From NCBI RefSeq assembly GCF_017592475.1, contig NZ_JAGFNP010000004.1:310001-374000 (forward strand): DNA of 64,000 bases. The letters are read 5' to 3'. The stretch's first letter is position 1, and each line of letters starts with the position of its first letter. The DNA is from Glycomyces niveus. Lineage in GTDB: Bacteria > Actinomycetota > Actinomycetes > Mycobacteriales > Micromonosporaceae. This document shows positions 1 to 64,000 of this stretch, piece after piece. Below the pieces are notes generated by a model, which had not been told where the DNA came from, made no database searches, and saw nothing but the letters and a program-made list of their open reading frames with translations. Both the position numbers and the translations under genes were made by a program.

Positions 1-1
1 G

Positions 2-1201
2 ATCGGCCTGGGCATGCCGCTGCTGATCCTGGCGCTGCGGCCGGTCTTCCTGCATCTTGAAGCGCGCATCAGCCGGAGCCGCGAGCTCATCGGCGAGCAG
101 ACCGCGATCGCCGCCGACGCCGTCTCCGGGCTCCGGGTGCTCCGCGGGGTCGGTGGCGAACGGTACTTCACCGACCGCTACCGCAGGGCATCCCGATCGG
201 CCCGCGACGCCGGGATCCGGGTGGGGCACGCGCTCGCCTGGCTGGAGTTCGCGAGGATCACGCTGCCAGGGGCGCTGACGCTGCTGCTGGTTTCGGTCGG
301 CGCCGCCATGGCGCTGGCGGGCGATATCTCGGTCGGCCAGTTCGCAGCCCTGTTCGGGTACATGATCTCCCTGATCCGCCCGCTGGCGTTCACGATCCTG
401 TTCATCGACGATTTCACCCGGGCGGTAGTGGCGGCGCGGCGATTCCAGCACCTGCACCGTGTCGCGGACGGCGCAACGGACGTTGACGAAGGACCGGTCT
501 GGGGCGGCGACGAACCACTCCACGACCCGGCAACCGGCGTCACAGCACAGCCCGGCCTGATCACCGGGGTCATGGTGCCGGACGCAGCCGAGAGCCGCGC
601 GTTGCTCGAGCGCCTCGGCGGATACGGACCGACGCCCTGGGCGCGCATCGGCGACCACGACCTCGACACGTTCCCGATCGATCTGCTCCGCCGCCGGGTC
701 CTGCTGCTCGAGGCGAACGCGCAGCTGTTCAGCGGGGTCCTGCGAGACCAGCTCGACGTCGACGGCACCCGCTCCGACGCCGACATCATGCGCGCGCTGC
801 ACACTGCCTCGGCGGTGGACATCGTCGGCCTCGACCCGTCATGGCTGGAGCGCGACGCGGTCCCCGACGACGGCTACGACCTCACCCTGATCGTCGGGGA
901 GCGCGGCCGGAACTTCTCAGGAGGCGAGCGGCAGCGTCTGCTCCTCGCCCGCGGCCTCCTCGCCGATCCCGAGGTCCTGATCCTCGACCACCCCACTTCG
1001 GCCTGCGACGCTCAGACCGACGCGCGCATCGCCGATCGGCTGCGATCCCACCGCGGCGGCTCCACGACCATCGTCGCCACCGACTCGCCCGCCCTGCTCG
1101 CCCAGTGCGATCGCGTGGTCTTCGTCGGCGACACGGTCCTGGAAGGCACCCACCGGACACTGCTGGCCGTATCCGCCTACAGGGAGGTCGTCAACCGATG
1201 A
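2..1201 (+). CDS. ABC exporter half-transporter with degenerate ATPase (5' partial)
   Basis: This is one half of a heterodimeric ABC exporter (membrane domain fused to ATPase). The window cuts its 5' end: the frame is open from base 2, so the first part of the membrane domain is missing. Hydrophobic helices at about 270-420 precede a divergent nucleotide-binding domain. The signature motif FSGGERQR is intact. The Walker A position reads VMVPDAAESR and is not a P-loop, the Walker B glutamate is His (LILDHPTS), and the H-loop His is missing (VATDS). It should therefore supply only the signature motif to a composite site with the next gene. Its stop overlaps the next start as ATGA, so the two are translationally coupled. 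The substrate is unknown. Confidence 0.85.
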   Translation: MGLGMPLLILALRPVFLHLEARISRSRELIGEQTAIAADAVSGLRVLRGVGGERYFTDRYRRASRSARDAGIRVGHALAWLEFARITLPGALTLLLVSVGAAMALAGDISVGQFAALFGYMISLIRPLAFTILFIDDFTRAVVAARRFQHLHRVADGATDVDEGPVWGGDEPLHDPATGVTAQPGLITGVMVPDAAESRALLERLGGYGPTPWARIGDHDLDTFPIDLLRRRVLLLEANAQLFSGVLRDQLDVDGTRSDADIMRALHTASAVDIVGLDPSWLERDAVPDDGYDLTLIVGERGRNFSGGERQRLLLARGLLADPEVLILDHPTSACDAQTDARIADRLRSHRGGSTTIVATDSPALLAQCDRVVFVGDTVLEGTHRTLLAVSAYREVVNR

Positions 1202-2964
1202 CCAGCGACTTCGCCATCGCCACGCCGGCACAGACCCGGACCTATGTCCGGCAGGCGATTCGACGCCACCGGCGACGGTTCACCGCAGCGGTCGTGCTCA
1301 CGGTCGGCACCGCACTCGCCGCCATGGCCGTGCCGTACCTGCTGGGGCAGATGACCCAAACACTCGCCGACCACCTCAGCGGTACGGGCGGCGATCCAAC
1401 CCGTGAGGTGGTCTGGCGGCTGCTGGTCGTCGCCGCGGCCATCGCCGCACAGGCGTTCCTCGCCCTCGCAGCGGCCCGAAGCGTGCTGACCCTGGGGCAG
1501 ATGATCACCGCCGACGTGCGAGAGGATTTCGTCGAACGCGTCACCGCACTCCCGCTGGGGAAAGTGGAGCGTTCGGGAACCGGAGAACTGCTCTCTCGCA
1601 CCACACTGGACGTCGCCCAGACGAACATGGCGATCACGGGCGAGGTCCCGCGCTTCTTTGCCGGCACATTGACCCTGGCCGTGTACCTCATCGGCGCGCT
1701 GTGGATCTCACCGCTGCTGACCGTGAGCGCGCTCCTCGCGGTCCCCCCGCTCATCCTCGCTTTCCGCTGGTACTTCGCCCGCGCGACCCGGGCTTTTCAC
1801 AAGCTGCAGGCTCGGCAGGCGGACCTGACCAGCACGGTGAACGAGACCATCGACGGCGCCCGGACCGTCGAGGCCATGTCCTGGCAGGAGCGACGGCGCT
1901 CCCTCACGGCACGCGACATCGATGCGGTCTGGGACGCCACCCGCGCGACGCTGCGGCTGCGTTCGGTCCTCTTCCCGGTACTGGACTTCTCGGTCCTGCT
2001 GCCGAGCCTGACGACCCTGCTCCTCGGCGGCCTGCTCGCCTCCACCGGCGCGGTAGGCCTGGCCGAGGTCACCACCATCGTGCTCCTCATGCAGATGGCC
2101 ACGACGCCGGCCGTCGACATCTGCCTGGCGCTCGAGGAGGTGCAGCGCGGCTCGGTGTCGCTGGCCCGGCTCATCGGCATCGAGGCCGGCCCCGCCTCGA
2201 CCGCCGCGGGGCCCCGACCCGACAGCAAGATCGAATCCATCGTGGAACTGTCCGGAGTCGATTTCGGATATACCGCGGACCGCCGCGTGCTGCAGGACGT
2301 CAACCTGCGCATCCGCCGAGGTGAACGGATCGCGCTGGTCGGCCCGACCGGGGCCGGAAAGTCGACGATCGGACGGATGATCGCCGGAATCCACGCGCCC
2401 GACTCCGGAAAGGTCTGGATCGGGGGCACACCTGCATCCGAGATCGATCCGATTCTCCTGCGCCGGTTCGTGCTGCTGGCGACCCAGGAGTTCCACCTGT
2501 TCACGGACACCCTGGCCGGCAACCTGCGGCTGATCGCACCGGACGCGGACGATGCCGAGCTGCATCGGGCTCTGGACTCGGTCGGCGCGGGAGACCTGGC
2601 GAACTCGCTACCCGAAGGTCTCGACACCAGGGTCGGCGGCCGCGACCATCCTCTGACCCCGGCGCAGGTCCAGCAGGTAGCCCTGGCCCGGTTGGCCCTC
2701 GCTTCCCCGGAAGTGATCGTGCTCGACGAGGCGACATCGATGCTCAGTCCCGCGGCGGCCAGCAACGTCGAGCACGGCCTGCGTCAATTGCTCAAGGGCC
2801 GCACGGTGATCAGCATTGCTCACCGCCTCAACACCGCCCAGGACGCGGACCGGGTGGCCGTCGTCGAACAGGGACGCATTACCGAAATCGGCACCCACGA
2901 CGAACTGGTGGCCGCCGAGGGCGCCTATGCGCGGCTCTGGCGGCAATGGCACGGAGAGCACTGA
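1198..2964 (+). CDS. ABC exporter half-transporter, catalytic partner
   Basis: 588 aa. This is the second half of the heterodimeric ABC exporter, with an N-terminal six-helix membrane domain (about residues 30-330) and a C-terminal ATPase. Walker A (GPTGAGKST), Walker B with catalytic Glu (VIVLDEATS) and the H-loop (ISIAHR) are canonical, but the signature motif is degraded (LTPAQVQQ instead of LSGGQ). This complements the upstream half, which keeps the signature and has lost the rest, leaving one competent ATP site per dimer. The start is ATG 1198, inside the previous stop codon; an in-frame ATG further upstream lies inside the neighbouring gene. It is probably a drug, lipid or peptide exporter, with no substrate clue. 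Confidence 0.9.
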   Translation: MTSDFAIATPAQTRTYVRQAIRRHRRRFTAAVVLTVGTALAAMAVPYLLGQMTQTLADHLSGTGGDPTREVVWRLLVVAAAIAAQAFLALAAARSVLTLGQMITADVREDFVERVTALPLGKVERSGTGELLSRTTLDVAQTNMAITGEVPRFFAGTLTLAVYLIGALWISPLLTVSALLAVPPLILAFRWYFARATRAFHKLQARQADLTSTVNETIDGARTVEAMSWQERRRSLTARDIDAVWDATRATLRLRSVLFPVLDFSVLLPSLTTLLLGGLLASTGAVGLAEVTTIVLLMQMATTPAVDICLALEEVQRGSVSLARLIGIEAGPASTAAGPRPDSKIESIVELSGVDFGYTADRRVLQDVNLRIRRGERIALVGPTGAGKSTIGRMIAGIHAPDSGKVWIGGTPASEIDPILLRRFVLLATQEFHLFTDTLAGNLRLIAPDADDAELHRALDSVGAGDLANSLPEGLDTRVGGRDHPLTPAQVQQVALARLALASPEVIVLDEATSMLSPAAASNVEHGLRQLLKGRTVISIAHRLNTAQDADRVAVVEQGRITEIGTHDELVAAEGAYARLWRQWHGEH

Positions 2965-3043
2965 ACTTCCTCCTACCGAAAATCGGCTCGTGTTCAGCGG
3001 TGAACCGCGCACTGGATGCGGCCCCGACCTTGAAAGGCAACGC

Positions 3044-4546
3044 ATGGCCACACAGCAGGCCCGCATCGAATTCGATCCCCGCTTCACCGTCGCAGAGGTC
3101 CCCGACCGGCTCTACGGCTCCTTCGTGGAGCACCTGGGCCGGTGTGTCTACACCGGCATCTACGAGCCCGACCACCCCACCGCGAACGAGGACGGCCTGC
3201 GCGGCGATGTCCTGGACCTGGTGCGCGAACTGGGCCCGACCATGATCCGCTACCCCGGCGGCAACTTCGTCTCCAGCTTCCGCTGGGAGGACTCGGTCGG
3301 CCCCAAGGAGGACCGGCCCCGCCGCCTCGACTACAGCTGGGGCGTCACCGAGACCAACCAGTTCGGGCTCTCGGAGTTCATGAAGTTCTGCCGCGCCACC
3401 GGCGTCGAACCGAACATGGCCGTCAACCTCGGCACCCGCGGACTCCAGGAGGCGCTCGACCTCATCGAGTACGCCAACCATCCCTCCGGGACCGCCTGGT
3501 CGGACCTGCGTCGCTCCCACGGTGACGAGGAGCCGTTCGGCATCAAGCTGTGGTGCCTGGGCAATGAGATGGACGGTCCTTGGGAGGTCGGCCAGATGAC
3601 CGCCACCGAGTACGGCCGCATCGCCGACCAGACCGCCCGCGCCATGCGCAAGATGGACCGCGACCTCGACCTGGTCGCCTGCGGCTCCTCCTGGCACGGC
3701 ATGCCGACCTTCGGAGCATGGGAGTCCGAGGTCCTCGCCAATTGCTACGGATCGGTCGACTTCATCTCGGCCCACGCCTACTACCACCCCGGCGACGGCG
3801 ACGTCCCGAGCTTCATGGCCAGCGCGCAGGACATGGAGCGGTACATCGACGACGTCATCGCCACCGCCGACGCAGTGGGCGCGAAGCTCAAGACCGACAA
3901 GAAGATCAACATCGCATTCGACGAGTGGAACGTCTGGTACCAGGACGAGTGGGAGACGACCGAGCACGCTCAATGGGTCGAGGCGCCCCGGCAACTCGAG
4001 GACCGGTACTCGGCAATGGACGCGGTCGTGTTCGGTTCTCTGATGATCACCTTGCTGCGCCGCTGCGACCGCGTCACCGCCGCGTGCCTGGCGCAGCTGG
4101 TGAACGTGATCGGCCCGATCATGACCGAGCCGGGCGGCCCGGCCTGGCGCCAGACCACCTTCTACCCCTTCGCGGAGGCCAGCGAGTTCGGCCGCGGCAA
4201 GGTCCTGCGCGTCAACGCCGACTCCCCCATTTTTACGACCGGCAAGTACGGCGACGTCGCCTCGCTCCACTCGGTCGCCGTGGCCGGCGAGGACGGCTCA
4301 GTGACGGTCTTCGCCGTCAACCGCGATCTCGAGACCCCGCTGTCGCTCACCCTCGACGCCGGCACGGCCTCGGTCGGCTCGGTCACCTGCTCCACATTGA
4401 CCGACGAAGACCCGCATGCCAAGAACACCCTGGAGGACCAGAACCGGGTCGTCCCGGTCGAGAACAAGTCGATCGCCGTCGCGGACGGCCAGATCACCAT
4501 CGAGCTTCCCGCAATGAGCTGGAACACCATTCGCATCACCGCCTGA
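3044..4546 (+). CDS. abfA: GH51 alpha-L-arabinofuranosidase
   Basis: 500 aa, the usual length for GH51 intracellular arabinofuranosidases, which release arabinose from arabinoxylan and arabinan fragments. ATG 3044 follows a GAAAGG ribosome-binding site; there is no signal peptide, so it acts in the cytoplasm. The (beta/alpha)8 domain holds the acid/base Glu at residue 175 (LGNEMDG) and the nucleophile Glu at residue 294 (FDEWNVWY), the same numbers as in the Geobacillus T-6 enzyme. The C-terminal part is a beta domain. It stands 79 bases after the ABC exporter but is probably separate from it functionally. A hairpin terminator follows. Confidence 0.93.
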   Translation: MATQQARIEFDPRFTVAEVPDRLYGSFVEHLGRCVYTGIYEPDHPTANEDGLRGDVLDLVRELGPTMIRYPGGNFVSSFRWEDSVGPKEDRPRRLDYSWGVTETNQFGLSEFMKFCRATGVEPNMAVNLGTRGLQEALDLIEYANHPSGTAWSDLRRSHGDEEPFGIKLWCLGNEMDGPWEVGQMTATEYGRIADQTARAMRKMDRDLDLVACGSSWHGMPTFGAWESEVLANCYGSVDFISAHAYYHPGDGDVPSFMASAQDMERYIDDVIATADAVGAKLKTDKKINIAFDEWNVWYQDEWETTEHAQWVEAPRQLEDRYSAMDAVVFGSLMITLLRRCDRVTAACLAQLVNVIGPIMTEPGGPAWRQTTFYPFAEASEFGRGKVLRVNADSPIFTTGKYGDVASLHSVAVAGEDGSVTVFAVNRDLETPLSLTLDAGTASVGSVTCSTLTDEDPHAKNTLEDQNRVVPVENKSIAVADGQITIELPAMSWNTIRITA

Positions 4547-4559
4547 GCGCATGAGGGTA

Positions 4560-4581
4560 GGGCGCGGCGAGCGCCGCGCCC
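4560..4581 (+). terminator. hairpin terminator after GH51 gene
   Basis: A perfect 9-bp GC stem (GGGCGCGGC / GCCGCGCCC) with a 4-base loop lies 13 bases after the GH51 stop. There is no strong T tract, as is common in actinomycetes. Confidence 0.65.
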
Positions 4582-4712
4582 TCCTCGCGCACTGCCCGCC
4601 GAGCATTTCGATGGTAACGGCAGATGTGAGACGATTGCCGCTAAATCGGGCATACGTCCTCTGCAGCGATCCGACCCGTTTTTTGTCACCACGACCCGAA
4701 GGAGTCCAGGCT

Positions 4713-5552
4713 TTGACCACCCCACTGATCATCTGCGGCGTCGACGAACGGTACGCCCACGCCCTCCAAACCCTCATGCGATCCATCGCCGCGGCGCACG
4801 GCCCCGCCACGGCGTCGCTGCGCATGCGGGTGATCTACGCGGAACTCACCGGCGCCGCGCGCCGCGAGATCGCCAACCTCGCCGCGCGTATCCGCCTCGG
4901 CCTCGACTTCTACGAGGTCGAAGCGGAACCGGAACACCCTGTCGGCGGGTGGCTCTCCCCCGCCACATACCTGCGTCTTGCGATCCCCGAAGCCGCCGCC
5001 GGCGCCGAGCGGGTGCTCTACCTCGATTGCGACATGCTCGTCCAGGCCGACCTGCGGCCGCTCCTGGACGCCGACCTCGGCGGCGCACCGTTCGGCGCGG
5101 TCCGTGACGCCCACAACCCGATCGTCGGCGACGACTGGGCGCTGCCCGGGCACGAGGCGCTCGGCATCCCCGCCGGACGCACCTACTTCAACGCCGGAGT
5201 CATGCTCTTCGACCTTGACCGCTGCGCCGCAACGGGACTGTTCACGAAGGCGACCCGCTTCCTGAACGAACACCCCGACCAGTTGCAGCTGTGGGACCAA
5301 GACGCGCTCAACGTCGCCGCCGACGACGACTGGCACCGCCTCGACCCGGCCTGGAACGTCTTCGCGACCTCGCCGCTGACCGAGCTGCCCGACTTCGTCC
5401 ACAACGCCGAGGCCGGCCCTCTCGAGGACCTGCTCGCCGACGAGGCGCACGCGAAGATCCTGCACTTCGCCGGTCCGAACAAGCCCTGGCAGGACTCATA
5501 CCCGGCCCACTCGCTGCGCGAACGATGGCGTTCCTTCGCAGGGGCGATCTGA
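4713..5552 (+). CDS. GT8 family glycosyltransferase
   Basis: 279 aa from TTG 4713, chosen because GAAGGAG lies 8 bases upstream; starts further 5' have no such site. The protein is a single GT-A domain of the GT8 family (retaining, nucleotide-sugar dependent; LPS galactosyl/glucosyltransferase and glycogenin relatives). Visible family marks are the metal-binding DxD (YLDCDML), the acceptor-side WDQDALN and the C-terminal HFAGPNKPW. No membrane segment is present, so it is cytosolic or peripheral. The acceptor cannot be told from sequence. It is followed directly by a recombinase fragment, so it may lie at the edge of a rearranged region. Confidence 0.88.
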   Translation: MTTPLIICGVDERYAHALQTLMRSIAAAHGPATASLRMRVIYAELTGAARREIANLAARIRLGLDFYEVEAEPEHPVGGWLSPATYLRLAIPEAAAGAERVLYLDCDMLVQADLRPLLDADLGGAPFGAVRDAHNPIVGDDWALPGHEALGIPAGRTYFNAGVMLFDLDRCAATGLFTKATRFLNEHPDQLQLWDQDALNVAADDDWHRLDPAWNVFATSPLTELPDFVHNAEAGPLEDLLADEAHAKILHFAGPNKPWQDSYPAHSLRERWRSFAGAI

Positions 5553-5705
5553 TGGGCGCTTCGCCCGGTCGAGCTCATCGCCGACCTGCTCGGCCACAAG
5601 GACCTCGCCCCCACCTGGAAGGTGTACCGACACCGATACTCGATGTTCGCTTTGCGCCCCGACCTCCGTTTGCAGCAACAAGAGCCCGGCGGAACTCTGG
5701 CCTGA
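5553..5705 (+). pseudogene. C-terminal fragment of a tyrosine recombinase (integrase)
   Basis: Directly after the GT8 stop, and in the same frame, an open stretch reads VELIADLLGHKD, then VYRHRY. These match the last motif of actinobacterial phage-type integrases (LLGH, then the Tyr region). There is no start codon and no core domain, so this is a remnant of an excised or deleted element, not a gene. About 250 bases of non-coding sequence with no recognisable feature separate it from the next gene remnant. Confidence 0.6.
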
Positions 5706-5959
5706 AGTACTCCAGAATTCCCTGTCTGTGAATCACCCTCTTCGAGGCGGCGACGGGGTCAGAGTCCGTCGAATCCAGGCTACGTCCGGGCGACCGACCG
5801 ATCAGGCAATCGGCAGAGGCTGCTCCACCAGCAGCGATATCGTCATCGACAGCGGAGCGACCTCGGTCAGCACGGCCCGCACGGAGCAGGACTGACGATG
5901 CCGAGCTCTCATTGTTCGAAATCGACGGTCCGGAAGTGCCCGTGTCAAGCTGTGGCATC

Positions 5960-6739
<780 letters not shown>

Positions 6740-6772
6740 TCAACCTCGGGGCCTTACTTCAGTTACGGCGGA

Positions 6773-6937
6773 TCATCCCCGCCTCTTGGATGCCCCGCTG
6801 GCATGCGCGGCGGACAGATCGAGAGCGATGGCCAAGATCAGAGTCCCTGCCCAGATGTTGACCGGGTCGAACAGGAGCGGCTCGCGGGCACCGACAAGGT
6901 TCGCAATGAACCAGACAATGAACCAAATGAATGCCAT
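6773..6937 (-). CDS. small two-helix membrane protein
   Basis: 54 aa. ATG 6937 is preceded by GAGGAGG at good spacing. The sequence starts MAFIWFIVWFIANLVG, has a polar turn, a second hydrophobic stretch (AGTLILAIALDL) and a basic tail (ASKRRG), predicting two membrane helices. I do not recognise a family. It lies just upstream of the broken dehydrogenase on the same strand, with a 60-base gap, so the two may have been co-transcribed. Confidence 0.5.
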   Translation of the reverse strand: MAFIWFIVWFIANLVGAREPLLFDPVNIWAGTLILAIALDLSAAHASGASKRRG

Positions 6938-7288
6938 GAGCGGTCCCTCCTCAGATCCGGGGGTGAGCCCCTCAGCGATGGTGCGGGCGACCGTTCCGGG
7001 TTGCTCCACAGGACCGCGGTCGCACGCGGGCACTTCCAGCGAGTCGGCCTAATCCACAGTATGGAGGCCCGTTCAGCGGTGCCGACGCACTTTGCTCTGA
7101 ACCGGTCCCGTCATGGTCGGGACGTGGTCGGGAGGGATCATGAGAGGAGAATCGCGACGTCGTGCAAGGGGTGAGTCCGATGGGTGCCAGTCCCCCGCCG
7201 CGTTTGACGCCTCGCAAACGACGCTGACTCTACTACCGGCTCAACACTCGTCGACAGGGTACTTGACCAGGGAGTCCTTCCCCACCTG
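6938..7288. other. intergenic stretch without a convincing gene
   Basis: There is no clear start/ribosome-site combination here. From 7208 the frame that becomes the nuclease-like fragment below is already open (TLVDRVLDQGVLPHL), so part of this stretch may be decayed 5' sequence of that gene. Confidence 0.4.
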
Positions 7289-7651
7289 ATGGTCATTGCG
7301 ACCGTCATGGCCGCGGCCCCACATTCATCGCTGCTACCTGGAGTGCTGGTCGAGTTCCCGGGTTCCGAGAAGCCGAACGAGGTTGACATCTACGGCATCT
7401 GGCATGGTCGGGTCGTTTGCGGCGAGGTGAAGACCAAGGCGACCGAATTTACTCCCGAACAGGTAAGAAAGGATGTGGCAGTTGCTCAGCGGCTGGGCTC
7501 GGATGTGTACCTCATGGCCGCAACCGACGCAATCCACCGGGAGCTTCGGGACCTTGCTGCGAAGGAGTGCGACGATACGGGTCTTTCGCTGGAAGTGCTC
7601 AGCAGGTCAGAGCTTATCCTGACGAGAGCCGCTGCGGCGCAAACTGAATGA
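7289..7651 (+). pseudogene. PD-(D/E)XK nuclease-like fragment
   Basis: About 120 residues are open. The segment NEVDIYGIWHGRVVCGEVK has the E, then VD, then GEVK spacing of the PD-(D/E)XK restriction-endonuclease fold (NERD/Mrr-like), followed by an alternating helix/strand pattern. The frame continues upstream without a proper start or ribosome site (open from 7208), so this looks like the 3' end of a larger gene. The nuclease role is inferred from the motif only. It lies between two mobile-element scars, which suits a degraded defence or element gene. Confidence 0.45.
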
Positions 7652-7933
7652 GTGACTATGGGGCGGGCCGCCGTGTAGCAACCGGCCATGTGAGGCCCGC
7701 AGTCACCAGCGCCGTCCCGTGTCCTCCGGCTTCACCGGGGCCGCGACCGCGGCGCCCTGCTGCAACTTCTCCTGTCACCACCATTGCCAAATGCTGACCG
7801 AGGACGCCCAACTCCCCGCCGAGGCCTCCGGGACGGCTCCCGGGGACCTCAAACCTAAACGAATGGCTGGCTTTTTGGCTGCCTGAGGCCCCTCGCGAGC
7901 GGTGCGGCAGAAGGCCGTGCCGATCCCCAAGGG
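7652..7933. other. intergenic stretch, no gene recognised
   Basis: No open frame here has both a plausible start and protein-like composition. It ends at the 37-bp repeat that recurs beside tRNA-Leu. Confidence 0.4.
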
Positions 7934-7970
7934 ACACAAAAAAGGCCCTGTTACCAGGGCCTTTAATATG
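7934..7970. repeat. left copy of a 37-bp direct repeat (terminator hairpin; possible attachment site)
   Basis: It is identical at 35 of 37 positions to 25927-25963. The core is a perfect 10-bp hairpin, AAAGGCCCTG / CAGGGCCTTT with a TTAC loop, with a run of six A upstream (a T run on the minus strand). The right copy is the terminator of tRNA-Leu, so this copy may be the far junction (att-like) of an inserted segment, or simply a second terminator. Confidence 0.6.
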
Positions 7971-8291
7971 CGCTACGTCTCAACGGCCTATCTGAACCTG
8001 CCACCGCAGGTCACGGCCCTGGTTTCGCGCCTGACGGCACTATTGGCGGCCCCGCCCGCAAAACCGGCCGTACCGGGCCCGGCGGTGACTCGCCTGGATG
8101 ACTCCAATACAGCAGTCGCGGCGGGCCCCACACGCCCATGGCGACTCTATGACCGCCTGACCTCGGACAACATCGAAACGATCGTCCGCCTCTACGCCGC
8201 CGGAACCATCCATAAGGACCTCGCGGCCAAGTTCAACATCAGCGTCAGCAGCATCCAGCGAGTCCTTCGCGATCACGGCGGCAGACAGTGA
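7968..8291 (+). CDS. small protein with recombinase-type helix-turn-helix
   Basis: 107 aa from ATG 7968. The N-terminal half is low in recognisable features; the C-terminal 45 residues (LTSDNIETIVRLYAAG, then LAAKFNISVSSIQRVLRDHG) form a helix-turn-helix of the Hin/resolvase C-terminal type, common in actinobacterial integrated elements. No resolvase catalytic domain is present. The start overlaps the direct repeat, with AGGG 8-11 bases upstream. An in-frame ATG at 7902 would read through the hairpin and is less likely. It is probably an element-encoded DNA-binding protein. Confidence 0.55.
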   Translation: MRYVSTAYLNLPPQVTALVSRLTALLAAPPAKPAVPGPAVTRLDDSNTAVAAGPTRPWRLYDRLTSDNIETIVRLYAAGTIHKDLAAKFNISVSSIQRVLRDHGGRQ

Positions 8292-8383
8292 GCAGCGCGG
8301 GTACCGCGAGGGACGTTCTATGACGATATCGTTGGCCCGAACGGACACTGCCGTAACCGCGCACCTACGGAAAGGCCACCCCG

Positions 8384-9646
8384 ATGACCCCACCCCTTGC
8401 TCTTCCACGACCCGTGACCGTTGGGGCCGCGCTCAGTTCTGCTGCCTTGATCGCGGGAGTCGCAGCCTTCCCATCGGCGGCGCTGGCGCAGGAGGAGTGG
8501 GATCTGTATGCCGAGAATGCCTGGGCGATTGACCAGGTCAATGCTGAAGATGTTTGGGCGACAACCAAAGGCGAAGGCATGACGGTCGCGGTAGTCGATA
8601 CCGGGATCGCCGAGGAGCATCCGTTCCTGGAGGACAAGAACATCCTCGACGGTGAGTCGTTTGTACTCAGCGAAGAGGACAGTGCCAGGTTCGATACCGA
8701 TGGCCACGGCACTGGCGTCTCAGCTGCGGTTCTCTACGCTGCGCCCGAGGCCACTGTCCTGCCGGTGAGGGTGTATCCGACAACGGCCGATATCGGGTTC
8801 AGCACCGGTGCTGGACAGAACCGCTTCGATGGGATTCGGTGGGCGGCCGATAATGGAGCCAATGTCATGGTGATCCCGTGGATCGAGGTGATGGCGGGCG
8901 AGGATCGGGAGCCGGCTCCGGAGTTTCTCGAGGCGGTGCAGTACGCGATTGACAAGGACATCGTGGTCATCGCCGGTGGCGGCAACGACCCTGAGCTTGA
9001 TCAAGTCCCGAACCCCGCCTCGTTTCCCGGCGTGATTGCGGTGAGCGGAACCGACAAGGACGGCAATGCTTGGTCGATGAACACCACCGGCCCCGAAATC
9101 GTGCTTGCAGGGCCAGCGGACACCATGATCTTCCCCATTCCGCAGATCGTCAGCTTCGGTGAAGAGGATTTGTACTTCCAGGCGGCTGGGACCTCAGCAG
9201 CGTCGGGGATTGTCGGGGGCGCGGCGGCGCTGGTGCGGGCGGCTCATCCGGATCTGGATGCGAGCAACGTGATCCAGCGGCTCATCACCACGGCCGATGA
9301 CGGCGGCCAGGGCCGGACTGAGGAGCTTGGGTTCGGGTTGGTCGATGCCGCAGCGGCGGTCACCGCCACCGATGTGGAAACGGTCGCTGAGAACCCGTTG
9401 GGGTATCCGATGGGCGAAGCGGGCGCATCAGGCGCGAGCCCGGACGAGGAGCCCGGCTCCGAGGCGAGCGAAGAAGTCGTGTCAACGAGCGACGCCGCGG
9501 CAGACAATGCAGCAGACTCCGGTTCGGGGTTGACGCCGATTATGGCCGTCGCGGTCGCACTGCTGCTCGTGGCAGCGGCGGTGGTGGTGTGGCTGGTGCT
9601 CAGGTCGCGTTCTCGCTCGAAGGCCCGAGTGCAGCCTTGGCAGTAA
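8384..9646 (+). CDS. mycP: mycosin-like subtilisin protease (type VII secretion)
   Basis: 420 aa. There is a signal peptide (residues 1-35, cleavage near ALAQ), an S8 protease domain, an acidic Ser/Ala-rich linker and one C-terminal membrane helix (about 385-407) with a basic tail, which is the mycosin layout. The catalytic triad is D72 (VVDTGI), H108 (DGHGTG) and S271 (GTSAAS); the oxyanion Asn is in GGGND. Mycosins are membrane-anchored on the outside and are needed for ESX secretion. No EccB/C/D/E gene is in this window, so it either serves an apparatus encoded elsewhere or processes the nearby substrates. Its strand faces the large WXG-type protein. Confidence 0.85.
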   Translation: MTPPLALPRPVTVGAALSSAALIAGVAAFPSAALAQEEWDLYAENAWAIDQVNAEDVWATTKGEGMTVAVVDTGIAEEHPFLEDKNILDGESFVLSEEDSARFDTDGHGTGVSAAVLYAAPEATVLPVRVYPTTADIGFSTGAGQNRFDGIRWAADNGANVMVIPWIEVMAGEDREPAPEFLEAVQYAIDKDIVVIAGGGNDPELDQVPNPASFPGVIAVSGTDKDGNAWSMNTTGPEIVLAGPADTMIFPIPQIVSFGEEDLYFQAAGTSAASGIVGGAAALVRAAHPDLDASNVIQRLITTADDGGQGRTEELGFGLVDAAAAVTATDVETVAENPLGYPMGEAGASGASPDEEPGSEASEEVVSTSDAAADNAADSGSGLTPIMAVAVALLLVAAAVVVWLVLRSRSRSKARVQPWQ

Positions 9647-9671
9647 GCGTATTGCCTTGTAAGGCATGAGA

Positions 9672-9711
9672 ATGCCTGGCGGCGGGGTGCACGGTCCCCG
9701 CTACCAGGCAT
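9672..9711. terminator. bidirectional hairpin between convergent genes
   Basis: ATGCCTGG pairs with CCAGGCAT, with an inner CGGGG/CCCCG stem, in the gap between the mycosin gene and the convergent WXG-type gene. Confidence 0.7.
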
Positions 9712-9731
9712 CCGGTCTCTCGCACGCCCGG

Positions 9732-11300
9732 TCAGGCGCGGTCCTTGCCACCGTCCTCTTCTTGACGACGTTTCCAGGCGTCGTATTCCTTGTTCCAGGC
9801 CCGCTGGTGCTTCGCGCCCTCGTGTGCGGGGCCAACGGCAGGGTCGAAGGGGGCGGTAAAGATGTCCTCTGCCTGGACGTACTTCGCCTCCCGTGCCTGG
9901 GTTTCTTCGTCCTCGCTCTCGCCATTGCGGCGCTTCGAGTTCGCGCCCGGGCTGCCGTTCTTCCCGACGCCGGAGCTGGTTCCCGCTCGGGTGCCGCTAC
10001 CGCGGCTGGTGGCGCCGTTGTTACTACCGGAAGCGCCACGACCAGGGGCTCCCGGCTGGCTATTGCGGCCGGTGTTGCCGGTGCGACCCGGAGTTCCCGG
10101 CGGGTTCCCGCGCCCGGTCGTGCCTGTGCGTCCGGCAGTGCCGCGCCCAGGGGTTCCGGGCTGGCCACCGCGTCCAGCAGTGCTGCCGCGCGTCGGTGTT
10201 CCCGGCTGGCCACCGCGTCCGGAGGTGCCTCGCCCTGGGGTTCCCGGTTGGCCGCCTCGACCAGGCGTGGCCGGTTGAGATCCCCGTGTGGGCCCGGTGG
10301 TCGCCGGACCGCGCCCGAGAGTACTGCCGGTGCCGCGACCGGGAAGGCCGCCGGTCCCGGAACTGGGGCGTCCGGGGCCGAATAGGCTGCCCCCGCCTGC
10401 AGGGAGGGTCCCGCCGCTGGTTCCTGGGGTGCCGCCTATCGGGCCCGCTCCTCCGACCGGTGCTGTTGGAGCGGTGCCGCCGCTGGCGAGACCACCGTTG
10501 GGTTCGTCGATGTCGGTGTAGGAGGGCAGTTCCCAGGGATCGGCGACATCGTCATCATCGTTGCTTCCGATGACCGGCGCCTCCGGCTGCAGGGTGCTCG
10601 AGTTCGTGCTCGATCCAGTCGGGGCACTGCTTGAGTCGACCGTGGTCGGAGCGAAGACGCCGGTGGTTGGCTGCTGGTAGGTGCTGTTGCCCGGCATCCC
10701 GTCGGGGGCGGGTTCGGCTGGTTCAGCGAAGACGCCGTTCGTGTAGTCGGCGTACTGCGCGCCGAGGTCGGCGACGGTCTGCGCAAGCTCGTCATGGCGA
10801 GCTTGGCGCCAGGCGGCGTGCTGGTTGTTGTAGGTGGTGCGGGTCTGGGGGTCGAGAGCGGCGATCTGCTCGCGCGAGAGCCCCTTGACCTCCTCCATCC
10901 ACACCTCGGCATCGGTGATATCCGTGGCTGGGTCGAGACTCTCCCCGAGCGTGTTGTCACCCTTGGCCCGCGATTGCGCAGCAGCCAACTTGCCTGCTAG
11001 ACCTGGAAGGTATTCGCTTTCCGCCAACGCCATACGTGCTTCGGCAGCCGAGCTGTACTGGATCACCAGACGCATCCGGTGCTGGAATTCCTCTGAGGCG
11101 GGCCCCCTCCAGTACTCCGCCAATTCGGCGAGGTGCGCGTCGAGCGCTTCGCGGACGCCGGCGGTGCTGCCGCGGGCAGTCCGCCAAATCGAGGTGGAGA
11201 GGTTGACGCTTTGGGGATTGCCCTGGGACACCAGCATGTCCCAGAGTTGTTCGTCGGTGTAGCTGTCGCGGTAGTGCGCGAAACCGAGCGGTTCGGCCAT
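9732..11300 (-). CDS. WXG/PPE-like type VII secretion protein with Gly/Pro/Arg-rich repeats
   Basis: 522 aa. The N-terminal 170 residues are helical and contain a WxG motif (YWRGPASEEF) in a hairpin context typical of WXG100/PPE-like ESX substrates. Residues 200-270 are acidic and Ser/Thr-rich. Residues 275-450 are low-complexity repeats of GRGGQPGTPGRG type. The tail (about 455-522) is charged, with EAKYVQAEDIF and a Lys/Arg/Glu-rich end. There is no signal peptide. The gene converges on mycosin and is followed upstream by another gene on the same strand, so it is probably a secreted or cell-surface ESX substrate. The function is otherwise unknown. Confidence 0.7.
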   Translation of the reverse strand: MAEPLGFAHYRDSYTDEQLWDMLVSQGNPQSVNLSTSIWRTARGSTAGVREALDAHLAELAEYWRGPASEEFQHRMRLVIQYSSAAEARMALAESEYLPGLAGKLAAAQSRAKGDNTLGESLDPATDITDAEVWMEEVKGLSREQIAALDPQTRTTYNNQHAAWRQARHDELAQTVADLGAQYADYTNGVFAEPAEPAPDGMPGNSTYQQPTTGVFAPTTVDSSSAPTGSSTNSSTLQPEAPVIGSNDDDDVADPWELPSYTDIDEPNGGLASGGTAPTAPVGGAGPIGGTPGTSGGTLPAGGGSLFGPGRPSSGTGGLPGRGTGSTLGRGPATTGPTRGSQPATPGRGGQPGTPGRGTSGRGGQPGTPTRGSTAGRGGQPGTPGRGTAGRTGTTGRGNPPGTPGRTGNTGRNSQPGAPGRGASGSNNGATSRGSGTRAGTSSGVGKNGSPGANSKRRNGESEDEETQAREAKYVQAEDIFTAPFDPAVGPAHEGAKHQRAWNKEYDAWKRRQEEDGGKDRA

Positions 11301-11383
11301 CGCAGGTGTTTCCTTCCGGGGGTTCGGAGCCGCAGCGCGGCGAGTTCAAGTAGGAGCACGGTAGGTAGGAGCTCCAAGCAGCG

Positions 11384-11992
11384 CTACATGATGCGAACGT
11401 CCTCGTCGTTTCCGGCACCGCCGTCGGTCGAGGTCTCACCGCCGGTGCCATCGCCTTCGGCGACCTCGTGAGTATTCATCTCCGCCAGGTCCGCCTCGGT
11501 CAAACCGCCACCAGCCGTGGTGAACTCGCCTGCGAGAGCGGACATGTCGGCCGAGACGTTCCCGTCGGAGTCCAAGTACGCGGTCATGGTCTCGTCGGCG
11601 ACGGTCTTGCCAGTCCCGATCCCGTGGTAGATCCGCTCGACCTGGTCGGCGCTCGACAGGTAGAAGTTCTGGAAGTACGCCTCCGCGAGCGCATGCGCTT
11701 CGGGGAAGGTCCCGATCTTGAGATTCTTCGCGTCGATCTGGACGAAAACGGAGTCGCCGATGAACGGCAAGCCCGCGACCGCGTTCATGTCGCCGACGGT
11801 CAGCACGCTGCGGGCGGTGTCCAGGTCGGTCAACGTGGTGGCGGCTCTGGTGGTGAACGCGGCGATGGCATCCTCGTCGACCAACACCAGCTGCTCGCCA
11901 TCCTGCGTCATCCTGACGCCATCGGCCGAGTCGTCGGCGCTGACGTGGATGATTTCGCCATTGGCATCGACGATGTCGTTGTAGTCGCTCAC
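11384..11992 (-). CDS. hypothetical acidic protein of the ESX-associated cluster
   Basis: 202 aa from GTG 11992, chosen because AAGGA lies just upstream (an in-frame ATG further 5' has poor composition). The protein is acidic and soluble, with no signal peptide or membrane segment. The middle (about 55-140) is predicted helical; the C-terminal 35 residues are Gly/Glu/Asp-rich and end in DEDVRIM. It lies 83 bases upstream of the WXG-type protein on the same strand, so the two are probably one operon. I recognise no family; an ESX substrate or chaperone-like partner is a guess from context. Confidence 0.6.
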   Translation of the reverse strand: MSDYNDIVDANGEIIHVSADDSADGVRMTQDGEQLVLVDEDAIAAFTTRAATTLTDLDTARSVLTVGDMNAVAGLPFIGDSVFVQIDAKNLKIGTFPEAHALAEAYFQNFYLSSADQVERIYHGIGTGKTVADETMTAYLDSDGNVSADMSALAGEFTTAGGGLTEADLAEMNTHEVAEGDGTGGETSTDGGAGNDEDVRIM

Positions 11993-12329
11993 AAAGGGTT
12001 CCTTGGGGTGGTCGCGATCGAGCAGTGGGAGACGGTTGGGACCGTGTGCCGCTCGTGGGTGTAGGCGGCCGGTCACGCGAACCGACACCCACAATAGGGC
12101 AAAAATGTTCGATCGTGGGGGCTGGACACCCAGAGGCGACAAACCGACCGGACCACACAAGCCCTCTCGAATGTGCCATCATGGTTTGACCGCTGGTAGC
12201 GGTGCCCCTACCGCCGTGCTTCAACGTCGAACGCGGCTCAGGCGCGATCCTCCCCGATCCGACCGCCAGGCCCAGTCGCGAGCCGCTCCGGCTTGCTTCC
12301 CGACGCTCGCAAGGAAATCCGCATCCCCC
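11993..12329. other. divergent intergenic region of the ESX-associated cluster
   Basis: It separates a leftward pair from a rightward operon and must hold both promoters. An A/T patch (CAAAAATG) lies near 12100 and a small inverted repeat, ACCGC/GCGGT, at 12189-12203. No gene is seen. Confidence 0.4.
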
Positions 12330-12683
12330 ATGACGGTGAACCTCCCCAGCCTCGATCAGATCCTGACCGAGGCCGCCGAACGCCTTGAAGACCTCACCCC
12401 AGACTTGACCCCGGCCGAAGTCGACCAGGTCGTCGAGGATTGCCTTGCCTCGACACTCGTCACGGCCGCCACGCCGACCTTCGCGATCAGCGCCACGATG
12501 AACCTCGCGCTGCACCTGGAGGCGATTCACCTCCCCGTCGACACCGCCCGGGATTGGGCCTTTTGTGAGCAAGTCGGTCAGGCCGCCGGAGCTTTGCTGA
12601 CTGAGCTTCGTTCCGCCTGTCACGAAGCTCGCAGCCAGGTGCTAGCTGCGATCGGCACATTCCGAGGATCACTCGATGCCTGA
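12330..12683 (+). CDS. hypothetical helical protein, ESX-associated cluster
   Basis: 117 aa. ATG 12330 follows AAGGAAAT. The protein is all-helical by pattern (LDQILTEAAERLEDL, then ALHLEAIHL), with no membrane segment and no Cys-based motif (two isolated Cys). Its last 8 bases overlap the next gene, indicating translational coupling. It is first in a rightward operon that continues through a YbaB-like, a WXG-like and a DUF1023 protein. No family is recognised. Confidence 0.55.
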   Translation: MTVNLPSLDQILTEAAERLEDLTPDLTPAEVDQVVEDCLASTLVTAATPTFAISATMNLALHLEAIHLPVDTARDWAFCEQVGQAAGALLTELRSACHEARSQVLAAIGTFRGSLDA

Positions 12684-12966
12684 GAATCCCGAACTCCACA
12701 CCGGCCCCGGCATGCGCCGTCTCCTGGATGTGCTCGCCCAAGGTGCTCCCGCGCCCGAGAGCCCCAAGCGGTTCGACGAGACCACCTCCGACGGCCTCGT
12801 GCGTTTGATCCTGGAAGCCGACGGAGTCTGCGCCATCGACATCGACCACCTCGGCGCCGAAGCCGAGGATGGCATCTCATATGTCGAGGCCGCGATCAAA
12901 GCGCTATACAACCAAGCCGCCGCGAAGCACGTCGCCCAGAAGGTCGCTGAGGAGGAGTCCAGTTGA
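12676..12966 (+). CDS. YbaB/EbfC-like small protein
   Basis: 96 aa. The core has the YbaB-like order of a beta strand carrying VCAIDIDHLG followed by a long C-terminal helix (YVEAAIKALYNQAAAKHVAQKV). Actinobacteria keep many divergent YbaB-like genes beside ESX substrates. The family binds DNA as a dimer; a chaperone role for ESX partners has not been shown. The start overlaps the preceding gene by 8 bases. The assignment is by pattern only and is moderate. Confidence 0.5.
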   Translation: MPENPELHTGPGMRRLLDVLAQGAPAPESPKRFDETTSDGLVRLILEADGVCAIDIDHLGAEAEDGISYVEAAIKALYNQAAAKHVAQKVAEEESS

Positions 12967-13044
12967 GCTACAACATGACCAGCACCACACGACCACTCAA
13001 AGTGTCGCTGACTAACTGCGACCTACCGAGCGCTGGAGCGTGCA

Positions 13045-13452
13045 ATGGGTGAATTCAGCATCTCTCCCGAGATTGTGCAGTCAGGTGCCGAAACACTTGG
13101 TGCCGCTTCAGAAGAGATCTACAGGGCAATGAACACCCTCGCGGAAGCTTCAGGCAAGCTCGAAGGAACCGCTGAAGCGGGAGGGTTCGCTGGAATCGCC
13201 GAATGCGTACAGGCCGTGCAGCTCTGGGAATCCGACTACATCGCGGTGCATCGAGCAGACATCGAGGATGCCGCCTTGTGCGCGGCGGTCAGTGCCGCGA
13301 GCAGCGAAGAGGTCGACACGTACGTCTCCTCGATGTTCAGCGAGTACGCCGACTCATATTTCCCCGAAGGCAGAACAACTCCGGCACCCGAACGCCCGGC
13401 CCCGGACCCGTCAACCCAAATGCCGCGCGGTGGCGAGAGCGTGGCGGTGTAA
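13045..13452 (+). CDS. WXG100-like ESX substrate
   Basis: 135 aa. The first 100 residues form a helical-hairpin pattern with small residues in the middle (AGGFAGIAE, then VQLWESDY) like the WXG100/DUF6317-type ESX targets, although a strict WxG is lacking. The C-terminal 30 residues are Pro-rich. No signal peptide is present. It ends 3 bases before the DUF1023 hydrolase gene, so the two would be co-translated and possibly co-secreted. Confidence 0.6.
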   Translation: MGEFSISPEIVQSGAETLGAASEEIYRAMNTLAEASGKLEGTAEAGGFAGIAECVQAVQLWESDYIAVHRADIEDAALCAAVSAASSEEVDTYVSSMFSEYADSYFPEGRTTPAPERPAPDPSTQMPRGGESVAV

Positions 13453-13455
13453 CCG

Positions 13456-15207
13456 ATGACCATCACGTACAACCTCTTGTTGGAAGCCGATTTCACTGCG
13501 CTGGAAGCCACCGGCGAATCTTGGAGGAACCTCTACCAGGTCCTCGACGACCAAGCCGCGATACTCGTCGAGCTCAAGAGCAAAGACGACGCGCCTTTCG
13601 GCATCGACAATTGGGACGGCCAGTCCGGGGAAGCTGCTCGCGAACGTGTGCGTGACGTCGTCCTAGCTCTCGACGAGCGCTCCGCTGCGGCCCGAAGAGT
13701 CTCGGTCGCCATAGCTGACGCTGCAGAAGAGTTCAAGGGTGCCCAGGCAGATCTGAATGACGTGATATCCGAAATCGGCAGTGAGCGCGTTGCACTGACA
13801 GACACGGGTTCGGTCATCCCTGACACCTCAACGGGAACCGACAACATCTACTACGCCGAGGGCATTCAATCCCGCATCACCGCTGCTCTGGAACGGGCAA
13901 CCGATGCCAATGAGGTGTTAAAAGCTGCTGTCGGCATGTGGGCTGAGACGTTCAGCGAGTCGGAACGTCTCGCGTTGGCACACGACGCTGAAGACGAGGC
14001 GGGCGAACTCCAGGAACTCATCGATTCAGGCGCCTCTCCGGAGGCGATCAACGAGTGGTGGAACAACCTCTCAGAGACCGAACAGCTCGGCATCCTCGAA
14101 GGAAACCCGGCACTCATCGCGGGTGTCGATGGCATCCCGACCGACACTCGCGACGCCGCCAACCGCGACTTGCTCGACACCGCAATCAACCGCTTTAGCC
14201 CCAGCCTTGACAGCGACATCGCCGAGTTGGAGGCGCAGCTCGCCGAGATGGAAGCCAACGGAGAGCAATACGACTACAACGAGGGGAATCTAGGTATCCC
14301 TCATCAATCCGCTGAATACGCTGAGCTCGCAACCCAACTCGCCGAGCTGCAAGAACAGCGCGATGAACGTGACGCCTTGGCGAACCTCCAGGAAGCGGTC
14401 TCGGGCTCAGCACCGACCGGCCAGGATCATTACCTGCTCGGCTTCGACACCAAAGACGACGGCGGCGCGATCGTCTCGATCGGCAACCCCGACACTGCCA
14501 CCAACACCGGTATCTTCGTACCAGGTACCTTCTCGGCCCTCGACAACTTCGGAGGCAACGGTGGCGCGCTGGAACGAGCCACGGCAATGGCCAGCGATGC
14601 TCAGGACTACGGTGTTCCAGGTGAGGAAACCGCGGTGATTGCCTGGCTCGACTACGACTCACCACAATCGGCCAGTCCCCTCGAAGCGTTCAAGGGCGAT
14701 ACGTGGGATTTGAGCAAGCTTGCTCCCGAGGCCGGCGATGGCGCGGCGGCCGAGGAAGGCGCGCAAACGCTCAATCACTTCATCAACGGACTCGACGCCA
14801 CCCACGAGGGGGAGCCCTCCAACACGACCATCGCCGGACACTCCTACGGTGGCCTACTAGTCGGCGAGGCTGCTCAAGACCCGAACACCGGGGCTGACCA
14901 AGTCATCGGCGTCGCCGCCCCCGGTTTCGGCGTCGATCGCGCTTCAGAACTTGCTGTCGGCGAAGACAACGTGTGGGCGACGATGGCCGAAGGCGATGCC
15001 ATTGCCTTCCCCGCGGGCGAATCAATGATCCACGGCAACGACCCCACAGGAGAGAACTTCGGCGGGAACGTCTTCAACAGCACCGCAAGCGGTGCGGACG
15101 GTGGTGAAATCCACGGCGGCTACTGGGACGAGGGCAACGCCGCCCGTAAGGACATGGCGCTCATCCTCACCGGCCAATCCGAATTCATCAAACCGCCGGG
15201 AGAGTAG
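13456..15207 (+). CDS. DUF1023 alpha/beta hydrolase with N-terminal WXG-like domain
   Basis: 583 aa. Residues 1-130 are a helical ESX-targeting domain with a WxG-like turn (NWDGQSGEAA). A long helical, Glu-rich region follows (150-310), then the DUF1023 alpha/beta hydrolase: oxyanion region WLDYDSPQS, nucleophile elbow GHSYGG, and a C-terminal His in IHGGYWD. The family is found with actinobacterial ESX systems and is presumed to be secreted lipase/esterase-like; no substrate is known. Codon 155 (13918-13920) is TTA, the rare bldA-dependent leucine codon in many actinomycetes. It is followed after 2 bases by a lipoprotein gene, giving a tight operon. Confidence 0.8.
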   Translation: MTITYNLLLEADFTALEATGESWRNLYQVLDDQAAILVELKSKDDAPFGIDNWDGQSGEAARERVRDVVLALDERSAAARRVSVAIADAAEEFKGAQADLNDVISEIGSERVALTDTGSVIPDTSTGTDNIYYAEGIQSRITAALERATDANEVLKAAVGMWAETFSESERLALAHDAEDEAGELQELIDSGASPEAINEWWNNLSETEQLGILEGNPALIAGVDGIPTDTRDAANRDLLDTAINRFSPSLDSDIAELEAQLAEMEANGEQYDYNEGNLGIPHQSAEYAELATQLAELQEQRDERDALANLQEAVSGSAPTGQDHYLLGFDTKDDGGAIVSIGNPDTATNTGIFVPGTFSALDNFGGNGGALERATAMASDAQDYGVPGEETAVIAWLDYDSPQSASPLEAFKGDTWDLSKLAPEAGDGAAAEEGAQTLNHFINGLDATHEGEPSNTTIAGHSYGGLLVGEAAQDPNTGADQVIGVAAPGFGVDRASELAVGEDNVWATMAEGDAIAFPAGESMIHGNDPTGENFGGNVFNSTASGADGGEIHGGYWDEGNAARKDMALILTGQSEFIKPPGE

Positions 15208-15209
15208 CA

Positions 15210-15932
15210 GTGAATTCCGCCAAAGAAACCCGACGGCCCTCATGGCGTCGACACCGCCTTCTCACTGTCACCGCGCTGGCAACGATCATCACGGGAGGAT
15301 GTATGAACAACGACAACCCTGTCCAGACGCCACCAGAGCGTGACTTCGATCAGTCCACCGCCTGGAGCCGCATGGAGGAAGCCGCCGCCGAAGCGATTGC
15401 AGACCTGCCGGACTTTCCTGGATTCGAGACGCGCAAGCTGCTTGAACTTAGCTGTACCCGCAACGGCCAGGCCGACGAGGAGTACACCCAATTCGAGCTC
15501 ACCTATACATTCAGTGCTGAGGACTCCGCAACTGACCTCGTCCACGAGGACTACGTGAACCTGTTGCGCGAGCAATGGACCGAGGCAGGCTACGACATCC
15601 GTCGTGACGAGGCATTTGGCGAACCGGCTTTCTACGAACTCGACGTCACCCGTCCTGACGGCATCAACTACTGGTTCAGGGCGATCAACTATGTCTCTCT
15701 CACGGTCCAGTCCGGTTGCGTGAAGACGGCACCCGCATCGGAGTGCCCACCACCGCTTGGCGGCGTGACCCCCGAAAACGACATTGCGGGTCGACGAGCC
15801 TGCGGAGAAAACTACGACGAGCCGACTGCGGAAGCGGATGCGATCGCTCCGTTCGAGGGCTCACAAGCCGCGGTAATTCCGTTCTCCGCTGGAGCCGAGC
15901 GGCGCGATCGTTTCGGCCCGTCGTCGGCCTAA
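15210..15932 (+). CDS. lipoprotein sharing an outer domain with the next membrane protein
   Basis: 240 aa from GTG 15210 (GGAGAG upstream). The N-terminus is basic, followed by a short hydrophobic run and the lipobox ITGGC (Cys about 31), so it is an outer-surface lipoprotein. Residues 50-200 form one domain: AWSRMEEAAAEAI, then FELTYTFS, then LTVQSGCVK and CPPPLGG. The same order appears in the protein encoded at 16138-17223 (AWSNLEDAAADVV, YELSYEFS, LNLQTGCVK, CLDPQGG). The paired Cys probably form a disulfide. It could be an immunity or accessory factor of the adjoining ESX hydrolase; that is inference. Confidence 0.7.
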   Translation: MNSAKETRRPSWRRHRLLTVTALATIITGGCMNNDNPVQTPPERDFDQSTAWSRMEEAAAEAIADLPDFPGFETRKLLELSCTRNGQADEEYTQFELTYTFSAEDSATDLVHEDYVNLLREQWTEAGYDIRRDEAFGEPAFYELDVTRPDGINYWFRAINYVSLTVQSGCVKTAPASECPPPLGGVTPENDIAGRRACGENYDEPTAEADAIAPFEGSQAAVIPFSAGAERRDRFGPSSA

Positions 15933-15955
15933 CGGGCAACCACACAGTGGAGCCG

Positions 15956-16090
15956 ATGAACGAGGCGCAGCGGGCCGAGATTGAGCGGATCATTGCTGCC
16001 TACAGCGCTGGTTCGCCCGCGATGGCCGTGCTGTACGCAGTACTGATTGGAATCAAGGCGCCCGGGTTGACGAGCCTGGCCCTTTCCTGA
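15956..16090 (+). CDS. small hypothetical protein
   Basis: 44 aa from ATG 15956. The sequence starts MNEAQRAEIERIIAAYSAG and then turns hydrophobic (AVLYAVLIGI), with a short tail. The ribosome site is weak (GTGGAG). It sits between the lipoprotein and the related membrane protein on the same strand. It may be a real micro-protein or chance. Confidence 0.3.
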   Translation: MNEAQRAEIERIIAAYSAGSPAMAVLYAVLIGIKAPGLTSLALS

Positions 16091-16137
16091 ATCCTGTTCA
16101 GCCATCTGTCCACCCCTTGTCTACCGGAGGACTCTTC

Positions 16138-17223
16138 ATGAGTGAGATCGACTCTGCACCTTCGGCGTCCCAATCCGTCACCGACCGCGCGGCGGCGGTT
16201 CCGTACCCGGAATCGGCACTGACCTTGAAGGCGCTGCTGATGATCCATGGCGTGCTGTCGGTCCTAGTCGGGTTCCCGTTGTGGCTATTGACTCTGGCCT
16301 TCAGCGCCATGGTCGGCGATAGCGGTCAATCCGCCGCGGTGCTATTTCTCGCACTGTTCGGGCCATCGGCCCCACTGAACTTCCTGGCCGCGTACAACTT
16401 CAATCGATACCCGCGGAAGGCCCGCGTGTACCTGTTCATGGCTGGCGTAGTCGCCGCGCTGCAGGCCCTGCTGCTCGCTTTGTACGCGATTGGGCTCATC
16501 GCCGTACCGATGATCCTGTGCGGAGCGGTGCTCGTCGCAGGCGTCGTGATTGCTGGATTCGTGCTGGCCGCCAAAGCAGAAGTGCAACTCTGGCTGACGC
16601 GTGGTGAGGGATCGGGCACGAAGAGGCGATTCAAGTCTGCTGCTACGGATCTGGCGGTCTTCCTCGGAACTGTCGCGGTGATCGCGTCGGTGCTCGCGCT
16701 GGTCTGGTCCTTCATCTTGTTCCCCGGCCAGCGCGGCGATCACGACTTCGACGAGTCCGAGGCGTGGTCGAACCTCGAAGACGCCGCGGCTGATGTCGTC
16801 CCTGTGTTCACGGGATTCGACGGATTCAGGTCACGGACGCTCGAGGTCAACCAGTGCGGTGGAGAGTTTCGCGGTGGCGGCGAGTACTTCCGGTACGAGC
16901 TGTCGTATGAGTTCTCGGATGCGGTACAAGCCGACCCGGCGGTCCGTTCGGAGTACAGGCTGGCCGCGCGCGAATACTGGTTGGGAGAGGGGTACGAGGC
17001 GCAGTTCGACAGGCAGAACCAGAACGGCGACTGGGCGATCGTCGTCCACGACGATGAGGACTTGCGCCTGGCTGTCTACGAGGGCCTGGGCGTGGACGAC
17101 CCGATGGAGTTGAACCTTCAGACCGGGTGCGTCAAACGGGTCGGCACTCTGCCCTGCCTCGATCCGCAAGGCGGCATCCCGCCCGAAGCCGACCAGATCA
17201 CTGGCATCCGCTGCGAGGAGTAG
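16138..17223 (+). CDS. polytopic membrane protein with the shared extracellular domain
   Basis: 361 aa. ATG 16138 is preceded by GGAGG; an in-frame TTG further upstream is ignored. Residues 25-150 carry four hydrophobic helices and a fifth lies near 175-197. The last 160 residues form an exposed domain paralogous to the lipoprotein encoded at 15210-15932: matching Trp-centred helix, strands, CVK and a CxDPQGG segment, ending GIRCEE. The two look like a membrane/lipoprotein duplication of one domain. A terminator follows. No known family is recognised. Confidence 0.65.
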   Translation: MSEIDSAPSASQSVTDRAAAVPYPESALTLKALLMIHGVLSVLVGFPLWLLTLAFSAMVGDSGQSAAVLFLALFGPSAPLNFLAAYNFNRYPRKARVYLFMAGVVAALQALLLALYAIGLIAVPMILCGAVLVAGVVIAGFVLAAKAEVQLWLTRGEGSGTKRRFKSAATDLAVFLGTVAVIASVLALVWSFILFPGQRGDHDFDESEAWSNLEDAAADVVPVFTGFDGFRSRTLEVNQCGGEFRGGGEYFRYELSYEFSDAVQADPAVRSEYRLAAREYWLGEGYEAQFDRQNQNGDWAIVVHDDEDLRLAVYEGLGVDDPMELNLQTGCVKRVGTLPCLDPQGGIPPEADQITGIRCEE

Positions 17224-17307
17224 GGCGCCCTCTTGACCACCAACGCCGAAAGCGGCGAACCCTTGCCGGACCCTCTTCTGCACCGACCGCGCCTGATTGG
17301 TGACGAA

Positions 17308-17339
17308 GGGTCGGCCGGTCCCCACCGACCGGCCGACCC
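17308..17339 (+). terminator. hairpin terminator of the ESX-associated operon
   Basis: A perfect 12-bp stem (GGGTCGGCCGGT / ACCGGCCGACCC) with an 8-base loop lies 85 bases after the last rightward gene. Confidence 0.7.
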
Positions 17340-17426
17340 GAAAGTGCCCCAAGCCCATCCCCGAGGTAGATGACGGGCTGGGGCCGTCTCACCTCGGAGC
17401 GTTCCGAACGATCCTGCGGGCTTCAG

Positions 17427-17651
17427 TCAATATCCAGGCGCACCACGCGTCACCGTTCCAAGCGCCACGCCAGACCGGCGGTGCTCCGCACTGCCGGTAA
17501 AGGTGCAGACCTCGCGCGGTCCCACTCCGTCGTCGCAGTCGACCCGGTATGTATCGGGTGCGGTCCGAAGGACCACGAACTTGACGTGCGCTCGCTGGAA
17601 CCTGCCCAGGTACTCACCAGTCGGTGTTCGTGTCTTCGGTTCAGCCGTCAC
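17427..17651 (-). CDS. small hypothetical protein
   Basis: 74 aa from GTG 17651, with GGAGAG about 9 bases upstream. The middle alternates hydrophobic and polar residues like beta strands (VKFVVLRTAPDTYRVDC). It has two Cys and a basic C-terminus. No family is recognised. It follows another small minus-strand gene and may belong to the inserted segment's cargo. Confidence 0.35.
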   Translation of the reverse strand: MTAEPKTRTPTGEYLGRFQRAHVKFVVLRTAPDTYRVDCDDGVGPREVCTFTGSAEHRRSGVALGTVTRGAPGY

Positions 17652-17796
17652 AGAAGCGCACCTCTCCGGCGTTGGTGGAACGCTCGCCTTCGCCGGTCGC
17701 GGAGACTTCGAAGAGGTTCTTCGTTGGGTTCCGGCCGCCGCTCCAGGTCAGTATCCGGAGCGGCGGCTGGCGATGCCGGAGCGGTCGTGTCGAGTC

Positions 17797-18201
17797 TCAT
17801 CGGTTCCCGCTCTCAGCATCGGGACGGCAGTCCGGGCACCAGGCGCGTTCACCTTGAGGGTGCCCTGGCGTGTACTGCCAACCCACTGCCTGCGCCTTGC
17901 GAGCCATGTCCCCGTAGCCGGAGGCCGGGAACCGGATCGTCTTGGGGCACAGGCAGCATGACACCGTGACCTCGCGCCGCGCCCCCACCTGAGCGCGGCC
18001 CGGAACGGTGTCGGATAGAAGTTCTGAAAAGACCACGGCCAGATATCGCGGTCGATGGCTTGGAGCGGAGTCCGGGGAGCCGCCAGACTCCCCGGACCCC
18101 TGACCGCCGCGAGGTTCGAGAGTGTCGGCGCCGAGCCGGGTCATGTGCGGCAGCCGCTCGTCCCAGGCGGCGCGCTCAGTCAGATCATGGATCCCGTTCA
18201 T
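17797..18201 (-). CDS. small protein with a Cys4 zinc-ribbon-like C-terminus
   Basis: 134 aa from ATG 18201 (a start at 18258 is also possible). The N-terminal half is Gly/Ser/Pro-rich. The C-terminal 55 residues carry CCLCPKTIRF, about 30 residues (including AVGWQY), then WCPDCRP, that is CxxC twice, a zinc ribbon of the type frequent in actinophage and integrative-element small proteins. The exact role is unknown. Confidence 0.5.
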   Translation of the reverse strand: MNGIHDLTERAAWDERLPHMTRLGADTLEPRGGQGSGESGGSPDSAPSHRPRYLAVVFSELLSDTVPGRAQVGARREVTVSCCLCPKTIRFPASGYGDMARKAQAVGWQYTPGHPQGERAWCPDCRPDAESGNR

Positions 18202-18371
18202 GCCAGTGAGCCTATGACCTGCGCGAACATCGACGCCACCATTGATTCTGGCGTGCATGGCGGGCCGGACGCCGCCAGCCGGTTCGGCAACCGGACCCCA
18301 GAAGCAGACAAAAGGAACGCGCCGTGGTGTCCCCTCGGCGCGTCCTTATGGCTATGGATTATCAGGCGAAC

Positions 18372-18512
18372 CTATGAAGCTCTGGCTTGTTCGGCGTCAG
18401 CCGCAAGCACGGCGAGGTTCAGTTCGCCGTCGCGGGCTCCGGCGACGAACGCCTGCCATTCGTTGGGGGTGTAGATCAGGATGGTCCCGTCGGGGTCGTC
18501 GAAGCGGCGCAT
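18372..18512 (-). pseudogene. DUF397 C-terminal fragment
   Basis: The frame ends with MRRFDDPDGT, then LIYTPNEWQAFVAGARDGEL, the diagnostic second half of DUF397, small proteins paired with XRE regulators in actinomycetes. The N-terminal SSYS/CVEVA half is missing: upstream the frame runs into sequence that on the other strand encodes a GH78 tail. It is a truncated copy created by a rearrangement. Confidence 0.6.
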
Positions 18513-18734
18513 CGCCACCAGTCCGTCACCGGGCTCACCGCGGCGCAGGCCGCCCACGACACCCCGTACGGCCGCGCCTCGATCGCCTGGACCCGCACGG
18601 AGGACGCCCTCCAGGTCGAGGTTCAGATCCCGTTCGGCGCCGACGGCATCCTCCAGCACGCGTCAGGCCAGACCGGGGCCCTCCCCGCCGGGTTGCACCG
18701 ACGCTCCTGGCCGATCGAGACGAACGGGGCCTGA
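18513..18734 (+). pseudogene. C-terminal fragment of a GH78 alpha-L-rhamnosidase
   Basis: The frame reads VTGLTAAQAAHDTPYGRASI, then WTRTEDALQVEVQIPFGADG and GLHRRSWPI, typical of the C-terminal beta-sandwich domain of bacterial rhamnosidases (the HxTPYG and xVxxPxG pattern). The catalytic domain is absent; upstream sequence is the DUF397 fragment on the opposite strand. It is a remnant, not a functional enzyme. Confidence 0.6.
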
Positions 18735-18838
18735 TCGCGACGGCCGACCAGGCTGCCGACGCTCCGGATCCGCCGCCTGGCGCGGACCGTGCACCGGCGC
18801 TTGTACGAAGTTCGGCCTGTGGGTCGGCCTCGGATGAC

Positions 18839-18883
18839 GCGACGGGGGCCGGCAGCAATCCCCCCTGCCTGAGCCCCCGTCGC
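18839..18883 (-). terminator. hairpin terminator of the CotH operon
   Basis: An 11-bp stem (GCGACGGGGGC / GCCCCCGTCGC) with an inner GGCAG/CTGCC lies directly downstream of the CotH stop on the minus strand. Confidence 0.7.
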
Positions 18884-18896
18884 GCCGGACCATCCC

Positions 18897-20453
18897 TCAG
18901 CTTGCTTCGAGTTGTACTGCCAGGAACTCCTCGCGCTGCTGGATGACCGTCTTGAGCGACTCCGCGGACGACGCCACATCGGCGGCGCCGTTGCGTTCCG
19001 CCGCCGCAGAGACGGTGTCGACCGCCTCCTCGGCCGCGCCGCTGGCGTAGATCCGTTCATAGAGGTCGTTATAGGCCTCCATGTAGACCTCCTGGAACGC
19101 CTCGGAGTCGAGGAACCGCTGCTTGAACTCGCCCGCGCCGGCGGACATCCCGCCGCCCATCCCCTCGGGCATGCCGCCTTCGGGCATCTCCATGCCTTCG
19201 GGCATCTCCATCCCCTCCGGCATTTCCATGCCCTCGGGCATCTCGCCCATGCCGCCGCCGCCCATGATGGACCCGGACTCGCCGGGCGCCAGTTCGGCGT
19301 TGGTCAGAGACAGGTCGAGGTCCCAGGTGATGACCGAGATCAGGCCGGTGTCGTAGTCGTACCAGAGGTAGTAGTTGCTGCCGGGCCCAGCCATGTCGTC
19401 GGTGTTGACGATCAAGTTCTGCAGCGCGGTGTAGTTCGCGAAGGATTCCACGTCGACCCAGTCGGCGAGCTCGGCGTCGAAGGTCGCGTCGTCGGCCGAG
19501 TCGAGCCACTCCAGGAAGTCGATGAGCGGCTGCACGTCCGCGGAGCCCTCCATGGTGACCTGCTTGAAATCGTCCTCGTACTCGCTCGGGTCCTGGCCCT
19601 GGTAGGCGAACTGGCCGCCAGCCCGTCCCTTGTAGAGCACGCCTTCGCTAGCGCCGTACTCCTCGTCGGCCCAGGTCACGTCCATCGCGTCGACGACCCT
19701 GCGGGTCACCGCCTCGGAGCCGTTCACCGAGACCTTGGAGTAGGTCCAGTCGTAGCTCGGCTCGCCACTGGCCTCGATCAACTCGAGTGCGACCGACTCG
19801 GTCAGGGTCGAACCGCCCATCCCCGAGTCGACGCGCAGCGTGATCTGCTGGTTGCCCTGGTAGACCTGGCCTTCGACGAACCTGGAGAAGTCCACCAGCC
19901 ACGGCAGCGACTCCGGGTCCTCGAAGCTCAGCGAACTGCCCATGCCGCCGAAGCCGCCCTCGCCGCCGCCGGGCATCTCCATGCCCTCCGGCATTTCCAT
20001 CCCCTCGGGCATCTCCATGCCTTCGGGCATCTCCATGTTCTCCGGCATCTCCTGGCCGCCCACGGTGATCTCGCCCCCGAGGCTCGCCAAGGTCGAGTTG
20101 CCCTTCAGACGGATGCCCACGTCGTTGATCGTGACGCCGTCAATGGTGATGTCGGCCTTGACCCACTCCTTCTCACCGGAGTCCTGGAACGTGTCGATCA
20201 TCTGCTGGTAGTCGTCCTCGCTGTACTCGAGGCTGATCTCATGCGCCACCGTCGTGTCGAACAGGTCCACAGTGCCCTGGACATCGTTGGTGACGACGAA
20301 CCCCTCGTTCGCCTCCGAGGTCACCACCGCGCTGACACGGATCGTGCCGACCGCCAGGACCAGGACCGCGACCAGGCCGATCGACCCGGCGATGAGCCGC
20401 CAGTAGTGCCGGACGCTCACCGGGATCCGGTGCCGCAGTGCCTTGGCGCTCAT
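18897..20453 (-). CDS. CotH kinase-family protein with Met-rich repeats
   Basis: 518 aa. The N-terminal membrane anchor (about 20-42) places the rest outside. The CotH fold follows: IRLKGNST near residue 115, LPWLVDFSRF, ALELIEASGE, YKGRAGG and the metal/ATP region ITWDLDLSL. Spore-coat CotH and relatives are atypical protein kinases. Two Met-rich insertions, at about 135-160 and 402-435, are tandem 6-residue units (MEMPEG), encoded by 18-bp repeats, an unusual addition that could bind Cu(I) or other soft metal. It is last gene of a VTC-DUF4956-CotH operon, starting 2 bases after DUF4956. The substrate is unknown. Confidence 0.8.
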   Translation of the reverse strand: MSAKALRHRIPVSVRHYWRLIAGSIGLVAVLVLAVGTIRVSAVVTSEANEGFVVTNDVQGTVDLFDTTVAHEISLEYSEDDYQQMIDTFQDSGEKEWVKADITIDGVTINDVGIRLKGNSTLASLGGEITVGGQEMPENMEMPEGMEMPEGMEMPEGMEMPGGGEGGFGGMGSSLSFEDPESLPWLVDFSRFVEGQVYQGNQQITLRVDSGMGGSTLTESVALELIEASGEPSYDWTYSKVSVNGSEAVTRRVVDAMDVTWADEEYGASEGVLYKGRAGGQFAYQGQDPSEYEDDFKQVTMEGSADVQPLIDFLEWLDSADDATFDAELADWVDVESFANYTALQNLIVNTDDMAGPGSNYYLWYDYDTGLISVITWDLDLSLTNAELAPGESGSIMGGGGMGEMPEGMEMPEGMEMPEGMEMPEGGMPEGMGGGMSAGAGEFKQRFLDSEAFQEVYMEAYNDLYERIYASGAAEEAVDTVSAAAERNGAADVASSAESLKTVIQQREEFLAVQLEAS

Positions 20454-20455
20454 GG

Positions 20456-21139
20456 CTACAGGTCCGTCTGGTCGTAGCCGGTCAGCACCGTCACCTGCTG
20501 GCCCTGCGTCACATCGCGCAGGTCCGCGAGCAGGTCGGCGGGTTTCTTCCCGGACTTGAGCTTCACGGTGAACGTCATCTCCGTCAGCGCCCCGCCCCTG
20601 ATCGTCTCCATGCTCACCTGCTCGTACTCGTCGGCGTGGCGGATCAGGACGTCGTCGACCTCGCCGGCCAGGTCCTCGTGCGCCGGCACCTGCACCTTGA
20701 CGACCTGGCGCTCCACGCTGTGCGCAAACCAGTTGAAACGGTGCATGATGAGCAGCACCAGGCAGATCACGGCGGTCGCGATGATCGCCAGCAGGTAGAA
20801 CCGCGTGCCGCAGGCCATGCCCACGCCCATCACCAGGAAGATGTACCCGACGTCGCGGGTCTCCTTGAGCGCGTTCCGGAACCGGATGATCGACAGCGCG
20901 CCGACGAGCGCGAACGCCCGCGCCACGTTCGAGCCGACGATCAGCATGATCATCGCGATGATCATCCCCATGATGATCAGCGTCTGCACATAGGACTGAC
21001 TGTAGGAGACGTTCCGGTGGGTCCGGCGGTACACCAGCGAGATCACGCAGCTGAGCACGAACGAGAGCGACAGCGAGATCGCGATGTCGGCGACGCTGAA
21101 CTCACCCGAGAGGTCGGTGAAATTGGTCAGGAAATCCAT
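20456..21139 (-). CDS. DUF4956 membrane protein
   Basis: 227 aa. Hydrophobic helices lie at about 20-40, 50-72, 95-112 and 115-135, then a soluble C-terminal domain (about 145-227) with an alternating beta pattern. The conserved stretch GALSIIRFRNALKETRD between helices is the DUF4956 hallmark. The family typically neighbours VTC-type polyphosphate polymerases and CotH proteins, as here; its biochemical role is unknown but a membrane partner of the polymerase is reasonable. It is the middle gene of the operon. Confidence 0.85.
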   Translation of the reverse strand: MDFLTNFTDLSGEFSVADIAISLSLSFVLSCVISLVYRRTHRNVSYSQSYVQTLIIMGMIIAMIMLIVGSNVARAFALVGALSIIRFRNALKETRDVGYIFLVMGVGMACGTRFYLLAIIATAVICLVLLIMHRFNWFAHSVERQVVKVQVPAHEDLAGEVDDVLIRHADEYEQVSMETIRGGALTEMTFTVKLKSGKKPADLLADLRDVTQGQQVTVLTGYDQTDL

Positions 21140-21182
21140 CTGGACGGCTGCTTTCCGCAGTTAGTGGGCGATGCCCGATCGG

Positions 21183-22040
21183 TTACTGGACAGCGGAGAC
21201 CGCCGGTGCGCCGGCGCCCTCCTGCTTGGCGTGGACGGCGAAGTCGTCCTCGACAGGAACGTGGAACGCCGAGCGCGGCGCCTGGCCGAACGCCTCGATG
21301 CTCTGGCAGTACTTGGAGACGCGGACGACCGCCATGCCCAAACGGGCCGAGAGGTCGGTGATCCAGTACGGGACCCGCTCGTTGGCCTTGACCTCCACCA
21401 CCGCTCTCGCGGGCGGGATGATCAGCCGGTTCTCGACCTCGGCCCCCAGGTGGAAATCCCGATCGCGGCCGCGCACGCGGTGGTCGATCGTCACCCGCAG
21501 CCCCAGATCGGCGTCGTAGCCGAGATAGGCCTCGCGGTTGTAGGCGGTGATCGCGGTCGGACGCAGTCCGTGCCCCTCGACCAGCCCGAGGACCTCTTCA
21601 AGGAACGGCCCCTGCTCCGGCTCGTGGTCGATGAGGACCCGCTCGTCGCAGAGCCTGCGGGCCAGCAGGTACGGGACCTTGACCCGGCGCTTCTGCGTCA
21701 CCCGGTTGACCCGCTGCTTGATCTCGACGTACACCGGGGTCTCGTCGGTGAGCTCGTGCCGCTCGCCGTAGGCGCGGACGCGGAGCTTCCGGCGGAAGTG
21801 CAGGCCCTCGATCTTCTCCCAGTAGTACCGCAGGGACTTCGAGTCGTAGTACAGGCTGGTCACCGGGTAGCCGCCGCGCACGGTGTACGGGTCGGCCTCC
21901 ATGCGCGCCCGCAGCTCCTCGCGCAGCCTCGGCACCTGGTCGTACGCGAGCAGGTACTTGATCTCGAACCGGTTGAACGAGTGCAGCGCGCTGGCGGTGC
22001 GGCGCAGGTGCGCGGCTTCTCCTCCGCTGAGTTGGCTCAT
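21183..22040 (-). CDS. VTC-domain polyphosphate polymerase-like protein
   Basis: 285 aa from ATG 22040, with AAGGAG 5 bases upstream. It is a VTC tunnel-fold domain: FNRFEIKYLL at the N-terminus, then YYDSKSLRYYWEKIEG, RKLRVRAYG, VYVEIKQR, AYNREAY, VTIDHRV, and AVVEVKANERVP at the end. These basic Arg/Lys and acidic Glu residues line the polyphosphate tunnel in the yeast Vtc4 family. It is cytosolic, as the first gene of the operon with DUF4956 and CotH. Polyphosphate synthesis or transfer is the best guess; activity of bacterial members is little studied. Confidence 0.82.
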   Translation of the reverse strand: MSQLSGGEAAHLRRTASALHSFNRFEIKYLLAYDQVPRLREELRARMEADPYTVRGGYPVTSLYYDSKSLRYYWEKIEGLHFRRKLRVRAYGERHELTDETPVYVEIKQRVNRVTQKRRVKVPYLLARRLCDERVLIDHEPEQGPFLEEVLGLVEGHGLRPTAITAYNREAYLGYDADLGLRVTIDHRVRGRDRDFHLGAEVENRLIIPPARAVVEVKANERVPYWITDLSARLGMAVVRVSKYCQSIEAFGQAPRSAFHVPVEDDFAVHAKQEGAGAPAVSAVQ

Positions 22041-22341
22041 CAACGCTCCTTGAATGCTTGGGAACGTCGACGAGTCAACCCGGCGAAGGTTTCAGTGAAC
22101 TCATGGTGAACTCAAAGTTGCCTCAGAGAAACACCCATATAAGGAATATCCATGCGGAAGGGATGACGCTACGTAATCCGTCGGCCCCTCGGTCGATGCG
22201 ATACGCGACGATCTCGGTCCCGTCATTCGCTGACACCGTGCCTTCCTCTCCTGCCTTCCCGGTGGCGGTGACCTGGTCGGAGAGCTCCGCAACCGCCACC
22301 TCGACAGGGCTCCGGAGCGGCCTCGAAGGCAATTCGGAGGT
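22041..22341. other. promoter region of the VTC operon
   Basis: 300 bases without a convincing gene. It holds the 11-base-phased direct repeat described next and separates the VTC operon from the histidine kinase gene, which lies upstream on the same strand. Confidence 0.45.
22096..22114 (-). promoter_or_regulatory. direct-repeat box, possible OmpR/PhoB-type site
   Basis: TGAACTCA occurs at 22096-22103 and again at 22107-22114, an 11-base period. Response regulators of the OmpR/PhoB class bind such tandem half-sites. The position, about 56-74 bases upstream of the VTC start, and the adjoining OmpR-type regulator gene make regulation of this operon by that system plausible. Confidence 0.4.
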
Positions 22342-23853
22342 TCACCTCTCGGGCAGCAGCACCCTGAACGTCGCACCACCGCCAGGGGTGGACGCCAAGC
22401 GCACGCAACCGCCATGGGTGGTGACGATCGCGGCCACGATCGACAACCCCAGGCCTGAGCCACCCTCATCTGCAGTCGTAACTCGGGCGCGGCCGGGATC
22501 GAGGCGGTAAAGCCGCTCGAAGACGGCTTCGGCGTGCTCGGCAGCAATACCGGGGCCGGTGTCAACGACTTCGACCACCGCGCAAGGCGGCGGCGGCACC
22601 TCCCCTACCTGCGCCAGGCATGGCGGTCCGGCACTGCCGCTCCAACCGAGGCGGACGGCGATCTGAGCCTGAGACGGGGTGTGCCGCAACGCGTTCGCCA
22701 CCAGGTTGGTGACCACTTGACGCAGGCGCGGCTCATCGCCGACGACGGCGACTGCGTCAAGCAGGTCTTCAGTACCTCCACTCAACGGCTCCAGGGAGAC
22801 GAAGCGGCCTCGCTCGCGCAGGTGCGCATCGCCGATGACGTCGGCGCAGATGCCCAGGAGATCGACCTCGCCTCGCCCGGAGGGGCGTTGCTCGTCGATC
22901 GCGGCCAAGAGCATGAGGTCGTCAAGCAGGAGCCGCATCCGCTGCGATTCGGCCACGATGCGGCCGACGGCCTCGTCGAGGACCGGGCCGGGCGGGGCGC
23001 CGCCGCGCTGGTAGAGCTGCGCGAAGCCGGTGATGGAGGTGAGCGGGGTACGCAGCTCGTGGGAGGCGTCGGCGAGGAACTGACGCAGTCGCCCTTCGGA
23101 TGCCGCGCTGTCGTCGAGACCAGCCTGGATGCGCGCGAGCATCATATTCAACGCCTGGCCGAGCCGGCCGGTCTCCGTATGGGGATCGGTGTCGGCCACG
23201 CGCTCGTCGAGCCGCCCTTCGGCGATCTGCACTGCGGTGACCTCCATGCGGTCGAGAGGACGTAGACCGATCCCGACCACCCACAGCGCGCCGACCGCGA
23301 GCAGCGCGAGAATGGCGAGGCTGACACCGCTGCCGATGAGCAGCAAGCTCTCGGTGGCCGCCTCCACGTGCTCGACCGACAGTGCGAGGACGACATAGCC
23401 GGTGTCGCCGTCCTTCTCGACGAGGACACGCCAAGCATTGCCGTCGGTGTCCTCGACTGTGTAAGGCGCCGCGCTTTCCGTGTGCTCCCCCAGGTCTCCC
23501 AGATCAGTCAGGGCGGGGAAGTCGACCTCCTCGTCACCGTCGCCGATGGCGTTCACGAAGGCGCCGTCGGCGTCGTAGACATAGACGCGCGGCACCTCCG
23601 GCATGTCGGTGGTCGGAGCGAACGGGTCACGGACTGGGCCACCGCCGGGCAGGTCGTCGACAGGGGCTCGCCGTTCGGCAATCTCGGCGGCGCCCCGCAG
23701 CTGTTCGTCGATCCGGTCGGTCAGCACCCCCTCCAGGAGGGCTGTGGCGGACACTATGGCGATGGCCAGCGCGAGCGCGCACAGTGCGACGGTGGTGACG
23801 GCCATGCGAGTGCGGACCGTCCAGTGTCGCCACCGGCGGAGCGCGGGTCTCAC
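22342..23853 (-). CDS. sensor histidine kinase
   Basis: 503 aa from GTG 23853, overlapping the regulator stop (GTGA). The N-terminal helix (about 20-40) and a second helix (about 170-195) enclose an extracytoplasmic sensor domain of 130 residues. HAMP follows, then HisKA with the phosphorylated His (ASHELRTPLTS), and an ATPase domain with N box (LVANALRHTP), G1 (DTGPGIA) and G2 (GSGLGLSIV). All motifs are intact. It pairs with the upstream OmpR-class regulator. The stimulus is unknown, but the neighbouring VTC-CotH operon is a likely target. Confidence 0.92.
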   Translation of the reverse strand: MRPALRRWRHWTVRTRMAVTTVALCALALAIAIVSATALLEGVLTDRIDEQLRGAAEIAERRAPVDDLPGGGPVRDPFAPTTDMPEVPRVYVYDADGAFVNAIGDGDEEVDFPALTDLGDLGEHTESAAPYTVEDTDGNAWRVLVEKDGDTGYVVLALSVEHVEAATESLLLIGSGVSLAILALLAVGALWVVGIGLRPLDRMEVTAVQIAEGRLDERVADTDPHTETGRLGQALNMMLARIQAGLDDSAASEGRLRQFLADASHELRTPLTSITGFAQLYQRGGAPPGPVLDEAVGRIVAESQRMRLLLDDLMLLAAIDEQRPSGRGEVDLLGICADVIGDAHLRERGRFVSLEPLSGGTEDLLDAVAVVGDEPRLRQVVTNLVANALRHTPSQAQIAVRLGWSGSAGPPCLAQVGEVPPPPCAVVEVVDTGPGIAAEHAEAVFERLYRLDPGRARVTTADEGGSGLGLSIVAAIVTTHGGCVRLASTPGGGATFRVLLPER

Positions 23854-24566
23854 TGATCGGCCCTCGGGAGCCTGAGCGAGTATCCGAAGCCGCGGACGGT
23901 GTGGATCAGCGGCGGGTCGACCATGTCGATCTTCTTGCGCAGGTAGTAGATGTACGACTCGACGATGCGGCCGCTGCCGCCGAAGTCGTACGCCCACACC
24001 CGATCAAGGATCTGGTCCTTGCTGACGACCTTGCCGGCGTTGATCATCAGATAGCGGAGCAGTTTGAACTCCGTGGGGGACAGACCGACCGTCTTTCCCG
24101 CACGGCGCACCTCGTGCACGGTGTCGTCGAGTTCGAGGTCGTGGTAGCGCAGCACCTCCTGTTCGAGGACGATCGGTGCGGAGGTGACGCGACGCAGGAT
24201 CGCCTGCACCCGCAGGACGACCTCTTCGAGGTCGAACGGCTTGGTCACGTAGTCGTCGCCGCCGACGGTCAACCCGGTGACTCTGTCGCGCACCGAGTGG
24301 CGGGCGGTCAGGAACAGGACCGGGGTCTGGCGTCCCTCGGCACGCAACCGCTCGGCCACAGCGAAGCCGTCCATATCGGGCAGCATGACGTCGAGGATGA
24401 CCAGGTCGGGCTCGAATTCGTCGGCGGCGTGCAGGCATTCGGTACCATCTTGGGCGACCTCGACCTCGAAGCCGGTGAGTCGCAGCGTGGCCGACAGCAG
24501 CGCGCGAATGTTCTCCTCGTCGTCGACGACCAGAATTCGGTCTTTGCGCTCAGGCGAGATGCTCAC
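23850..24566 (-). CDS. OmpR/PhoB-family response regulator
   Basis: 238 aa from GTG 24566, placed by GGAGGAG a few bases upstream; an ATG 27 bases further up lacks such a site. The receiver domain has the acidic pair (VVDDEEN), phospho-acceptor Asp (VILDVMLPDMDG), Thr (LTARH) and Lys (VTKPFD). The C-terminal winged helix ends with the typical HTVRGFGYSL. It overlaps the kinase gene by 4 bases. Confidence 0.93.
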   Translation of the reverse strand: MSISPERKDRILVVDDEENIRALLSATLRLTGFEVEVAQDGTECLHAADEFEPDLVILDVMLPDMDGFAVAERLRAEGRQTPVLFLTARHSVRDRVTGLTVGGDDYVTKPFDLEEVVLRVQAILRRVTSAPIVLEQEVLRYHDLELDDTVHEVRRAGKTVGLSPTEFKLLRYLMINAGKVVSKDQILDRVWAYDFGGSGRIVESYIYYLRKKIDMVDPPLIHTVRGFGYSLRLPRADQ

Positions 24567-24804
24567 CGAAGCTCCTCCCTGAAGTCCGTTCATTGGTGTC
24601 CGGCTCGGCCGAGGCGTCGCAGCAAGGAGCCCGGTGCGGATATGAGGATCACTGTGCTGAGGACAATCCCATGCAGGAGATCTTCGACTTCGTTCCTGGG
24701 TGCGGGCTCAAGCCGACCTCAGAGCCGACTCGGAATCCGACTCCTAGCTGATCTTGAGCCGAGTTCGAGCAGTTCTCAACGTCAAGGGCGGACAGTATGC
24801 CGCT

Positions 24805-25404
24805 ATGCGCACCATTTCCTCCTTGCCGCGGCATCTCCTGCACGTGGTTGCATTCACGGCCGCCGGCCTTCTCCTGACCGCCTGCGGATCCGGAGTCGAA
24901 ACCGACGAGAACCCCGACGAGAGCGCCTCTACCAGCGGCGACGCGATGAGCGCCTATGTCGCCTGCATTGAGGAACAGGGCATCGAGCTGCCCGAGGGCT
25001 GGGCGGCCGACCTCGGCGGCGGAATGCCGAGCTTCGATCCTGAGAATGCTCCGACGGACCTGCCGACGGATATGCCCACTGAAATGTCCGGGGGGATGCC
25101 GAGCGACATGCCTTCCGGCGGCTTCGGCGGCGGAGTCGAAGCCCCTGAAGGCGTCAGCGACGAGGACTGGCAGGCGGCCCAAGAAGCCTGCACGGACGAG
25201 ATGCCCGTGGGCGGCGGCTTCCCCAGAGGCGAGGCTCCGGGCTCGGACGAGCCCGATGATCCCGCCGCCTACCGCGACTGCCTCGCGGGGCGCGGTGTGG
25301 AACTCGGCGACGACCAGTCCCAGCTCGACGAAGCCGACCCAGAAGTCGCCGCCGCGATAGAGGAATGCACGGCGCGCACCCCCGAGTCGAGCACTGGGTC
25401 TTAG
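24805..25404 (+). CDS. lipoprotein with two Cys-containing repeats and a Met/Pro linker
   Basis: 199 aa. ATG 24805 begins a signal peptide ending in the lipobox LLTACGS. Two related short segments follow, AYVACIEEQGIELPEG and AYRDCLAGRGVELGDD, the repeat seen in actinobacterial lipoproteins linked to export systems. Between them lies a linker of DMPTEMSGGMPSDMP type that resembles the Met/Pro repeats of the CotH protein. It is transcribed away from the two-component genes, so it could be part of the same regulon. No function is assigned. Confidence 0.7.
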   Translation: MRTISSLPRHLLHVVAFTAAGLLLTACGSGVETDENPDESASTSGDAMSAYVACIEEQGIELPEGWAADLGGGMPSFDPENAPTDLPTDMPTEMSGGMPSDMPSGGFGGGVEAPEGVSDEDWQAAQEACTDEMPVGGGFPRGEAPGSDEPDDPAAYRDCLAGRGVELGDDQSQLDEADPEVAAAIEECTARTPESSTGS

Positions 25405-25650
25405 CTCTTCCCGATTGGTTGAACTCCCGCCCGGGTCATGTCACAGTCCGTACGCCCCAACCTGCAGGAACACGACTCCTCACCGAGTTTTCTCGGCCTT
25501 CGCCGAGTCCGGCATCTAACACGCGGTCCGCAATGCGACGGTGATCGGCGACGGCGGCTACATCGAGACCTCGGCGATCACCCCGTATCGCCGAGGATGA
25601 TGCGACATGTTGACCGGACTAGTGGTCATTGGTGCGGTTCCGCGCCAACG

Positions 25651-25809
25651 ATGCGCCAGGGCAAGGCGCTCCTGTCAGCCAGCAAGGGCCGCCCGATCCA
25701 CGCATACATCGCGCTGTCGATGTTCACCGGCGTCCGCACCGAGGAAGCCCGGCCCCTGGAGTGGGCCCATACTCACCTCAACCCGGTCCAAGGGCAGACC
25801 TGCTCGTGA
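25651..25809 (+). pseudogene. core fragment of a tyrosine recombinase
   Basis: The frame reads ALLSASKGRPIHAYIALSMF, then TGVRTEEARPLEW, the helix pair with the first catalytic Arg (TGxRxxE) of phage-type integrases. It ends at a stop soon afterwards, and neither the N-terminal arm-binding domain nor the HxxR/Tyr half is present. It lies 118 bases before the right repeat beside tRNA-Leu, where an integrase gene would be expected. The preceding 246 bases show nothing recognisable. Confidence 0.65.
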
Positions 25810-25926
25810 CCAGCAACAGCCGATCAGCAACGGCGCCTTCGGAACGGCTCCAGAAACAGGCTCGAATGGCTCCCCTATTGGCTCCCCGCGGCCCTCTACA
25901 AAGGCATCACGCGGGGCCGCCCGAAG

Positions 25927-25963
25927 ACACGAAAAAGGCCCTGTTACCAGGGCCTTTAATCTG
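25927..25963. repeat. right copy of the 37-bp direct repeat; terminator of tRNA-Leu
   Basis: It matches 7934-7970 at 35 of 37 positions. The 10-bp stem AAAGGCCCTG/CAGGGCCTTT followed on the minus strand by TTTTTC directly adjoins the tRNA 3' end and so terminates it. Confidence 0.75.
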
Positions 25964-26048
25964 TGCGCGAGGGGGGACTTGAACCCCCACGTCCATAATA
26001 GGACACTAGCACCTCAAGCTAGCGCGTCTGCCATTCCGCCACCCGCGC
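25964..26048 (-). tRNA. tRNA-Leu, anticodon GAG
   Basis: 85 bases without encoded CCA. Read on the minus strand, the acceptor GCGCGGG pairs with CTCGCGC, with one G-U pair. The anticodon arm CTAGC / GCTAG closes the loop TTGAGGT, giving anticodon GAG (codons CUC and CUU). A long variable arm with stem GTCC/GGAC marks a class II tRNA, and the T arm carries GGTTCAAGTCC. Such genes are classic integration sites; the neighbouring integrase fragment and direct repeat fit that. Confidence 0.95.
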
Positions 26049-26204
26049 GTGCACAGTGATTCTATATGTGGTTGTGTTGAGCTGCCAGTTTGTTCTTTTC
26101 GATCACCCCGGCAACGAGATGAAACTTTACACGATGCTTTCGGGGGTTCGCCAAGGGGGGTTCGCGGTCGGGTGGGGGTGCCGGCGGCGGCTAGGCTGGG
26201 GGGC

Positions 26205-27218
26205 ATGACCGTGACCGCGCCTCGACTCCCCGACGCGGCGTTGACACATTGGGATCTCGGGCAGATCTACCAGATGCAGCGGGTCCAGACCGGGTTGATG
26301 AACCGGTCGTGGCGGGTCGATACGTCGTCCGGGTCTTATCTACTCAAGTTGTTCCGGGACGTCACCGGCCCTGAGCTGCAGTTTCAGTTCCATGTGCTGC
26401 AGACTCTCGGGGGCTCGGGAGTGCCGGTGGTGCTGCCGGTGCTCAGCCGGGACGGGCGGACCACCATTTTTCTGGAGGGCGAGGAGTTCGGCGTCTTCCC
26501 GTGGGTGGGGGGACGGCACCGGTCCGGTTTGTCCATGTCGAGGGAGGCTTGCCGGGATCTCGGGTCGGTTATCGGCAGGTTGCATCGGACGTTGCACGCT
26601 TCCATTCCTGCTGATCGGGCTCCTAAGGCTGAGAATCCGCCGACTACTGAAGCGGCGCTGCAGAAGGTCGACCGGTTGTTGGAGCTGGTCGCGGCCGGGC
26701 GGGGTGACAAGACCGGGTTCGAGGCAATTGCCGAGCAGACGCTGCGATTGAAGCGCGGGCTGCTGGTGAGGCTCGGGGACCGGCGGCCGCCGGATCTGCT
26801 GCCGCAGTACACGGGGTATACGCACGGGGACCTGCATCCGCACAACGTCTTGCACGGGCCGGACGACCGGATCTCGGCGATCCTGGACTGGGACCGGTTG
26901 GTGGTGTCGTCGTACGCCAGGGAGATGGCGCGAGCGGCGGTGTTCTACTTCACGTATGGCGATGAGCGGGGGCTGGATTGTGATCGGATCCGGGCGTTCG
27001 CCGGGGGTTATCGGTCGGTTTTCGATGTCGGGGAGCCCGAGATCGGGTTGGCCACGCACCAGCTGTGGTGGGACCGGCTGACCGACAACTGGGTCATCGA
27101 GTGGCACTACGTGCGGCACAACTCGGCATGCGACCATCTGCTGCCGGGCCAAACCGGGCTCGTGAAGTGGTGGACGATCCACTACTCGCAGGTGGAGCAG
27201 GCCCTGATGGGCCGCTGA
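26205..27218 (+). CDS. APH/choline kinase-fold phosphotransferase
   Basis: 337 aa from ATG 26205. It is a kinase-like fold of the aminoglycoside phosphotransferase superfamily (homoserine kinase type II-like branch): the N-lobe Lys is in YLLKLFRD, the Brenner motif is THGDLHPHNVL (catalytic Asp and Asn), and the metal-binding Asp is in AILDWDRL. The C-terminal half is helical with Trp-rich segments. The small-molecule substrate is not evident; nothing suggests it is a resistance enzyme. It is the first of two rightward genes after the tRNA. Confidence 0.8.
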   Translation: MTVTAPRLPDAALTHWDLGQIYQMQRVQTGLMNRSWRVDTSSGSYLLKLFRDVTGPELQFQFHVLQTLGGSGVPVVLPVLSRDGRTTIFLEGEEFGVFPWVGGRHRSGLSMSREACRDLGSVIGRLHRTLHASIPADRAPKAENPPTTEAALQKVDRLLELVAAGRGDKTGFEAIAEQTLRLKRGLLVRLGDRRPPDLLPQYTGYTHGDLHPHNVLHGPDDRISAILDWDRLVVSSYAREMARAAVFYFTYGDERGLDCDRIRAFAGGYRSVFDVGEPEIGLATHQLWWDRLTDNWVIEWHYVRHNSACDHLLPGQTGLVKWWTIHYSQVEQALMGR

Positions 27219-27263
27219 GGAAGTCGCTGGATTATCCGTATTGCTTTTGTCACAATCGGATCC

Positions 27264-28361
27264 ATGACTTCTCTTCCGCTCTTGCACCTAGAAGGCGGCC
27301 CGCTCGAGCGTGGGCTGCAGCACGGCGAGGCCCTGCGGGAGGCGATCCGCACCAATGTCGCGGTGTACCGGTCCCGGATGCTCACTTCAGGCGTGCCGAA
27401 GGAGGAGCTGGCGGAGCGTTCGCAGCGGTTTCTAGAGCAGTTCACGCGGTATGACGCGGATTACCGGGCGACCATGGACGGGATCGCCGAAGGGTCGGGG
27501 CAGGATCTGCTCGACATCGTGCTGCTCAACGCCCGGTATGAGCTGCTGTACAGCGCCTGGAGCGAGTTCGGGCGGCCCACGGTCGACAGCATCCGGTCCG
27601 AGTGCACCTCGTTCGGCGGCTCCGACGGCGTGTTCACCTCCGGCGGCACCCAGATCGGGCAGAACTGGGACTGGTTCACCGGGGTCGAAGGGGCGCTCCT
27701 GCAGTGGGAGCACGGGGACACGACGGTGATCGGGTTCACCGAGGCCGGTGTCGCCGGGGCGAAGATCGGGCTCAACAGCCATGGGATCGGGTTGTGCATC
27801 AACGGACTCGGGGCTTCAGCCGACGACTGGCGGCTCGACACCGTGCCGTTCCATCTTCGGGCGCAGCGGGTCTTGGAGTCCTCGAGTCTTGGGGAGGCCG
27901 TCGGGCATGCCCTCGCGCCTCGGCCCGCTTGCTCGGCCAACTTCTTCCTGGGGAGCGCGGCGGACGGGGTTCTGACCGTTGAGACCTCTCCCCTGGGGTC
28001 TCGGGTGATCTACGAGGACGGGGTCGCTCCCCTGGTGCACGCCAACCACTTCCGGGATCCTGCCGCGCTCGGGGTCTATGAGAGCTGGCTCGAGACGGGG
28101 CGGGTGTCGACCTATCACCGCTGCGACCGGATGGAGACCCTGCTCGCCAAGGAGTCGCCGGTGTCCCGCGAGCGGCTGTACGCCGCCATGCGGGACCACG
28201 AGGGCGGGCCGCTCGGGCTCTGCCGTCACCCGGTCGAGACCGATCCCGTTGAGCTGCAGACGCATACGGCGTTCGCCGCGCACCTGGAACTGGACGCCAA
28301 GCGGTTCTCGTACACGTGGGGTCCGCCCTGCGAGTCCGAGTTCGCGACGGTGAGCCTCTAG
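27264..28361 (+). CDS. C45-family peptidase/acyltransferase (IAT-like)
   Basis: 365 aa. It belongs to the Ntn-hydrolase family of isopenicillin N acyltransferase. Cys114 (SECTSFGG) would be the nucleophile exposed by self-cleavage; downstream GQNWDW, GKIGLNSHGIGLCINGL-like strands and LVHANHF fit the fold. No signal peptide is present. In bacteria these act on amide bonds of small molecules (N-acyl amino acids, peptides); no beta-lactam pathway is nearby. Its last 4 bases overlap the convergent methyltransferase gene. Confidence 0.8.
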   Translation: MTSLPLLHLEGGPLERGLQHGEALREAIRTNVAVYRSRMLTSGVPKEELAERSQRFLEQFTRYDADYRATMDGIAEGSGQDLLDIVLLNARYELLYSAWSEFGRPTVDSIRSECTSFGGSDGVFTSGGTQIGQNWDWFTGVEGALLQWEHGDTTVIGFTEAGVAGAKIGLNSHGIGLCINGLGASADDWRLDTVPFHLRAQRVLESSSLGEAVGHALAPRPACSANFFLGSAADGVLTVETSPLGSRVIYEDGVAPLVHANHFRDPAALGVYESWLETGRVSTYHRCDRMETLLAKESPVSRERLYAAMRDHEGGPLGLCRHPVETDPVELQTHTAFAAHLELDAKRFSYTWGPPCESEFATVSL

Positions 28362-29167
28362 CGGGGCGTGGGCTGCGACAGCTCCCAGCAGGCCACTGCG
28401 GTCGCCGCGGCGACGTTGAGGGAGTCGACGCCCGCGTGCATGGGGATCACCACGGTGCGGTCGCACGCGTCCAGGGCTGCCGCCGTCAGTCCGGGGCCTT
28501 CCGCGCCGAACATCAGGGCCGGGCGCTCGCGCTCCTCGGCGGTCACCTGGCCGATGTCGATCGCACCACGCGAGGGGCTGAGGCCGTGGAGGGTGAAGCC
28601 GGCCTCGCGGATTTGAGCGAGGCCGCTCGGCCACGGCTCCAGGTAGGCGTACGGGACCGCGAACACCTCCCCCATGCTCACGCGCACGCTCCGGCGGTAC
28701 AGCGGGTCCGCGCAATCGGGGGCAAGGAGGACGCCGTCGAAACCAAGTCCTGCCGCGACCCGGAAGACGGCGCCGATGTTGGTGTGGTTGTTCAAACCTT
28801 CGAGGACGACTAGGCGTTCGACGCTCTTGAGGAGGTCGGCCGGCGCGGGGAGTTCCTTGCGGTGGAACGAGGCCAGCGCACCCCGGTGCACGTGGAAGCC
28901 GGTCACGGACTCGAGGACGTCCGGCCCGGCGGTGTAGCAGGGCGCGTCCTCGGCGAGGTGCGCGAGCTGGTCGGCGCGTTTGGCGTCGATGAGCATCGAG
29001 CGCATCCGGTAGCCGGCGCGCAGCGCCCGGCCGATGACCTGGTGGCCCTCGGCGATGAAGAGGCCGTGGGGCTGCTCGAAGCGGGTCCGCAGGGCCAGGT
29101 CGGTGAGGGCGCGGTAGTCGCCGAGGCGGTCGTCCTCGGGGTCTTCGATGGTGATGACGTCGGGCAC
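28358..29167 (-). CDS. SpoU/TrmH-family RNA 2'-O-methyltransferase
   Basis: 269 aa from GTG 29167. An N-terminal substrate-binding domain (GLFIAEGHQVIGRALRAG) is followed by the SPOUT knot: motif 1 (LEGLNNHTNIGAVFR), motif 2 (LMFGAEGPGL) and motif 3 (IPMHAGVDSLNVAAATAV). All three family motifs are intact, so it is an active SAM-dependent methyltransferase of rRNA or tRNA ribose; the target nucleotide is not predictable. Confidence 0.88.
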   Translation of the reverse strand: MPDVITIEDPEDDRLGDYRALTDLALRTRFEQPHGLFIAEGHQVIGRALRAGYRMRSMLIDAKRADQLAHLAEDAPCYTAGPDVLESVTGFHVHRGALASFHRKELPAPADLLKSVERLVVLEGLNNHTNIGAVFRVAAGLGFDGVLLAPDCADPLYRRSVRVSMGEVFAVPYAYLEPWPSGLAQIREAGFTLHGLSPSRGAIDIGQVTAEERERPALMFGAEGPGLTAAALDACDRTVVIPMHAGVDSLNVAAATAVACWELSQPTPR

Positions 29168-29245
29168 CCGGTGATTCTGCCCTACGGGTGCGCGAACGCC
29201 CGGGGTGCCCGCTCTCGGGAGCGGCTCCCCGGGCGTCTCGTGCTG

Positions 29246-30280
29246 CTAAGCGGGGGCGGGCGGCAGCTCGTCCCGGGTCTTGCCTTCGCCGAGGTCCTGG
29301 ACCTCGCGGGCGGCCTGCTGGGCCGCTTCGAGGGCCTGGGCGGCGGAGTCGTCGAGTTCGAGGGCGCTGGTGTCGACCTCGACCTCCTCCTCCTGGGCGG
29401 GGCCGGAGGAGTCGGCGCCGCCGAAGGCGTTGCCGATGCCGCCGAGGGCCTTGGTGAGCTCGGCGGGGATGACCCACACCTTGTTGGCGTCGCCCTGGGC
29501 GATCGTGGGCAGCGTCTGGAGGTACTGGTAGGTCAGGAGCCGGTCGGTGGGCTTGGCGTTGTGGATGGCCGCGAAGACCGTCTGGATCGCCTTGGCTTCA
29601 CCGTCGGCGCGCAGGACCGCGGCGTCGCGCTCGCCCTTGGCCCGCAGGACCGCGGACTGCTGCTCGCCCTCGGCCATGAGGATCGAGGAGCGCTTGGTGC
29701 CCTCGGCGTTGAGGATGGCGGCGCGGCGGTCGCGCTCGGCGCGCATCTGCTTCTCCATGGCGTCGCGGATGCTCAGCGGCGGCTCGATGGAGCGCAGTTC
29801 GACGCGGGTGACCTTGAGGCCCCACTTGTCGGTGGCCTTGTCGAGCTCGGCGGCGAGGCGGGCGTTGATCTCCTCGCGGCTGGTGAGGGTCTTCTCCAGG
29901 TCCATGGAGCCGACGACGTTGCGGAGGGTGGTGGTGGTCAGCTGCTCGACGCCGGCGAGGTAGTCGTCGATGTTGTACACGGCCGCGGTGGGCTGCGTGA
30001 TGATGTAGTACAGGACGGTGTCGATCTGCACGCCGAGGTTGTCGGCGGTGATCACCGGCTGGGGCGGGAAGTTGACGACGCGCTCGCGCAGGTCCACTTT
30101 CGCGCGGACGTTGTCGACGAACGGCACCAGGAGCCGGGGCCCGGGCTCGAGGGTGCGGCGGTACTTGCCGAGGCGTTCGATGATGTAGTTCCACTGCTGG
30201 GGAACGATCTTGATCGAGCGGAACAGCACGATGATGAAGAAGATCGCGACTATCAGCAGCAGTATGCCTACGGCGTCCAT
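29246..30280 (-). CDS. SPFH/Band 7 (stomatin-like, QmcA-type) membrane protein
   Basis: 344 aa. One N-terminal membrane helix (about 3-22) precedes the SPFH domain (IVPQQWNYIIERLGKYRRTL, then VVNFPPQPVITADN), a long coiled coil (about 190-270) rich in Ala/Glu/Arg, and an acidic tail. It forms oligomeric membrane scaffolds for lipid-domain organisation and protease control. The partner NfeD gene lies directly upstream, the usual pair; both correspond in order to M. tuberculosis Rv1488/Rv1487. Confidence 0.9.
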   Translation of the reverse strand: MDAVGILLLIVAIFFIIVLFRSIKIVPQQWNYIIERLGKYRRTLEPGPRLLVPFVDNVRAKVDLRERVVNFPPQPVITADNLGVQIDTVLYYIITQPTAAVYNIDDYLAGVEQLTTTTLRNVVGSMDLEKTLTSREEINARLAAELDKATDKWGLKVTRVELRSIEPPLSIRDAMEKQMRAERDRRAAILNAEGTKRSSILMAEGEQQSAVLRAKGERDAAVLRADGEAKAIQTVFAAIHNAKPTDRLLTYQYLQTLPTIAQGDANKVWVIPAELTKALGGIGNAFGGADSSGPAQEEEVEVDTSALELDDSAAQALEAAQQAAREVQDLGEGKTRDELPPAPA

Positions 30281-30368
30281 ATTGTTCTCAGCCTCCAGTG
30301 TCTGGGATCGGCGGGCTCTTCACTTGGCTTCGGGTCTTCGTGCGGCAAGGCTATACGGGGGCTACCAG

Positions 30369-30815
30369 TCAGCTCTGCTTCCAGACGATGACGCTGGCTC
30401 CCTTGATTTCTACCACTGTCACGCTCATCCCGGGTTCCAGCGACTGGTCGGGCTCGAGAGGGAAGGCGGTCCAGTTCGCGCCCTCGATCTCGACGAGGCC
30501 GCCGTCGGCGTCGACCTTCTTGACGACGCGGGCCTGGGCGCCTTCGATGGCGCGCGAGCCGAAGGCGCGGGGGGTGCTGTCGCCGCGGGCGTCGTTTTCG
30601 AGGGCCTGCTTCAGGAAGGGGCGCAGACCGAACACGGACACGACCGAGCCGGCGCCGAAGAGGACGGCCTGGAGCCAGAAGGGGGCGCCGAGGGAGGCGC
30701 CGATGCCGGCGAGGACGGCGCCGACGCCGACCATGGCGAGGACCAGGGTGCCGGTGAAGAGCTCGATGGCGCCGAGGATCACAGCGGCGATGATCCAATA
30801 GAAGACAGGTTCCAC
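30369..30815 (-). CDS. NfeD-like protein
   Basis: 148 aa from GTG 30815. Two or three membrane helices (about 5-75) are followed by a C-terminal OB-fold (GAQARVVKKVDADGGLVEIE, then GMSVTVVEIKGASVIV), the short NfeD1b form lacking the protease domain. It works with the stomatin-like protein encoded next, 88 bases downstream. Confidence 0.88.
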   Translation of the reverse strand: MEPVFYWIIAAVILGAIELFTGTLVLAMVGVGAVLAGIGASLGAPFWLQAVLFGAGSVVSVFGLRPFLKQALENDARGDSTPRAFGSRAIEGAQARVVKKVDADGGLVEIEGANWTAFPLEPDQSLEPGMSVTVVEIKGASVIVWKQS

Positions 30816-30891
30816 ACCACAAGCATGTCATGCGGAGCACATTTCCGGCTCGCCAGCGTCGCCGAGGGGAGCGACCTGCGGTGATTGCGGG

Positions 30892-30923
30892 CCGGGCCCG
30901 CGTCCGTGCGGACGCGGGCCCGG
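30892..30923 (-). terminator. strong hairpin terminator after hemH
   Basis: A perfect 14-bp GC stem with a GTGC loop lies 12 bases past the ferrochelatase stop (minus strand), separating it from the NfeD gene. Confidence 0.75.
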
Positions 30924-30934
30924 TCGATCAGCGC

Positions 30935-31981
30935 TTAGCGGCTGCGGTGCTTTTCGGGAGCCGGGGGCCGTCGGGCGGGGCAGCAGCCCTCGACCATCGG
31001 GTCCCAGACCGGGAGCTTGCCGAGGCGCTGCAGGGGCGCGCCCTGGACGCGTTCGGCGATGAGGTCGCGGAACATGCCGACGATGTCCGCGCCGACCTCG
31101 GGCGTGCCCGCCCGCAGGTAGCGCAGGCCGAGTTCGGCGGCGGTGTCCTTGGCTTCGTTGTCGAGGTCCCACAGCACCTCGATGTGGTCGGAGAGGAACC
31201 CGACCGGGCTGACCACGACGGTGTCGACGCCTTCAGAGGCGAGGACCTTGAGGTGGTCGTTGATGTCGGGCGCGAGCCACGGCATCGACGGCGGACCCGA
31301 CCGGGACTGCCAGACCACGTCGAACGGCCCGGTCCAGCCGGCGTGCGACGCGACGAGCGCGGCGGCCTCGGCGACCTGGTCGGAGTAGCGGGCGCCCTCG
31401 GGGCCCGAGCACTCCTCCATGACGTCGGGGATCGAGTGCGCGGTGAAGACCACGCGGGTCTTCGACTGGTCCTCGATCTCCCCCAGGCTCCGCTTGAGCT
31501 GCGCGGCGAAGCCGCCGACGAAGCCCGGGTGGTCGAAGAAGTGGCGGATCTTGTCGATCACCGGCGCGGTGTCGCCGACGGCGGCGCGCGCGGCGTTGAT
31601 GTCCTCCACGTACTGGCGGCACGAGGAGTACGAGCCGTAGGCGCTGGTGCACAGGGCGAGGGCGCGCTTGACGCCGTCGCCGGTCATCTGCGTGACGGCG
31701 TCGACGAGCATCGGCGGCCAGTTGCGGTTGCCCCAGTAGATCGGCAGGTCGATCCCGTTCGCGCGGAACTCCTGGCGCAGGGCCTCGAGGACTTCGCGGC
31801 ACCACTGGTTGATCGGCGAGATCCCGCCGAAGTGGTAGTAGTGCTCGGCGACCTCGGCGAGGCGCTCGTCGGGGATGCCGCGGCCGCGGGTGACGTTGCG
31901 CAGGAACGGGAGCACATCGCCAGGGCCCTCCGGGCCGCCGAACGAGACGAGCAGGACGGCGTCGTAGCCATTCATGGTCAT
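30935..31981 (-). CDS. hemH: ferrochelatase (coproporphyrin III type)
   Basis: 348 aa from ATG 31981 with GGAG upstream. Ferrochelatase inserts iron in heme synthesis; in actinobacteria the substrate is coproporphyrin III (CpfC). Visible marks are the N-terminal LLVSFGGPEGP, GGISPINQW, FTAHSIP with the catalytic His, VVVSPVGFLSDHIEVLWDLD, and a C-terminal Cys pair (EGCCPARRP) as in actinobacterial [2Fe-2S]-type enzymes. It follows fabI by 10 bases, the same gene order as inhA-hemZ of mycobacteria. Confidence 0.93.
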   Translation of the reverse strand: MTMNGYDAVLLVSFGGPEGPGDVLPFLRNVTRGRGIPDERLAEVAEHYYHFGGISPINQWCREVLEALRQEFRANGIDLPIYWGNRNWPPMLVDAVTQMTGDGVKRALALCTSAYGSYSSCRQYVEDINAARAAVGDTAPVIDKIRHFFDHPGFVGGFAAQLKRSLGEIEDQSKTRVVFTAHSIPDVMEECSGPEGARYSDQVAEAAALVASHAGWTGPFDVVWQSRSGPPSMPWLAPDINDHLKVLASEGVDTVVVSPVGFLSDHIEVLWDLDNEAKDTAAELGLRYLRAGTPEVGADIVGMFRDLIAERVQGAPLQRLGKLPVWDPMVEGCCPARRPPAPEKHRSR

Positions 31982-31991
31982 GGCGGCTCCG

Positions 31992-32774
31992 CTACTGCTC
32001 GGTGCGCTCGACCCCGACGGCGTGGAAGCCGCCGTCGACGTGCAGGATCTCGCCGCTGGTGGCCGGGAACAGGTCGGACAGGAGCGCCGCGCAGGCCTTG
32101 GCGACCGGCTCGGAGTCCGTGAGGGACCAGCCGAGCGGGGCGCGGGTGGTCCACGCCTCCTCGAAGGCCTCGAAGCCGGGGATGGACTTGGCGGCCATGG
32201 TGCGCTGCGGCCCCGCCGAGACGAGGTTGACGCGGATGCCCTTGGGGCCCAGGTCGCGCGCGAGGTAGCGGTTGGCGGACTCGAGGCCGGCCTTGGCGAC
32301 GCCCATCCAGTCGTAGACGGGCCAGGCCTGGCTGGCGTCGAAGGTGAGGCCGACGATGGAGCCTCCGTTCCCCATCAGCGGCAGACAGGCCATGGCGAGG
32401 GCCTTGTAGGAGAAGGTCGAGACCTGCAGTGCGGTCGCGACGTCCTCCCACGGGGTGTTGAGGAAGTTCCCGCCGAGCGCCGACGGCGGGGCGTAGGCGA
32501 TGGCGTGCAGGACGCCGTCGATGCCGTCGACGTGCTCGCGGACCTTCGCCTCGAGCCCGGCGAGCTGCTCGGGGTCGGTGGCGTCGAGCTCGATGACGGG
32601 GGCGGGCGTGGGGAGCTTCTTGGCGATCCGCTCGACCAGGGACATGCGCCCGAAGCCGGTGAGGACCACTTCGGCGCCCTGCTCCTGCGCGTACTTGGCC
32701 ACGCCGAAGCCGAGGGACTGCTCGGTGATCACCCCGGTGATCAGCAGCCGTTTGCCGTCCAAGAATCCAGTCAT
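31992..32774 (-). CDS. fabI: enoyl-ACP reductase, InhA type
   Basis: 260 aa from ATG 32774 (GGAGG 6 bases upstream; the TTG/ATG further up is not needed). It is an NADH-dependent last-step reductase of fatty-acid elongation. The glycine motif is GVITEQSLGFGVA, and the active-site Tyr and Lys lie in VYDWMGVAKAGLES, the InhA arrangement. The C-terminal ATSGEILHVDGG completes the cofactor site. It lies in an operon fabG-fabI-hemH. Confidence 0.93.
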   Translation of the reverse strand: MTGFLDGKRLLITGVITEQSLGFGVAKYAQEQGAEVVLTGFGRMSLVERIAKKLPTPAPVIELDATDPEQLAGLEAKVREHVDGIDGVLHAIAYAPPSALGGNFLNTPWEDVATALQVSTFSYKALAMACLPLMGNGGSIVGLTFDASQAWPVYDWMGVAKAGLESANRYLARDLGPKGIRVNLVSAGPQRTMAAKSIPGFEAFEEAWTTRAPLGWSLTDSEPVAKACAALLSDLFPATSGEILHVDGGFHAVGVERTEQ

Positions 32775-32825
32775 CTGTTCCTCCGTCGTTATTCGTGCTT
32801 GCAAATACTGTGGCCCGCGAGGGGG

Positions 32826-33542
<717 letters not shown>

Positions 33543-33583
33543 TCAAGTTTATTTGTATGAAGCCACCGACGATCGTAGCGACG

Positions 33584-33607
33584 GGCCCCTTCCGCGGCGA
33601 AGGGGCC
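33584..33607 (-). terminator. hairpin terminator between the VWA gene and fabG
   Basis: GGCCCCTTC / GAAGGGGCC, a 9-bp stem with a 6-base loop, 30 bases beyond the VWA stop on the minus strand. Confidence 0.7.
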
Positions 33608-33637
33608 TTCACGCGCCGTGTGGTTCGGGCCTCAGGA

Positions 33638-34591
33638 TCAGGTGAGGCGGGAGGTCCAGGCGAGGCTGAGTCCGGCGGCCGCGAACAGCAGGATCATCGC
33701 GGTCCCGATGAACCACTGGGAGACGTCGCGGGCGATGGTCTGGTGCGCGAGCGAGGACTCCATGTCCTCGTAGACCGAGCGCAGCTCCTCGGCGGTGGCG
33801 GCCTCGTAGAAGTTCCCGCCGGAGCCGTCGGCGAGCGCGGCGAGGGCGTCGCGGTCGACGGGCACGGAGACGAGTTCCTGGTCGAGCTCGATCACGCCCT
33901 CGTCGGTGCCGAACGCGACCGTGGAGACGGGGATGTTCGCGGCGGAGGCGGCCTCGGTGGCCTCCTCGACGGTGCGCCCGGCCGTGCGGTACCCGTCGGA
34001 CATGAGCAGGATGCGCGCGGGCGGGAGCGTCCCGGACTCGTCGGCGGGGACCTGCTGCACGGCCTGCAGGGAGGCGAAGACCGCCTCGCCGGTGGCGGTG
34101 GCCTCGGCGAGGTTGAGGCCGAGGATCGCGGAGGCGACGCTGGCGTGGTCCTTGGTGGGCGGCACGTTCACCGAGGCGAACCCGGCGAAGGAGACGAGGC
34201 CGACGTTGTACTGCTCGGGCAGGTCGCTGACGAACCCGGCGGCGGCCTCCTTCGCGGCCTCGATGCGGGTCGGCGACACGTCTTCGGACATCATGGACAG
34301 TGAGACGTCGATCGCGAGGATGATCGTGGCCCGCTCCTGCGGCTCGTCGACGTCCACGGCCGGGCGGGCCATGCCGCCCACGAGCACCGCCAGCGCGATG
34401 ACGAGGAGCCCGGCCGGGAGGTGGCGGCGCCAGCCGGGGATCTTCGGCACGAGCTTCGCCAGGAGCGAGGCGTTCGCGAACCTGACGGCGATCCGCTGGC
34501 GGGCGAACTGGGCCCAGACGTAGACCGCGGCGAGCGCGGCGACGGCGATGAGCGCCAGGAGCCACATCGGTTCGAGCAGGCGGATCAACAC
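33638..34591 (-). CDS. BatA-like von Willebrand factor A membrane protein
   Basis: 317 aa from GTG 34591 (TTG 34588 is better spaced from AAGGAG and may be the true start). Two N-terminal membrane helices (about 8-25 and 58-75), a VWA domain with the MIDAS motif (AIDVSLSMMS) and metal-site Thr/Asp, and a C-terminal helix (about 293-311). It is the third gene of the MoxR-DUF58-VWA module, a chaperone-like system for envelope proteins; equivalent in order to Rv1481. Confidence 0.87.
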   Translation of the reverse strand: MLIRLLEPMWLLALIAVAALAAVYVWAQFARQRIAVRFANASLLAKLVPKIPGWRRHLPAGLLVIALAVLVGGMARPAVDVDEPQERATIILAIDVSLSMMSEDVSPTRIEAAKEAAAGFVSDLPEQYNVGLVSFAGFASVNVPPTKDHASVASAILGLNLAEATATGEAVFASLQAVQQVPADESGTLPPARILLMSDGYRTAGRTVEEATEAASAANIPVSTVAFGTDEGVIELDQELVSVPVDRDALAALADGSGGNFYEAATAEELRSVYEDMESSLAHQTIARDVSQWFIGTAMILLFAAAGLSLAWTSRLT

Positions 34592-34614
34592 TTCTCCTTG
34601 GTCGGTAGGCGGCG

Positions 34615-35522
34615 CTAGCGGTAGGCGGCGAGGTGGCGGCGCTGCGCGATGAACGCGGCGATGTCGCGCAGCCAGTCGGAGCCGGTCGAGAGGCGGAGGT
34701 GGGCCGCGCCGCCGGCGCGGATGCCCGCGGCGATGCGGTCGCGCTGCTCGGCGGCGGCCTCGGCGTAGCGGGCGCGGAAGCGCGCGTTGCCGGTCTGGAC
34801 TTCGACGGTGGCCCCGGTCTCGGGGTCGATGAGGTCGAGGACGCCGACGTCGGGGAGGGCGAGTTCGGCGGGGTCGAGGATCTCGACGCAGAGGACCTGC
34901 TGGCGGACGGCGAGGCGGCGCAGCTCGCGCGTCCAGTCGCTCGGGTGGTCCTCATCCTCGAGGAAGTCGGAGATGACGACGGCGAGGCCGCGGCGGCGGG
35001 CGTGGCGGCGGGTCTTGTCGATGAGTTCGGCCAGATCGCCCGCTCCTTCCCCGCGCGGGAGCGTGGTGACGGTGCGCAGGAGGGAGCGGGCGCCGCCGCG
35101 GCCGGGGCGCGGCGGGATGGCTCGGGCCGGGCCGCCTTCGGTGACGACGGCGCCGATGCGGTTGCCGCCGCGTCCGGCGAGGTAGGCGAAGGCGGCGACG
35201 GCCCCTTCGGCGAGTTCGCGCTTGAGCATGCCGACGGTGCCGAAGTCGAGGCTCGGGGAGAGGTCCACGGCGAGCCAGGTCTCGAGTTCGCGGTCGGCGA
35301 TGGTGGTCCGCACGTGCGGCACCGTGGTGCGGGCGGTGACGGGCCAGTCCATGCGGCGCACGTCGTCTCCGGCGCGGTATTCGCGGGCTTCGCCGGGCTC
35401 GGAGCCGGGCCCGGGCAGCAGGCCGAGGTAGTCGCCGTGCAGGAGCCCGTCGAGGCGGCGGGTGACGTTGAGCTGCAGGCGGTCGAGGGCGCGCAGGTCG
35501 TGTTCCACGGGTGCCGCGGTCC

Positions 35523-35526
<4 letters not shown>
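34615..35526 (-). CDS. DUF58 protein
   Basis: 303 aa from GTG 35526, which overlaps the MoxR stop (GTGA). The hallmark GEAREYRAGDDVRRMDWPVT near residue 50 defines DUF58, followed by a VWA-like domain (LAVDLSPSLDFG). The protein is soluble, without the membrane helices some relatives have. It is a partner of MoxR ATPase and the VWA protein encoded next; same position as Rv1480. Confidence 0.9.
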
Positions 35527-36605
<1,079 letters not shown>

Positions 36606-36700
36606 GTCGGTTCCTTCGCGAGCGGTCGGTCTGGTGCTGTCGATACTAATTCGCCCGTTCGAGGATGGCAGGGGGCTTCACGGACCGGTTCGGCACACCG

Positions 36701-36799
36701 GCGAAGCTTGCGAGCCGGCGCTGAGTACGGCCGGGGAAGCGTGCGAGCCGGCACTGAGTGCGGCCGGGGAAGCTTGCGAGCCGGCACTGAGTGCGGCCG
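36701..36799. repeat. three tandem 33-bp repeats
   Basis: Units start at 36701, 36734 and 36767, with the consensus beginning GGGAAGCTTGCGAGCCGGCA and ending CTGAGTGCGGCCG, and only a few differences between copies. A 33-bp length keeps reading frames (11 codons) on both strands, but no convincing gene covers them. They lie 95 bases upstream of the MoxR start. There are no spacers, so this is not a CRISPR. Confidence 0.8.
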
Positions 36800-36810
36800 C
36801 ACCGCGATTT

Positions 36811-36824
36811 GTCGGGAACCCGAC
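36811..36824. promoter_or_regulatory. small inverted repeat, possible operator
   Basis: GTCGGG-AA-CCCGAC, a perfect 6-bp palindrome with a 2-base spacer just after the tandem repeats, in the 510-base region between the MoxR gene and the small hydrolase gene. The function is unknown. Confidence 0.35.
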
Positions 36825-36974
36825 AGTTCTCGCCGATCCCCTTGCAGCGCAGGGAGTCTAGACTGCCATGGCCTCGGCTCGGCAAACGGTGACGTGGTAT
36901 TTGCCCAGAAGCGTGACACGCCGCGCGGATTCAATCCGTTGCTGCGAAATGTCGGAGCGCTATGCTTTCACCAA

Positions 36975-37004
36975 CCCGCGCGACTTCCCCCGTGGTCGCG
37001 CGGG
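36975..37004 (+). terminator. orphan intrinsic terminator
   Basis: CCCGCGCGAC pairs with GTCGCGCGGG (10 bp), followed by TCTTTT: a textbook rho-independent terminator on the plus strand. No convincing gene lies upstream on that strand (36606-36974), which suggests a short transcript or a very small gene there. Confidence 0.7.
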
Positions 37005-37115
37005 TCTTTTGCTGCCCGGAACCTGCCGCGCGGACCATGCGGGACAACGCCGCGCCGCAGCGCGCCGGGTTTCCGTGGGAGGCGCAGCCGCCCCAGCGGC
37101 ACTAGAATTCCCCTC

Positions 37116-37679
37116 ATGCCCCGCCGCCGCCAGGCCCTGCTGCTCCCCGGACGCAACTACAGCGTCCAAGGGCCGCTGCTGATGTACACCCACGTGGCCC
37201 TGCAGTCCCGTGGCGCCCATACGTACCCGCTGGTGTGGAAGGGCGTGGACCAGCTCGCGGCCGACCCGCAGGGCATGATCGAGGGCGTGTGCGAGCAGAC
37301 CGAGGCCGTGCTCGACCGGGTCCACAACGACGACCCGCCGCTGCTGGTCGGCAAGTCGCTCGGCACGGCCGCCGCGATCCTCGCGGCCCACCACGGGCTC
37401 CCGGCGATCTGGTTCACGCCGTTCCTCCAGCACTACCCGATCGTGCAGGCCCTGCGCCGCTCGACCGCCCCGTACCTGCTGGTGGGCGGCACCACCGACC
37501 CGGCGTGGAACACCGCGCTCGCCCGCGAACTGCCCGGCGAGGTCTGCGAGATCCGCGGGGCCGACCACGGCATGTTCATCCGCGGTCGGCCGCTCGTGGA
37601 GTCGGCGCACGCGATGGCGGACGTGATCGAGGCCGTGGAGGCGTTCATCGACACCGCGGTATGGCCCCGCACCGGATGA
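37116..37679 (+). CDS. small alpha/beta hydrolase
   Basis: 187 aa from ATG 37116. It is a compact alpha/beta fold: LLLPGRNYSVQGPLL at the oxyanion strand, nucleophile elbow GKSLGT, acid region VGGTTDPAW and catalytic His in GADHGMF. No cap domain or signal peptide is seen. The family (alpha/beta hydrolase of unknown substrate, RBBP9/YdeN-sized) includes esterases; the substrate is unknown. Confidence 0.75.
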   Translation: MPRRRQALLLPGRNYSVQGPLLMYTHVALQSRGAHTYPLVWKGVDQLAADPQGMIEGVCEQTEAVLDRVHNDDPPLLVGKSLGTAAAILAAHHGLPAIWFTPFLQHYPIVQALRRSTAPYLLVGGTTDPAWNTALARELPGEVCEIRGADHGMFIRGRPLVESAHAMADVIEAVEAFIDTAVWPRTG

Positions 37680-37740
37680 GGCGGTCCACATTTGCGGCTC
37701 GCGAGCGCCGCCGAGGCGGGACTTGGCGGACAATCGCGCT

Positions 37741-37953
37741 GTGACTTCAGATCCAGTAGCGCCGGCCGAAGCACCTGTCTGCTCGTCGCGCGGCTGCCGC
37801 GAGACGGCGACCTGGATGCTGCTGTGGCGCAATCCGCGCATCCACGGCAGCGACCGGGTGAAGCGCTGGGCCGCTTGCGACGAGCACGAGCCGATGCTGC
37901 GCGAATTCCTCACGGCGCGCGGATTCCCTTGCGAGACTCAGAGGTTGGCATGA
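37741..37953 (+). CDS. small Cys/His protein (zinc-binding-like)
   Basis: 70 aa from GTG 37741. It has CSSRGCRETATWMLLWRNP, then AACDEHEPMLREFL and a Cys near the end, a CxxxxC and CxxH arrangement suitable for a metal. Short proteins like this sit upstream of PH-domain genes in many actinobacteria. The function is unknown. The gap to the next gene is 22 bases. Confidence 0.6.
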   Translation: MTSDPVAPAEAPVCSSRGCRETATWMLLWRNPRIHGSDRVKRWAACDEHEPMLREFLTARGFPCETQRLA

Positions 37954-37975
37954 CCGAGCGTGGAATGATCGAGCG

Positions 37976-38482
37976 ATGAACGCGAGCGCCGTCCCGGTGT
38001 GGGACCTGTGGCCGGACGGGATCTCCTGGCAGCCCATGTCGCCGAAGCTGCGCACCGTGTGGGTGCTGCGGAGCCTCCTCAACGTCCTCATCCTGGCCGT
38101 GATCGCCGCGGTCCCGCTGACGATCTGGCTCGGCTGGGACGGCCTCCTGTGGACGCTCGCCGGGTACGTGCTGCTCGCGTGCCTGCGCGCGCTCGCCGTC
38201 TCCCGCACGGTGCGGACCTGGGGGTACGCCGAACGCGACCAGGACCTGCTGGTGCGGCACGGGCTGCTGACGCGCCGGCTGAGCATCGTCCCCTACGGCC
38301 GCATCCAGCTCATCGACCTCTCGGCCGGGCCGATCGAGCGGATGTTCGGGCTGACCACGGTGCAGGTGCGCACCGCCGCGCTCGGCTCGACGACCGAGGT
38401 GCCCGGGCTCGACCCGCAGGTGGCCGCCGCGCTGCGCGACCGGCTCGCCGTCCGCGCCGCCGAGGTCCGGGAGGGGCTGTGA
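37976..38482 (+). CDS. bacterial PH-domain membrane protein (YdbS-like)
   Basis: 168 aa. Two membrane helices (about 33-70) are followed by one bPH_2 domain (GYAERDQDLLVRHGLLTRRL, then VPYGRIQLIDL and VQVRTAALGS). It pairs with a three-domain relative encoded directly downstream with a GTGA overlap, the YdbS/YdbT arrangement of Bacillus, where the pair influences resistance to bacteriocins. Confidence 0.88.
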   Translation: MNASAVPVWDLWPDGISWQPMSPKLRTVWVLRSLLNVLILAVIAAVPLTIWLGWDGLLWTLAGYVLLACLRALAVSRTVRTWGYAERDQDLLVRHGLLTRRLSIVPYGRIQLIDLSAGPIERMFGLTTVQVRTAALGSTTEVPGLDPQVAAALRDRLAVRAAEVREGL

Positions 38483-39927
38483 GCGCGGAGGCCGGAGAGG
38501 TCCGCGGCGACGAGCCCGCTCCCCCACTGGCGCCCGCGCCCTTCGGCCCCGCGCCGTACACGCCGAGCGCGCCGCCCGAGGGCATGCAGCGCCAGCGCCT
38601 GCACCCGCTCACGCCGCTGCTGGAGAGCGTGCGGTTCCTGACCGCGGCCGCGGCGGCGGTGGGCATCCAGATGTTCACGTCGCGGAACTTCCTGTTCGCG
38701 GTGTACGCGGCGGTGGCGGCGGCGGTCGTGGGCGGCATCGCGAGCCTGATCGCGCTGCAGTTCCGGGGGTTCGTGATCTGGGGCCGGGAGCTGCACATCT
38801 ACGGGGGCGTGTTCACGCGCAGCCACCGCACGGTGCCGTTGGACCGGCTGCAGTCGGTGGACCTGGTGCGGCCGCTGCGGGCACGCGTGTTCGGCTTGGC
38901 GCAGTTGAACATCGAGGTCGCGGGCGGGGACGGGACGGACGCGCGGCTGGCGTACCTCAAGCACGACCGGGCGCTGGAGTTGCGTTCTGAGCTGCTCTCG
39001 ATCGCGGGCAGGCCCGGGGCCGCGCCGCGGGCCGAGAACCTTGAGGCGTCCGCAGAGGAGGTATCGGAGGGTCCGGCGCCGCTGGTCCCGCCGGTGACGG
39101 TGCGGAAGCTGGCGCTCGCGTCGCTGCTGGAGGCGCTGCCGGTGCAGGTGACGGCGCTGCTGATCTTCGGGACGGCGTTCACGGTGATCGGGTCGATCTT
39201 CGGGTTCACGAAGGTCGCGACGGCGCTGTGGTTCGGCTTCCTCGCCCCGGCGCTGCTGGGCTACGTGCAGAGCACCGTCGCGACGGTGAACCGGTTCTTG
39301 CGCAACTGCCGGTTCCGGATCACTCGCGACGGCGGGAACCTGCTCATCGAGCGGGGCTTGACCGACACGAGCCACGAGACGGTGCCGGTGGACCGGGTGA
39401 CGGCGGTGAGCTTCGACGAGCCGATCCTGTGGCGGCGCAAGGACTGGCGGCGGGTCGAGGTATGGACGGCGGCGGTGGCGCAGGCGAGCGGTTCGGTCGT
39501 CAGGTCGACCACGGCACTGCCGGTCGGGGAGCCGACGGAGGTCGCGACCGTGGCCGCCCAGGCGGTGCCCGAGCTGCCGTCGGTGTTCGCGGTGGAGCGG
39601 CCGCCGCGCCGGGCGCGGTGGCGGATGCCGTTGCGCTGGAAGCGGACCGGTGCGGGGCTCGACGAGAAGGTGTTCGTGGTGCGGCACGGCTGGTGGGTGA
39701 ACACGCATGTGGCGGTGCCGTATGCGCGAATACAGTCGGTGCGGGTCGTGCAGGGGCCGATCCAGCGGCTGCAGGGGCTCGCGACGGTGCACGCGATGAC
39801 CGCCGGGGGCATCGGGCACACGGCGAGGGCGGCGCACCGCGACGTCGGTGAAGCCGTCGCGATGGCCGCCGAGCTGCGGAAGCGGGCCGATGCGGCCGCG
39901 GCGCTCGAAGCGCCGCGGCTCAGCTGA
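38479..39927 (+). CDS. multi-domain bacterial PH protein (YdbT-like)
   Basis: 482 aa from GTG 38479, overlapping the previous stop. Membrane helix pairs (about 50-90 and 220-260) alternate with bPH_2 domains: FTRSHRTVPLDRLQSVDLVR, RGLTDTSHETVPVDRVTAVS and VRHGWWVNTHVAVPYARIQS, so three domains. It acts with the one-domain protein encoded upstream. It ends back to back with hisG with no gap. Confidence 0.88.
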   Translation: MSAEAGEVRGDEPAPPLAPAPFGPAPYTPSAPPEGMQRQRLHPLTPLLESVRFLTAAAAAVGIQMFTSRNFLFAVYAAVAAAVVGGIASLIALQFRGFVIWGRELHIYGGVFTRSHRTVPLDRLQSVDLVRPLRARVFGLAQLNIEVAGGDGTDARLAYLKHDRALELRSELLSIAGRPGAAPRAENLEASAEEVSEGPAPLVPPVTVRKLALASLLEALPVQVTALLIFGTAFTVIGSIFGFTKVATALWFGFLAPALLGYVQSTVATVNRFLRNCRFRITRDGGNLLIERGLTDTSHETVPVDRVTAVSFDEPILWRRKDWRRVEVWTAAVAQASGSVVRSTTALPVGEPTEVATVAAQAVPELPSVFAVERPPRRARWRMPLRWKRTGAGLDEKVFVVRHGWWVNTHVAVPYARIQSVRVVQGPIQRLQGLATVHAMTAGGIGHTARAAHRDVGEAVAMAAELRKRADAAAALEAPRLS

Positions 39928-40773
39928 TCAGAGCCGGCAGGCGTCGATGTTCGAGGCCAGGATGCCGCGGGCGCCGATCTCGTAGAGGGCGTCCATGACC
40001 CGGTGCAGGTCGGCACGCTCGGTCATCGACTGGACCGCGACCCAGCCTTCCCGATGCAGCGGGGAGACCGTCGGCGACTCGATGCCGGGCGTCAGCTCGA
40101 CGGCGGCCTCGAGGAGTTCGGCGCGCACGTCGTAGGCGAGCATCACGTACGAGCGGGCCACGAGCACGCCGCGCAGGCGGCGCAGCAGCTGCTCGACGGC
40201 CGGGGACTGGCCGTTGCCGGCCTTGCGGACCAGGACGGCCTCGGAGCGCATGATGGGGTCGCCGAAGACGGCGAGCCCGGCCTGCTTGAGGGTCGTGCCG
40301 GTCTCGACCACGTCGGCGATGGCGTCGGCGACGCCGAGGGCGATGGCGTTCTCGACCGCGCCCGCGAGCTTGACGATCTCGGCCTTGACCCCGTGCTTCT
40401 CGAGGTCGGTGCGCACGACCCCGGGGAACGAGGTCGCGATGCGCTTGCCGTCGAGCCCGGCGACGGTGTCGACGGTGCCCGGGCGGGCGGCGTAGCGGAA
40501 CGTGGAGCGGCCGAAGCCGAGCGCGAGGACCTCTTCGACCTCCTCGCCGGAGTTGACGGCGAGGTCCTGCCCGGTGATGCCGAGGTCGAGGTCGCCGGAG
40601 GCGACGTAGGTGGCGATGTCGCTGGGGCGCAGGTAGAAGAACTCGACGTCGTTGGCGGCGTCGAGGGACTGGAGGTCGCGGCTGGAGCCGCGCTGGCGGT
40701 AACCCGCCTCGGTGAGCATGTCGGTGGCGCCCTGGGAGAGCGATCCCTTGTTGGGCACGGCGATGCGGAGCAT
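39928..40773 (-). CDS. hisG: ATP phosphoribosyltransferase, long form
   Basis: 281 aa. It catalyses the first step of histidine synthesis. It is the long form with a C-terminal regulatory domain: LRIAVPNKGSLSQGA at the start, DLGITGQDL, the PRPP loop in DVVETGTTLKQAGL, and the regulatory end LHREGWVAVQSM. hisE lies 24 bases upstream, so they form an operon. Confidence 0.94.
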   Translation of the reverse strand: MLRIAVPNKGSLSQGATDMLTEAGYRQRGSSRDLQSLDAANDVEFFYLRPSDIATYVASGDLDLGITGQDLAVNSGEEVEEVLALGFGRSTFRYAARPGTVDTVAGLDGKRIATSFPGVVRTDLEKHGVKAEIVKLAGAVENAIALGVADAIADVVETGTTLKQAGLAVFGDPIMRSEAVLVRKAGNGQSPAVEQLLRRLRGVLVARSYVMLAYDVRAELLEAAVELTPGIESPTVSPLHREGWVAVQSMTERADLHRVMDALYEIGARGILASNIDACRL

Positions 40774-40797
40774 GCGGATGGGCCTTTCGGAAGCTGG

Positions 40798-41061
40798 TTA
40801 GAGGTACCGGTACACGTCGTCGAGGCTGATGCCGCGGGCGACCATCATCACCTGGAGGTGGTAGAGGAGCTGGGAGATCTCCTCGGCCGCGGCCTCGTCC
40901 GACTCGTATTCGGCGGCCATCCAGACCTCGGCCGCCTCTTCGACGATCTTCTTGCCGATGGCATGGACGCCGGCGTCGAGCTGGGCGACGGTGCCCGATC
41001 CCTCGGGTCGGGTGGCGGCTTTGTCGGCGAGTTCGGCGTAGAGCTGCTCGAAGGTCTTCAC
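40798..41061 (-). CDS. hisE: phosphoribosyl-ATP pyrophosphatase
   Basis: 87 aa from GTG 41061 (a longer upstream frame is not needed: 87 aa is the family length). It is a MazG-like helical bundle with the metal-binding [14 protein letters not shown] and [12 protein letters not shown]. It carries out the second step of histidine synthesis; the product of hisG is its substrate. Confidence 0.93.
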
Positions 41062-41249
41062 GGCCGGAATTCTACGTGGCGGGCCTGGCCGGGGCGACCG
41101 CGAACCGCCCGCGCTTACCGCTGGCCGGGACGGTGAGACCGGGCTCGCAGCAGCGGTCATTGGCATTCGCCCCGTTTCGCAACTTTTGCCCCAGGGCGAC
41201 CACCCGATCGAGGGAACACCGCCGATAACGGGCGTATCGGAACTAGACA

Positions 41250-41303
41250 TTAATTGGGGCACATGCTCTAATTAACGTATCGACATTCGTCAACATATGA
41301 CGA
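41250..41303. promoter_or_regulatory. two inverted repeats upstream of the GH12 cellulase
   Basis: In an A/T-rich patch between the divergent hisE and GH12 genes, TTAATT (41250-41255) faces AATTAA (41270-41275), and TCGTCA-N5-TGACGA (41287-41303) is a perfect 6-bp inverted repeat 45 bases before the GH12 start. The second is a good operator candidate. It does not resemble the CebR box. Confidence 0.45.
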
Positions 41304-41347
41304 GGTGTCGACGGCTGACACCATGACCTCAAGAAAGGCGTGCCCTC

Positions 41348-42055
41348 ATGCGACGCAGATCGCTCCTTTCGGCCGCGCTGGCCGCTCCCCTCGCCACCGC
41401 CGGCGCCGTCGGCGCCCTCCAGTCCCCCGCGCAGGCCGCCAACTGGTCCTCCTCCGACCGGTGGGGCAGCTGGCAGAACGGCGCCTACACCCTCTACAAC
41501 AATGTCTGGGGCAACGGCTACGGCCCCCAGTCGATCTGGGCGAACTCGTACAGCAACTGGGGCGTGTGGGCCAACCACCCCAACACCGGCGGCATCAAGT
41601 CGTACCCGAACGTCTCCTACACGCTGGGGCGCACCGTCTCCAACATGGGGAACGTCGGCAGCTCCTTCAACGCGACCGTCCCCGGCTCCGGCTCGGGCCT
41701 GGCGTACAACACGACCTACGACGTGTGGGGCAACGGGCACGCCCACGAGATCATGATCTGGACGCAGTGGACGTCCAACGTCGGCCCCATCGGCGGCTAC
41801 GTCACCAACGTCAACCTCGGCGGCCGCAACTGGAACTACCACCAGGGCCACAACGGCGCCAACCCCGTCTACAGCTTCATGGCCACGAGCCAGTTCACCA
41901 GCGGCACCGTGAACATCACCCCGATCTGCCAGTGGCTGGTCAACCAGGGCCGGATGCCGAACGTCCGCATCGACCAGATCCAGCTCGGCTGGGAGATCAC
42001 CTCGTCCTCGGGCGGGCGCGACTTCCGGATGAACAGCTACTCGCTCTGGACCTAG
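41348..42055 (+). CDS. GH12 endoglucanase
   Basis: 235 aa. It has a signal peptide with RRRS (residues 1-31, Tat-like, cleavage near AQA). The mature jelly-roll enzyme has the GH12 nucleophile Glu in HEIMIWTQW and the acid/base Glu in GWEITSSS, with many Trp/Asn. It is secreted and cleaves beta-1,4-glucan or xyloglucan. No carbohydrate-binding module is attached. A terminator follows. Confidence 0.9.
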   Translation: MRRRSLLSAALAAPLATAGAVGALQSPAQAANWSSSDRWGSWQNGAYTLYNNVWGNGYGPQSIWANSYSNWGVWANHPNTGGIKSYPNVSYTLGRTVSNMGNVGSSFNATVPGSGSGLAYNTTYDVWGNGHAHEIMIWTQWTSNVGPIGGYVTNVNLGGRNWNYHQGHNGANPVYSFMATSQFTSGTVNITPICQWLVNQGRMPNVRIDQIQLGWEITSSSGGRDFRMNSYSLWT

Positions 42056-42066
42056 CCTGAGTCCGA

Positions 42067-42104
42067 AGGCGTCTTGCACCGCGAATCTGCGGCGCAAGAC
42101 GCCT
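42067..42104 (+). terminator. hairpin terminator of the GH12 gene
   Basis: AGGCGTCTTGC pairs with GCAAGACGCCT, with an inner CCGC/GCGG, followed by ATTT, 11 bases after the stop. Confidence 0.75.
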
Positions 42105-42158
42105 ATTTCCTTGCCGTCCTGGGTAAACTCCCAGTGACCGACCGAGGGAGGCGCGACC

Positions 42159-42524
42159 ATGAAGTCGAAGCACGAGAAGCCGAACGAGACCGAAGCGGCG
42201 GGCGAGACGGACGCACTGCGACTGTCCGACCTCGAGAACGAGGCCGTCCCCGTCGAAGCGCTAGACGAGTCCTACGCCCCTGACGACGACCTCTGGCCCG
42301 CCCCGCGCAAAGTCCGCCGCGGACTGGCGCTCGTCGCGGTCGGCGCGGTGCTGGTCGCGGCCGCCGTCATCGGCGGCAAGATCGCCTACGACCGCCGCAA
42401 GTCCGCCCGCGGCTATCGCCGCGCCGTCTCGGCGCTCGAGGACGCACGGGACGCGCTCCTCTCAGCGGCCTCCGAACTGCCCGAGCGCGGACGCGAGGTC
42501 CTGCACCGGGTCACCGACCGCTGA
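42159..42524 (+). CDS. single-pass membrane protein of unknown function
   Basis: 121 aa. An acidic N-terminal half (residues 1-50) is followed by one helix (GLALVAVGAVLVAAAVIGG) and a basic C-terminal helix (YDRRKSARGYRRAVSALEDA). It is probably an inner-membrane protein. It converges on the GH2 gene 17 bases away. Confidence 0.65.
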   Translation: MKSKHEKPNETEAAGETDALRLSDLENEAVPVEALDESYAPDDDLWPAPRKVRRGLALVAVGAVLVAAAVIGGKIAYDRRKSARGYRRAVSALEDARDALLSAASELPERGREVLHRVTDR

Positions 42525-42541
42525 ACTGAGCGCCCGCCGTG

Positions 42542-44236
42542 TCAGGCCTGCTCGGCACGCGGGCTGCGCTCTTTTCGAAAATGCCCCTGCACGACCCGGT
42601 AGGCCTGCTTGGGCCGGCGGTACTCGTCGATGAGGCCCTTGTCGTTCACGCCGCGCGGGCGGGTGAGCGCCATGCGCCGCAGCTCGGTGGTCTTGAAGTC
42701 GCCGAGCACCCAGATCGCCAGCCCCGAGATGCGGTCCTGGCCGTCGAGCAGGTGCCCGACCACCGTGTCGAGGTGGCGGGCCTGGTAGTCCTCGGTCCAC
42801 AGCGAGCCGTGCGAGTCGTTCCAGCCGGGCACCGCGCCGGCGCCGATCTCGGAGATGATGAGCGGCTTGTCCGCGAATCCCAGGGCGTCCACGTGCGCGC
42901 TGATGCGGTCGAGCTCGCCGGGGATGTCGGGCAGGTCGCCGTAGTACCAGCCGGGGTAGGTGTTCGCGCCGACCACGTCGACCAGGTCGAGGCACTTGTC
43001 GTCGTGGGCGTTGATGCTCGCGTACGTCACGAGCCGGTCGGGGTCGAGCTCGCGCAGGCGGCCCAGCAGCCGCTCGTAGACCGGGTGGCCTTCGTCGGAC
43101 CAGCTCGGGCACTCGTTCAGGATGCCCCACAGGATGATCGACGGGTGGTTCTGCGAGGCGGCGACCATCTCGCCGATGTGCTCGAGCTGCGCGTCGATGA
43201 ACGCGGGGTCGGTGAGGTGCTCGACCGGGTACTGCCAGCCGATCGACTCGCACCAGACGAGGATGCCGGCCTCGTCGCACAGGTCGAGGAACAGTGGGTC
43301 GAGCGGGTAGTGGCTGCCGCGCACGAAGTTGCAGCCGAGGTCCTTGAGCTGCTGTACATCGTTGACGAGCAGCGCTTCGGGCTGGGTGTGGCCGAACTGC
43401 GGGTGGGCCTCGTGGCGGTTGACGCCCAGAAGGGTGACGGGCTCGCCGTTGAGCGTGATCCGGGCGCCCTCGGTGCGGACCTCGCGGAGGCCGAAGCGCT
43501 CGCGGAGGTCGTCCTCCCCCAGGCGCACGCTCACGGTGATCAGGTTCGGGTGCTCGGGCGACCACGATGCGGCCCAAGGGAGTTCGAGGACGCGATCGAG
43601 GCTGCCGGCGGTGTCGAGCGCGACCGTCTCGGTGAGGACGGCGCGGCCGTCGCACTCGATCTCGAGCGGCACCGAGGCCGGGGCGTCAGCGGCGTAGTCG
43701 ATCCGGACGCTGACGCGCCGGTCGGCGGTCGAAGCGGTGGCGATGCGCAGGCCCTCGACGCGAACGGGGCCGAGCCGGTGCAACTCGACGCTGCGCGAGA
43801 TGCCGCCGTACGCGTACCAGTCGAAGTGCTCCATGTGGAGCGGAGAGCGCTCGTCGAACCGGTTGTCGACGAGGACGACGATCTCGGCGGTGCCCGCGTC
43901 GGCCTCGGTCTCGGCCGTGAAGCGCGAGAAGCCGCCGGCGTGCTCGCGGATGAGTTCGCCGTCCCAGAAGACGCGGCACCAGTGCTGGACGCCGTCGAAG
44001 ACGAGGCGCTGGCGCCCGGCCTCGACGTCGGTGCGGATGCGGTAGGCGGCCAGGCCGCGTCTGCCCGCGTAGGCGGGGGAGGCGTCGAAGCAGCCGGGCA
44101 CGGCCATCAACGCGTCGAACTCGATCCGGTCGACTTCGACGGCGTCGGGGTCGGCCTCGCCCAGGAACGTGAAGTCCCAGATGCCGTCGAGCGCGGCGAC
44201 CTCGCGCCGCTCGTGAGTGGCGAACCTGCGGGCCAT
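42542..44236 (-). CDS. GH2 glycosidase (beta-glucuronidase/galactosidase type)
   Basis: 564 aa from ATG 44236 with GGAGG upstream. Domains: sugar-binding (about 1-165), immunoglobulin-like (about 170-265), then the (beta/alpha)8 barrel with acid/base Glu in GILNECPSW and nucleophile Glu in IISEIGAG. It is shorter than LacZ (about 1,000) and fits the beta-glucuronidase or small GH2 group. No signal peptide, so it is cytoplasmic. The specificity is not predictable. Confidence 0.88.
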   Translation of the reverse strand: MARRFATHERREVAALDGIWDFTFLGEADPDAVEVDRIEFDALMAVPGCFDASPAYAGRRGLAAYRIRTDVEAGRQRLVFDGVQHWCRVFWDGELIREHAGGFSRFTAETEADAGTAEIVVLVDNRFDERSPLHMEHFDWYAYGGISRSVELHRLGPVRVEGLRIATASTADRRVSVRIDYAADAPASVPLEIECDGRAVLTETVALDTAGSLDRVLELPWAASWSPEHPNLITVSVRLGEDDLRERFGLREVRTEGARITLNGEPVTLLGVNRHEAHPQFGHTQPEALLVNDVQQLKDLGCNFVRGSHYPLDPLFLDLCDEAGILVWCESIGWQYPVEHLTDPAFIDAQLEHIGEMVAASQNHPSIILWGILNECPSWSDEGHPVYERLLGRLRELDPDRLVTYASINAHDDKCLDLVDVVGANTYPGWYYGDLPDIPGELDRISAHVDALGFADKPLIISEIGAGAVPGWNDSHGSLWTEDYQARHLDTVVGHLLDGQDRISGLAIWVLGDFKTTELRRMALTRPRGVNDKGLIDEYRRPKQAYRVVQGHFRKERSPRAEQA

Positions 44237-44324
44237 GGCGGCCTCCTCCGGTGGTCTCGGCAGATGCGGGACCGATCCTAGGCGAGCGGTTGCCAAAGGG
44301 GAAGGCCTTGAGACCGACCTGTGA

Positions 44325-45059
44325 CTACGTGGTCTTGCGCTTCTTGCGGAACGCCTTCTGGCGGCAGGCCGCCGAGCAGTACTTCGCGGGCCGCCCGGTG
44401 GCGGTCTCGGGAAGCGGGCCGCCGCAGACGGGACAGTTCCGTTTCGTTTCGTTACGGAGTTCGGGAACCGCCGGAGTTTCGTTACGAACCTCGGGGTTTC
44501 GTTGCGCACGGAAGCCGTCCCAGAGGACTTCGAGAAGCCGTTGGGCGCGTGCGGGATCGTCGATCCTGGCCGTGCAGCCGGTGAGCAGGGCGCGCACGTC
44601 CTCGACGTCGAGGTCGCCTCTGACGACGCCCGCCCGCTGGGCCCGCGCGAGCAGGAGTGAGAGCGGGGAGTCGAGCACGCAGCGGCCGATCGCCTTCGAG
44701 GGCTCCTGCCAGTCGCCCCGCGCGACCAGGGCCTCGCAGATCGCCCGGTTGGCGAGGGCCTGCTCGGTGATGAACCGCAGGTAGGAGAAGAAGGCCGCTT
44801 CCGGGTCGGGCATGGCCAGCGCCCGCTCGCCGTACTCCCCCAGCTGGCCGAGCCGCTGGTCGAGCACGGTGGCGAGCAGGGCGTCCTTGGTCGGGAAGTG
44901 GCGGTAGACGGTGCCCGCGCCGACGCCGGCGGCGACCGCGATCTCGTTGAGGGACACCGCGGCGCCGCGTTCGGCGAAGAGCCGGTCGGCCGTCTCGAGG
45001 ACGTTCTGGCGGTTGCGCTGGGAGTCGGAGCGTTCGGCGCGCTGTGTTGCGGCGGGCAT
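44325..45059 (-). CDS. TetR-family regulator fused to a C-terminal zinc ribbon
   Basis: 244 aa from ATG 45059. The TetR helix-turn-helix (LNEIAVAAGVGAGTVYRHFP) is near residues 40-60, followed by a ligand-binding domain to about 195. The last 40 residues, after a basic linker, hold CPVCGGPLPE, then KYCSAACRQKAFRKKRKT: two CxxC-type pairs and a Lys/Arg tail, a zinc ribbon that is not part of usual TetR proteins. It is divergent from the NmrA-like gene, with a palindrome between. Confidence 0.85.
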   Translation of the reverse strand: MPAATQRAERSDSQRNRQNVLETADRLFAERGAAVSLNEIAVAAGVGAGTVYRHFPTKDALLATVLDQRLGQLGEYGERALAMPDPEAAFFSYLRFITEQALANRAICEALVARGDWQEPSKAIGRCVLDSPLSLLLARAQRAGVVRGDLDVEDVRALLTGCTARIDDPARAQRLLEVLWDGFRAQRNPEVRNETPAVPELRNETKRNCPVCGGPLPETATGRPAKYCSAACRQKAFRKKRKTT

Positions 45060-45084
45060 GGGTCCCCCTCTCGTGGACTCACTT

Positions 45085-45106
45085 AAACGGGTGTAGTGTT
45101 CCGTTT
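45085..45106. promoter_or_regulatory. inverted repeat, probable TetR operator
   Basis: AAACGG-N10-CCGTTT lies in the 108-base divergent gap between the TetR gene (starts 45059) and the NmrA-like gene (starts 45168), overlapping probable promoters of both. The N10 spacing suits a TetR dimer. Confidence 0.55.
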
Positions 45107-45167
45107 CAGAAACCGGGTCGCCGCTCCCGATAGTAGTCGGCGCACCCCTCCACCGAAAGGAACACCC

Positions 45168-46079
45168 ATGCCTGCATCCGAGAAGACCGTCCTCGTGACC
45201 GGCGCGACCGGCCGCCAGGGCGGGGCCGTCGCCGCCCGCCTGCTCGCCGACGGCTGGCGGGTGCGGGCCCTCACCCGCGACCCCGGCGGCGCGAAGGCCA
45301 AGGCGCTCAAGGAGGCCGGGGCCGAAGTCGTCGCAGGCGACCTCGACGACCGGGCCTCGCTCGACGCCGCCGCGGCGGGCGCCTTCGGTGTCTTCAGCGT
45401 GCACGCCGGCGCCTACGAGGGCGGCCCCTACGGCCACGACCTCGACCACGAGCGCCGCAGCGCCGCGAACATCGGCGCCGCCGCGAAGGCCGCGGGCGTC
45501 GCGCACCTCGTGCACTCGTCCTCGATCGGTGTCGGCGGCCCCCTCGAAGCCGTGATGGACATGCTGCAGCGCAAGGCCGAAGCCGAGCGCGCGATTGCCG
45601 CGAGCGGGGTGCCGCACACGATTCTGCGCCCGAGCTCGTTCATGGAGAACACGTTCGACTCCTTCCGCGAGCTGCAGGACGGCGCGCTGGTCTCGATGCT
45701 CAACGCCGACACGCTCGAACCGCACATCGCCGCCGACGACATCGCCGCCTTCGCCGCGATCGCGTTCGCCGACCCGGAACGGCACCGGGGGCAGGTGTAC
45801 GAGCTGGCCGGCGACAACCTCGGCCAGACCGAGAAGGCCGCGCTCATCGGCCGCGTCGTCGGGCGCGAGGTGCCCTACATCGGCATCACGGTCGACCAGG
45901 TCGCCGCGGACAGCCCGTCCACCGCGAAGATGCTGGGCATCCTCAACGCGCACCCCCTGCCCGTCGACATCGAGGCGCTGCGCGAGATCCACCCGGGCCT
46001 GCTCACGTTCGAGCAGTGGATGACCGGGATCGGCAAGCCCCTGGTCGACGCGTACTTCGCGCGGCTCGACGCGAAGTAG
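45168..46079 (+). CDS. NmrA-like NAD(P)-binding protein
   Basis: 303 aa from ATG 45168 (GAAAGGA upstream). It is an atypical SDR: TGATGRQGGAVAARLL cofactor motif, no YxxxK catalytic pair, and a substrate region SFMENTF and PHIAADDIAAFAA as in NmrA/HSCARG redox sensors and NAD(P)H:quinone reductase-like proteins. It is divergent from the TetR gene; likely its target. The function is unknown. Confidence 0.82.
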   Translation: MPASEKTVLVTGATGRQGGAVAARLLADGWRVRALTRDPGGAKAKALKEAGAEVVAGDLDDRASLDAAAAGAFGVFSVHAGAYEGGPYGHDLDHERRSAANIGAAAKAAGVAHLVHSSSIGVGGPLEAVMDMLQRKAEAERAIAASGVPHTILRPSSFMENTFDSFRELQDGALVSMLNADTLEPHIAADDIAAFAAIAFADPERHRGQVYELAGDNLGQTEKAALIGRVVGREVPYIGITVDQVAADSPSTAKMLGILNAHPLPVDIEALREIHPGLLTFEQWMTGIGKPLVDAYFARLDAK

Positions 46080-46080
46080 G

Positions 46081-46123
46081 CGTCCCGGCCGTTTCGGGAC
46101 GGGCGGGCGGGTTGCGCCCGTCC
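46081..46123 (+). terminator. overlapping hairpins after the NmrA-like gene
   Basis: CGTCCCG/CGGGACG (46081-46101) and GGACGGGCG/CGCCCGTCC (46097-46123) are mutually exclusive stems just after the stop. Either could terminate. Confidence 0.55.
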
Positions 46124-46170
46124 GTCCACTGCGGCAGGATCGGGGCCACCCCCGACACGAAGGCCCGCCC

Positions 46171-47616
46171 ATGCAGCCCCCTCCCCTGTACCGCGCCCAG
46201 CTCACGGCCGCCTCAGCAGTGCTCGCGGCCGTGCTCGCCGCGCTCAACGGCCGCTACGACTACCACCGCGACGAGCTGTACTTCCGGATGCTCGAGCCCG
46301 CGTGGGGGTACGTGGACCAGCCGCCCCTCACGCCGCTGCTCGGGAAGGCCGCCATCGCGGTGCTCGGGGATTCCTTGTGGGCCTTGAGGTTCCCTTCGAT
46401 CCTGTGCATGGTCGGGCTGTTGTGGATCGGCGCGCTGCTGACGCGCGAACTCGGCGGCGGCAGGGCCGCGCAGGCCCTCTGCGCATGGGGCCTGTCGTTC
46501 GCCGGGGTCGCGCTCGCGTTCGGGCACCAACTCACGACGAACGCGGTCGACCTGCTGGTGTGGACGGCCACACTGCTGTTCGCGGCGCGGGCGCTCCTGC
46601 GCGAGGAGCGGTGGTGGCTCGCGGTCGGCGCGGTGGCCGGGATCGGCCTGTACAACAAGCACCTGGTCGTGCTGCTGCTCCTCAGCCTCGGCCTGGCGCT
46701 GCTCGCGGTCGGACCGCGGAAGGCCCTGGTCTCGCAATGGCTCTGGGCCGGGGCGGCCCTTGCGCTGGTGATCGGCACGCCGAACCTGGTCTACCAGGCG
46801 TTGAACGGCTGGCCGCAGCTCGAGATGGCCGCGGCCATCAACGAGACCGACGGCGCCGAGAACCGCATCCTGCTGCTGCCCTTCCAGTTCCTGCTGCTCG
46901 GACTGTTCCTCGTGCCGGTCTGGATCGCCGGGATCACCGCGCTCCTGCGCCGGCCCGAGTGGCGGCCGGTGCGGGCGCTCGCCGTCGCGTACCCGGTCCT
47001 GCTGGCGGTCACGCTGGCGAGCGGCGGCCAGTTCTACTACCCGATGGGCCTGGTCGTCGCCCTGTACGCGGCCGGGTGCGTCCCGGTCGCGGCCTGGGCG
47101 GCGACGCGGGGCCGGCGCGGCATGCTGGTCACCGCCGTCGTGCTGAACAGCGCGATATCGGCCGTGGTCGCGCTGCCGCTGCTCCCCATCGGCATCGTCG
47201 GCAGCACGCCGATCGCGGCGATGAACAGCTCCGTGCCCGATGGCGTGGGCTGGCGGACCTACACCGACCAGGTGGAGGCCGTCGCCGCAGCGACCCCCGA
47301 TGCCGGAGCCGTCATCACTGCGAACTACGGCGAGGCCGGGGCGCTGGTGCGATACGGGGAGGGCCTGCCGCCGGTCTTCAGCGGCCATAACGCCCTCCAT
47401 GCGTACGGCCCGCCTCCGGCCGATGTCGGCACGGTCGTCACGGTCGGGCTCGACATCGAGGCGCTGCTCCCCTACTTCGACTCGTGCGAGAAGGCCGTCG
47501 AGCTCGACCACGGCCTCGGCATCGACAACGAGGAGCAGGGCGCGGTCGTGGCGGTCTGCGAGGGTCCGCTCCGCTCGTGGGACCGGCTGTGGGTGGAATT
47601 CCAGCATTACAGCTAG
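46171..47616 (+). CDS. GT-C membrane glycosyltransferase (ArnT/PMT-like)
   Basis: 481 aa. About ten hydrophobic helices are seen. The first outside loop carries the acidic pair (YDYHRDELYF), the catalytic site of the GT39/83-type family, and LAFGHQLTTNAVDLL is typical of the second loop. The C-terminal 110 residues are outside, with a conserved ANYGEAG. It transfers a sugar from a polyprenyl-phosphate donor to a protein or envelope glycolipid; the acceptor is unknown. Confidence 0.8.
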   Translation: MQPPPLYRAQLTAASAVLAAVLAALNGRYDYHRDELYFRMLEPAWGYVDQPPLTPLLGKAAIAVLGDSLWALRFPSILCMVGLLWIGALLTRELGGGRAAQALCAWGLSFAGVALAFGHQLTTNAVDLLVWTATLLFAARALLREERWWLAVGAVAGIGLYNKHLVVLLLLSLGLALLAVGPRKALVSQWLWAGAALALVIGTPNLVYQALNGWPQLEMAAAINETDGAENRILLLPFQFLLLGLFLVPVWIAGITALLRRPEWRPVRALAVAYPVLLAVTLASGGQFYYPMGLVVALYAAGCVPVAAWAATRGRRGMLVTAVVLNSAISAVVALPLLPIGIVGSTPIAAMNSSVPDGVGWRTYTDQVEAVAAATPDAGAVITANYGEAGALVRYGEGLPPVFSGHNALHAYGPPPADVGTVVTVGLDIEALLPYFDSCEKAVELDHGLGIDNEEQGAVVAVCEGPLRSWDRLWVEFQHYS

Positions 47617-47685
47617 GCGGCTTTGCGCGAAGGAGGCCCAGCCCTCCGAAAACGAAGAATAATCGGGTTTGAGGAGGTGAGGACC

Positions 47686-48108
47686 ATGGGACAAGCCAGA
47701 GAGGTATTGGACCGGATGACCGAAACGGCCGTCGGCAGGCACGACGTCGACGCGGCCGTCGACCTGTACAGCGACGACGCCGTGATCGTGACGCCCGACG
47801 CCGGCACCATCACGGGCCACGACAAGATCGCCGAGTACTGGCACCAGTTCATCGACGCGTTCCCCGACGGCACCTACGAGACGATCGCGAAACTCGAGAC
47901 CGACGGGCAGGCCGTCGACGAGGGCTACTTCATCGGCACCAACACCGGTGACATGAAGACGCCCACGGGCGAGACGATCCCGGCGACCGGGAAGAAGGTG
48001 AAGCTGCGCAGCTGCGACATCGCCACCGTGAAGGACGGCATGATCACCGAGCACCATCTCTACTTCGACGAATCGGAGTTCATGCGGCAGATGGGACTGA
48101 CCAGCTGA
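47686..48108 (+). CDS. SnoaL-like (NTF2-fold) protein
   Basis: 140 aa from ATG 47686, with GAGGAGG upstream. It has the NTF2 cone fold: VDLYSDDAVIVTPDAGTITG with the paired Asp, EYWHQFIDAFPDGTYE and MITEHHLYFDESEFMRQMGL. The family covers ketosteroid isomerase-like enzymes, polyketide cyclases and stress proteins. No polyketide genes are nearby. The role is unknown. Confidence 0.8.
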   Translation: MGQAREVLDRMTETAVGRHDVDAAVDLYSDDAVIVTPDAGTITGHDKIAEYWHQFIDAFPDGTYETIAKLETDGQAVDEGYFIGTNTGDMKTPTGETIPATGKKVKLRSCDIATVKDGMITEHHLYFDESEFMRQMGLTS

Positions 48109-48126
48109 CCGAACCGAAAACCAACG

Positions 48127-48162
48127 CGCGCGGGCACTGCCGAAATCGGCAGTGCCCGCGCG
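48127..48162. terminator. bidirectional terminator between the SnoaL-like gene and ribH
   Basis: A perfect 16-bp stem (CGCGCGGGCACTGCCG / CGGCAGTGCCCGCGCG) with the loop AAAT, followed by TT, midway between convergent genes. Confidence 0.85.
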
Positions 48163-48171
48163 TTCGCGTTC

Positions 48172-48642
48172 CTAGTCCAGCGAGCGGATCGCCAGCGCGG
48201 CGCCGAGGGCGGCGACGACCGCCTCGTAGCCCTTGTCCTCAGTGGATTCGGGGTAGCCGGCGCGGGCGAGGGCCTGCTCCTGGTTGTCGACGGTGAGCAC
48301 GCCGTGGGCGACCGGGGTCGACTCGTCGAGCGCGACCCGGGTCAGCCCCTCGGTGACGGACTTGCACACGTAATCGAAGTGCGCGGTGCCGCCGCGGATG
48401 ACGGTGCCGAGGGCGACCACGGCGTCGTACCGGCGGGCGAGGGCCTGCGCGGCGATCGGGAGCTCGACGGCCCCGGCCACGTGCAGGACCTTCACGTCGG
48501 CGGCCTTCGCGTCGGCGGCCGCGTCGAGGGCGCGCTTGAGCAGCTGGCCGACGATCTCGGTGTTCCAGTCCGTGGCGACGATGCCGAGGGTGAGCCCGGC
48601 GGCGTCGGGGGCCTTGATCTCGGGTGCTCCGTGTCCGGCCAT
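48172..48642 (-). CDS. ribH: 6,7-dimethyl-8-ribityllumazine synthase
   Basis: 156 aa from ATG 48642. It makes lumazine from the DHBP and pyrimidine precursors. Motifs seen: VATDWNTEIVGQLLKRA, HVAGAVELPIAAQ, VVALGTVIRGGTAHFDYVCK with the catalytic His, and the end of the barrel (GVLTVDNQEQALARAG). It is the last gene of ribE-ribBA-ribH; the gap to ribBA is 2 bases. Confidence 0.95.
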   Translation of the reverse strand: MAGHGAPEIKAPDAAGLTLGIVATDWNTEIVGQLLKRALDAAADAKAADVKVLHVAGAVELPIAAQALARRYDAVVALGTVIRGGTAHFDYVCKSVTEGLTRVALDESTPVAHGVLTVDNQEQALARAGYPESTEDKGYEAVVAALGAALAIRSLD

Positions 48643-48644
48643 GG

Positions 48645-49892
48645 CTATGCGGCTCCCTTGGTGGCGAGGACGGGCGCGGGCAGGCCGCTGAGCAGGTGGC
48701 CCATGCGGTCGCGCTTGGTCGTCAGGTAGGCGAGGTTGTCGGGCGTGGCGTAGGTCGGCAGGGCGACCCGGTCGATGACCTCGAGGCCGTGGCCTTCGAT
48801 GCCGGCGCGCTTCTCCGGGTTGTTGGTCAGCAGGCGCATCGACTTGACGCCGAGGTCTTCGAGGATCTGCGCGCCGATGGCCCAGTCGCGGGCGTCGGCG
48901 GGCAGGCCCAGTTCGAGGTTCGCGTCGACGGTGTCGCGGCCCTGGTCCTGGAGCTGGTAGGCCTGGAGCTTGTGGACCAGGCCGATGCCGCGGCCCTCGT
49001 GGCCGCGCATGTAGAGGACGACGCCGCGGCCTTCGGCCTCGACGGCGCGGAGCGCGGCCTGCAGCTGGGGGCCGCAGTCGCAGCGCAGGGAGCCGAAGGC
49101 GTCGCCGGTCAGGCATTCGGAGTGGACGCGGACGAGCACGTCTTCGCCGTCGCCGATGTCGCCCTTGACGAGGGCGACGTGCTCGTTGCCGTCGAAGACG
49201 GCGCGGTAGCCGATGGCGGTGAACTGGCCGGACTCGAGCGGGAGGCGGGCTTCGGCGAGGCGCTTGACGTGCACCTCGTTGCGCTGGCGCCACTCGGCGA
49301 GGTCGGCGACGGTGATGAGGACGAGATCGTGCTGGTCGGCGAAGGCGCGCAGCTCGGGCAGGCGCATCATCGAGCCGTCGTCGTTGACCATCTCGGAGAT
49401 GGCGGCGACCGGCTGCTTCCCGGCGAGGCGGGCGAGGTCGACGGAGGCCTCGGTGTGGCCGCGGCGGACGAGGACGCCGCCGTCCTTGGCGCGCAGCGGG
49501 ACGACGTGGCCGGGCCGGTTGAGGTCGGTCGCCAGGGTCTCGGGGTCGCCGAGGACCCGGATGGTCTGGGTGCGGTCGGCGGCCGAGATGCCGGTGGTCA
49601 CGCCCTTGCGGGCGTCCACGGAGACGGCGAACGCGGTGCCCTTGTAGTCCTGGTTGGTGTGGTGCGCCGGGGGCAGGTCGAGCCGGTCGGCGGTGTCCGA
49701 GGGCATCGCGACGCAGATGTAGCCGCCGGTGTAGCGCACGGTGAAGGCCAGGAGCTCGGTCGTCGCGTCCTCGGCGGCGAAGACGATGTCGCCTTCGTTC
49801 TCGCGGTCGGTGTCGTCGGCGACGATGACGGGCTTGCCCGCCGCGATCGCGGCGATGGCGTCTTCGATGGAGTCCAGGCGGATCTCGTTCAT
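48645..49892 (-). CDS. ribBA: bifunctional DHBP synthase / GTP cyclohydrolase II
   Basis: 415 aa from ATG 49892, overlapping the ribE stop (ATGA). The RibB half has [15 protein letters not shown] and [14 protein letters not shown]; the RibA half has [19 protein letters not shown] (zinc-binding Cys) and GHEGRGIGL, with the catalytic Arg and Tyr region. It supplies both precursors of lumazine. Control is by the FMN riboswitch upstream of ribE. Confidence 0.95.
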
Positions 49893-50479
49893 GACAGGCT
49901 CCCGGCTGACTGGAGGAGTTTCTCGACGTGCTTGGCGACGACGTCGGTCTCGATGTGGACCTGGTCGCCGACCTGCTTGCGGCCCAGGGTGGTCGCTTCG
50001 AGCGTGGTGGGGATGAGGCCGACGGTGAACTCGTCGCCTTCGATGTGGGCGACGGTGAGCGAGGTGCCGTCGATGGTGATGGAGCCCTTTTCGACCACGT
50101 ACTTGGCGAGGCCTTCGGGGAGGCGGAAGGTGACTTCCTCCCATTCGGCGGCGGGCGTGCGCTTGACGATCTCGGCGACGCCGTCGACGTGGCCCTGCAC
50201 GAGGTGCCCGCCGAGGCGGGTGGTGAGGGTGGCGGCGCGCTCGAGGTTGACGCGGTCGCCGGGCTCGAGCTTGCCGATGACCGAGCGGCGGTAGGTCTCC
50301 TCCATGACGTCGGCGGTGAAGACGTCGCCTTCGACGCTGACGACGGTGAGGCAGACGCCGTTGACGCTGATGGAGTCGCCGAGGGCGGCGTCGGAGGTGA
50401 CGATGGGCCCGCGGACGGCCAGGAACGCTTCACTGGCCTTGACGACTTCGCCGAGTTCTTCGACGATTCCGGTGAACAC
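49889..50479 (-). CDS. ribE: riboflavin synthase alpha chain
   Basis: 196 aa from GTG 50479. It shows two tandem lumazine-binding beta barrels (about 1-95 and 98-190), starting with [12 protein letters not shown] and VNGVCLTVV, repeated as [11 protein letters not shown]. It carries out the last step of riboflavin synthesis. It is the first gene after the FMN riboswitch. No ribD/ribG gene is in this window. Confidence 0.95.
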
Positions 50480-50569
50480 GTGTGGATCTCCCTACCTTGC
50501 GACTCGAATCTTCGGTACGCAGGCGGGGGCAAGGGAAAGGCTCGCAGGGGCCACCAGTGGCCTCCCGCG

Positions 50570-50712
50570 TTGCGTCTGCTCCCATCCGGACTTTGACCGT
50601 CGGTCCTGGATTCTCACCAGGTCAACCGTCCGCTGGATGCGGACGGGTCGCGGACTCGCGGCTGTCGCCGCTCACCGCCGGCTCGGAATTTCACCGACCC
50701 CGCTGACGCGCG
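50570..50712 (-). ncRNA. FMN riboswitch (RFN element)
   Basis: Read on the minus strand, the conserved RFN segments appear in order: GGTGAAATTCCGAGCCGGCGG, no more than 21 bases with the family's GTGAAATTCC and CCGGCGG, then a GCGACAGCCGCGAG region, GGTGAGAATCC, GGACCGACGGTCAAAG and TCCGGATGGGAG. The stem formed by both ends closes the aptamer. It lies about 90 bases upstream of ribE and represses the rib operon when FMN binds. Confidence 0.95.
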
Positions 50713-50790
50713 TTTGCTACAAGGAATTGTGCCACGGCATTATTCCGCCGCGATCCCCTCTGTGACGCACCCTACTGATCCGGGGCGTCA

Positions 50791-51777
50791 TCACCGGTCG
50801 TTCGTCCAGAAGACGGGACGGCGGTTGGTGCGGCCGGGGGTGCGGCCCTCGGGGAAGGCCACGTAGTTGCCGGGGTGGGACTTGGCGACGCTCTTGAGGG
50901 TGGTGGCCTCGGCGACGGCCTCGTAGGCGTCGGCGAAGCGGCGCACGGTGGAGAGGGCGACGCCGGTGGAGAGGGTGGGCAGGCGGGAGCGGGTGAGGCG
51001 GCGGGAGGTGCGGTCGGCGTGCTCGATGTAGCCGCGTTCGACGTCGCGCGGTTCGCACAGGGCCCGGACGCGGCGCGCGAAGTGGTCGTTGAGGAAGCCG
51101 GTGACGGCTTCGGCGTGCTCGGGCAGGCACAGGATGGTGAAGTCGTCGCCGCCGACGTGGCCGAGGAAGACCGGGGCGGCGCCGGCGTCGCCGGCGGCGG
51201 CGTAGACGCATTCGGCGAGGGCGCGGATGAACTCGTCGCCGCGCACGAACCCGTACACGTCGTTGACCGCTTTGAACTGGTCGATGTCGATGTAGCACAG
51301 GGCGAACGGGTCGCCGCGCTTGATCCAGGACTGGAGTTCGCGGAGGATCCGGTCGTTGCCGGGCATGCCGGTGAGCGGGGAGGACTCGCGGACCTCGCGG
51401 TGGCGGCGGATCGCCGAGTCGATGCGAGCGGATACCTCGGCGGGGTCGAAGGGCTTGGCGATGTAGTCGTCGGCGCCGGCCTTGAGCCCGGCGATCTTGT
51501 CGGCCGAGGAGGGCTGTGCGCCGAGGAGGATGATCGGCAGGCTCGCGGTTGCCGGGTCGGCGCGAAGCTGGCGGGTGAGGGCGAGGCCGTCGATGAACGG
51601 GAGGTCGGCTTCGAGCAGGACGATGCCGGGGCGGCGGAGCGCGATGCCGGCGAGCGCCTGGTAGCCGTCGCGGGCGAGGGCGGTGTCGAAGCCGTCGGCC
51701 CGCAGCCGCGCCGCGAGGAATTCGGCGATCTCGGGGTCGGCGTCGCTGATGAGGACGAGTTCAGGGGTGTTAGCCAC
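50791..51777 (-). CDS. receiver-GGDEF-like protein with altered key residues
   Basis: 328 aa. Receiver-like domain (1-125): the usual acidic pair is ISDADPE and the phospho-acceptor site reads LLEADLP, so Glu stands where Asp is expected; the Lys (IAKPFD) is kept. The GGDEF-like domain (about 140-290) has YIDIDQFKAVND and the signature GGDDF instead of GGDEF, plus a long insert before a final YVAFPEG. It may be a diguanylate cyclase of reduced activity or a c-di-GMP-binding regulator. It lies directly upstream of the FMN riboswitch, a site held by ribG in mycobacteria. Confidence 0.75.
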   Translation of the reverse strand: MANTPELVLISDADPEIAEFLAARLRADGFDTALARDGYQALAGIALRRPGIVLLEADLPFIDGLALTRQLRADPATASLPIILLGAQPSSADKIAGLKAGADDYIAKPFDPAEVSARIDSAIRRHREVRESSPLTGMPGNDRILRELQSWIKRGDPFALCYIDIDQFKAVNDVYGFVRGDEFIRALAECVYAAAGDAGAAPVFLGHVGGDDFTILCLPEHAEAVTGFLNDHFARRVRALCEPRDVERGYIEHADRTSRRLTRSRLPTLSTGVALSTVRRFADAYEAVAEATTLKSVAKSHPGNYVAFPEGRTPGRTNRRPVFWTNDR

Positions 51778-51829
51778 AGCGCCTACTCGCTGCGGGGCGG
51801 GGGTGGGTGACGGGCGGGCGCATGGCGTG

Positions 51830-52525
51830 TCATCCGGATGATCGCGCCGCGTCGGCGCGGGCGCGCAGGCGCCGGGCCGCTTCGGCGGGGTCGGCCGCGC
51901 CGTAGACGGCGGTGCCGGCGACGAACGCGTCGGCTCCGGCTTCGGCGGCGGCGGCGATGGTGTCGTCGGCGATGCCGCCGTCGACCTCGATGCGGAGCTC
52001 CAGGTGGCCGGAGTCGGCGTGGGCGCGGGCGGTGCGGACCTTGGCGAGCAGCTCGGGCATGAACGCCTGGCCGCCGAAGCCGGCCTTGATCGTCATGATG
52101 AGGAGCGTGTCGAAGGCCGGGAGGATGTCGAGGTAGTCCTCCACTGGCGTGTCGCGGTCGATCGCGAGCCCGGCTTTGGAGCCGGCGGCGTGCAGGTCCT
52201 TGGCGAGGCGGACGGGGTCCTCGGCGGCCTCGGCGTGGAAGGTGACGTTGTAGGCGCCGAGTTCGGCGTAGCCGGGGGCCCAGCGGTCGGGGTTCTCGAT
52301 CATGAGGTGGCAGTCGAGCGGGATGTCCGTGGCGGCCTTGAGGGACTTGACGATCGGCGGGCCGAGGGTGAGGTTGGGAACGAAGTGGTTGTCCATGACG
52401 TCCACATGGAGCCAGTCGACGGCCCCCTCGACCGCGTCGGCCGCTTCGGCGAGGCGGGCGAAGTCCGCCGCCAGCAGGGACGGGGCGATGACGGTGTCGG
52501 CCTGCGCCGTTCGGAACTGTGCCAC
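51830..52525 (-). CDS. rpe: ribulose-phosphate 3-epimerase
   Basis: 231 aa from GTG 52525; the frame extends up to 52567 but the family starts near [12 protein letters not shown]. It is a (beta/alpha)8 barrel: [12 protein letters not shown] with metal-binding His/Asp, [21 protein letters not shown] and IEVDGGIA. It interconverts ribulose-5-P and xylulose-5-P in the pentose phosphate pathway. In mycobacteria it is neighbour of fmt-rsmB and the rib genes, as here. Confidence 0.93.
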
Positions 52526-52566
52526 ACGGACAGTGTAGGTCGCGGAACCGCGACGCAGGCCGGACA

Positions 52567-52614
52567 CCGGGCCCTATGTGAGGGCCCGGCGAATGGTCCT
52601 CACATAGGGCCCGG
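52567..52614. terminator. long hairpin terminator between the GH6 gene and rpe
   Basis: A perfect 17-bp stem (CCGGGCCCTATGTGAGG with its complement at 52598-52614) and a 14-base loop, extended by GACA/TGTC with a bulge. It lies 22 bases past the GH6 stop and isolates it from rpe. Confidence 0.8.
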
Positions 52615-52635
52615 GGTGTCGGTGGCGATGTCAGG

Positions 52636-53991
52636 TCAGCAGGGGACGTCCATGTCGGCGGCCGAGCCTGAGGCGACGAAGCCGAAGAGCTCCTTCGTCT
52701 GGCCCGCCGCGACGGAGGCGTTCCAGCCGACGTCCTTGGCGGTGACGTTGGCGCCGGACGAGGTCAGCTGCGTGTTCCAGCTGCTCGTGACCGCCTGGCC
52801 GGAGGGCCAGGTCCACTTCACCGTCCAGCCGTTGACTGCTTGGGCGGGGGTCATGGAGACCTTGCCCTGCCAGCCGCCGTTCCAGGTGCTGACGACGTCG
52901 ATGTGGACGGTGCAGGCGCCCGGTCCGCCCGTGGTGGGGTTGCCCGTCGGACTCGAGGTCGGGCTGGTGACCGGGTCGGTCGGCTCGACCTGGCCGGGCC
53001 AGCCGCTGCCGGCGTTGTTGGCGAGCTGGTAGGCCAGGTCGGGGATGAACTGGCCGGCCGATCCGGCGCAGCCGTCGGCTTCACCGGGGAGCTTGATCCA
53101 CAGGTAGGCGTCGATGCCGGTGACGCCGGTGGCGGTGGTCGGGAACTTGCCGATGGCGCGGCCCGGCGGGTCGCACCAGTCGTTCGGGTTGGGCGGGTTC
53201 AGCGGGCCGTTGCCGTTGCGGCTGGTGTCGATGACGGCGCCCTTGCTCGTGCCGACGATGCCGCGGATCTGCTGCGCGTACGCGGTGGCCTCGTCGGTGG
53301 TGCGGTAGTTGGAGACGTTGAGCGCGAAGCCGTCCGCGTACTGGATGCCGGCGGCCTGGAGGCGCCTGCCGGCTTCGGCGGCGGTGAGCCAGGCCGAGTT
53401 CCCGGCGTCGAGGTAGACCTTGGCGGCCGGGTCGGCGGCGTTGAGCTTCTGGGCCGCATAGGAGAGCGAGGCGTTGATCTCGGCGCGTTCGGCGGCGCTG
53501 TGGCAGTCGTGCGCGAGGATGTCGGGCTCGATGATGATGTACGCGGGGCCGTCGATCTCGTTCGCGATCTGGTCGACCCAGCGCCGGTAGGACGGGTGGT
53601 CGGGCGCGCCGCCGCCGGAGTGGCCGCCGCAGTCGCGGTTGGGGATGCCGTAGACGACCATGGTCGGGGCCGCGCCGGCCGCGGCCGCGCCGTCGACCAC
53701 GGCGGCGACCTGGGCGGCGATGCCGCCGGTGGGGTTGTACTGGGTGAACCAGGTGCCCGCGGGGGTCTCGGCGATCCGGTCGCGGATCATGGACGCGCGC
53801 CAGTCGTTCGGGTTCTGGGCGACCCACCGGGCCGCGCCGGTGTTCGGGTTCGTCCATAGTGCCTGGGCTTGCGCGGTGACGTCCTCCTGCGCGCCCGCGG
53901 TGGGGCCGAGGAGGAAGCCGGTGCTGAGTGCGGCGGCGACCGCGGTGGCCGCTCCCGCGACGATCGCCGCGAGGCGCTGTCGTCGTTTCAT
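52636..53991 (-). CDS. GH6 cellulase with C-terminal CBM2
   Basis: 451 aa from ATG 53991 (AAGGAG upstream). It is secreted by the signal peptide 1-34. The GH6 catalytic domain (about 40-325) has YGIPNRDCGG, IIIEPDILAHDCH with catalytic Asp, and NPPNPNDWCDPPGRAIG. A Pro/Thr/Ser linker (about 330-350) leads to a CBM2 cellulose-binding module with Cys at both ends (ACTVHIDVV to MDVPC) and the exposed Trp residues. It is an endoglucanase or cellobiohydrolase. The gene has its own CebR-like operator and a terminator, and sits between rsmB and rpe, probably as an inserted gene. Confidence 0.94.
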   Translation of the reverse strand: MKRRQRLAAIVAGAATAVAAALSTGFLLGPTAGAQEDVTAQAQALWTNPNTGAARWVAQNPNDWRASMIRDRIAETPAGTWFTQYNPTGGIAAQVAAVVDGAAAAGAAPTMVVYGIPNRDCGGHSGGGAPDHPSYRRWVDQIANEIDGPAYIIIEPDILAHDCHSAAERAEINASLSYAAQKLNAADPAAKVYLDAGNSAWLTAAEAGRRLQAAGIQYADGFALNVSNYRTTDEATAYAQQIRGIVGTSKGAVIDTSRNGNGPLNPPNPNDWCDPPGRAIGKFPTTATGVTGIDAYLWIKLPGEADGCAGSAGQFIPDLAYQLANNAGSGWPGQVEPTDPVTSPTSSPTGNPTTGGPGACTVHIDVVSTWNGGWQGKVSMTPAQAVNGWTVKWTWPSGQAVTSSWNTQLTSSGANVTAKDVGWNASVAAGQTKELFGFVASGSAADMDVPC

Positions 53992-54051
53992 CTGGTGCTC
54001 CTTGGGTCGTCGTGCCGGTAACCCGGGGAAATATTTACCCCTATCTATAAA

Positions 54052-54065
54052 TGGTAGCGCTTCCA
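54052..54065. promoter_or_regulatory. CebR-like operator
   Basis: TGGTAGCGCTTCCA, 14 bases, differs in two positions from the CebR box TGGGAGCGCTCCCA of streptomycetes, a LacI-family repressor site for cellulose-utilisation genes relieved by cellobiose. It lies 61 bases upstream of the GH6 start. Confidence 0.7.
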
Positions 54066-54160
54066 AATCGGTGGGTTTCGATGCCCCACCCGAAAAAACC
54101 GGGCCTCCCGCCGCGACCGGTTCGCACCGGTACGCGGCAGAAGGCCCTCGAGCTGGAGTG

Positions 54161-55540
54161 TTACCGGTTGCCGGTCTTGCGAAGCAGCGCAAGGAACATC
54201 GCGTCGGTGCCGTGGCGGTGCGGCCACAGCTGAGCGAAGTCGCCTCGCTCCGAGCCGGGGACGCGCTTCGTCAGCCAGTCGGGGCGCACGAGCTCCGCTC
54301 CCCCGGCCGCGAGCACCGACTCGACCACTTCGGAGGTCTCCGCGGCCACCGGTGAGCAGGTCACGTACGCGACGACCCCTCCCGGGCGCGCCAGGCGCAG
54401 CCCCGAGGCGAGCAGTTCGCGCTGCAGCGGCACCAGGTCGTCGATGTCGCTGCGCTGCTTGCGCCACCGGGCCTCCGGGCGGCGGCGCAGCGCGCCGAGC
54501 CCTGAGCACGGGGCGTCCACGAGCACCCGGTCGGCGGAGTTCGACTTCCCGAAGGTGCGGCCGTCGCCGGTGTGGACGGTGACGGGCAGGCCGCGCGCCG
54601 CCTTGGCGACGAGCTCGGCCCGGTGCGCCTGGATCTCCACCGCGTCCAACGTCGCTTCCCGTTGGGCCGCAAGGGCACCGAGGAGACCGGTCTTGCCGCC
54701 GGGACCGGCGCACAGGTCGATCCAGGCCTGGTCGGGGCCTTCGAGAGCGGCTTCGGCGAGCTGCACGGCGACCAGCTGGCTGCCCTCGTCCTGCACATGC
54801 GCCAGTCCCGTGGCGACGGCCTTGATGCGGCCGGGGTCGCCGCTGGGCAGGTACACCGCGTACGGCGACCACTGGCCGTGCTCCCCGCCGCGGGTCTCGC
54901 GCGACAGGTCGCCCTTGGTGATCCGGCCCGGCTTGGCGCACAGGTGCACCGGGGGCGCGACGTTGTCAGCCGCCAGCGCGGGCGGCAGCTCCTCGGGGCC
55001 GACGACGGCCTCGAACTCGGCGGCGATCCACTCGGGGTGGGCGTGCCGCAGGGACAGGTCGTGGAGGCGGTCGCCGGTGGCGAGCTCGGCCGTCCACTCC
55101 TCGAGGTCCTTCGCGGCGACCTTGCGCAGCACGGCGTTCGCGAGCCCGGAGACGCGCGGCGAGACGGCGGCCTTGACGAGGCTGACGGTGGTGGCGACGG
55201 CCGCGTGCGGGGGGACGCGCATGTACAGCAGCTGGTAGGCGCCCAGGCAGAGGGCGTCGACGAGGTCCTGCTGGAGTTGGCGCATGTCGCGGCCGGAGGC
55301 GGCGGCGAGGATCGCTTCGAGGGTGCCGAGGCTGCGGAGCGTGCCGTAGGTGAGCTCGGTGGCGAGCGCGGCGTCGCGGCCGGTGTTGTCGGTCTCGGCG
55401 AGCATGCGCGGCAGGACGAGGTTGGCGTAGGCGTTGTCGGCGGTGACGGCGCTGATCGCGTCGAACGCGACGCGGCGCGGGTTCACCTTCGGGCGGTCGC
55501 GGTCAGGCTCACGGCGGCGGTTCCTTCTGTTGTCGCTCAT
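54161..55540 (-). CDS. rsmB: 16S rRNA (cytosine-967-C5)-methyltransferase
   Basis: 459 aa from ATG 55540. The N-terminal NusB-like domain (about 25-160; [14 protein letters not shown]) is followed by the SAM-dependent m5C methyltransferase: [35 protein letters not shown] with the catalytic Cys, and [10 protein letters not shown] with the second Cys. It starts within the fmt stop (ATGA). Confidence 0.93.
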
Positions 55541-56460
55541 GCGAACACCGGGCTCTCGGTCTGGAGGCCGCGGCCCCATGCGGCGGCGTCCATGGGCTTC
55601 TTGCCGGCGGGCTGGACTTGGCCGAGGAGGACCGGGTCGGTGGCGGTGCCGACGTGGACGTGGTGCTTGGCGAGGGCGATATGGCCGGGGGCGAGTCGCG
55701 GGCCGTCGGGGTCGGGGCGGACGGGGCCGAGGCGCAGGCGCTGGCCGTCGAATTCGGTCCAGGCGCCGGGGGCGGGGGTGACGGCGCGGATGCGGCGGTC
55801 GACGGCGAAGGCGGGGTCGCTCCAGCGGACGCGGGCGTCTTCGACGGTGATCTTGGGGGCGTAGGAGACGCCGTCCTCGGGTTGCGGTTCGCCGTAGATC
55901 GTGCCGGCCTCGAGCGCGTTGACGACGTCGACGGTGAGGCGGGCGCCGGCGACGGCGAGGCGGGCGAGGAGGTCGCCGGAGGTGTCGCCGGGTTCGACCG
56001 GTTCGGTGAGGCGGCCGTAGACGGGGCCGGTGTCGAGGCCTTCTTCGAGTTGGAAGACGCAGGCGCCGGTCATGGCGTCACCGTTGAGCACGGCGTGCTG
56101 CACGGGGGCGGCGCCGCGCCAGGCGGGCAGGAGCGAGAAGTGGAGGTTGATCCAGCCGAGGCGCGGGATGGCGAGCGCGGCGGGCGGCACGAGCGCGCCG
56201 TAGGCGACGACGGGGACGATGTCGGCGTCGAGTTCGCGCAGGCGGTCGAGGAATTCGGGTTCGCGCGGTTTGGCGGGGGTGAGCACCTCGATGCCGTGCT
56301 CGTCGGCCCAGGCGGCGACGGGCGAGCGGGAGACCTTGCGGCCGCGGCCGGTGCGCGCGTCGGGGCGGGTCAGGACCGCGGCCAGTTCGTGGTCGGAGTC
56401 GTGGAGGGCCTGGAGGGTCGGCAGTGCGACCTCCGGGGTCCCGGCGAAGACGATCTTCAT
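55537..56460 (-). CDS. fmt: methionyl-tRNA formyltransferase
   Basis: 307 aa from ATG 56460. It transfers a formyl group to initiator Met-tRNA. N-terminal Rossmann-like domain: [34 protein letters not shown] with the His/Asp region, and [11 protein letters not shown]-terminal beta barrel (about 205-300). It overlaps def (ATGA) and rsmB (ATGA), so the three are translated as one unit. Confidence 0.95.
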
Positions 56461-57008
56461 CGCTTGAAGAACACACCCTTGGCATCGTGGGGGGTGACTT
56501 TGACTTTGACGTCTTCGTTGTACCAGTCCTGGGACTGGATCTCGGCCATCGCGGCCTTGCGGCGCTCGGTGTCGAGGCGGTCGATGAAGATGATGCCGTC
56601 GAGGTGGTCGGTCTCGTGCTGGAGGCAGCGGGCCATGAGGCCGGTGCCGACGATCTGCAGGGGGTCGCCGTATTCGTTGAAGCCCTTGGCGACCACGTTC
56701 TGGCGGCGGACGGTGTCGAAGTAGAGCCCGGGGAGGGAGAGGCAGCCTTCGGGGCCGTCCTGCTCCTCTTCGTCGGGGAATTCGAGCACGGGGTTGACGA
56801 TGTGGCCGATGACGTCGTCGACGTCGAAGGAGAACACTCGCTTGCTGACGCCGAGCTGCGGCGCGGCGAGCCCGGCGCCGCCTTCGTCGCGCATGGTGTC
56901 GAGCAGGTCCTTCACGAGGCCCCGCAGTTCCTTGTCGAAGGTGTCGACTTCCTCGGCCGCGGTGCGCAGGACCGGGTCGCCGAAGATGCGGATGGGCTGG
57001 ATCGACAA
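56457..57008 (-). CDS. def: peptide deformylase
   Basis: 183 aa from TTG 57008 (GGAAGG 8 bases upstream), which gives the typical actinobacterial start [15 protein letters not shown]. Metal-site motifs: [18 protein letters not shown] with Cys, and HETDHLDG with two His. It removes the N-formyl group. The reading frame continues upstream without a stop for 81 codons into a membrane-type segment (next entry), so a longer anchored form starting at 57251 is possible. Confidence 0.9.
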
Positions 57009-57251
57009 TGTGCTGACCTTCCGATGCGTGTACTGGCCGTCCACCAGTGTCCCACCCTCCGGGGGCTCTCCGTGAGGGGTCGGCGGCGGGTGTGGTGCGG
57101 GCCGGGGCCGCCGGCGCTCGCCGGGGCCGGCGGCGGGGCGGGCCGCGGCGGCGCGGTCGGCGGCGAGCAGGAGTGAGGCGACGAGGACGGCGGTGGCGCA
57201 CACGAGCAGGACGACCAGGGGGAAGGGCACCGCGACGCTGAGGAGTCCCAT
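57009..57251 (-). other. in-frame 5' extension of def with a membrane helix
   Basis: From ATG 57251, three bases after the upstream gene's stop, the frame reads [20 protein letters not shown] and on through a hydrophobic helix to a Pro/Arg-rich linker, then without interruption into peptide deformylase. Either it is an N-terminal membrane anchor of a longer deformylase, or a short overlapping gene in the ABC operon. Confidence 0.5.
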
Positions 57252-57254
57252 GGT

Positions 57255-57983
57255 TCAGTTCGCCTTCGGCCGCATCGGGGCGCGGGCGAGGAGCGCCCAG
57301 GCGATGAGGGCGAACACGGCCGCGAGGACGGCGTCGAGGTAGGGGATGACGGCCGAGAGGTCGACGTTCGGGTATTCGAAGACGGTGCCGTCGGTGCTGC
57401 TGTTCTCCATGCCGACGAGTTTCATCAGGGCGAAGTAGGCGACCGACCGGTAGACGACGCCGGCGATGACGACAGCGGCGAGCGGGGCGCTGATCCAGGC
57501 GCGGTCGAAGCGGAGCTTCGCGGCGGCCGCGGCGGCGCCGCAGGCGAAGAAGAGGGCGGGCCGGACGACCGACTCGAGCGGGGTCTGGCCGTAGAAGCCC
57601 ATGTGGTGCTCGACCCCGCGGAAGGTGTCGAAGAGGTCGATGACCGCGAGGCCGAGCTGTGTGAGCAGGGCCGTGACGAGGACCGTCGCCAGCCCGAAGA
57701 GGGCGTAGGCGGCCAGGAACTCCTTGCGGGTCAGGCCGGTGGCGATGGCGAGCGGGTAGGACTTGGCGAGGTGCGCCCAGGCGATGACGGTGACGATGAG
57801 CGGCACCGCGAAGATCAGCATTGCGGCGAAATCCGCGTATTCGCCGGTGATCTGCCGCCAGAGGAGCGAGGCGGCGAGGAGGACGCCGAAGGCGATGACG
57901 GTGTAGAGGCCGAAGGTGCGGGCGGTGTCGGTGGCGAGTCGGGCGGCGAGTCGGTACTTGCGTTGGGTGAGAACGGCGTTCAT
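57255..57983 (-). CDS. ABC-2-like permease subunit (third of three)
   Basis: 242 aa. Six hydrophobic helices (about 22-45, 55-72, 95-115, 140-155, 162-182, 212-235). The motif [17 protein letters not shown] resembles the TRREL/TRREI motif of the two other permeases in this operon. It is a membrane part of the YtrA-regulated ABC exporter. It starts 2 bases after the preceding permease. Confidence 0.8.
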
Positions 57984-57985
57984 GG

Positions 57986-58666
57986 TCAGGCCTTTGCTCG
58001 GATCGGAAGTGTGCGCAGGGTCGAGGCGTATGCCGCGAGCAGGGCGGCGATGAGCGCGAGGGCGGTGGCGGTCCAGGCCGCGGGAGAGAGCGCGCCCTCG
58101 AACCAGACGACGCCGAACTCCAAGGAGAGGACGACGGTATAGAGCAGTGCGGCGCCGACGAGGGCGGCGGCGGTGAACCAGGCCGCACCGCTGAAGCGCG
58201 CCGCCAGGACTCCGATGAGGGCGCCGCTGAAGAAGTAGATGGGCGTGACGGCGAGGTAGCGGGCGCCGGAGGCGAGGGCGTCGCCCCAGGTGCCGGGGGC
58301 CTGGTCGATGAGGGCGAGCACGGCGTGCTCGGCGGCGAACCCGGCGGTGACGAAGGCGGCGAGTGCGACGGAGGCCAGGACGCCGAAGACGGCGAAGCCG
58401 ACGGTGATCTCGCGGCGGGTCCAGCCCTGGGAGATCCACACCGGCAGCCGCGCGTAGAGCAGGCCGCTGGCGGCGACCGCCGCGAACCACTGGAGCACGG
58501 AGGCGGCGACCGGCCACATCCCGGTCTCGATGGCCGTGGCGAAGACGGCCGAGGCGATGAGGGTGAGCGCGGCGCCGGCGAGCAGCCACAGGCGGGCCCA
58601 GAGGACGGTGCCTTTGAAGAGGCGCCAGCCGAGGCGGTAGCGGCGCTTGGCGAGTGCGGTGGTCAT
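57986..58666 (-). CDS. ABC-2-like permease subunit (second of three)
   Basis: 226 aa, six hydrophobic helices. The N-terminus [20 protein letters not shown] and the motif [17 protein letters not shown] match the other two permeases in layout, with the C-terminal TLPIRAKA similar to PLRSKKA and PMRPKAN of its neighbours. It is therefore a paralogue within one operon. Confidence 0.8.
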
Positions 58667-58669
58667 GGT

Positions 58670-59428
58670 TCAGGCCTTCTTACTGCGCAGCGGGATGTCG
58701 AGGAGGATCTGGCGGGTGGCGACCGCGAGGCCGGCGGCGACGATCACGACCCCGGTGAGGACGACGCCGCGGCCCCAGTCCTCCATGAACCGGCCGAGCA
58801 CGCCCGCCCAGGCCGGGCCGAACGGCTCGGTGTCGTAGACGGCGTTGTCGAGGCTGAACACGACCGGGAGGATCGGGACGAGGAGCAGCCAGCCGCTGTT
58901 CTCCCAGCGGTAGGCGGCGGCGCCGATGACGGCCCCTGCCGCGAAGTACGCCAGATACATGAGCGGGTAGACCGCGGCGAAGGCGGCGGTCTCGCCCCAG
59001 GTGCCGATGGCGCTGATCGTGCCTTGGGCGTCGATGCCCTGGCTCCAGCCCATCGCGCCGTAGTAGGCGCGTTCGGCGAGGATCCCGGCGAAGACGAGCG
59101 CGCCGAGCGCGGCCGACCACAGGAGCCCGAAGACGCCCATGGCGACGCTGAGCTCGCGGCGGGTCATGCCCGCGGCGATCATGTTGGGCACCAGGGTGAA
59201 CAGGAAGCCGCCGGCGACGAACGAGGTGAACCACTTGGCGATGTTCGCGGTGTAGTACCAGGTCGATAGGTCGATGTCGCGGTACTGGGAGAGCGCGAGC
59301 GGCCCGAGGAAGGCGATGGCGACGGCCGCGAGGATCCAGTACTTGAAGTACTTGACGGCCTCGACGGCGAAGCCGGCGCCGAGCGCGAAGCGACGGTTGG
59401 GAAGCGTCAGGTGCTGGAGGGCGGGCAT
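58670..59428 (-). CDS. ABC-2-like permease subunit (first of three)
   Basis: 252 aa from ATG 59428. Six hydrophobic helices; the motif AAGMTRRELSVAMGVFGLL and C-terminal DIPLRSKKA correspond to the following permeases. It is directly preceded (2 bases) by the ATPase gene. It is a membrane subunit of an ABC exporter of YtrBCDEF type, which responds to cell-wall antibiotics in Bacillus. Confidence 0.8.
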   Translation of the reverse strand: MPALQHLTLPNRRFALGAGFAVEAVKYFKYWILAAVAIAFLGPLALSQYRDIDLSTWYYTANIAKWFTSFVAGGFLFTLVPNMIAAGMTRRELSVAMGVFGLLWSAALGALVFAGILAERAYYGAMGWSQGIDAQGTISAIGTWGETAAFAAVYPLMYLAYFAAGAVIGAAAYRWENSGWLLLVPILPVVFSLDNAVYDTEPFGPAWAGVLGRFMEDWGRGVVLTGVVIVAAGLAVATRQILLDIPLRSKKA

Positions 59429-59430
59429 GG

Positions 59431-60306
59431 TCAGGCTCCCTTGCGGGTGGGCTCGGTGAGGTGGATGAAGAGGTCCTGGAGGCCGACGGGGCCGATCTCG
59501 AGTCCGGACGCGGCGGCGCGCTCGCGGGCGCCCGGGTCGAGGGCGGCGACGGTGGCGGCCTTGGTGCCGCCGAGCTGCTGCTCGGCGAGGACCTCGAGGC
59601 CCGCGGCGACGGCGTCGACGGCGGCCGCCGGGCCGGTGAGGGTCGCGCCCATGCCCTGGAAGACCTCGAGCTCCTCGTGGCGGAGGATGCGCCCCCGGTC
59701 GACGATGATGACCTCTTCGAGGTAGTTGGCGACCTCGTCGATGAGGTGGGTGGAGAGGATGACGGTGTGGGGGCGGTCCATGTACTCGGCGAGGAGCTCC
59801 TTGTAGAACGCGTCCCGGGTGGGGGCGTCCATGCCGAGGTGGACCTCGTCGAACATGGTGAGCTCGGCGCGGGCGGCGAGGCCGCACACGGCGGCGAGGG
59901 CGGAGCGCTTGCCGCGGGAGAGCTCGCGGACCTTCTTCTTGAGCGGCAGTTCGAACCGCTCGGCGAGCTTGAGGGCGTACTCGGTGTCGAAGCCGGGCCG
60001 GATCTGGCCGGTGTCGATGGCGGCCTTGACGGTGTCGGCGTCGTCGAAGTCGCCGCCTTCGCGGATGAGGGCGACGCGGGAGACGACGGCGGCGTTCTCC
60101 CATACCGGTTCGCCGCCGATGAGGATCTCGCCGCTGGTGGGCTTGCGGAAGGCGGCCAGGAGGCTGAGCAGGCTGGTCTTGCCGGCGCCGTTGCGGCCGA
60201 GAAGGCCGTAGATCTTGCCGGCCTCGAGTTCGAGGTTGACGTCCGCGAGCGCGTCGGTGTCCTTGTACTTCAACGTGACGTCGCGGAGGGATGCGGTGAA
60301 GCTCAT
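59431..60306 (-). CDS. ABC transporter ATPase, YtrB-like
   Basis: 291 aa. Walker A is LLGRNGAGKTSL, Walker B LTMFDEVHLGMD, H-loop ILSTHLIDE. The signature is LSRGKRSALA instead of LSGGQ, as in YtrB/AlbC-type subfamilies. A C-terminal extension of about 60 residues follows. It overlaps the GntR stop by 4 bases and serves the three permeases downstream. Confidence 0.9.
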   Translation of the reverse strand: MSFTASLRDVTLKYKDTDALADVNLELEAGKIYGLLGRNGAGKTSLLSLLAAFRKPTSGEILIGGEPVWENAAVVSRVALIREGGDFDDADTVKAAIDTGQIRPGFDTEYALKLAERFELPLKKKVRELSRGKRSALAAVCGLAARAELTMFDEVHLGMDAPTRDAFYKELLAEYMDRPHTVILSTHLIDEVANYLEEVIIVDRGRILRHEELEVFQGMGATLTGPAAAVDAVAAGLEVLAEQQLGGTKAATVAALDPGARERAAASGLEIGPVGLQDLFIHLTEPTRKGA

Positions 60307-60668
60307 TTGCGGGCGCCTTCCTGTGCTTCGAGGTAGTCGATGATGTCGGTGATCGCGATGCCGGCCTGGCGGGCCTCTTGGACGAGCGGGGCCAGGACCC
60401 GTTCGAAGAACCGCTCGCGGAAGTCGGCGGCGAGCCGTTCGCGGGCGTCGTCGGCGACGAACATGCCGACGCCGCGCTGCTTGTAGAGGACTCCTTCGTC
60501 GACGAGCTCCCGGAACGCCTTCTGCGCGGTGGCGGGGTTGATCTTGTAGAAGGCGGCGTACTGGTTCGTCGACATGACCTTGCCTCCCGGTTCGAGCGAG
60601 CCGTTCATGATCTCGGCCTTGATCTGATCGGCGATCTGCCGGTAGATCGGTGTGCCGTCATCGAACAT
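60303..60668 (-). CDS. GntR-family regulator, YtrA type
   Basis: 121 aa. The winged helix (IYRQIADQIKAEIMNGSLEPG, with STNQYAAFYKINPATAQKAF) is followed by a short C-terminal helix region instead of a ligand domain, the YtrA subfamily. It is the first gene of the ABC operon. A perfect palindrome lies 42 bases upstream, the presumed self-regulated operator. Confidence 0.92.
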   Translation of the reverse strand: MFDDGTPIYRQIADQIKAEIMNGSLEPGGKVMSTNQYAAFYKINPATAQKAFRELVDEGVLYKQRGVGMFVADDARERLAADFRERFFERVLAPLVQEARQAGIAITDIIDYLEAQEGARK

Positions 60669-60709
60669 CTCGCCTCCTTCGTCTAGTGGGAAAGGTTGGT
60701 TGGTTCAGA

Positions 60710-60733
60710 GGTTCATTAGTTGACTAATGAACC
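60710..60733. promoter_or_regulatory. GntR operator, 24-bp palindrome
   Basis: GGTTCATTAGT-TG-ACTAATGAACC: two perfect 11-bp arms with a 2-base centre, A/T-rich in a GC-rich background, upstream of the GntR gene. Size and symmetry fit YtrA-type sites. Confidence 0.85.
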
Positions 60734-60785
60734 ATAGCACGTGTGCGCCGACGCGTGTCAACTCGAACGGGCGCGCGAGCCCACC

Positions 60786-60810
60786 AGGCCCGACCTGTCC
60801 GGTCGGGCCT
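60786..60810. terminator. hairpin terminator after the AfsR-like gene
   Basis: AGGCCCGACC / GGTCGGGCCT, a 10-bp stem with a 5-base loop, lies 49 bases beyond the stop of the AfsR-like gene and ahead of the GntR promoter. Confidence 0.7.
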
Positions 60811-60858
60811 CGGCGGCGAAAAGCGTTGCAGTGCTGCGGTTTCGCGTGCGTTTGAGAG

Positions 60859-63225
60859 CTAGGGCATACGCGGGTCGACGGGCAGGGACGCGAGCCGGGC
60901 GCGCAAGGTCCGGGCCTCGCGGTCGCGCCCGCACGCGACGGCGCTGGCGTAATCGGCGAAGCCGCGGGCCCAGGTGCGGCCGTCGTGCTCGGCGCAGCCC
61001 GCCGACCGCTCGGCGCAGTCGAGGGCGGCGGCGGTGTCGCCGCGGCCGTGGTGCGCGATCGCCAAGTAGCCCAAGGAGACCGCCTGCTCGAACGCGTCGC
61101 CGCGCCGTTCGGCGGCCGCGAGCGCGGCGGTCTGGACCGCGAGCAGCTCGTCCGGGGCGTCGATCGCGCGCTCGGCGAGGATCCAGCCGAGCTGCCAGAC
61201 CCGCAGGTCGGTCCCGAATCCCGCCTCGACCCGAAGCAGCCCCGCAAGGACCGCGTGCTCGGCGGAGAACCACGTGGCGGGGTCCATGACCAGCTCGACG
61301 AAGACCCCCGGCGCCGGGGCGCCGGGATCGAGGCGGCTCTGGTCGAACCGGTGCACCGCGCGCCGGTCCGCCCGGTGCGCGGCGAACAGGTAGTGCTCCA
61401 GCATCCGGATCGCGGCGGCGCGGCGCTCCACGTCGAGCACCTCGTCCACGAAGCATTCGGCGGCATAGTCGCGCATCAGCCCGTGCACACCGTACCGGCC
61501 GCCGGGGAAGCGGTTGATCAGGTTGATCTCGGCGAGCGCGGCCAGCGCCGCACGGGCCTCGGCGAGCGGCGCGCCCATGAGGCTGGCGAGCGCCGCGGGC
61601 GTGAGCGACGGCCCCGGATGCAGCCCGAAGAGGCAGAACGCGAGCGCGTCCCGCTCGCTCAGCAGCTGGTAGGAGCTGTCGAACACCGCGCGCGGGTCGG
61701 AGGCGTGGTCGGAGGAGGCCAGCACGTTGAGGAGGTTCCCGGTGCTGGCGAGCCGGTCGGCGAGCGAGTTGAGGGTGAGCGCCGGGTCGGCCGCCGACCA
61801 GGACCCGACCAGGGTGAGCGCCAAGGGAAGCCGCCCGCAGGCGGCGGCGATGCGGTCGACCGCGGCCCGGTCGTCCGCCGCTCGCTGGGGGCCGAGCCGG
61901 CGCGCCAGCAGCGCCTGCGAGTCCGCCTCGGAGAGCAGGCCGAGGTGCACGACCTCCGCGCCTTCGCTCATGTCGAGGCCGGTCAGCCGGTCGCGGCTGG
62001 TCACGATCGTGAACGAGCCGGGCGCGGTGGTCAGCAGCGGGCGCACATGCGCGGCGTCCCGGGCGTTGTCGAGCACGATGAGGACCCGCCGCTGCACAAG
62101 GATCGTGCGGTACAACCCGGCCCGCTCGTCGAGCCCCGCCGGAAGCCGCGCGGCAGGGACGCCGAGCGCCGCGAGCGCTTCGCGGAGCACGTCCTCCGGG
62201 CGGGCGCCCGGCGCCGTCGGGTCGAAGCCGCGCAGGTTGAAGTACAACTGGCCGTCGGGGAAGCGGTGCGCGACGCGGTGCGCCCACGAGACGGCCAGCG
62301 CGGTCTTGCCGACCCCGCCCATGCCGGTGACGGCCGCGAGCCCCGCTTCGGACCCCGCGTCTATGAGGAACGCGTCCAGCGCTCGGATCTCGTTCTCGCG
62401 CCCGGTGAAGCGGCGCGTGGTCCGCGGCAGCATCGCCGGGACCGCGGCGGCGACGGCCTCGACCGGTTCGGGCGGGGCGGGTTCGGCGGGCTGGTCGCGC
62501 AGGATCGCGGTGTGGAGGTCGACGAGTTCGCGGTTGGGGTCGGCCCCGAGGGCGTCGGCGAGCCGCTCCTTCAAGGCGGCGTAGGCGTCCAGGGCCTCGG
62601 CGGTGCGCCCGCAGGCGTGGAGGGCGCGCATGAGGAGGCCGACGAGGCGCTGGCGGGAGTCGTGGACGGCGAGGACCTGGCGCAGCTCCTCGACGGCGGC
62701 GGGCGCCCGGCCTGCGTCGATGTCGGCGTCGATGCGCTGCTCGAGGAGGGTGAGCCGGTACTCGTCGAGGCGGCGGCCGATCGCTCCGGCGGCGCGCCCG
62801 GGGAGGTCGGCGAGGGCGGGGCCGCGCCATTCGGCGAGGGCCTCGCGCAGGACCTCGGCGGCCGCGTCGCTGTCGCCTTCGCGGCGGAGCGCGCGGGCTT
62901 GGGCTTCTTTCGCCTTGCAGCGCAGCGTGTCGAGTTCAGCGGTGTCGATGCGGAAGCGGTAGGCGCGGCCGACGGTCTCGATGCGGTCGCGGGCGGTGCC
63001 GAGCTGGCGGCGCAGGACGCCGACGGTGTTCTGGATCTGGGCTTCGGGGTCGAGCGGGAAGTCGTCGCCGTAGACGCCGGCGACGAGGCCGCTCATGGGG
63101 ATCACGCGTCCGGCGTCGTCGAGGAGGAGGGCGAGGATCGTGGTGGCGTTGCCGCGCGGGAAGGACGCGGGGCGGCCGTCGACGCGGACTTCGAGGGGTC
63201 CGAGCAGCCGCACGTCGAGGGTCAT
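60859..63225 (-). CDS. AfsR/SARP-family STAND regulator
   Basis: 788 aa from ATG 63225. Domains: OmpR-like winged helix (VRLLGPLEVRVDG, about 1-95), bacterial transcriptional activation domain (BTAD, about 100-245), NB-ARC ATPase with P-loop GMGGVGKTAL (about 270-540) and a helical TPR-poor C-terminal part. AfsR-type proteins activate secondary metabolism or development after ATP-dependent switching. No biosynthetic cluster is in view. The upstream gene is transcribed away from it. Confidence 0.9.
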   Translation of the reverse strand: MTLDVRLLGPLEVRVDGRPASFPRGNATTILALLLDDAGRVIPMSGLVAGVYGDDFPLDPEAQIQNTVGVLRRQLGTARDRIETVGRAYRFRIDTAELDTLRCKAKEAQARALRREGDSDAAAEVLREALAEWRGPALADLPGRAAGAIGRRLDEYRLTLLEQRIDADIDAGRAPAAVEELRQVLAVHDSRQRLVGLLMRALHACGRTAEALDAYAALKERLADALGADPNRELVDLHTAILRDQPAEPAPPEPVEAVAAAVPAMLPRTTRRFTGRENEIRALDAFLIDAGSEAGLAAVTGMGGVGKTALAVSWAHRVAHRFPDGQLYFNLRGFDPTAPGARPEDVLREALAALGVPAARLPAGLDERAGLYRTILVQRRVLIVLDNARDAAHVRPLLTTAPGSFTIVTSRDRLTGLDMSEGAEVVHLGLLSEADSQALLARRLGPQRAADDRAAVDRIAAACGRLPLALTLVGSWSAADPALTLNSLADRLASTGNLLNVLASSDHASDPRAVFDSSYQLLSERDALAFCLFGLHPGPSLTPAALASLMGAPLAEARAALAALAEINLINRFPGGRYGVHGLMRDYAAECFVDEVLDVERRAAAIRMLEHYLFAAHRADRRAVHRFDQSRLDPGAPAPGVFVELVMDPATWFSAEHAVLAGLLRVEAGFGTDLRVWQLGWILAERAIDAPDELLAVQTAALAAAERRGDAFEQAVSLGYLAIAHHGRGDTAAALDCAERSAGCAEHDGRTWARGFADYASAVACGRDREARTLRARLASLPVDPRMP

Positions 63226-63375
63226 GGCGTCGTCGCTTTCAGCACCGCGGTTCGGGGGACTCCATTGTCCCACATGGCGGTGAGGGCGGTGCCGCCCTGA
63301 GGCATGGCGATTCGAGGGCGGATCCGTGGCGGCCGGGGCGACGATGCGGGGACACCGCTAGAGGAGGAGTCCCCT

Positions 63376-64000
63376 ATGGACCGGATCGCTATCCCTGAGG
63401 ATTACGAGGACCGCCTGCGGGCGGCCCACGCCGCCGTGACGCGGCTGCCTGAGGGGCCGGTGCGCGACAACGCGCTGCGGGCCTTGGAAGCGGCGCCGAC
63501 GCGCGAGCGGTTCGACGACGCGAAGCAGGCCGCCGCGAAGGCGGGCGCGATGGCCGCGCAGCTGATGAGCGCCGGGTTCGACGGCACCGACCCGGGCCGC
63601 GTGGTGTGGCTGCGGCTCGACTACACGGGGCGGCTCGGCTCCCTCGCGCTCAGCCCCACGGTCGACCGCATGAGCAGCCGGGCCGTGGCCAAGGCCGTGC
63701 AGACCGCTTGGGACGCAGCCGAAGCGGCCCGCGCCGAACAGGTGATGCGCGCCGAGCGCACGGCCGCGGACCTGCTCGCCCGCTCCCAGCCCGACGCCCG
63801 CTCGGCCGACCTGCGGGAGTGGATCGAACGCTCCCCGGAGCGGTTCACCAGCGAGGCGACCGACGACGACCTGTGCGAGGCCGAAGTGACCTTCGCGGGG
63901 CGGCTGACCGCCTTCCGGTTCCTGGTCCCCAACGCCACGGTCGAATCGGACCACGAAGCCCTCTCGGCGGCGGTCTCGGCCGCGATCGAGCTGGCACAGC
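63376..64000 (+). CDS. protein with two YbaB-like segments (3' partial)
   Basis: 208 codons are open to the window end from ATG 63376, with GAGGAGG upstream. The pattern strand-turn-strand plus long helix appears twice: WLRLDYTGRLGSLALSP then a helix (RAVAKAVQTAWDAAEAARAE), and EVTFAGRLTAFRFL then a helix (ALSAAVSAAIELAQ). This resembles YbaB/EbfC-like proteins of actinobacterial ESX clusters, here in tandem. The end is not visible. Confidence 0.55.
   Translation, partial: MDRIAIPEDYEDRLRAAHAAVTRLPEGPVRDNALRALEAAPTRERFDDAKQAAAKAGAMAAQLMSAGFDGTDPGRVVWLRLDYTGRLGSLALSPTVDRMSSRAVAKAVQTAWDAAEAARAEQVMRAERTAADLLARSQPDARSADLREWIERSPERFTSEATDDDLCEAEVTFAGRLTAFRFLVPNATVESDHEALSAAVSAAIELAQ

Follow-up and report, generated by a model that had tools for sequence, protein, structure and literature searches.

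What would a polyphosphate polymerase, a DUF4956 membrane protein and a CotH-type kinase do together when their genes lie in series, and which signal would switch them on? The question is raised by the soil bacterium Glycomyces niveus (genome size 5.26 Mb), in which these three genes follow one another on the minus strand of the window, the whole 64 kb stretch of DNA analyzed here (68.8% GC). A preliminary description of the locus had suggested an envelope system either for copper or another soft metal, or for polyphosphate-linked protein modification, with its own two-component system. The features discussed are:

18897..20453, minus strand: CotH-type kinase (PF08757, 99.7 bits), with one N-terminal membrane helix
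19149..19262, minus strand: CotH loop 2, MEMPEG repeats, predicted disordered (residues 398-435; pLDDT <50)
19941..20060, minus strand: CotH loop 1, MEMPEG repeats, predicted disordered (residues 132-171; pLDDT <50)
20456..21139, minus strand: DUF4956 membrane protein (PF16316, 86 bits; MgtC below cut-off)
21183..22043, minus strand: VTC polyphosphate polymerase domain protein (PF09359, 154 bits; start TTG 22043 or ATG 22040)
22073..22078, minus strand: TTGACT, -35-like hexamer of the operon promoter, its spacing from the PHO box conserved in Glycomyces
22094..22111, minus strand: PHO box GTTCACCATGAGTTCACT, an exact match to the actinobacterial PHO box
22094..22126, minus strand: three 11-bp units with TGAG from a repeat scan, overlapping the PHO box
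22342..23853, minus strand: sensor histidine kinase (HAMP, HisKA, HATPase_c; best reading, its GTG overlapping the stop of the regulator gene)
23850..24593, minus strand: OmpR/PhoB-family response regulator (Pfam Response_reg/Trans_reg_C; best NCBIfam model PhoB, below cut-off)
24701..24733, minus strand: three 11-bp CGAG/TGAG units from a repeat scan, in the regulator-lipoprotein gap
24805..25404, plus strand: lipoprotein (ATG 24805; lipobox LTAC; two Cys motifs; Met/Pro/Gly-rich linker)

Gene order and encoded proteins

The Pfam families of the three genes, their common strand and their short intergenic gaps (43 bp for VTC-DUF4956 and 2 bp for DUF4956-CotH) confirm the operon proposed in the preliminary description. 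The histidine kinase and response regulator said to lie between this operon and the lipoprotein gene were also found, with HisKA/HATPase_c/HAMP and Response_reg/Trans_reg_C domains, in a Pfam scan of ten window proteins. VTC adjoins DUF4956 in 38 of 40 surveyed loci, and CotH lies within 5 kb in 22 of the 40.

Searches of the PDB with single sequences returned no match, so profiles were needed. The VTC profile matches yeast Vtc4 (3g3q, E 1.1e-22), the catalytic subunit of the yeast VTC complex (3g3q, 8i6v, 7ytj), with which it shares the catalytic domain. Ten residues (K29, R88, R90, E107, K109, R170, R183, E217, K219, and K244) show no variation across 31 sequences and match those of Vtc4, and from their role there we take them to be active-site residues. 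The protein is thus predicted from its sequence to be a Vtc4-type enzyme of polyphosphate synthesis. Unlike Vtc4, the chain has only the VTC domain by Pfam, with no SPX and no membrane part; a separate membrane protein is encoded instead. That protein, DUF4956, has two arginines (R86 and R88) that are invariant in 44 sequences. As modeled by AF2 (mean pLDDT 83.4), it is a helical N-terminal part followed by a ferredoxin/ACT-like C-terminal domain; in a fold search no structure matched this model at E ≤0.001, and the weaker matches were mostly ferredoxin/ACT-like pieces.

For CotH, the AF2 model matched CotH kinase in Foldseek (5jda, E 6.0e-13; 5jd9, E 2.7e-13) and in VIA (Z 31.1 and 30.9, respectively, with the next fold at Z 11.8). 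D352 and W377-D378, which are invariant in 50 sequences, align with the NFD and PWD motifs of 5jd9, and D352 and D378 are presumably the catalytic Asp pair. The fold and this Asp pair, shared with 5jd9/5jda and more distantly with HipA-like and Fam20 kinases, suggest a member of the CotH-fold kinase family with predicted phosphotransferase activity. In contrast to 5jd9/5jda, the protein is apparently membrane-anchored and has two disordered inserts, and no spore-coat context was seen around its gene. The single N-terminal helix, which follows a basic N-terminus, would place the catalytic domain outside the membrane. A CotH sequence model was discarded, as it drifted to other CotH proteins and matched a GH6/CBM2 cellulase at 52639-54192.

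A PHO box in the operon promoter

The main finding on the signal is the PHO box GTTCACCATGAGTTCACT upstream of VTC, which is the only site scoring at least 13/14 in the window; the genome has a single other exact match. In the available excerpts of PMC4415409, the S. coelicolor PHO box consists of 11-nt units with the consensus GTTCACC, and the operon resembles the actinobacterial Pho regulon described there in having a -35-like hexamer preceded by two direct repeats of 11 nt. The likeness extends to the ppk1, pst-like and PhoX genes of this genome, which also have matches. A genome-wide scan allowing one mismatch gave 17 matches, the two exact ones included, vs. 4 for the reversed control. 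Five of these, each with one mismatch, are upstream of phosphate genes, namely ppk1, PhoX, a PstS-like protein adjoining PhoU, a PstB-like ATPase, and PhoU_div (box on the opposite strand), and they serve as a positive control for the scan. Seven others are inside predicted ORFs, and three have no obvious target. The second exact match (C24:397798) is one of the seven; it lies 31 bp past a gene's stop, inside a doubtful ORF, and no target was found for it.

All 14 Glycomyces operons tested have a PHO box (scores of 11-14 of 14; shuffle p ≤0.03 each), although conservation within a single genus is not independent evidence. TT[GAC]ACT is at a constant distance from the box in all 13 Glycomyces loci in which the unit was found, and L109 fits by eye. 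At three loci (L106, L036, and L126) another period scores no lower than the 11-bp one. Beyond the genus, both Catellatospora operons have the box (p ≤0.002), matches in Streptomyces are weak (L048, p 0.008; L058, p 0.044), and none was found in the VTC upstream regions of Corynebacterium L046 and Propionibacteriaceae L049 and L057. Neither CotH nor VTC was found in the two Pho papers in which we looked for them.

Taken with the predicted enzymes, this makes it probable, in our judgment, that phosphate starvation induces the operon and that its products form an envelope module of polyphosphate synthesis and an exported kinase. At low phosphate, the PhoP/RegX3-type regulator of the genus would bind the PHO box and activate VTC-DUF4956-CotH. 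VTC would make polyphosphate at the inner membrane face with DUF4956 as its membrane partner, and CotH, exported and anchored in the membrane, would use its kinase fold to transfer phosphate to surface proteins or matrix. In the earlier suggestion of polyphosphate-linked protein modification, it is the polyphosphate side that gains support, from the Vtc4-like active site and the PHO box.

Relationship to Pel loci

The same three contiguous families are known as the CotH-PPP-DUF4956 accessory genes of Gram-positive pelDEADAFG loci (SIR_1592-1594 in S. intermedius), as described in the available excerpts of PMC7112168 and PMC12345266. According to the former, streptococci and clostridia carry the trio directly next to pel, and bifidobacteria have a variant form. 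It is possible, but somewhat doubtful, that the Glycomyces operon is an accessory module of exopolysaccharide synthesis (Pel-like or other) that tunes how much of a surface polymer is present or how it is anchored. An exported CotH, an MgtC/ACT-type membrane protein and a polyphosphate polymerase domain would be common to both settings. The excerpts of PMC12345266 state that deletion of the DUF4956 or CotH gene in S. intermedius alters the amount of Pel and lowers aggregation, which we count in favor of the envelope module proposed above; against it, the VTC-gene mutant still aggregated, and no change is reported for it. Supporting an exopolysaccharide role, neighbors of the trio at L068 include a GT2/chitin-synthase-like enzyme and a HEAT protein, and like-named genes adjoin the trio in C. 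perfringens NELoc-2 (PMC2879425, in excerpt). In addition, a carbohydrate-binding PF14262 protein follows VTC-DUF4956 in all seven CotH-less loci scanned (L060, L061, L062, L064, L070, L071, and L072) and is also present in L074. However, PelG (PF16933), the one pel gene searched for, has no match in the G. niveus genome, so the three contiguous genes are present here without contiguity to pelDEADAFG by this measure, and no glycosyltransferase was identified among the ten window proteins scanned. The PHO box, the adjoining two-component pair and the Met-rich CotH loops also set the operon apart from the Pel accessory genes. An exopolysaccharide role need not exclude phosphate control. Our literature searches found no paper joining CotH, VTC and DUF4956, and none joining CotH, MgtC and a two-component system.

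The neighboring two-component pair

Could the adjacent two-component pair, rather than the phosphate regulator, control the operon through shared 11-bp TTGAG repeats? In that event the signal might be envelope stress. A link to two-component systems does recur. Of the 40 surveyed loci, 16 have both a regulator and a kinase no more than 6.5 kb from DUF4956, where the 14 Trans_reg_C matches of >60 bits in this genome would predict about 0.035 per locus. Close orthologs of the kinase and DUF4956 occur in an identical set of 14 of 22 genomes of the genus, a co-occurrence that carries less weight because the kinases fall into two subgroups and the genomes share descent. The region ahead of VTC contains three TTGAG-like 11-bp units in all but one of 13 Glycomyces loci (12 with p ≤0.01; the exception is L041, p 0.24). 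Similar units precede the regulator gene in 4 of 15 cases (the window, L033, L035, and L039; p ≤0.003), but the remaining 11 regulator promoters have a weak array (p 0.02 to 1). A triple with at most one mismatch occurs three times in the genome (reversed control, 1): in the operon promoter, in the regulator/lipoprotein promoter, which has no PHO box, and inside a predicted ORF.

We first favored the TTGAG repeat as a private operator of the local regulator, and demoted it once its bases were recognized as those of the PHO box: the box itself includes TGAG and, after it, TTCAC, and the box of the PstS-like gene likewise reads TTGAGTTCA. Moreover, the kinase is adjacent to the operon in only 6 of the 14 operon-bearing Glycomyces (in G135 both genes are near contig ends), G108 has one linked and one unlinked copy, and one unlinked regulator-kinase pair sits in an MFP-regulator-kinase-MFP-MacB cluster. 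Local control in place of the phosphate regulator is consequently rather unlikely. The pair is a frequent companion of the operon and may provide a second input to it, so that the notion of a dedicated system is partly right; the operon promoter itself resembles a phosphate-regulator target.

Polyphosphate as a possible phosphate donor

ATP is scarce outside the cell. The genome encodes ppk1 besides the VTC gene, so that storage does not call for another polymerase, a point that also counts against the main reading given above. With the CotH catalytic domain presumably outside, polyphosphate instead of ATP could be the donor: VTC and DUF4956 would together produce polyphosphate and move it through the membrane for use by exported CotH. 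We consider this unlikely, albeit a bold possibility in which CotH, switched on by phosphate starvation, would phosphorylate or polyphosphorylate surface proteins or matrix.

Met-rich loops and the lipoprotein

Both Met-rich elements noted in the preliminary description are present. Tandem Repeats Finder identified two arrays with an 18-bp unit in the CotH gene, at 19157-19244 (loop 2, which starts about 20 residues past the WD motif) and 19972-20052 (loop 1). Residues 132-172 and 396-440 contain 22 of the 29 Met of CotH, the Met content of which is 1.7% without these loops. The linker of the adjoining lipoprotein is Met/Pro/Gly-rich as read from its sequence. The lipoprotein has no Pfam family, and its gene is upstream of the operon and divergent from the regulator gene. 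With a match in only 9 of 22 genus genomes, this one included, it was ruled out as a fixed part of the system and is an optional companion of the operon. Among five unlinked copies examined, a TGAG array was found in G128 only.

The proposal that the MEMPEG loops and lipoprotein linker bind Cu(I) through Met, as part of a copper or soft-metal envelope system, is very improbable: the 22 Met in two short loops, their MxM spacing (similar to that of known Met-only copper sites) and the apparent retention of ATG despite the high GC content would favor it, but at the position preceding Pro the repeat units have Met in 83 of 236 cases, the remainder being non-ligands (A, L, F, G, P, R, I, Q, and others), and neither His nor Cys stands at these tabulated positions (a few occur elsewhere in some loops), loop 1 has no Met in L109, a Glycomyces ortholog with a linked kinase, and is ≤16 residues in 18 of 39 CotH, and none of the ten window proteins scanned is a recognized copper gene. 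Similar repeats also occur in proteins outside the CotH family (PMT_2/YkcB mannosyltransferases at L054 and L056, a PF14262 protein at L053, and family-less proteins at L050 and L051). Copper was rejected as the main explanation on the Met exchange and loop variation, and the PHO box on the operon promoter indicates phosphate rather than copper. The conserved Met/His/Cys ligands of Met-rich copper-binding proteins are not found in the CotH loops, which we read as disordered inserts of low complexity and not as a conserved metal site.

Implications

The VTC-DUF4956-CotH trio is widespread and unexplained, and the literature found, in excerpt, discusses it with Pel biofilm loci. PMC12345266, in its available excerpts, states that its analyses failed to detect this gene order outside the Pel locus; here it occurs outside one. 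With a PHO box on a copy of the trio whose genome has no PelG match, phosphate limitation becomes a testable input signal, and phosphate homeostasis would be tied to a Vtc4-like enzyme of bacteria and to an exported protein of kinase fold.

Organization and Distribution of the Gene Trio

The VTC, DUF4956 and CotH genes, which the preliminary description had grouped, are indeed consecutive in that order on the minus strand, separated by 43 and 2 bp. The genes upstream of them encode a response regulator and a histidine kinase, both on the same strand, and a divergently transcribed lipoprotein. The features considered in the window are as follows:

18897-20453, minus strand, CotH
20456-21139, minus strand, DUF4956
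21183-22043, minus strand, VTC
22094-22111, operon promoter, PHO box (phosphate-starvation element) GTTCACC-ATGA-GTTCACT, followed 33 bp downstream by a TTGACT hexamer
22342-23853, minus strand, histidine kinase
23850-24593, minus strand, response regulator
24805-25404, plus strand, lipoprotein
52639-54192, minus strand, GH6 cellulase with CBM2

With the CotH protein as query, 25 loci were recovered from one genome collection. The trio is complete in 18 of them by tblastn (L032-L049) and in L055, added by profile, while the remaining six match through the repeat only. Among 396 genomes sampled evenly across the phylum, 44 matched DUF4956, at 46 places, 40 of which were retrieved. VTC adjoins DUF4956 in at least 38 of these 40 loci and CotH lies within 5 kb in at least 22, both lower bounds because six loci have <3.1 kb on one side. 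A PF14262 carbohydrate-binding protein follows DUF4956 in all seven CotH-less loci scanned, L060, L061, and L064 among them. Five Glycomyces lacking the ortholog (L111-L115) bear a divergent second type of CotH/DUF4956-VTC locus, with an OmpR-type regulator nearby whose start carries a sequence resembling GTTCACGTGGAGTTCA.

A PHO Box in the Operon Promoter

The box pattern matches the Streptomyces coelicolor PHO box as given in the part of PMC4415409 consulted. Every one of the 14 Glycomyces operons reaches a score of 11-14 out of a possible 14 (shuffle p ≤ 0.03 in each case), and the box unit keeps equal spacing to TT[GAC]ACT in 13 Glycomyces loci by script, with L109, the G085 ortholog locus, fitting by eye. 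The best repeat period is 11, although 13 scores equally well in two loci (L036, L126), as do 9 and 12 in L106. Both Catellatospora operons carry the box (p ≤ 0.002); it is weak in Streptomyces L048 and L058, and pattern score and shuffle found none upstream of VTC in L046, L049, and L057. None of 17 regulator promoters had a box at p < 0.05.

The pattern is commoner than its reversed control in 18 of 18 genus genomes searched. Allowing one mismatch, the G. niveus genome has 17 matches vs. four for the control. Two of the 17 are exact: the operon promoter and C24:397798, which has no clear target gene. Five boxes lie upstream of ppk1, PhoX, PstS-like and PstB-like genes (named from context plus Pfam) and PhoU_div, the last on the opposite strand, and one lies upstream of mgtE. 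Seven of the 17, including the second exact match, fall inside predicted ORFs and three have no assigned target. The mgtE box is PHO-like and ~270 bp upstream (G000:C3:54850, L137); an mgtE-like gene directly follows CotH in several other Glycomyces (L036, 11730-13091).

The Two-Component Pair

Of the 40 surveyed loci, 16 have both a regulator and a kinase no more than 6.5 kb from DUF4956. Based on the 14 Trans_reg_C hits >60 bits (of 25 in all) in the 5.26 Mb genome, ~0.035 per locus are expected, giving a binomial tail of 1e-13, or 6e-7 at an expectation of 0.1, values that ignore relatedness of the loci. Close orthologs of the kinase and of DUF4956 occur in the identical 14 of 22 genus genomes, with the kinase adjacent to the operon in six of the 14 (G135 left undecided). 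The proposal that the operon has its own two-component system is partly supported: a pair recurs nearby, but the kinase is not consistently adjacent within the genus. In the kinase tree, linked copies occupy several branches and unlinked copies one (support 92/99, not starred), and genome G108 has both. A related pair sits between MFP and MacB genes in L097, and short MFP-like stretches are found next to the regulator in L032, L105, and L107; these arrangements suggest that the pair was earlier associated with an exporter. Pairs occur near VTC-DUF4956 in L059-L061 and L063-L067, the L061 kinase having a short Met/Pro stretch close to its first helix. In G128, an identical 27-mer of TGAG repeats lies upstream of the regulator (C5:24855) and of a lipoprotein copy (C5:97125), 72 kb apart.

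The VTC and CotH Proteins

A 31-sequence VTC profile retrieves yeast Vtc4 (E 1.1e-22), whereas its matches to Vtc2 and Vtc3 are weaker. Ten basic/acidic positions shared by Vtc4 and the window protein are invariant in the profile; in Vtc4 these are catalytic. Judged from sequence, the VTC protein is likely an active polymerase.

The closest folds to the AlphaFold2 model of CotH (mean pLDDT 79.9) are the two structures of CotH kinase, each with Z 31; the next fold has Z 11.8. D352 and W377-D378, invariant in 50 sequences, align with NFD and PWD of 5jd9. The domain would lie outside the membrane, since a single N-terminal helix follows a basic tail. Two MEMPEG blocks were reported previously and are present, holding 22 of the 29 CotH methionines; both fall among segments with pLDDT <50, and loop 2, after the WD motif, would sit where kinases have the activation segment. 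Across 39 CotH sequences, loop 1 spans 0-102 residues (≤16 in 18) and loop 2 19-163. In repeat-like units, Met precedes Pro in 83 of 236 cases; neither His nor Cys ever takes that position, although one or two His/Cys occur elsewhere in some loops. Loop 1 of the G085 ortholog, whose kinase is linked, has no Met, and MEMPEG runs occur in other protein families (L050, L051, L053, L054, and L056, including YkcB-like mannosyltransferases and a PF14262 protein). The exchange of Met, the varying loop length and these other families argue against a conserved metal site, so the earlier soft-metal reading is not sustained, although the Met-rich loops may still bind some metal.

Relation to Known Loci

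CotH, polyphosphate polymerase and DUF4956 genes are described as contiguous with pel in the portions of PMC7112168 consulted. The window trio is outside a Pel locus, in a genome that gave no PelG match. According to the sections consulted of PMC12345266, deletion of SIR_1592 or SIR_1594 alters Pel and lowers aggregation, no such effect is reported for SIR_1593, and no instance of the gene order was found outside the Pel locus. Clostridium perfringens NELoc-2 is listed as containing VTC, CotH, and a chitin synthase (PMC2879425). A term search of the main text of two Pho-regulon papers found no mention of CotH or VTC. The biochemical role is one that we infer; the strongest new point is the regulatory link. 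This copy of a trio that is known, though unexplained, lies outside a Pel locus and is probably a phosphate-controlled variant.
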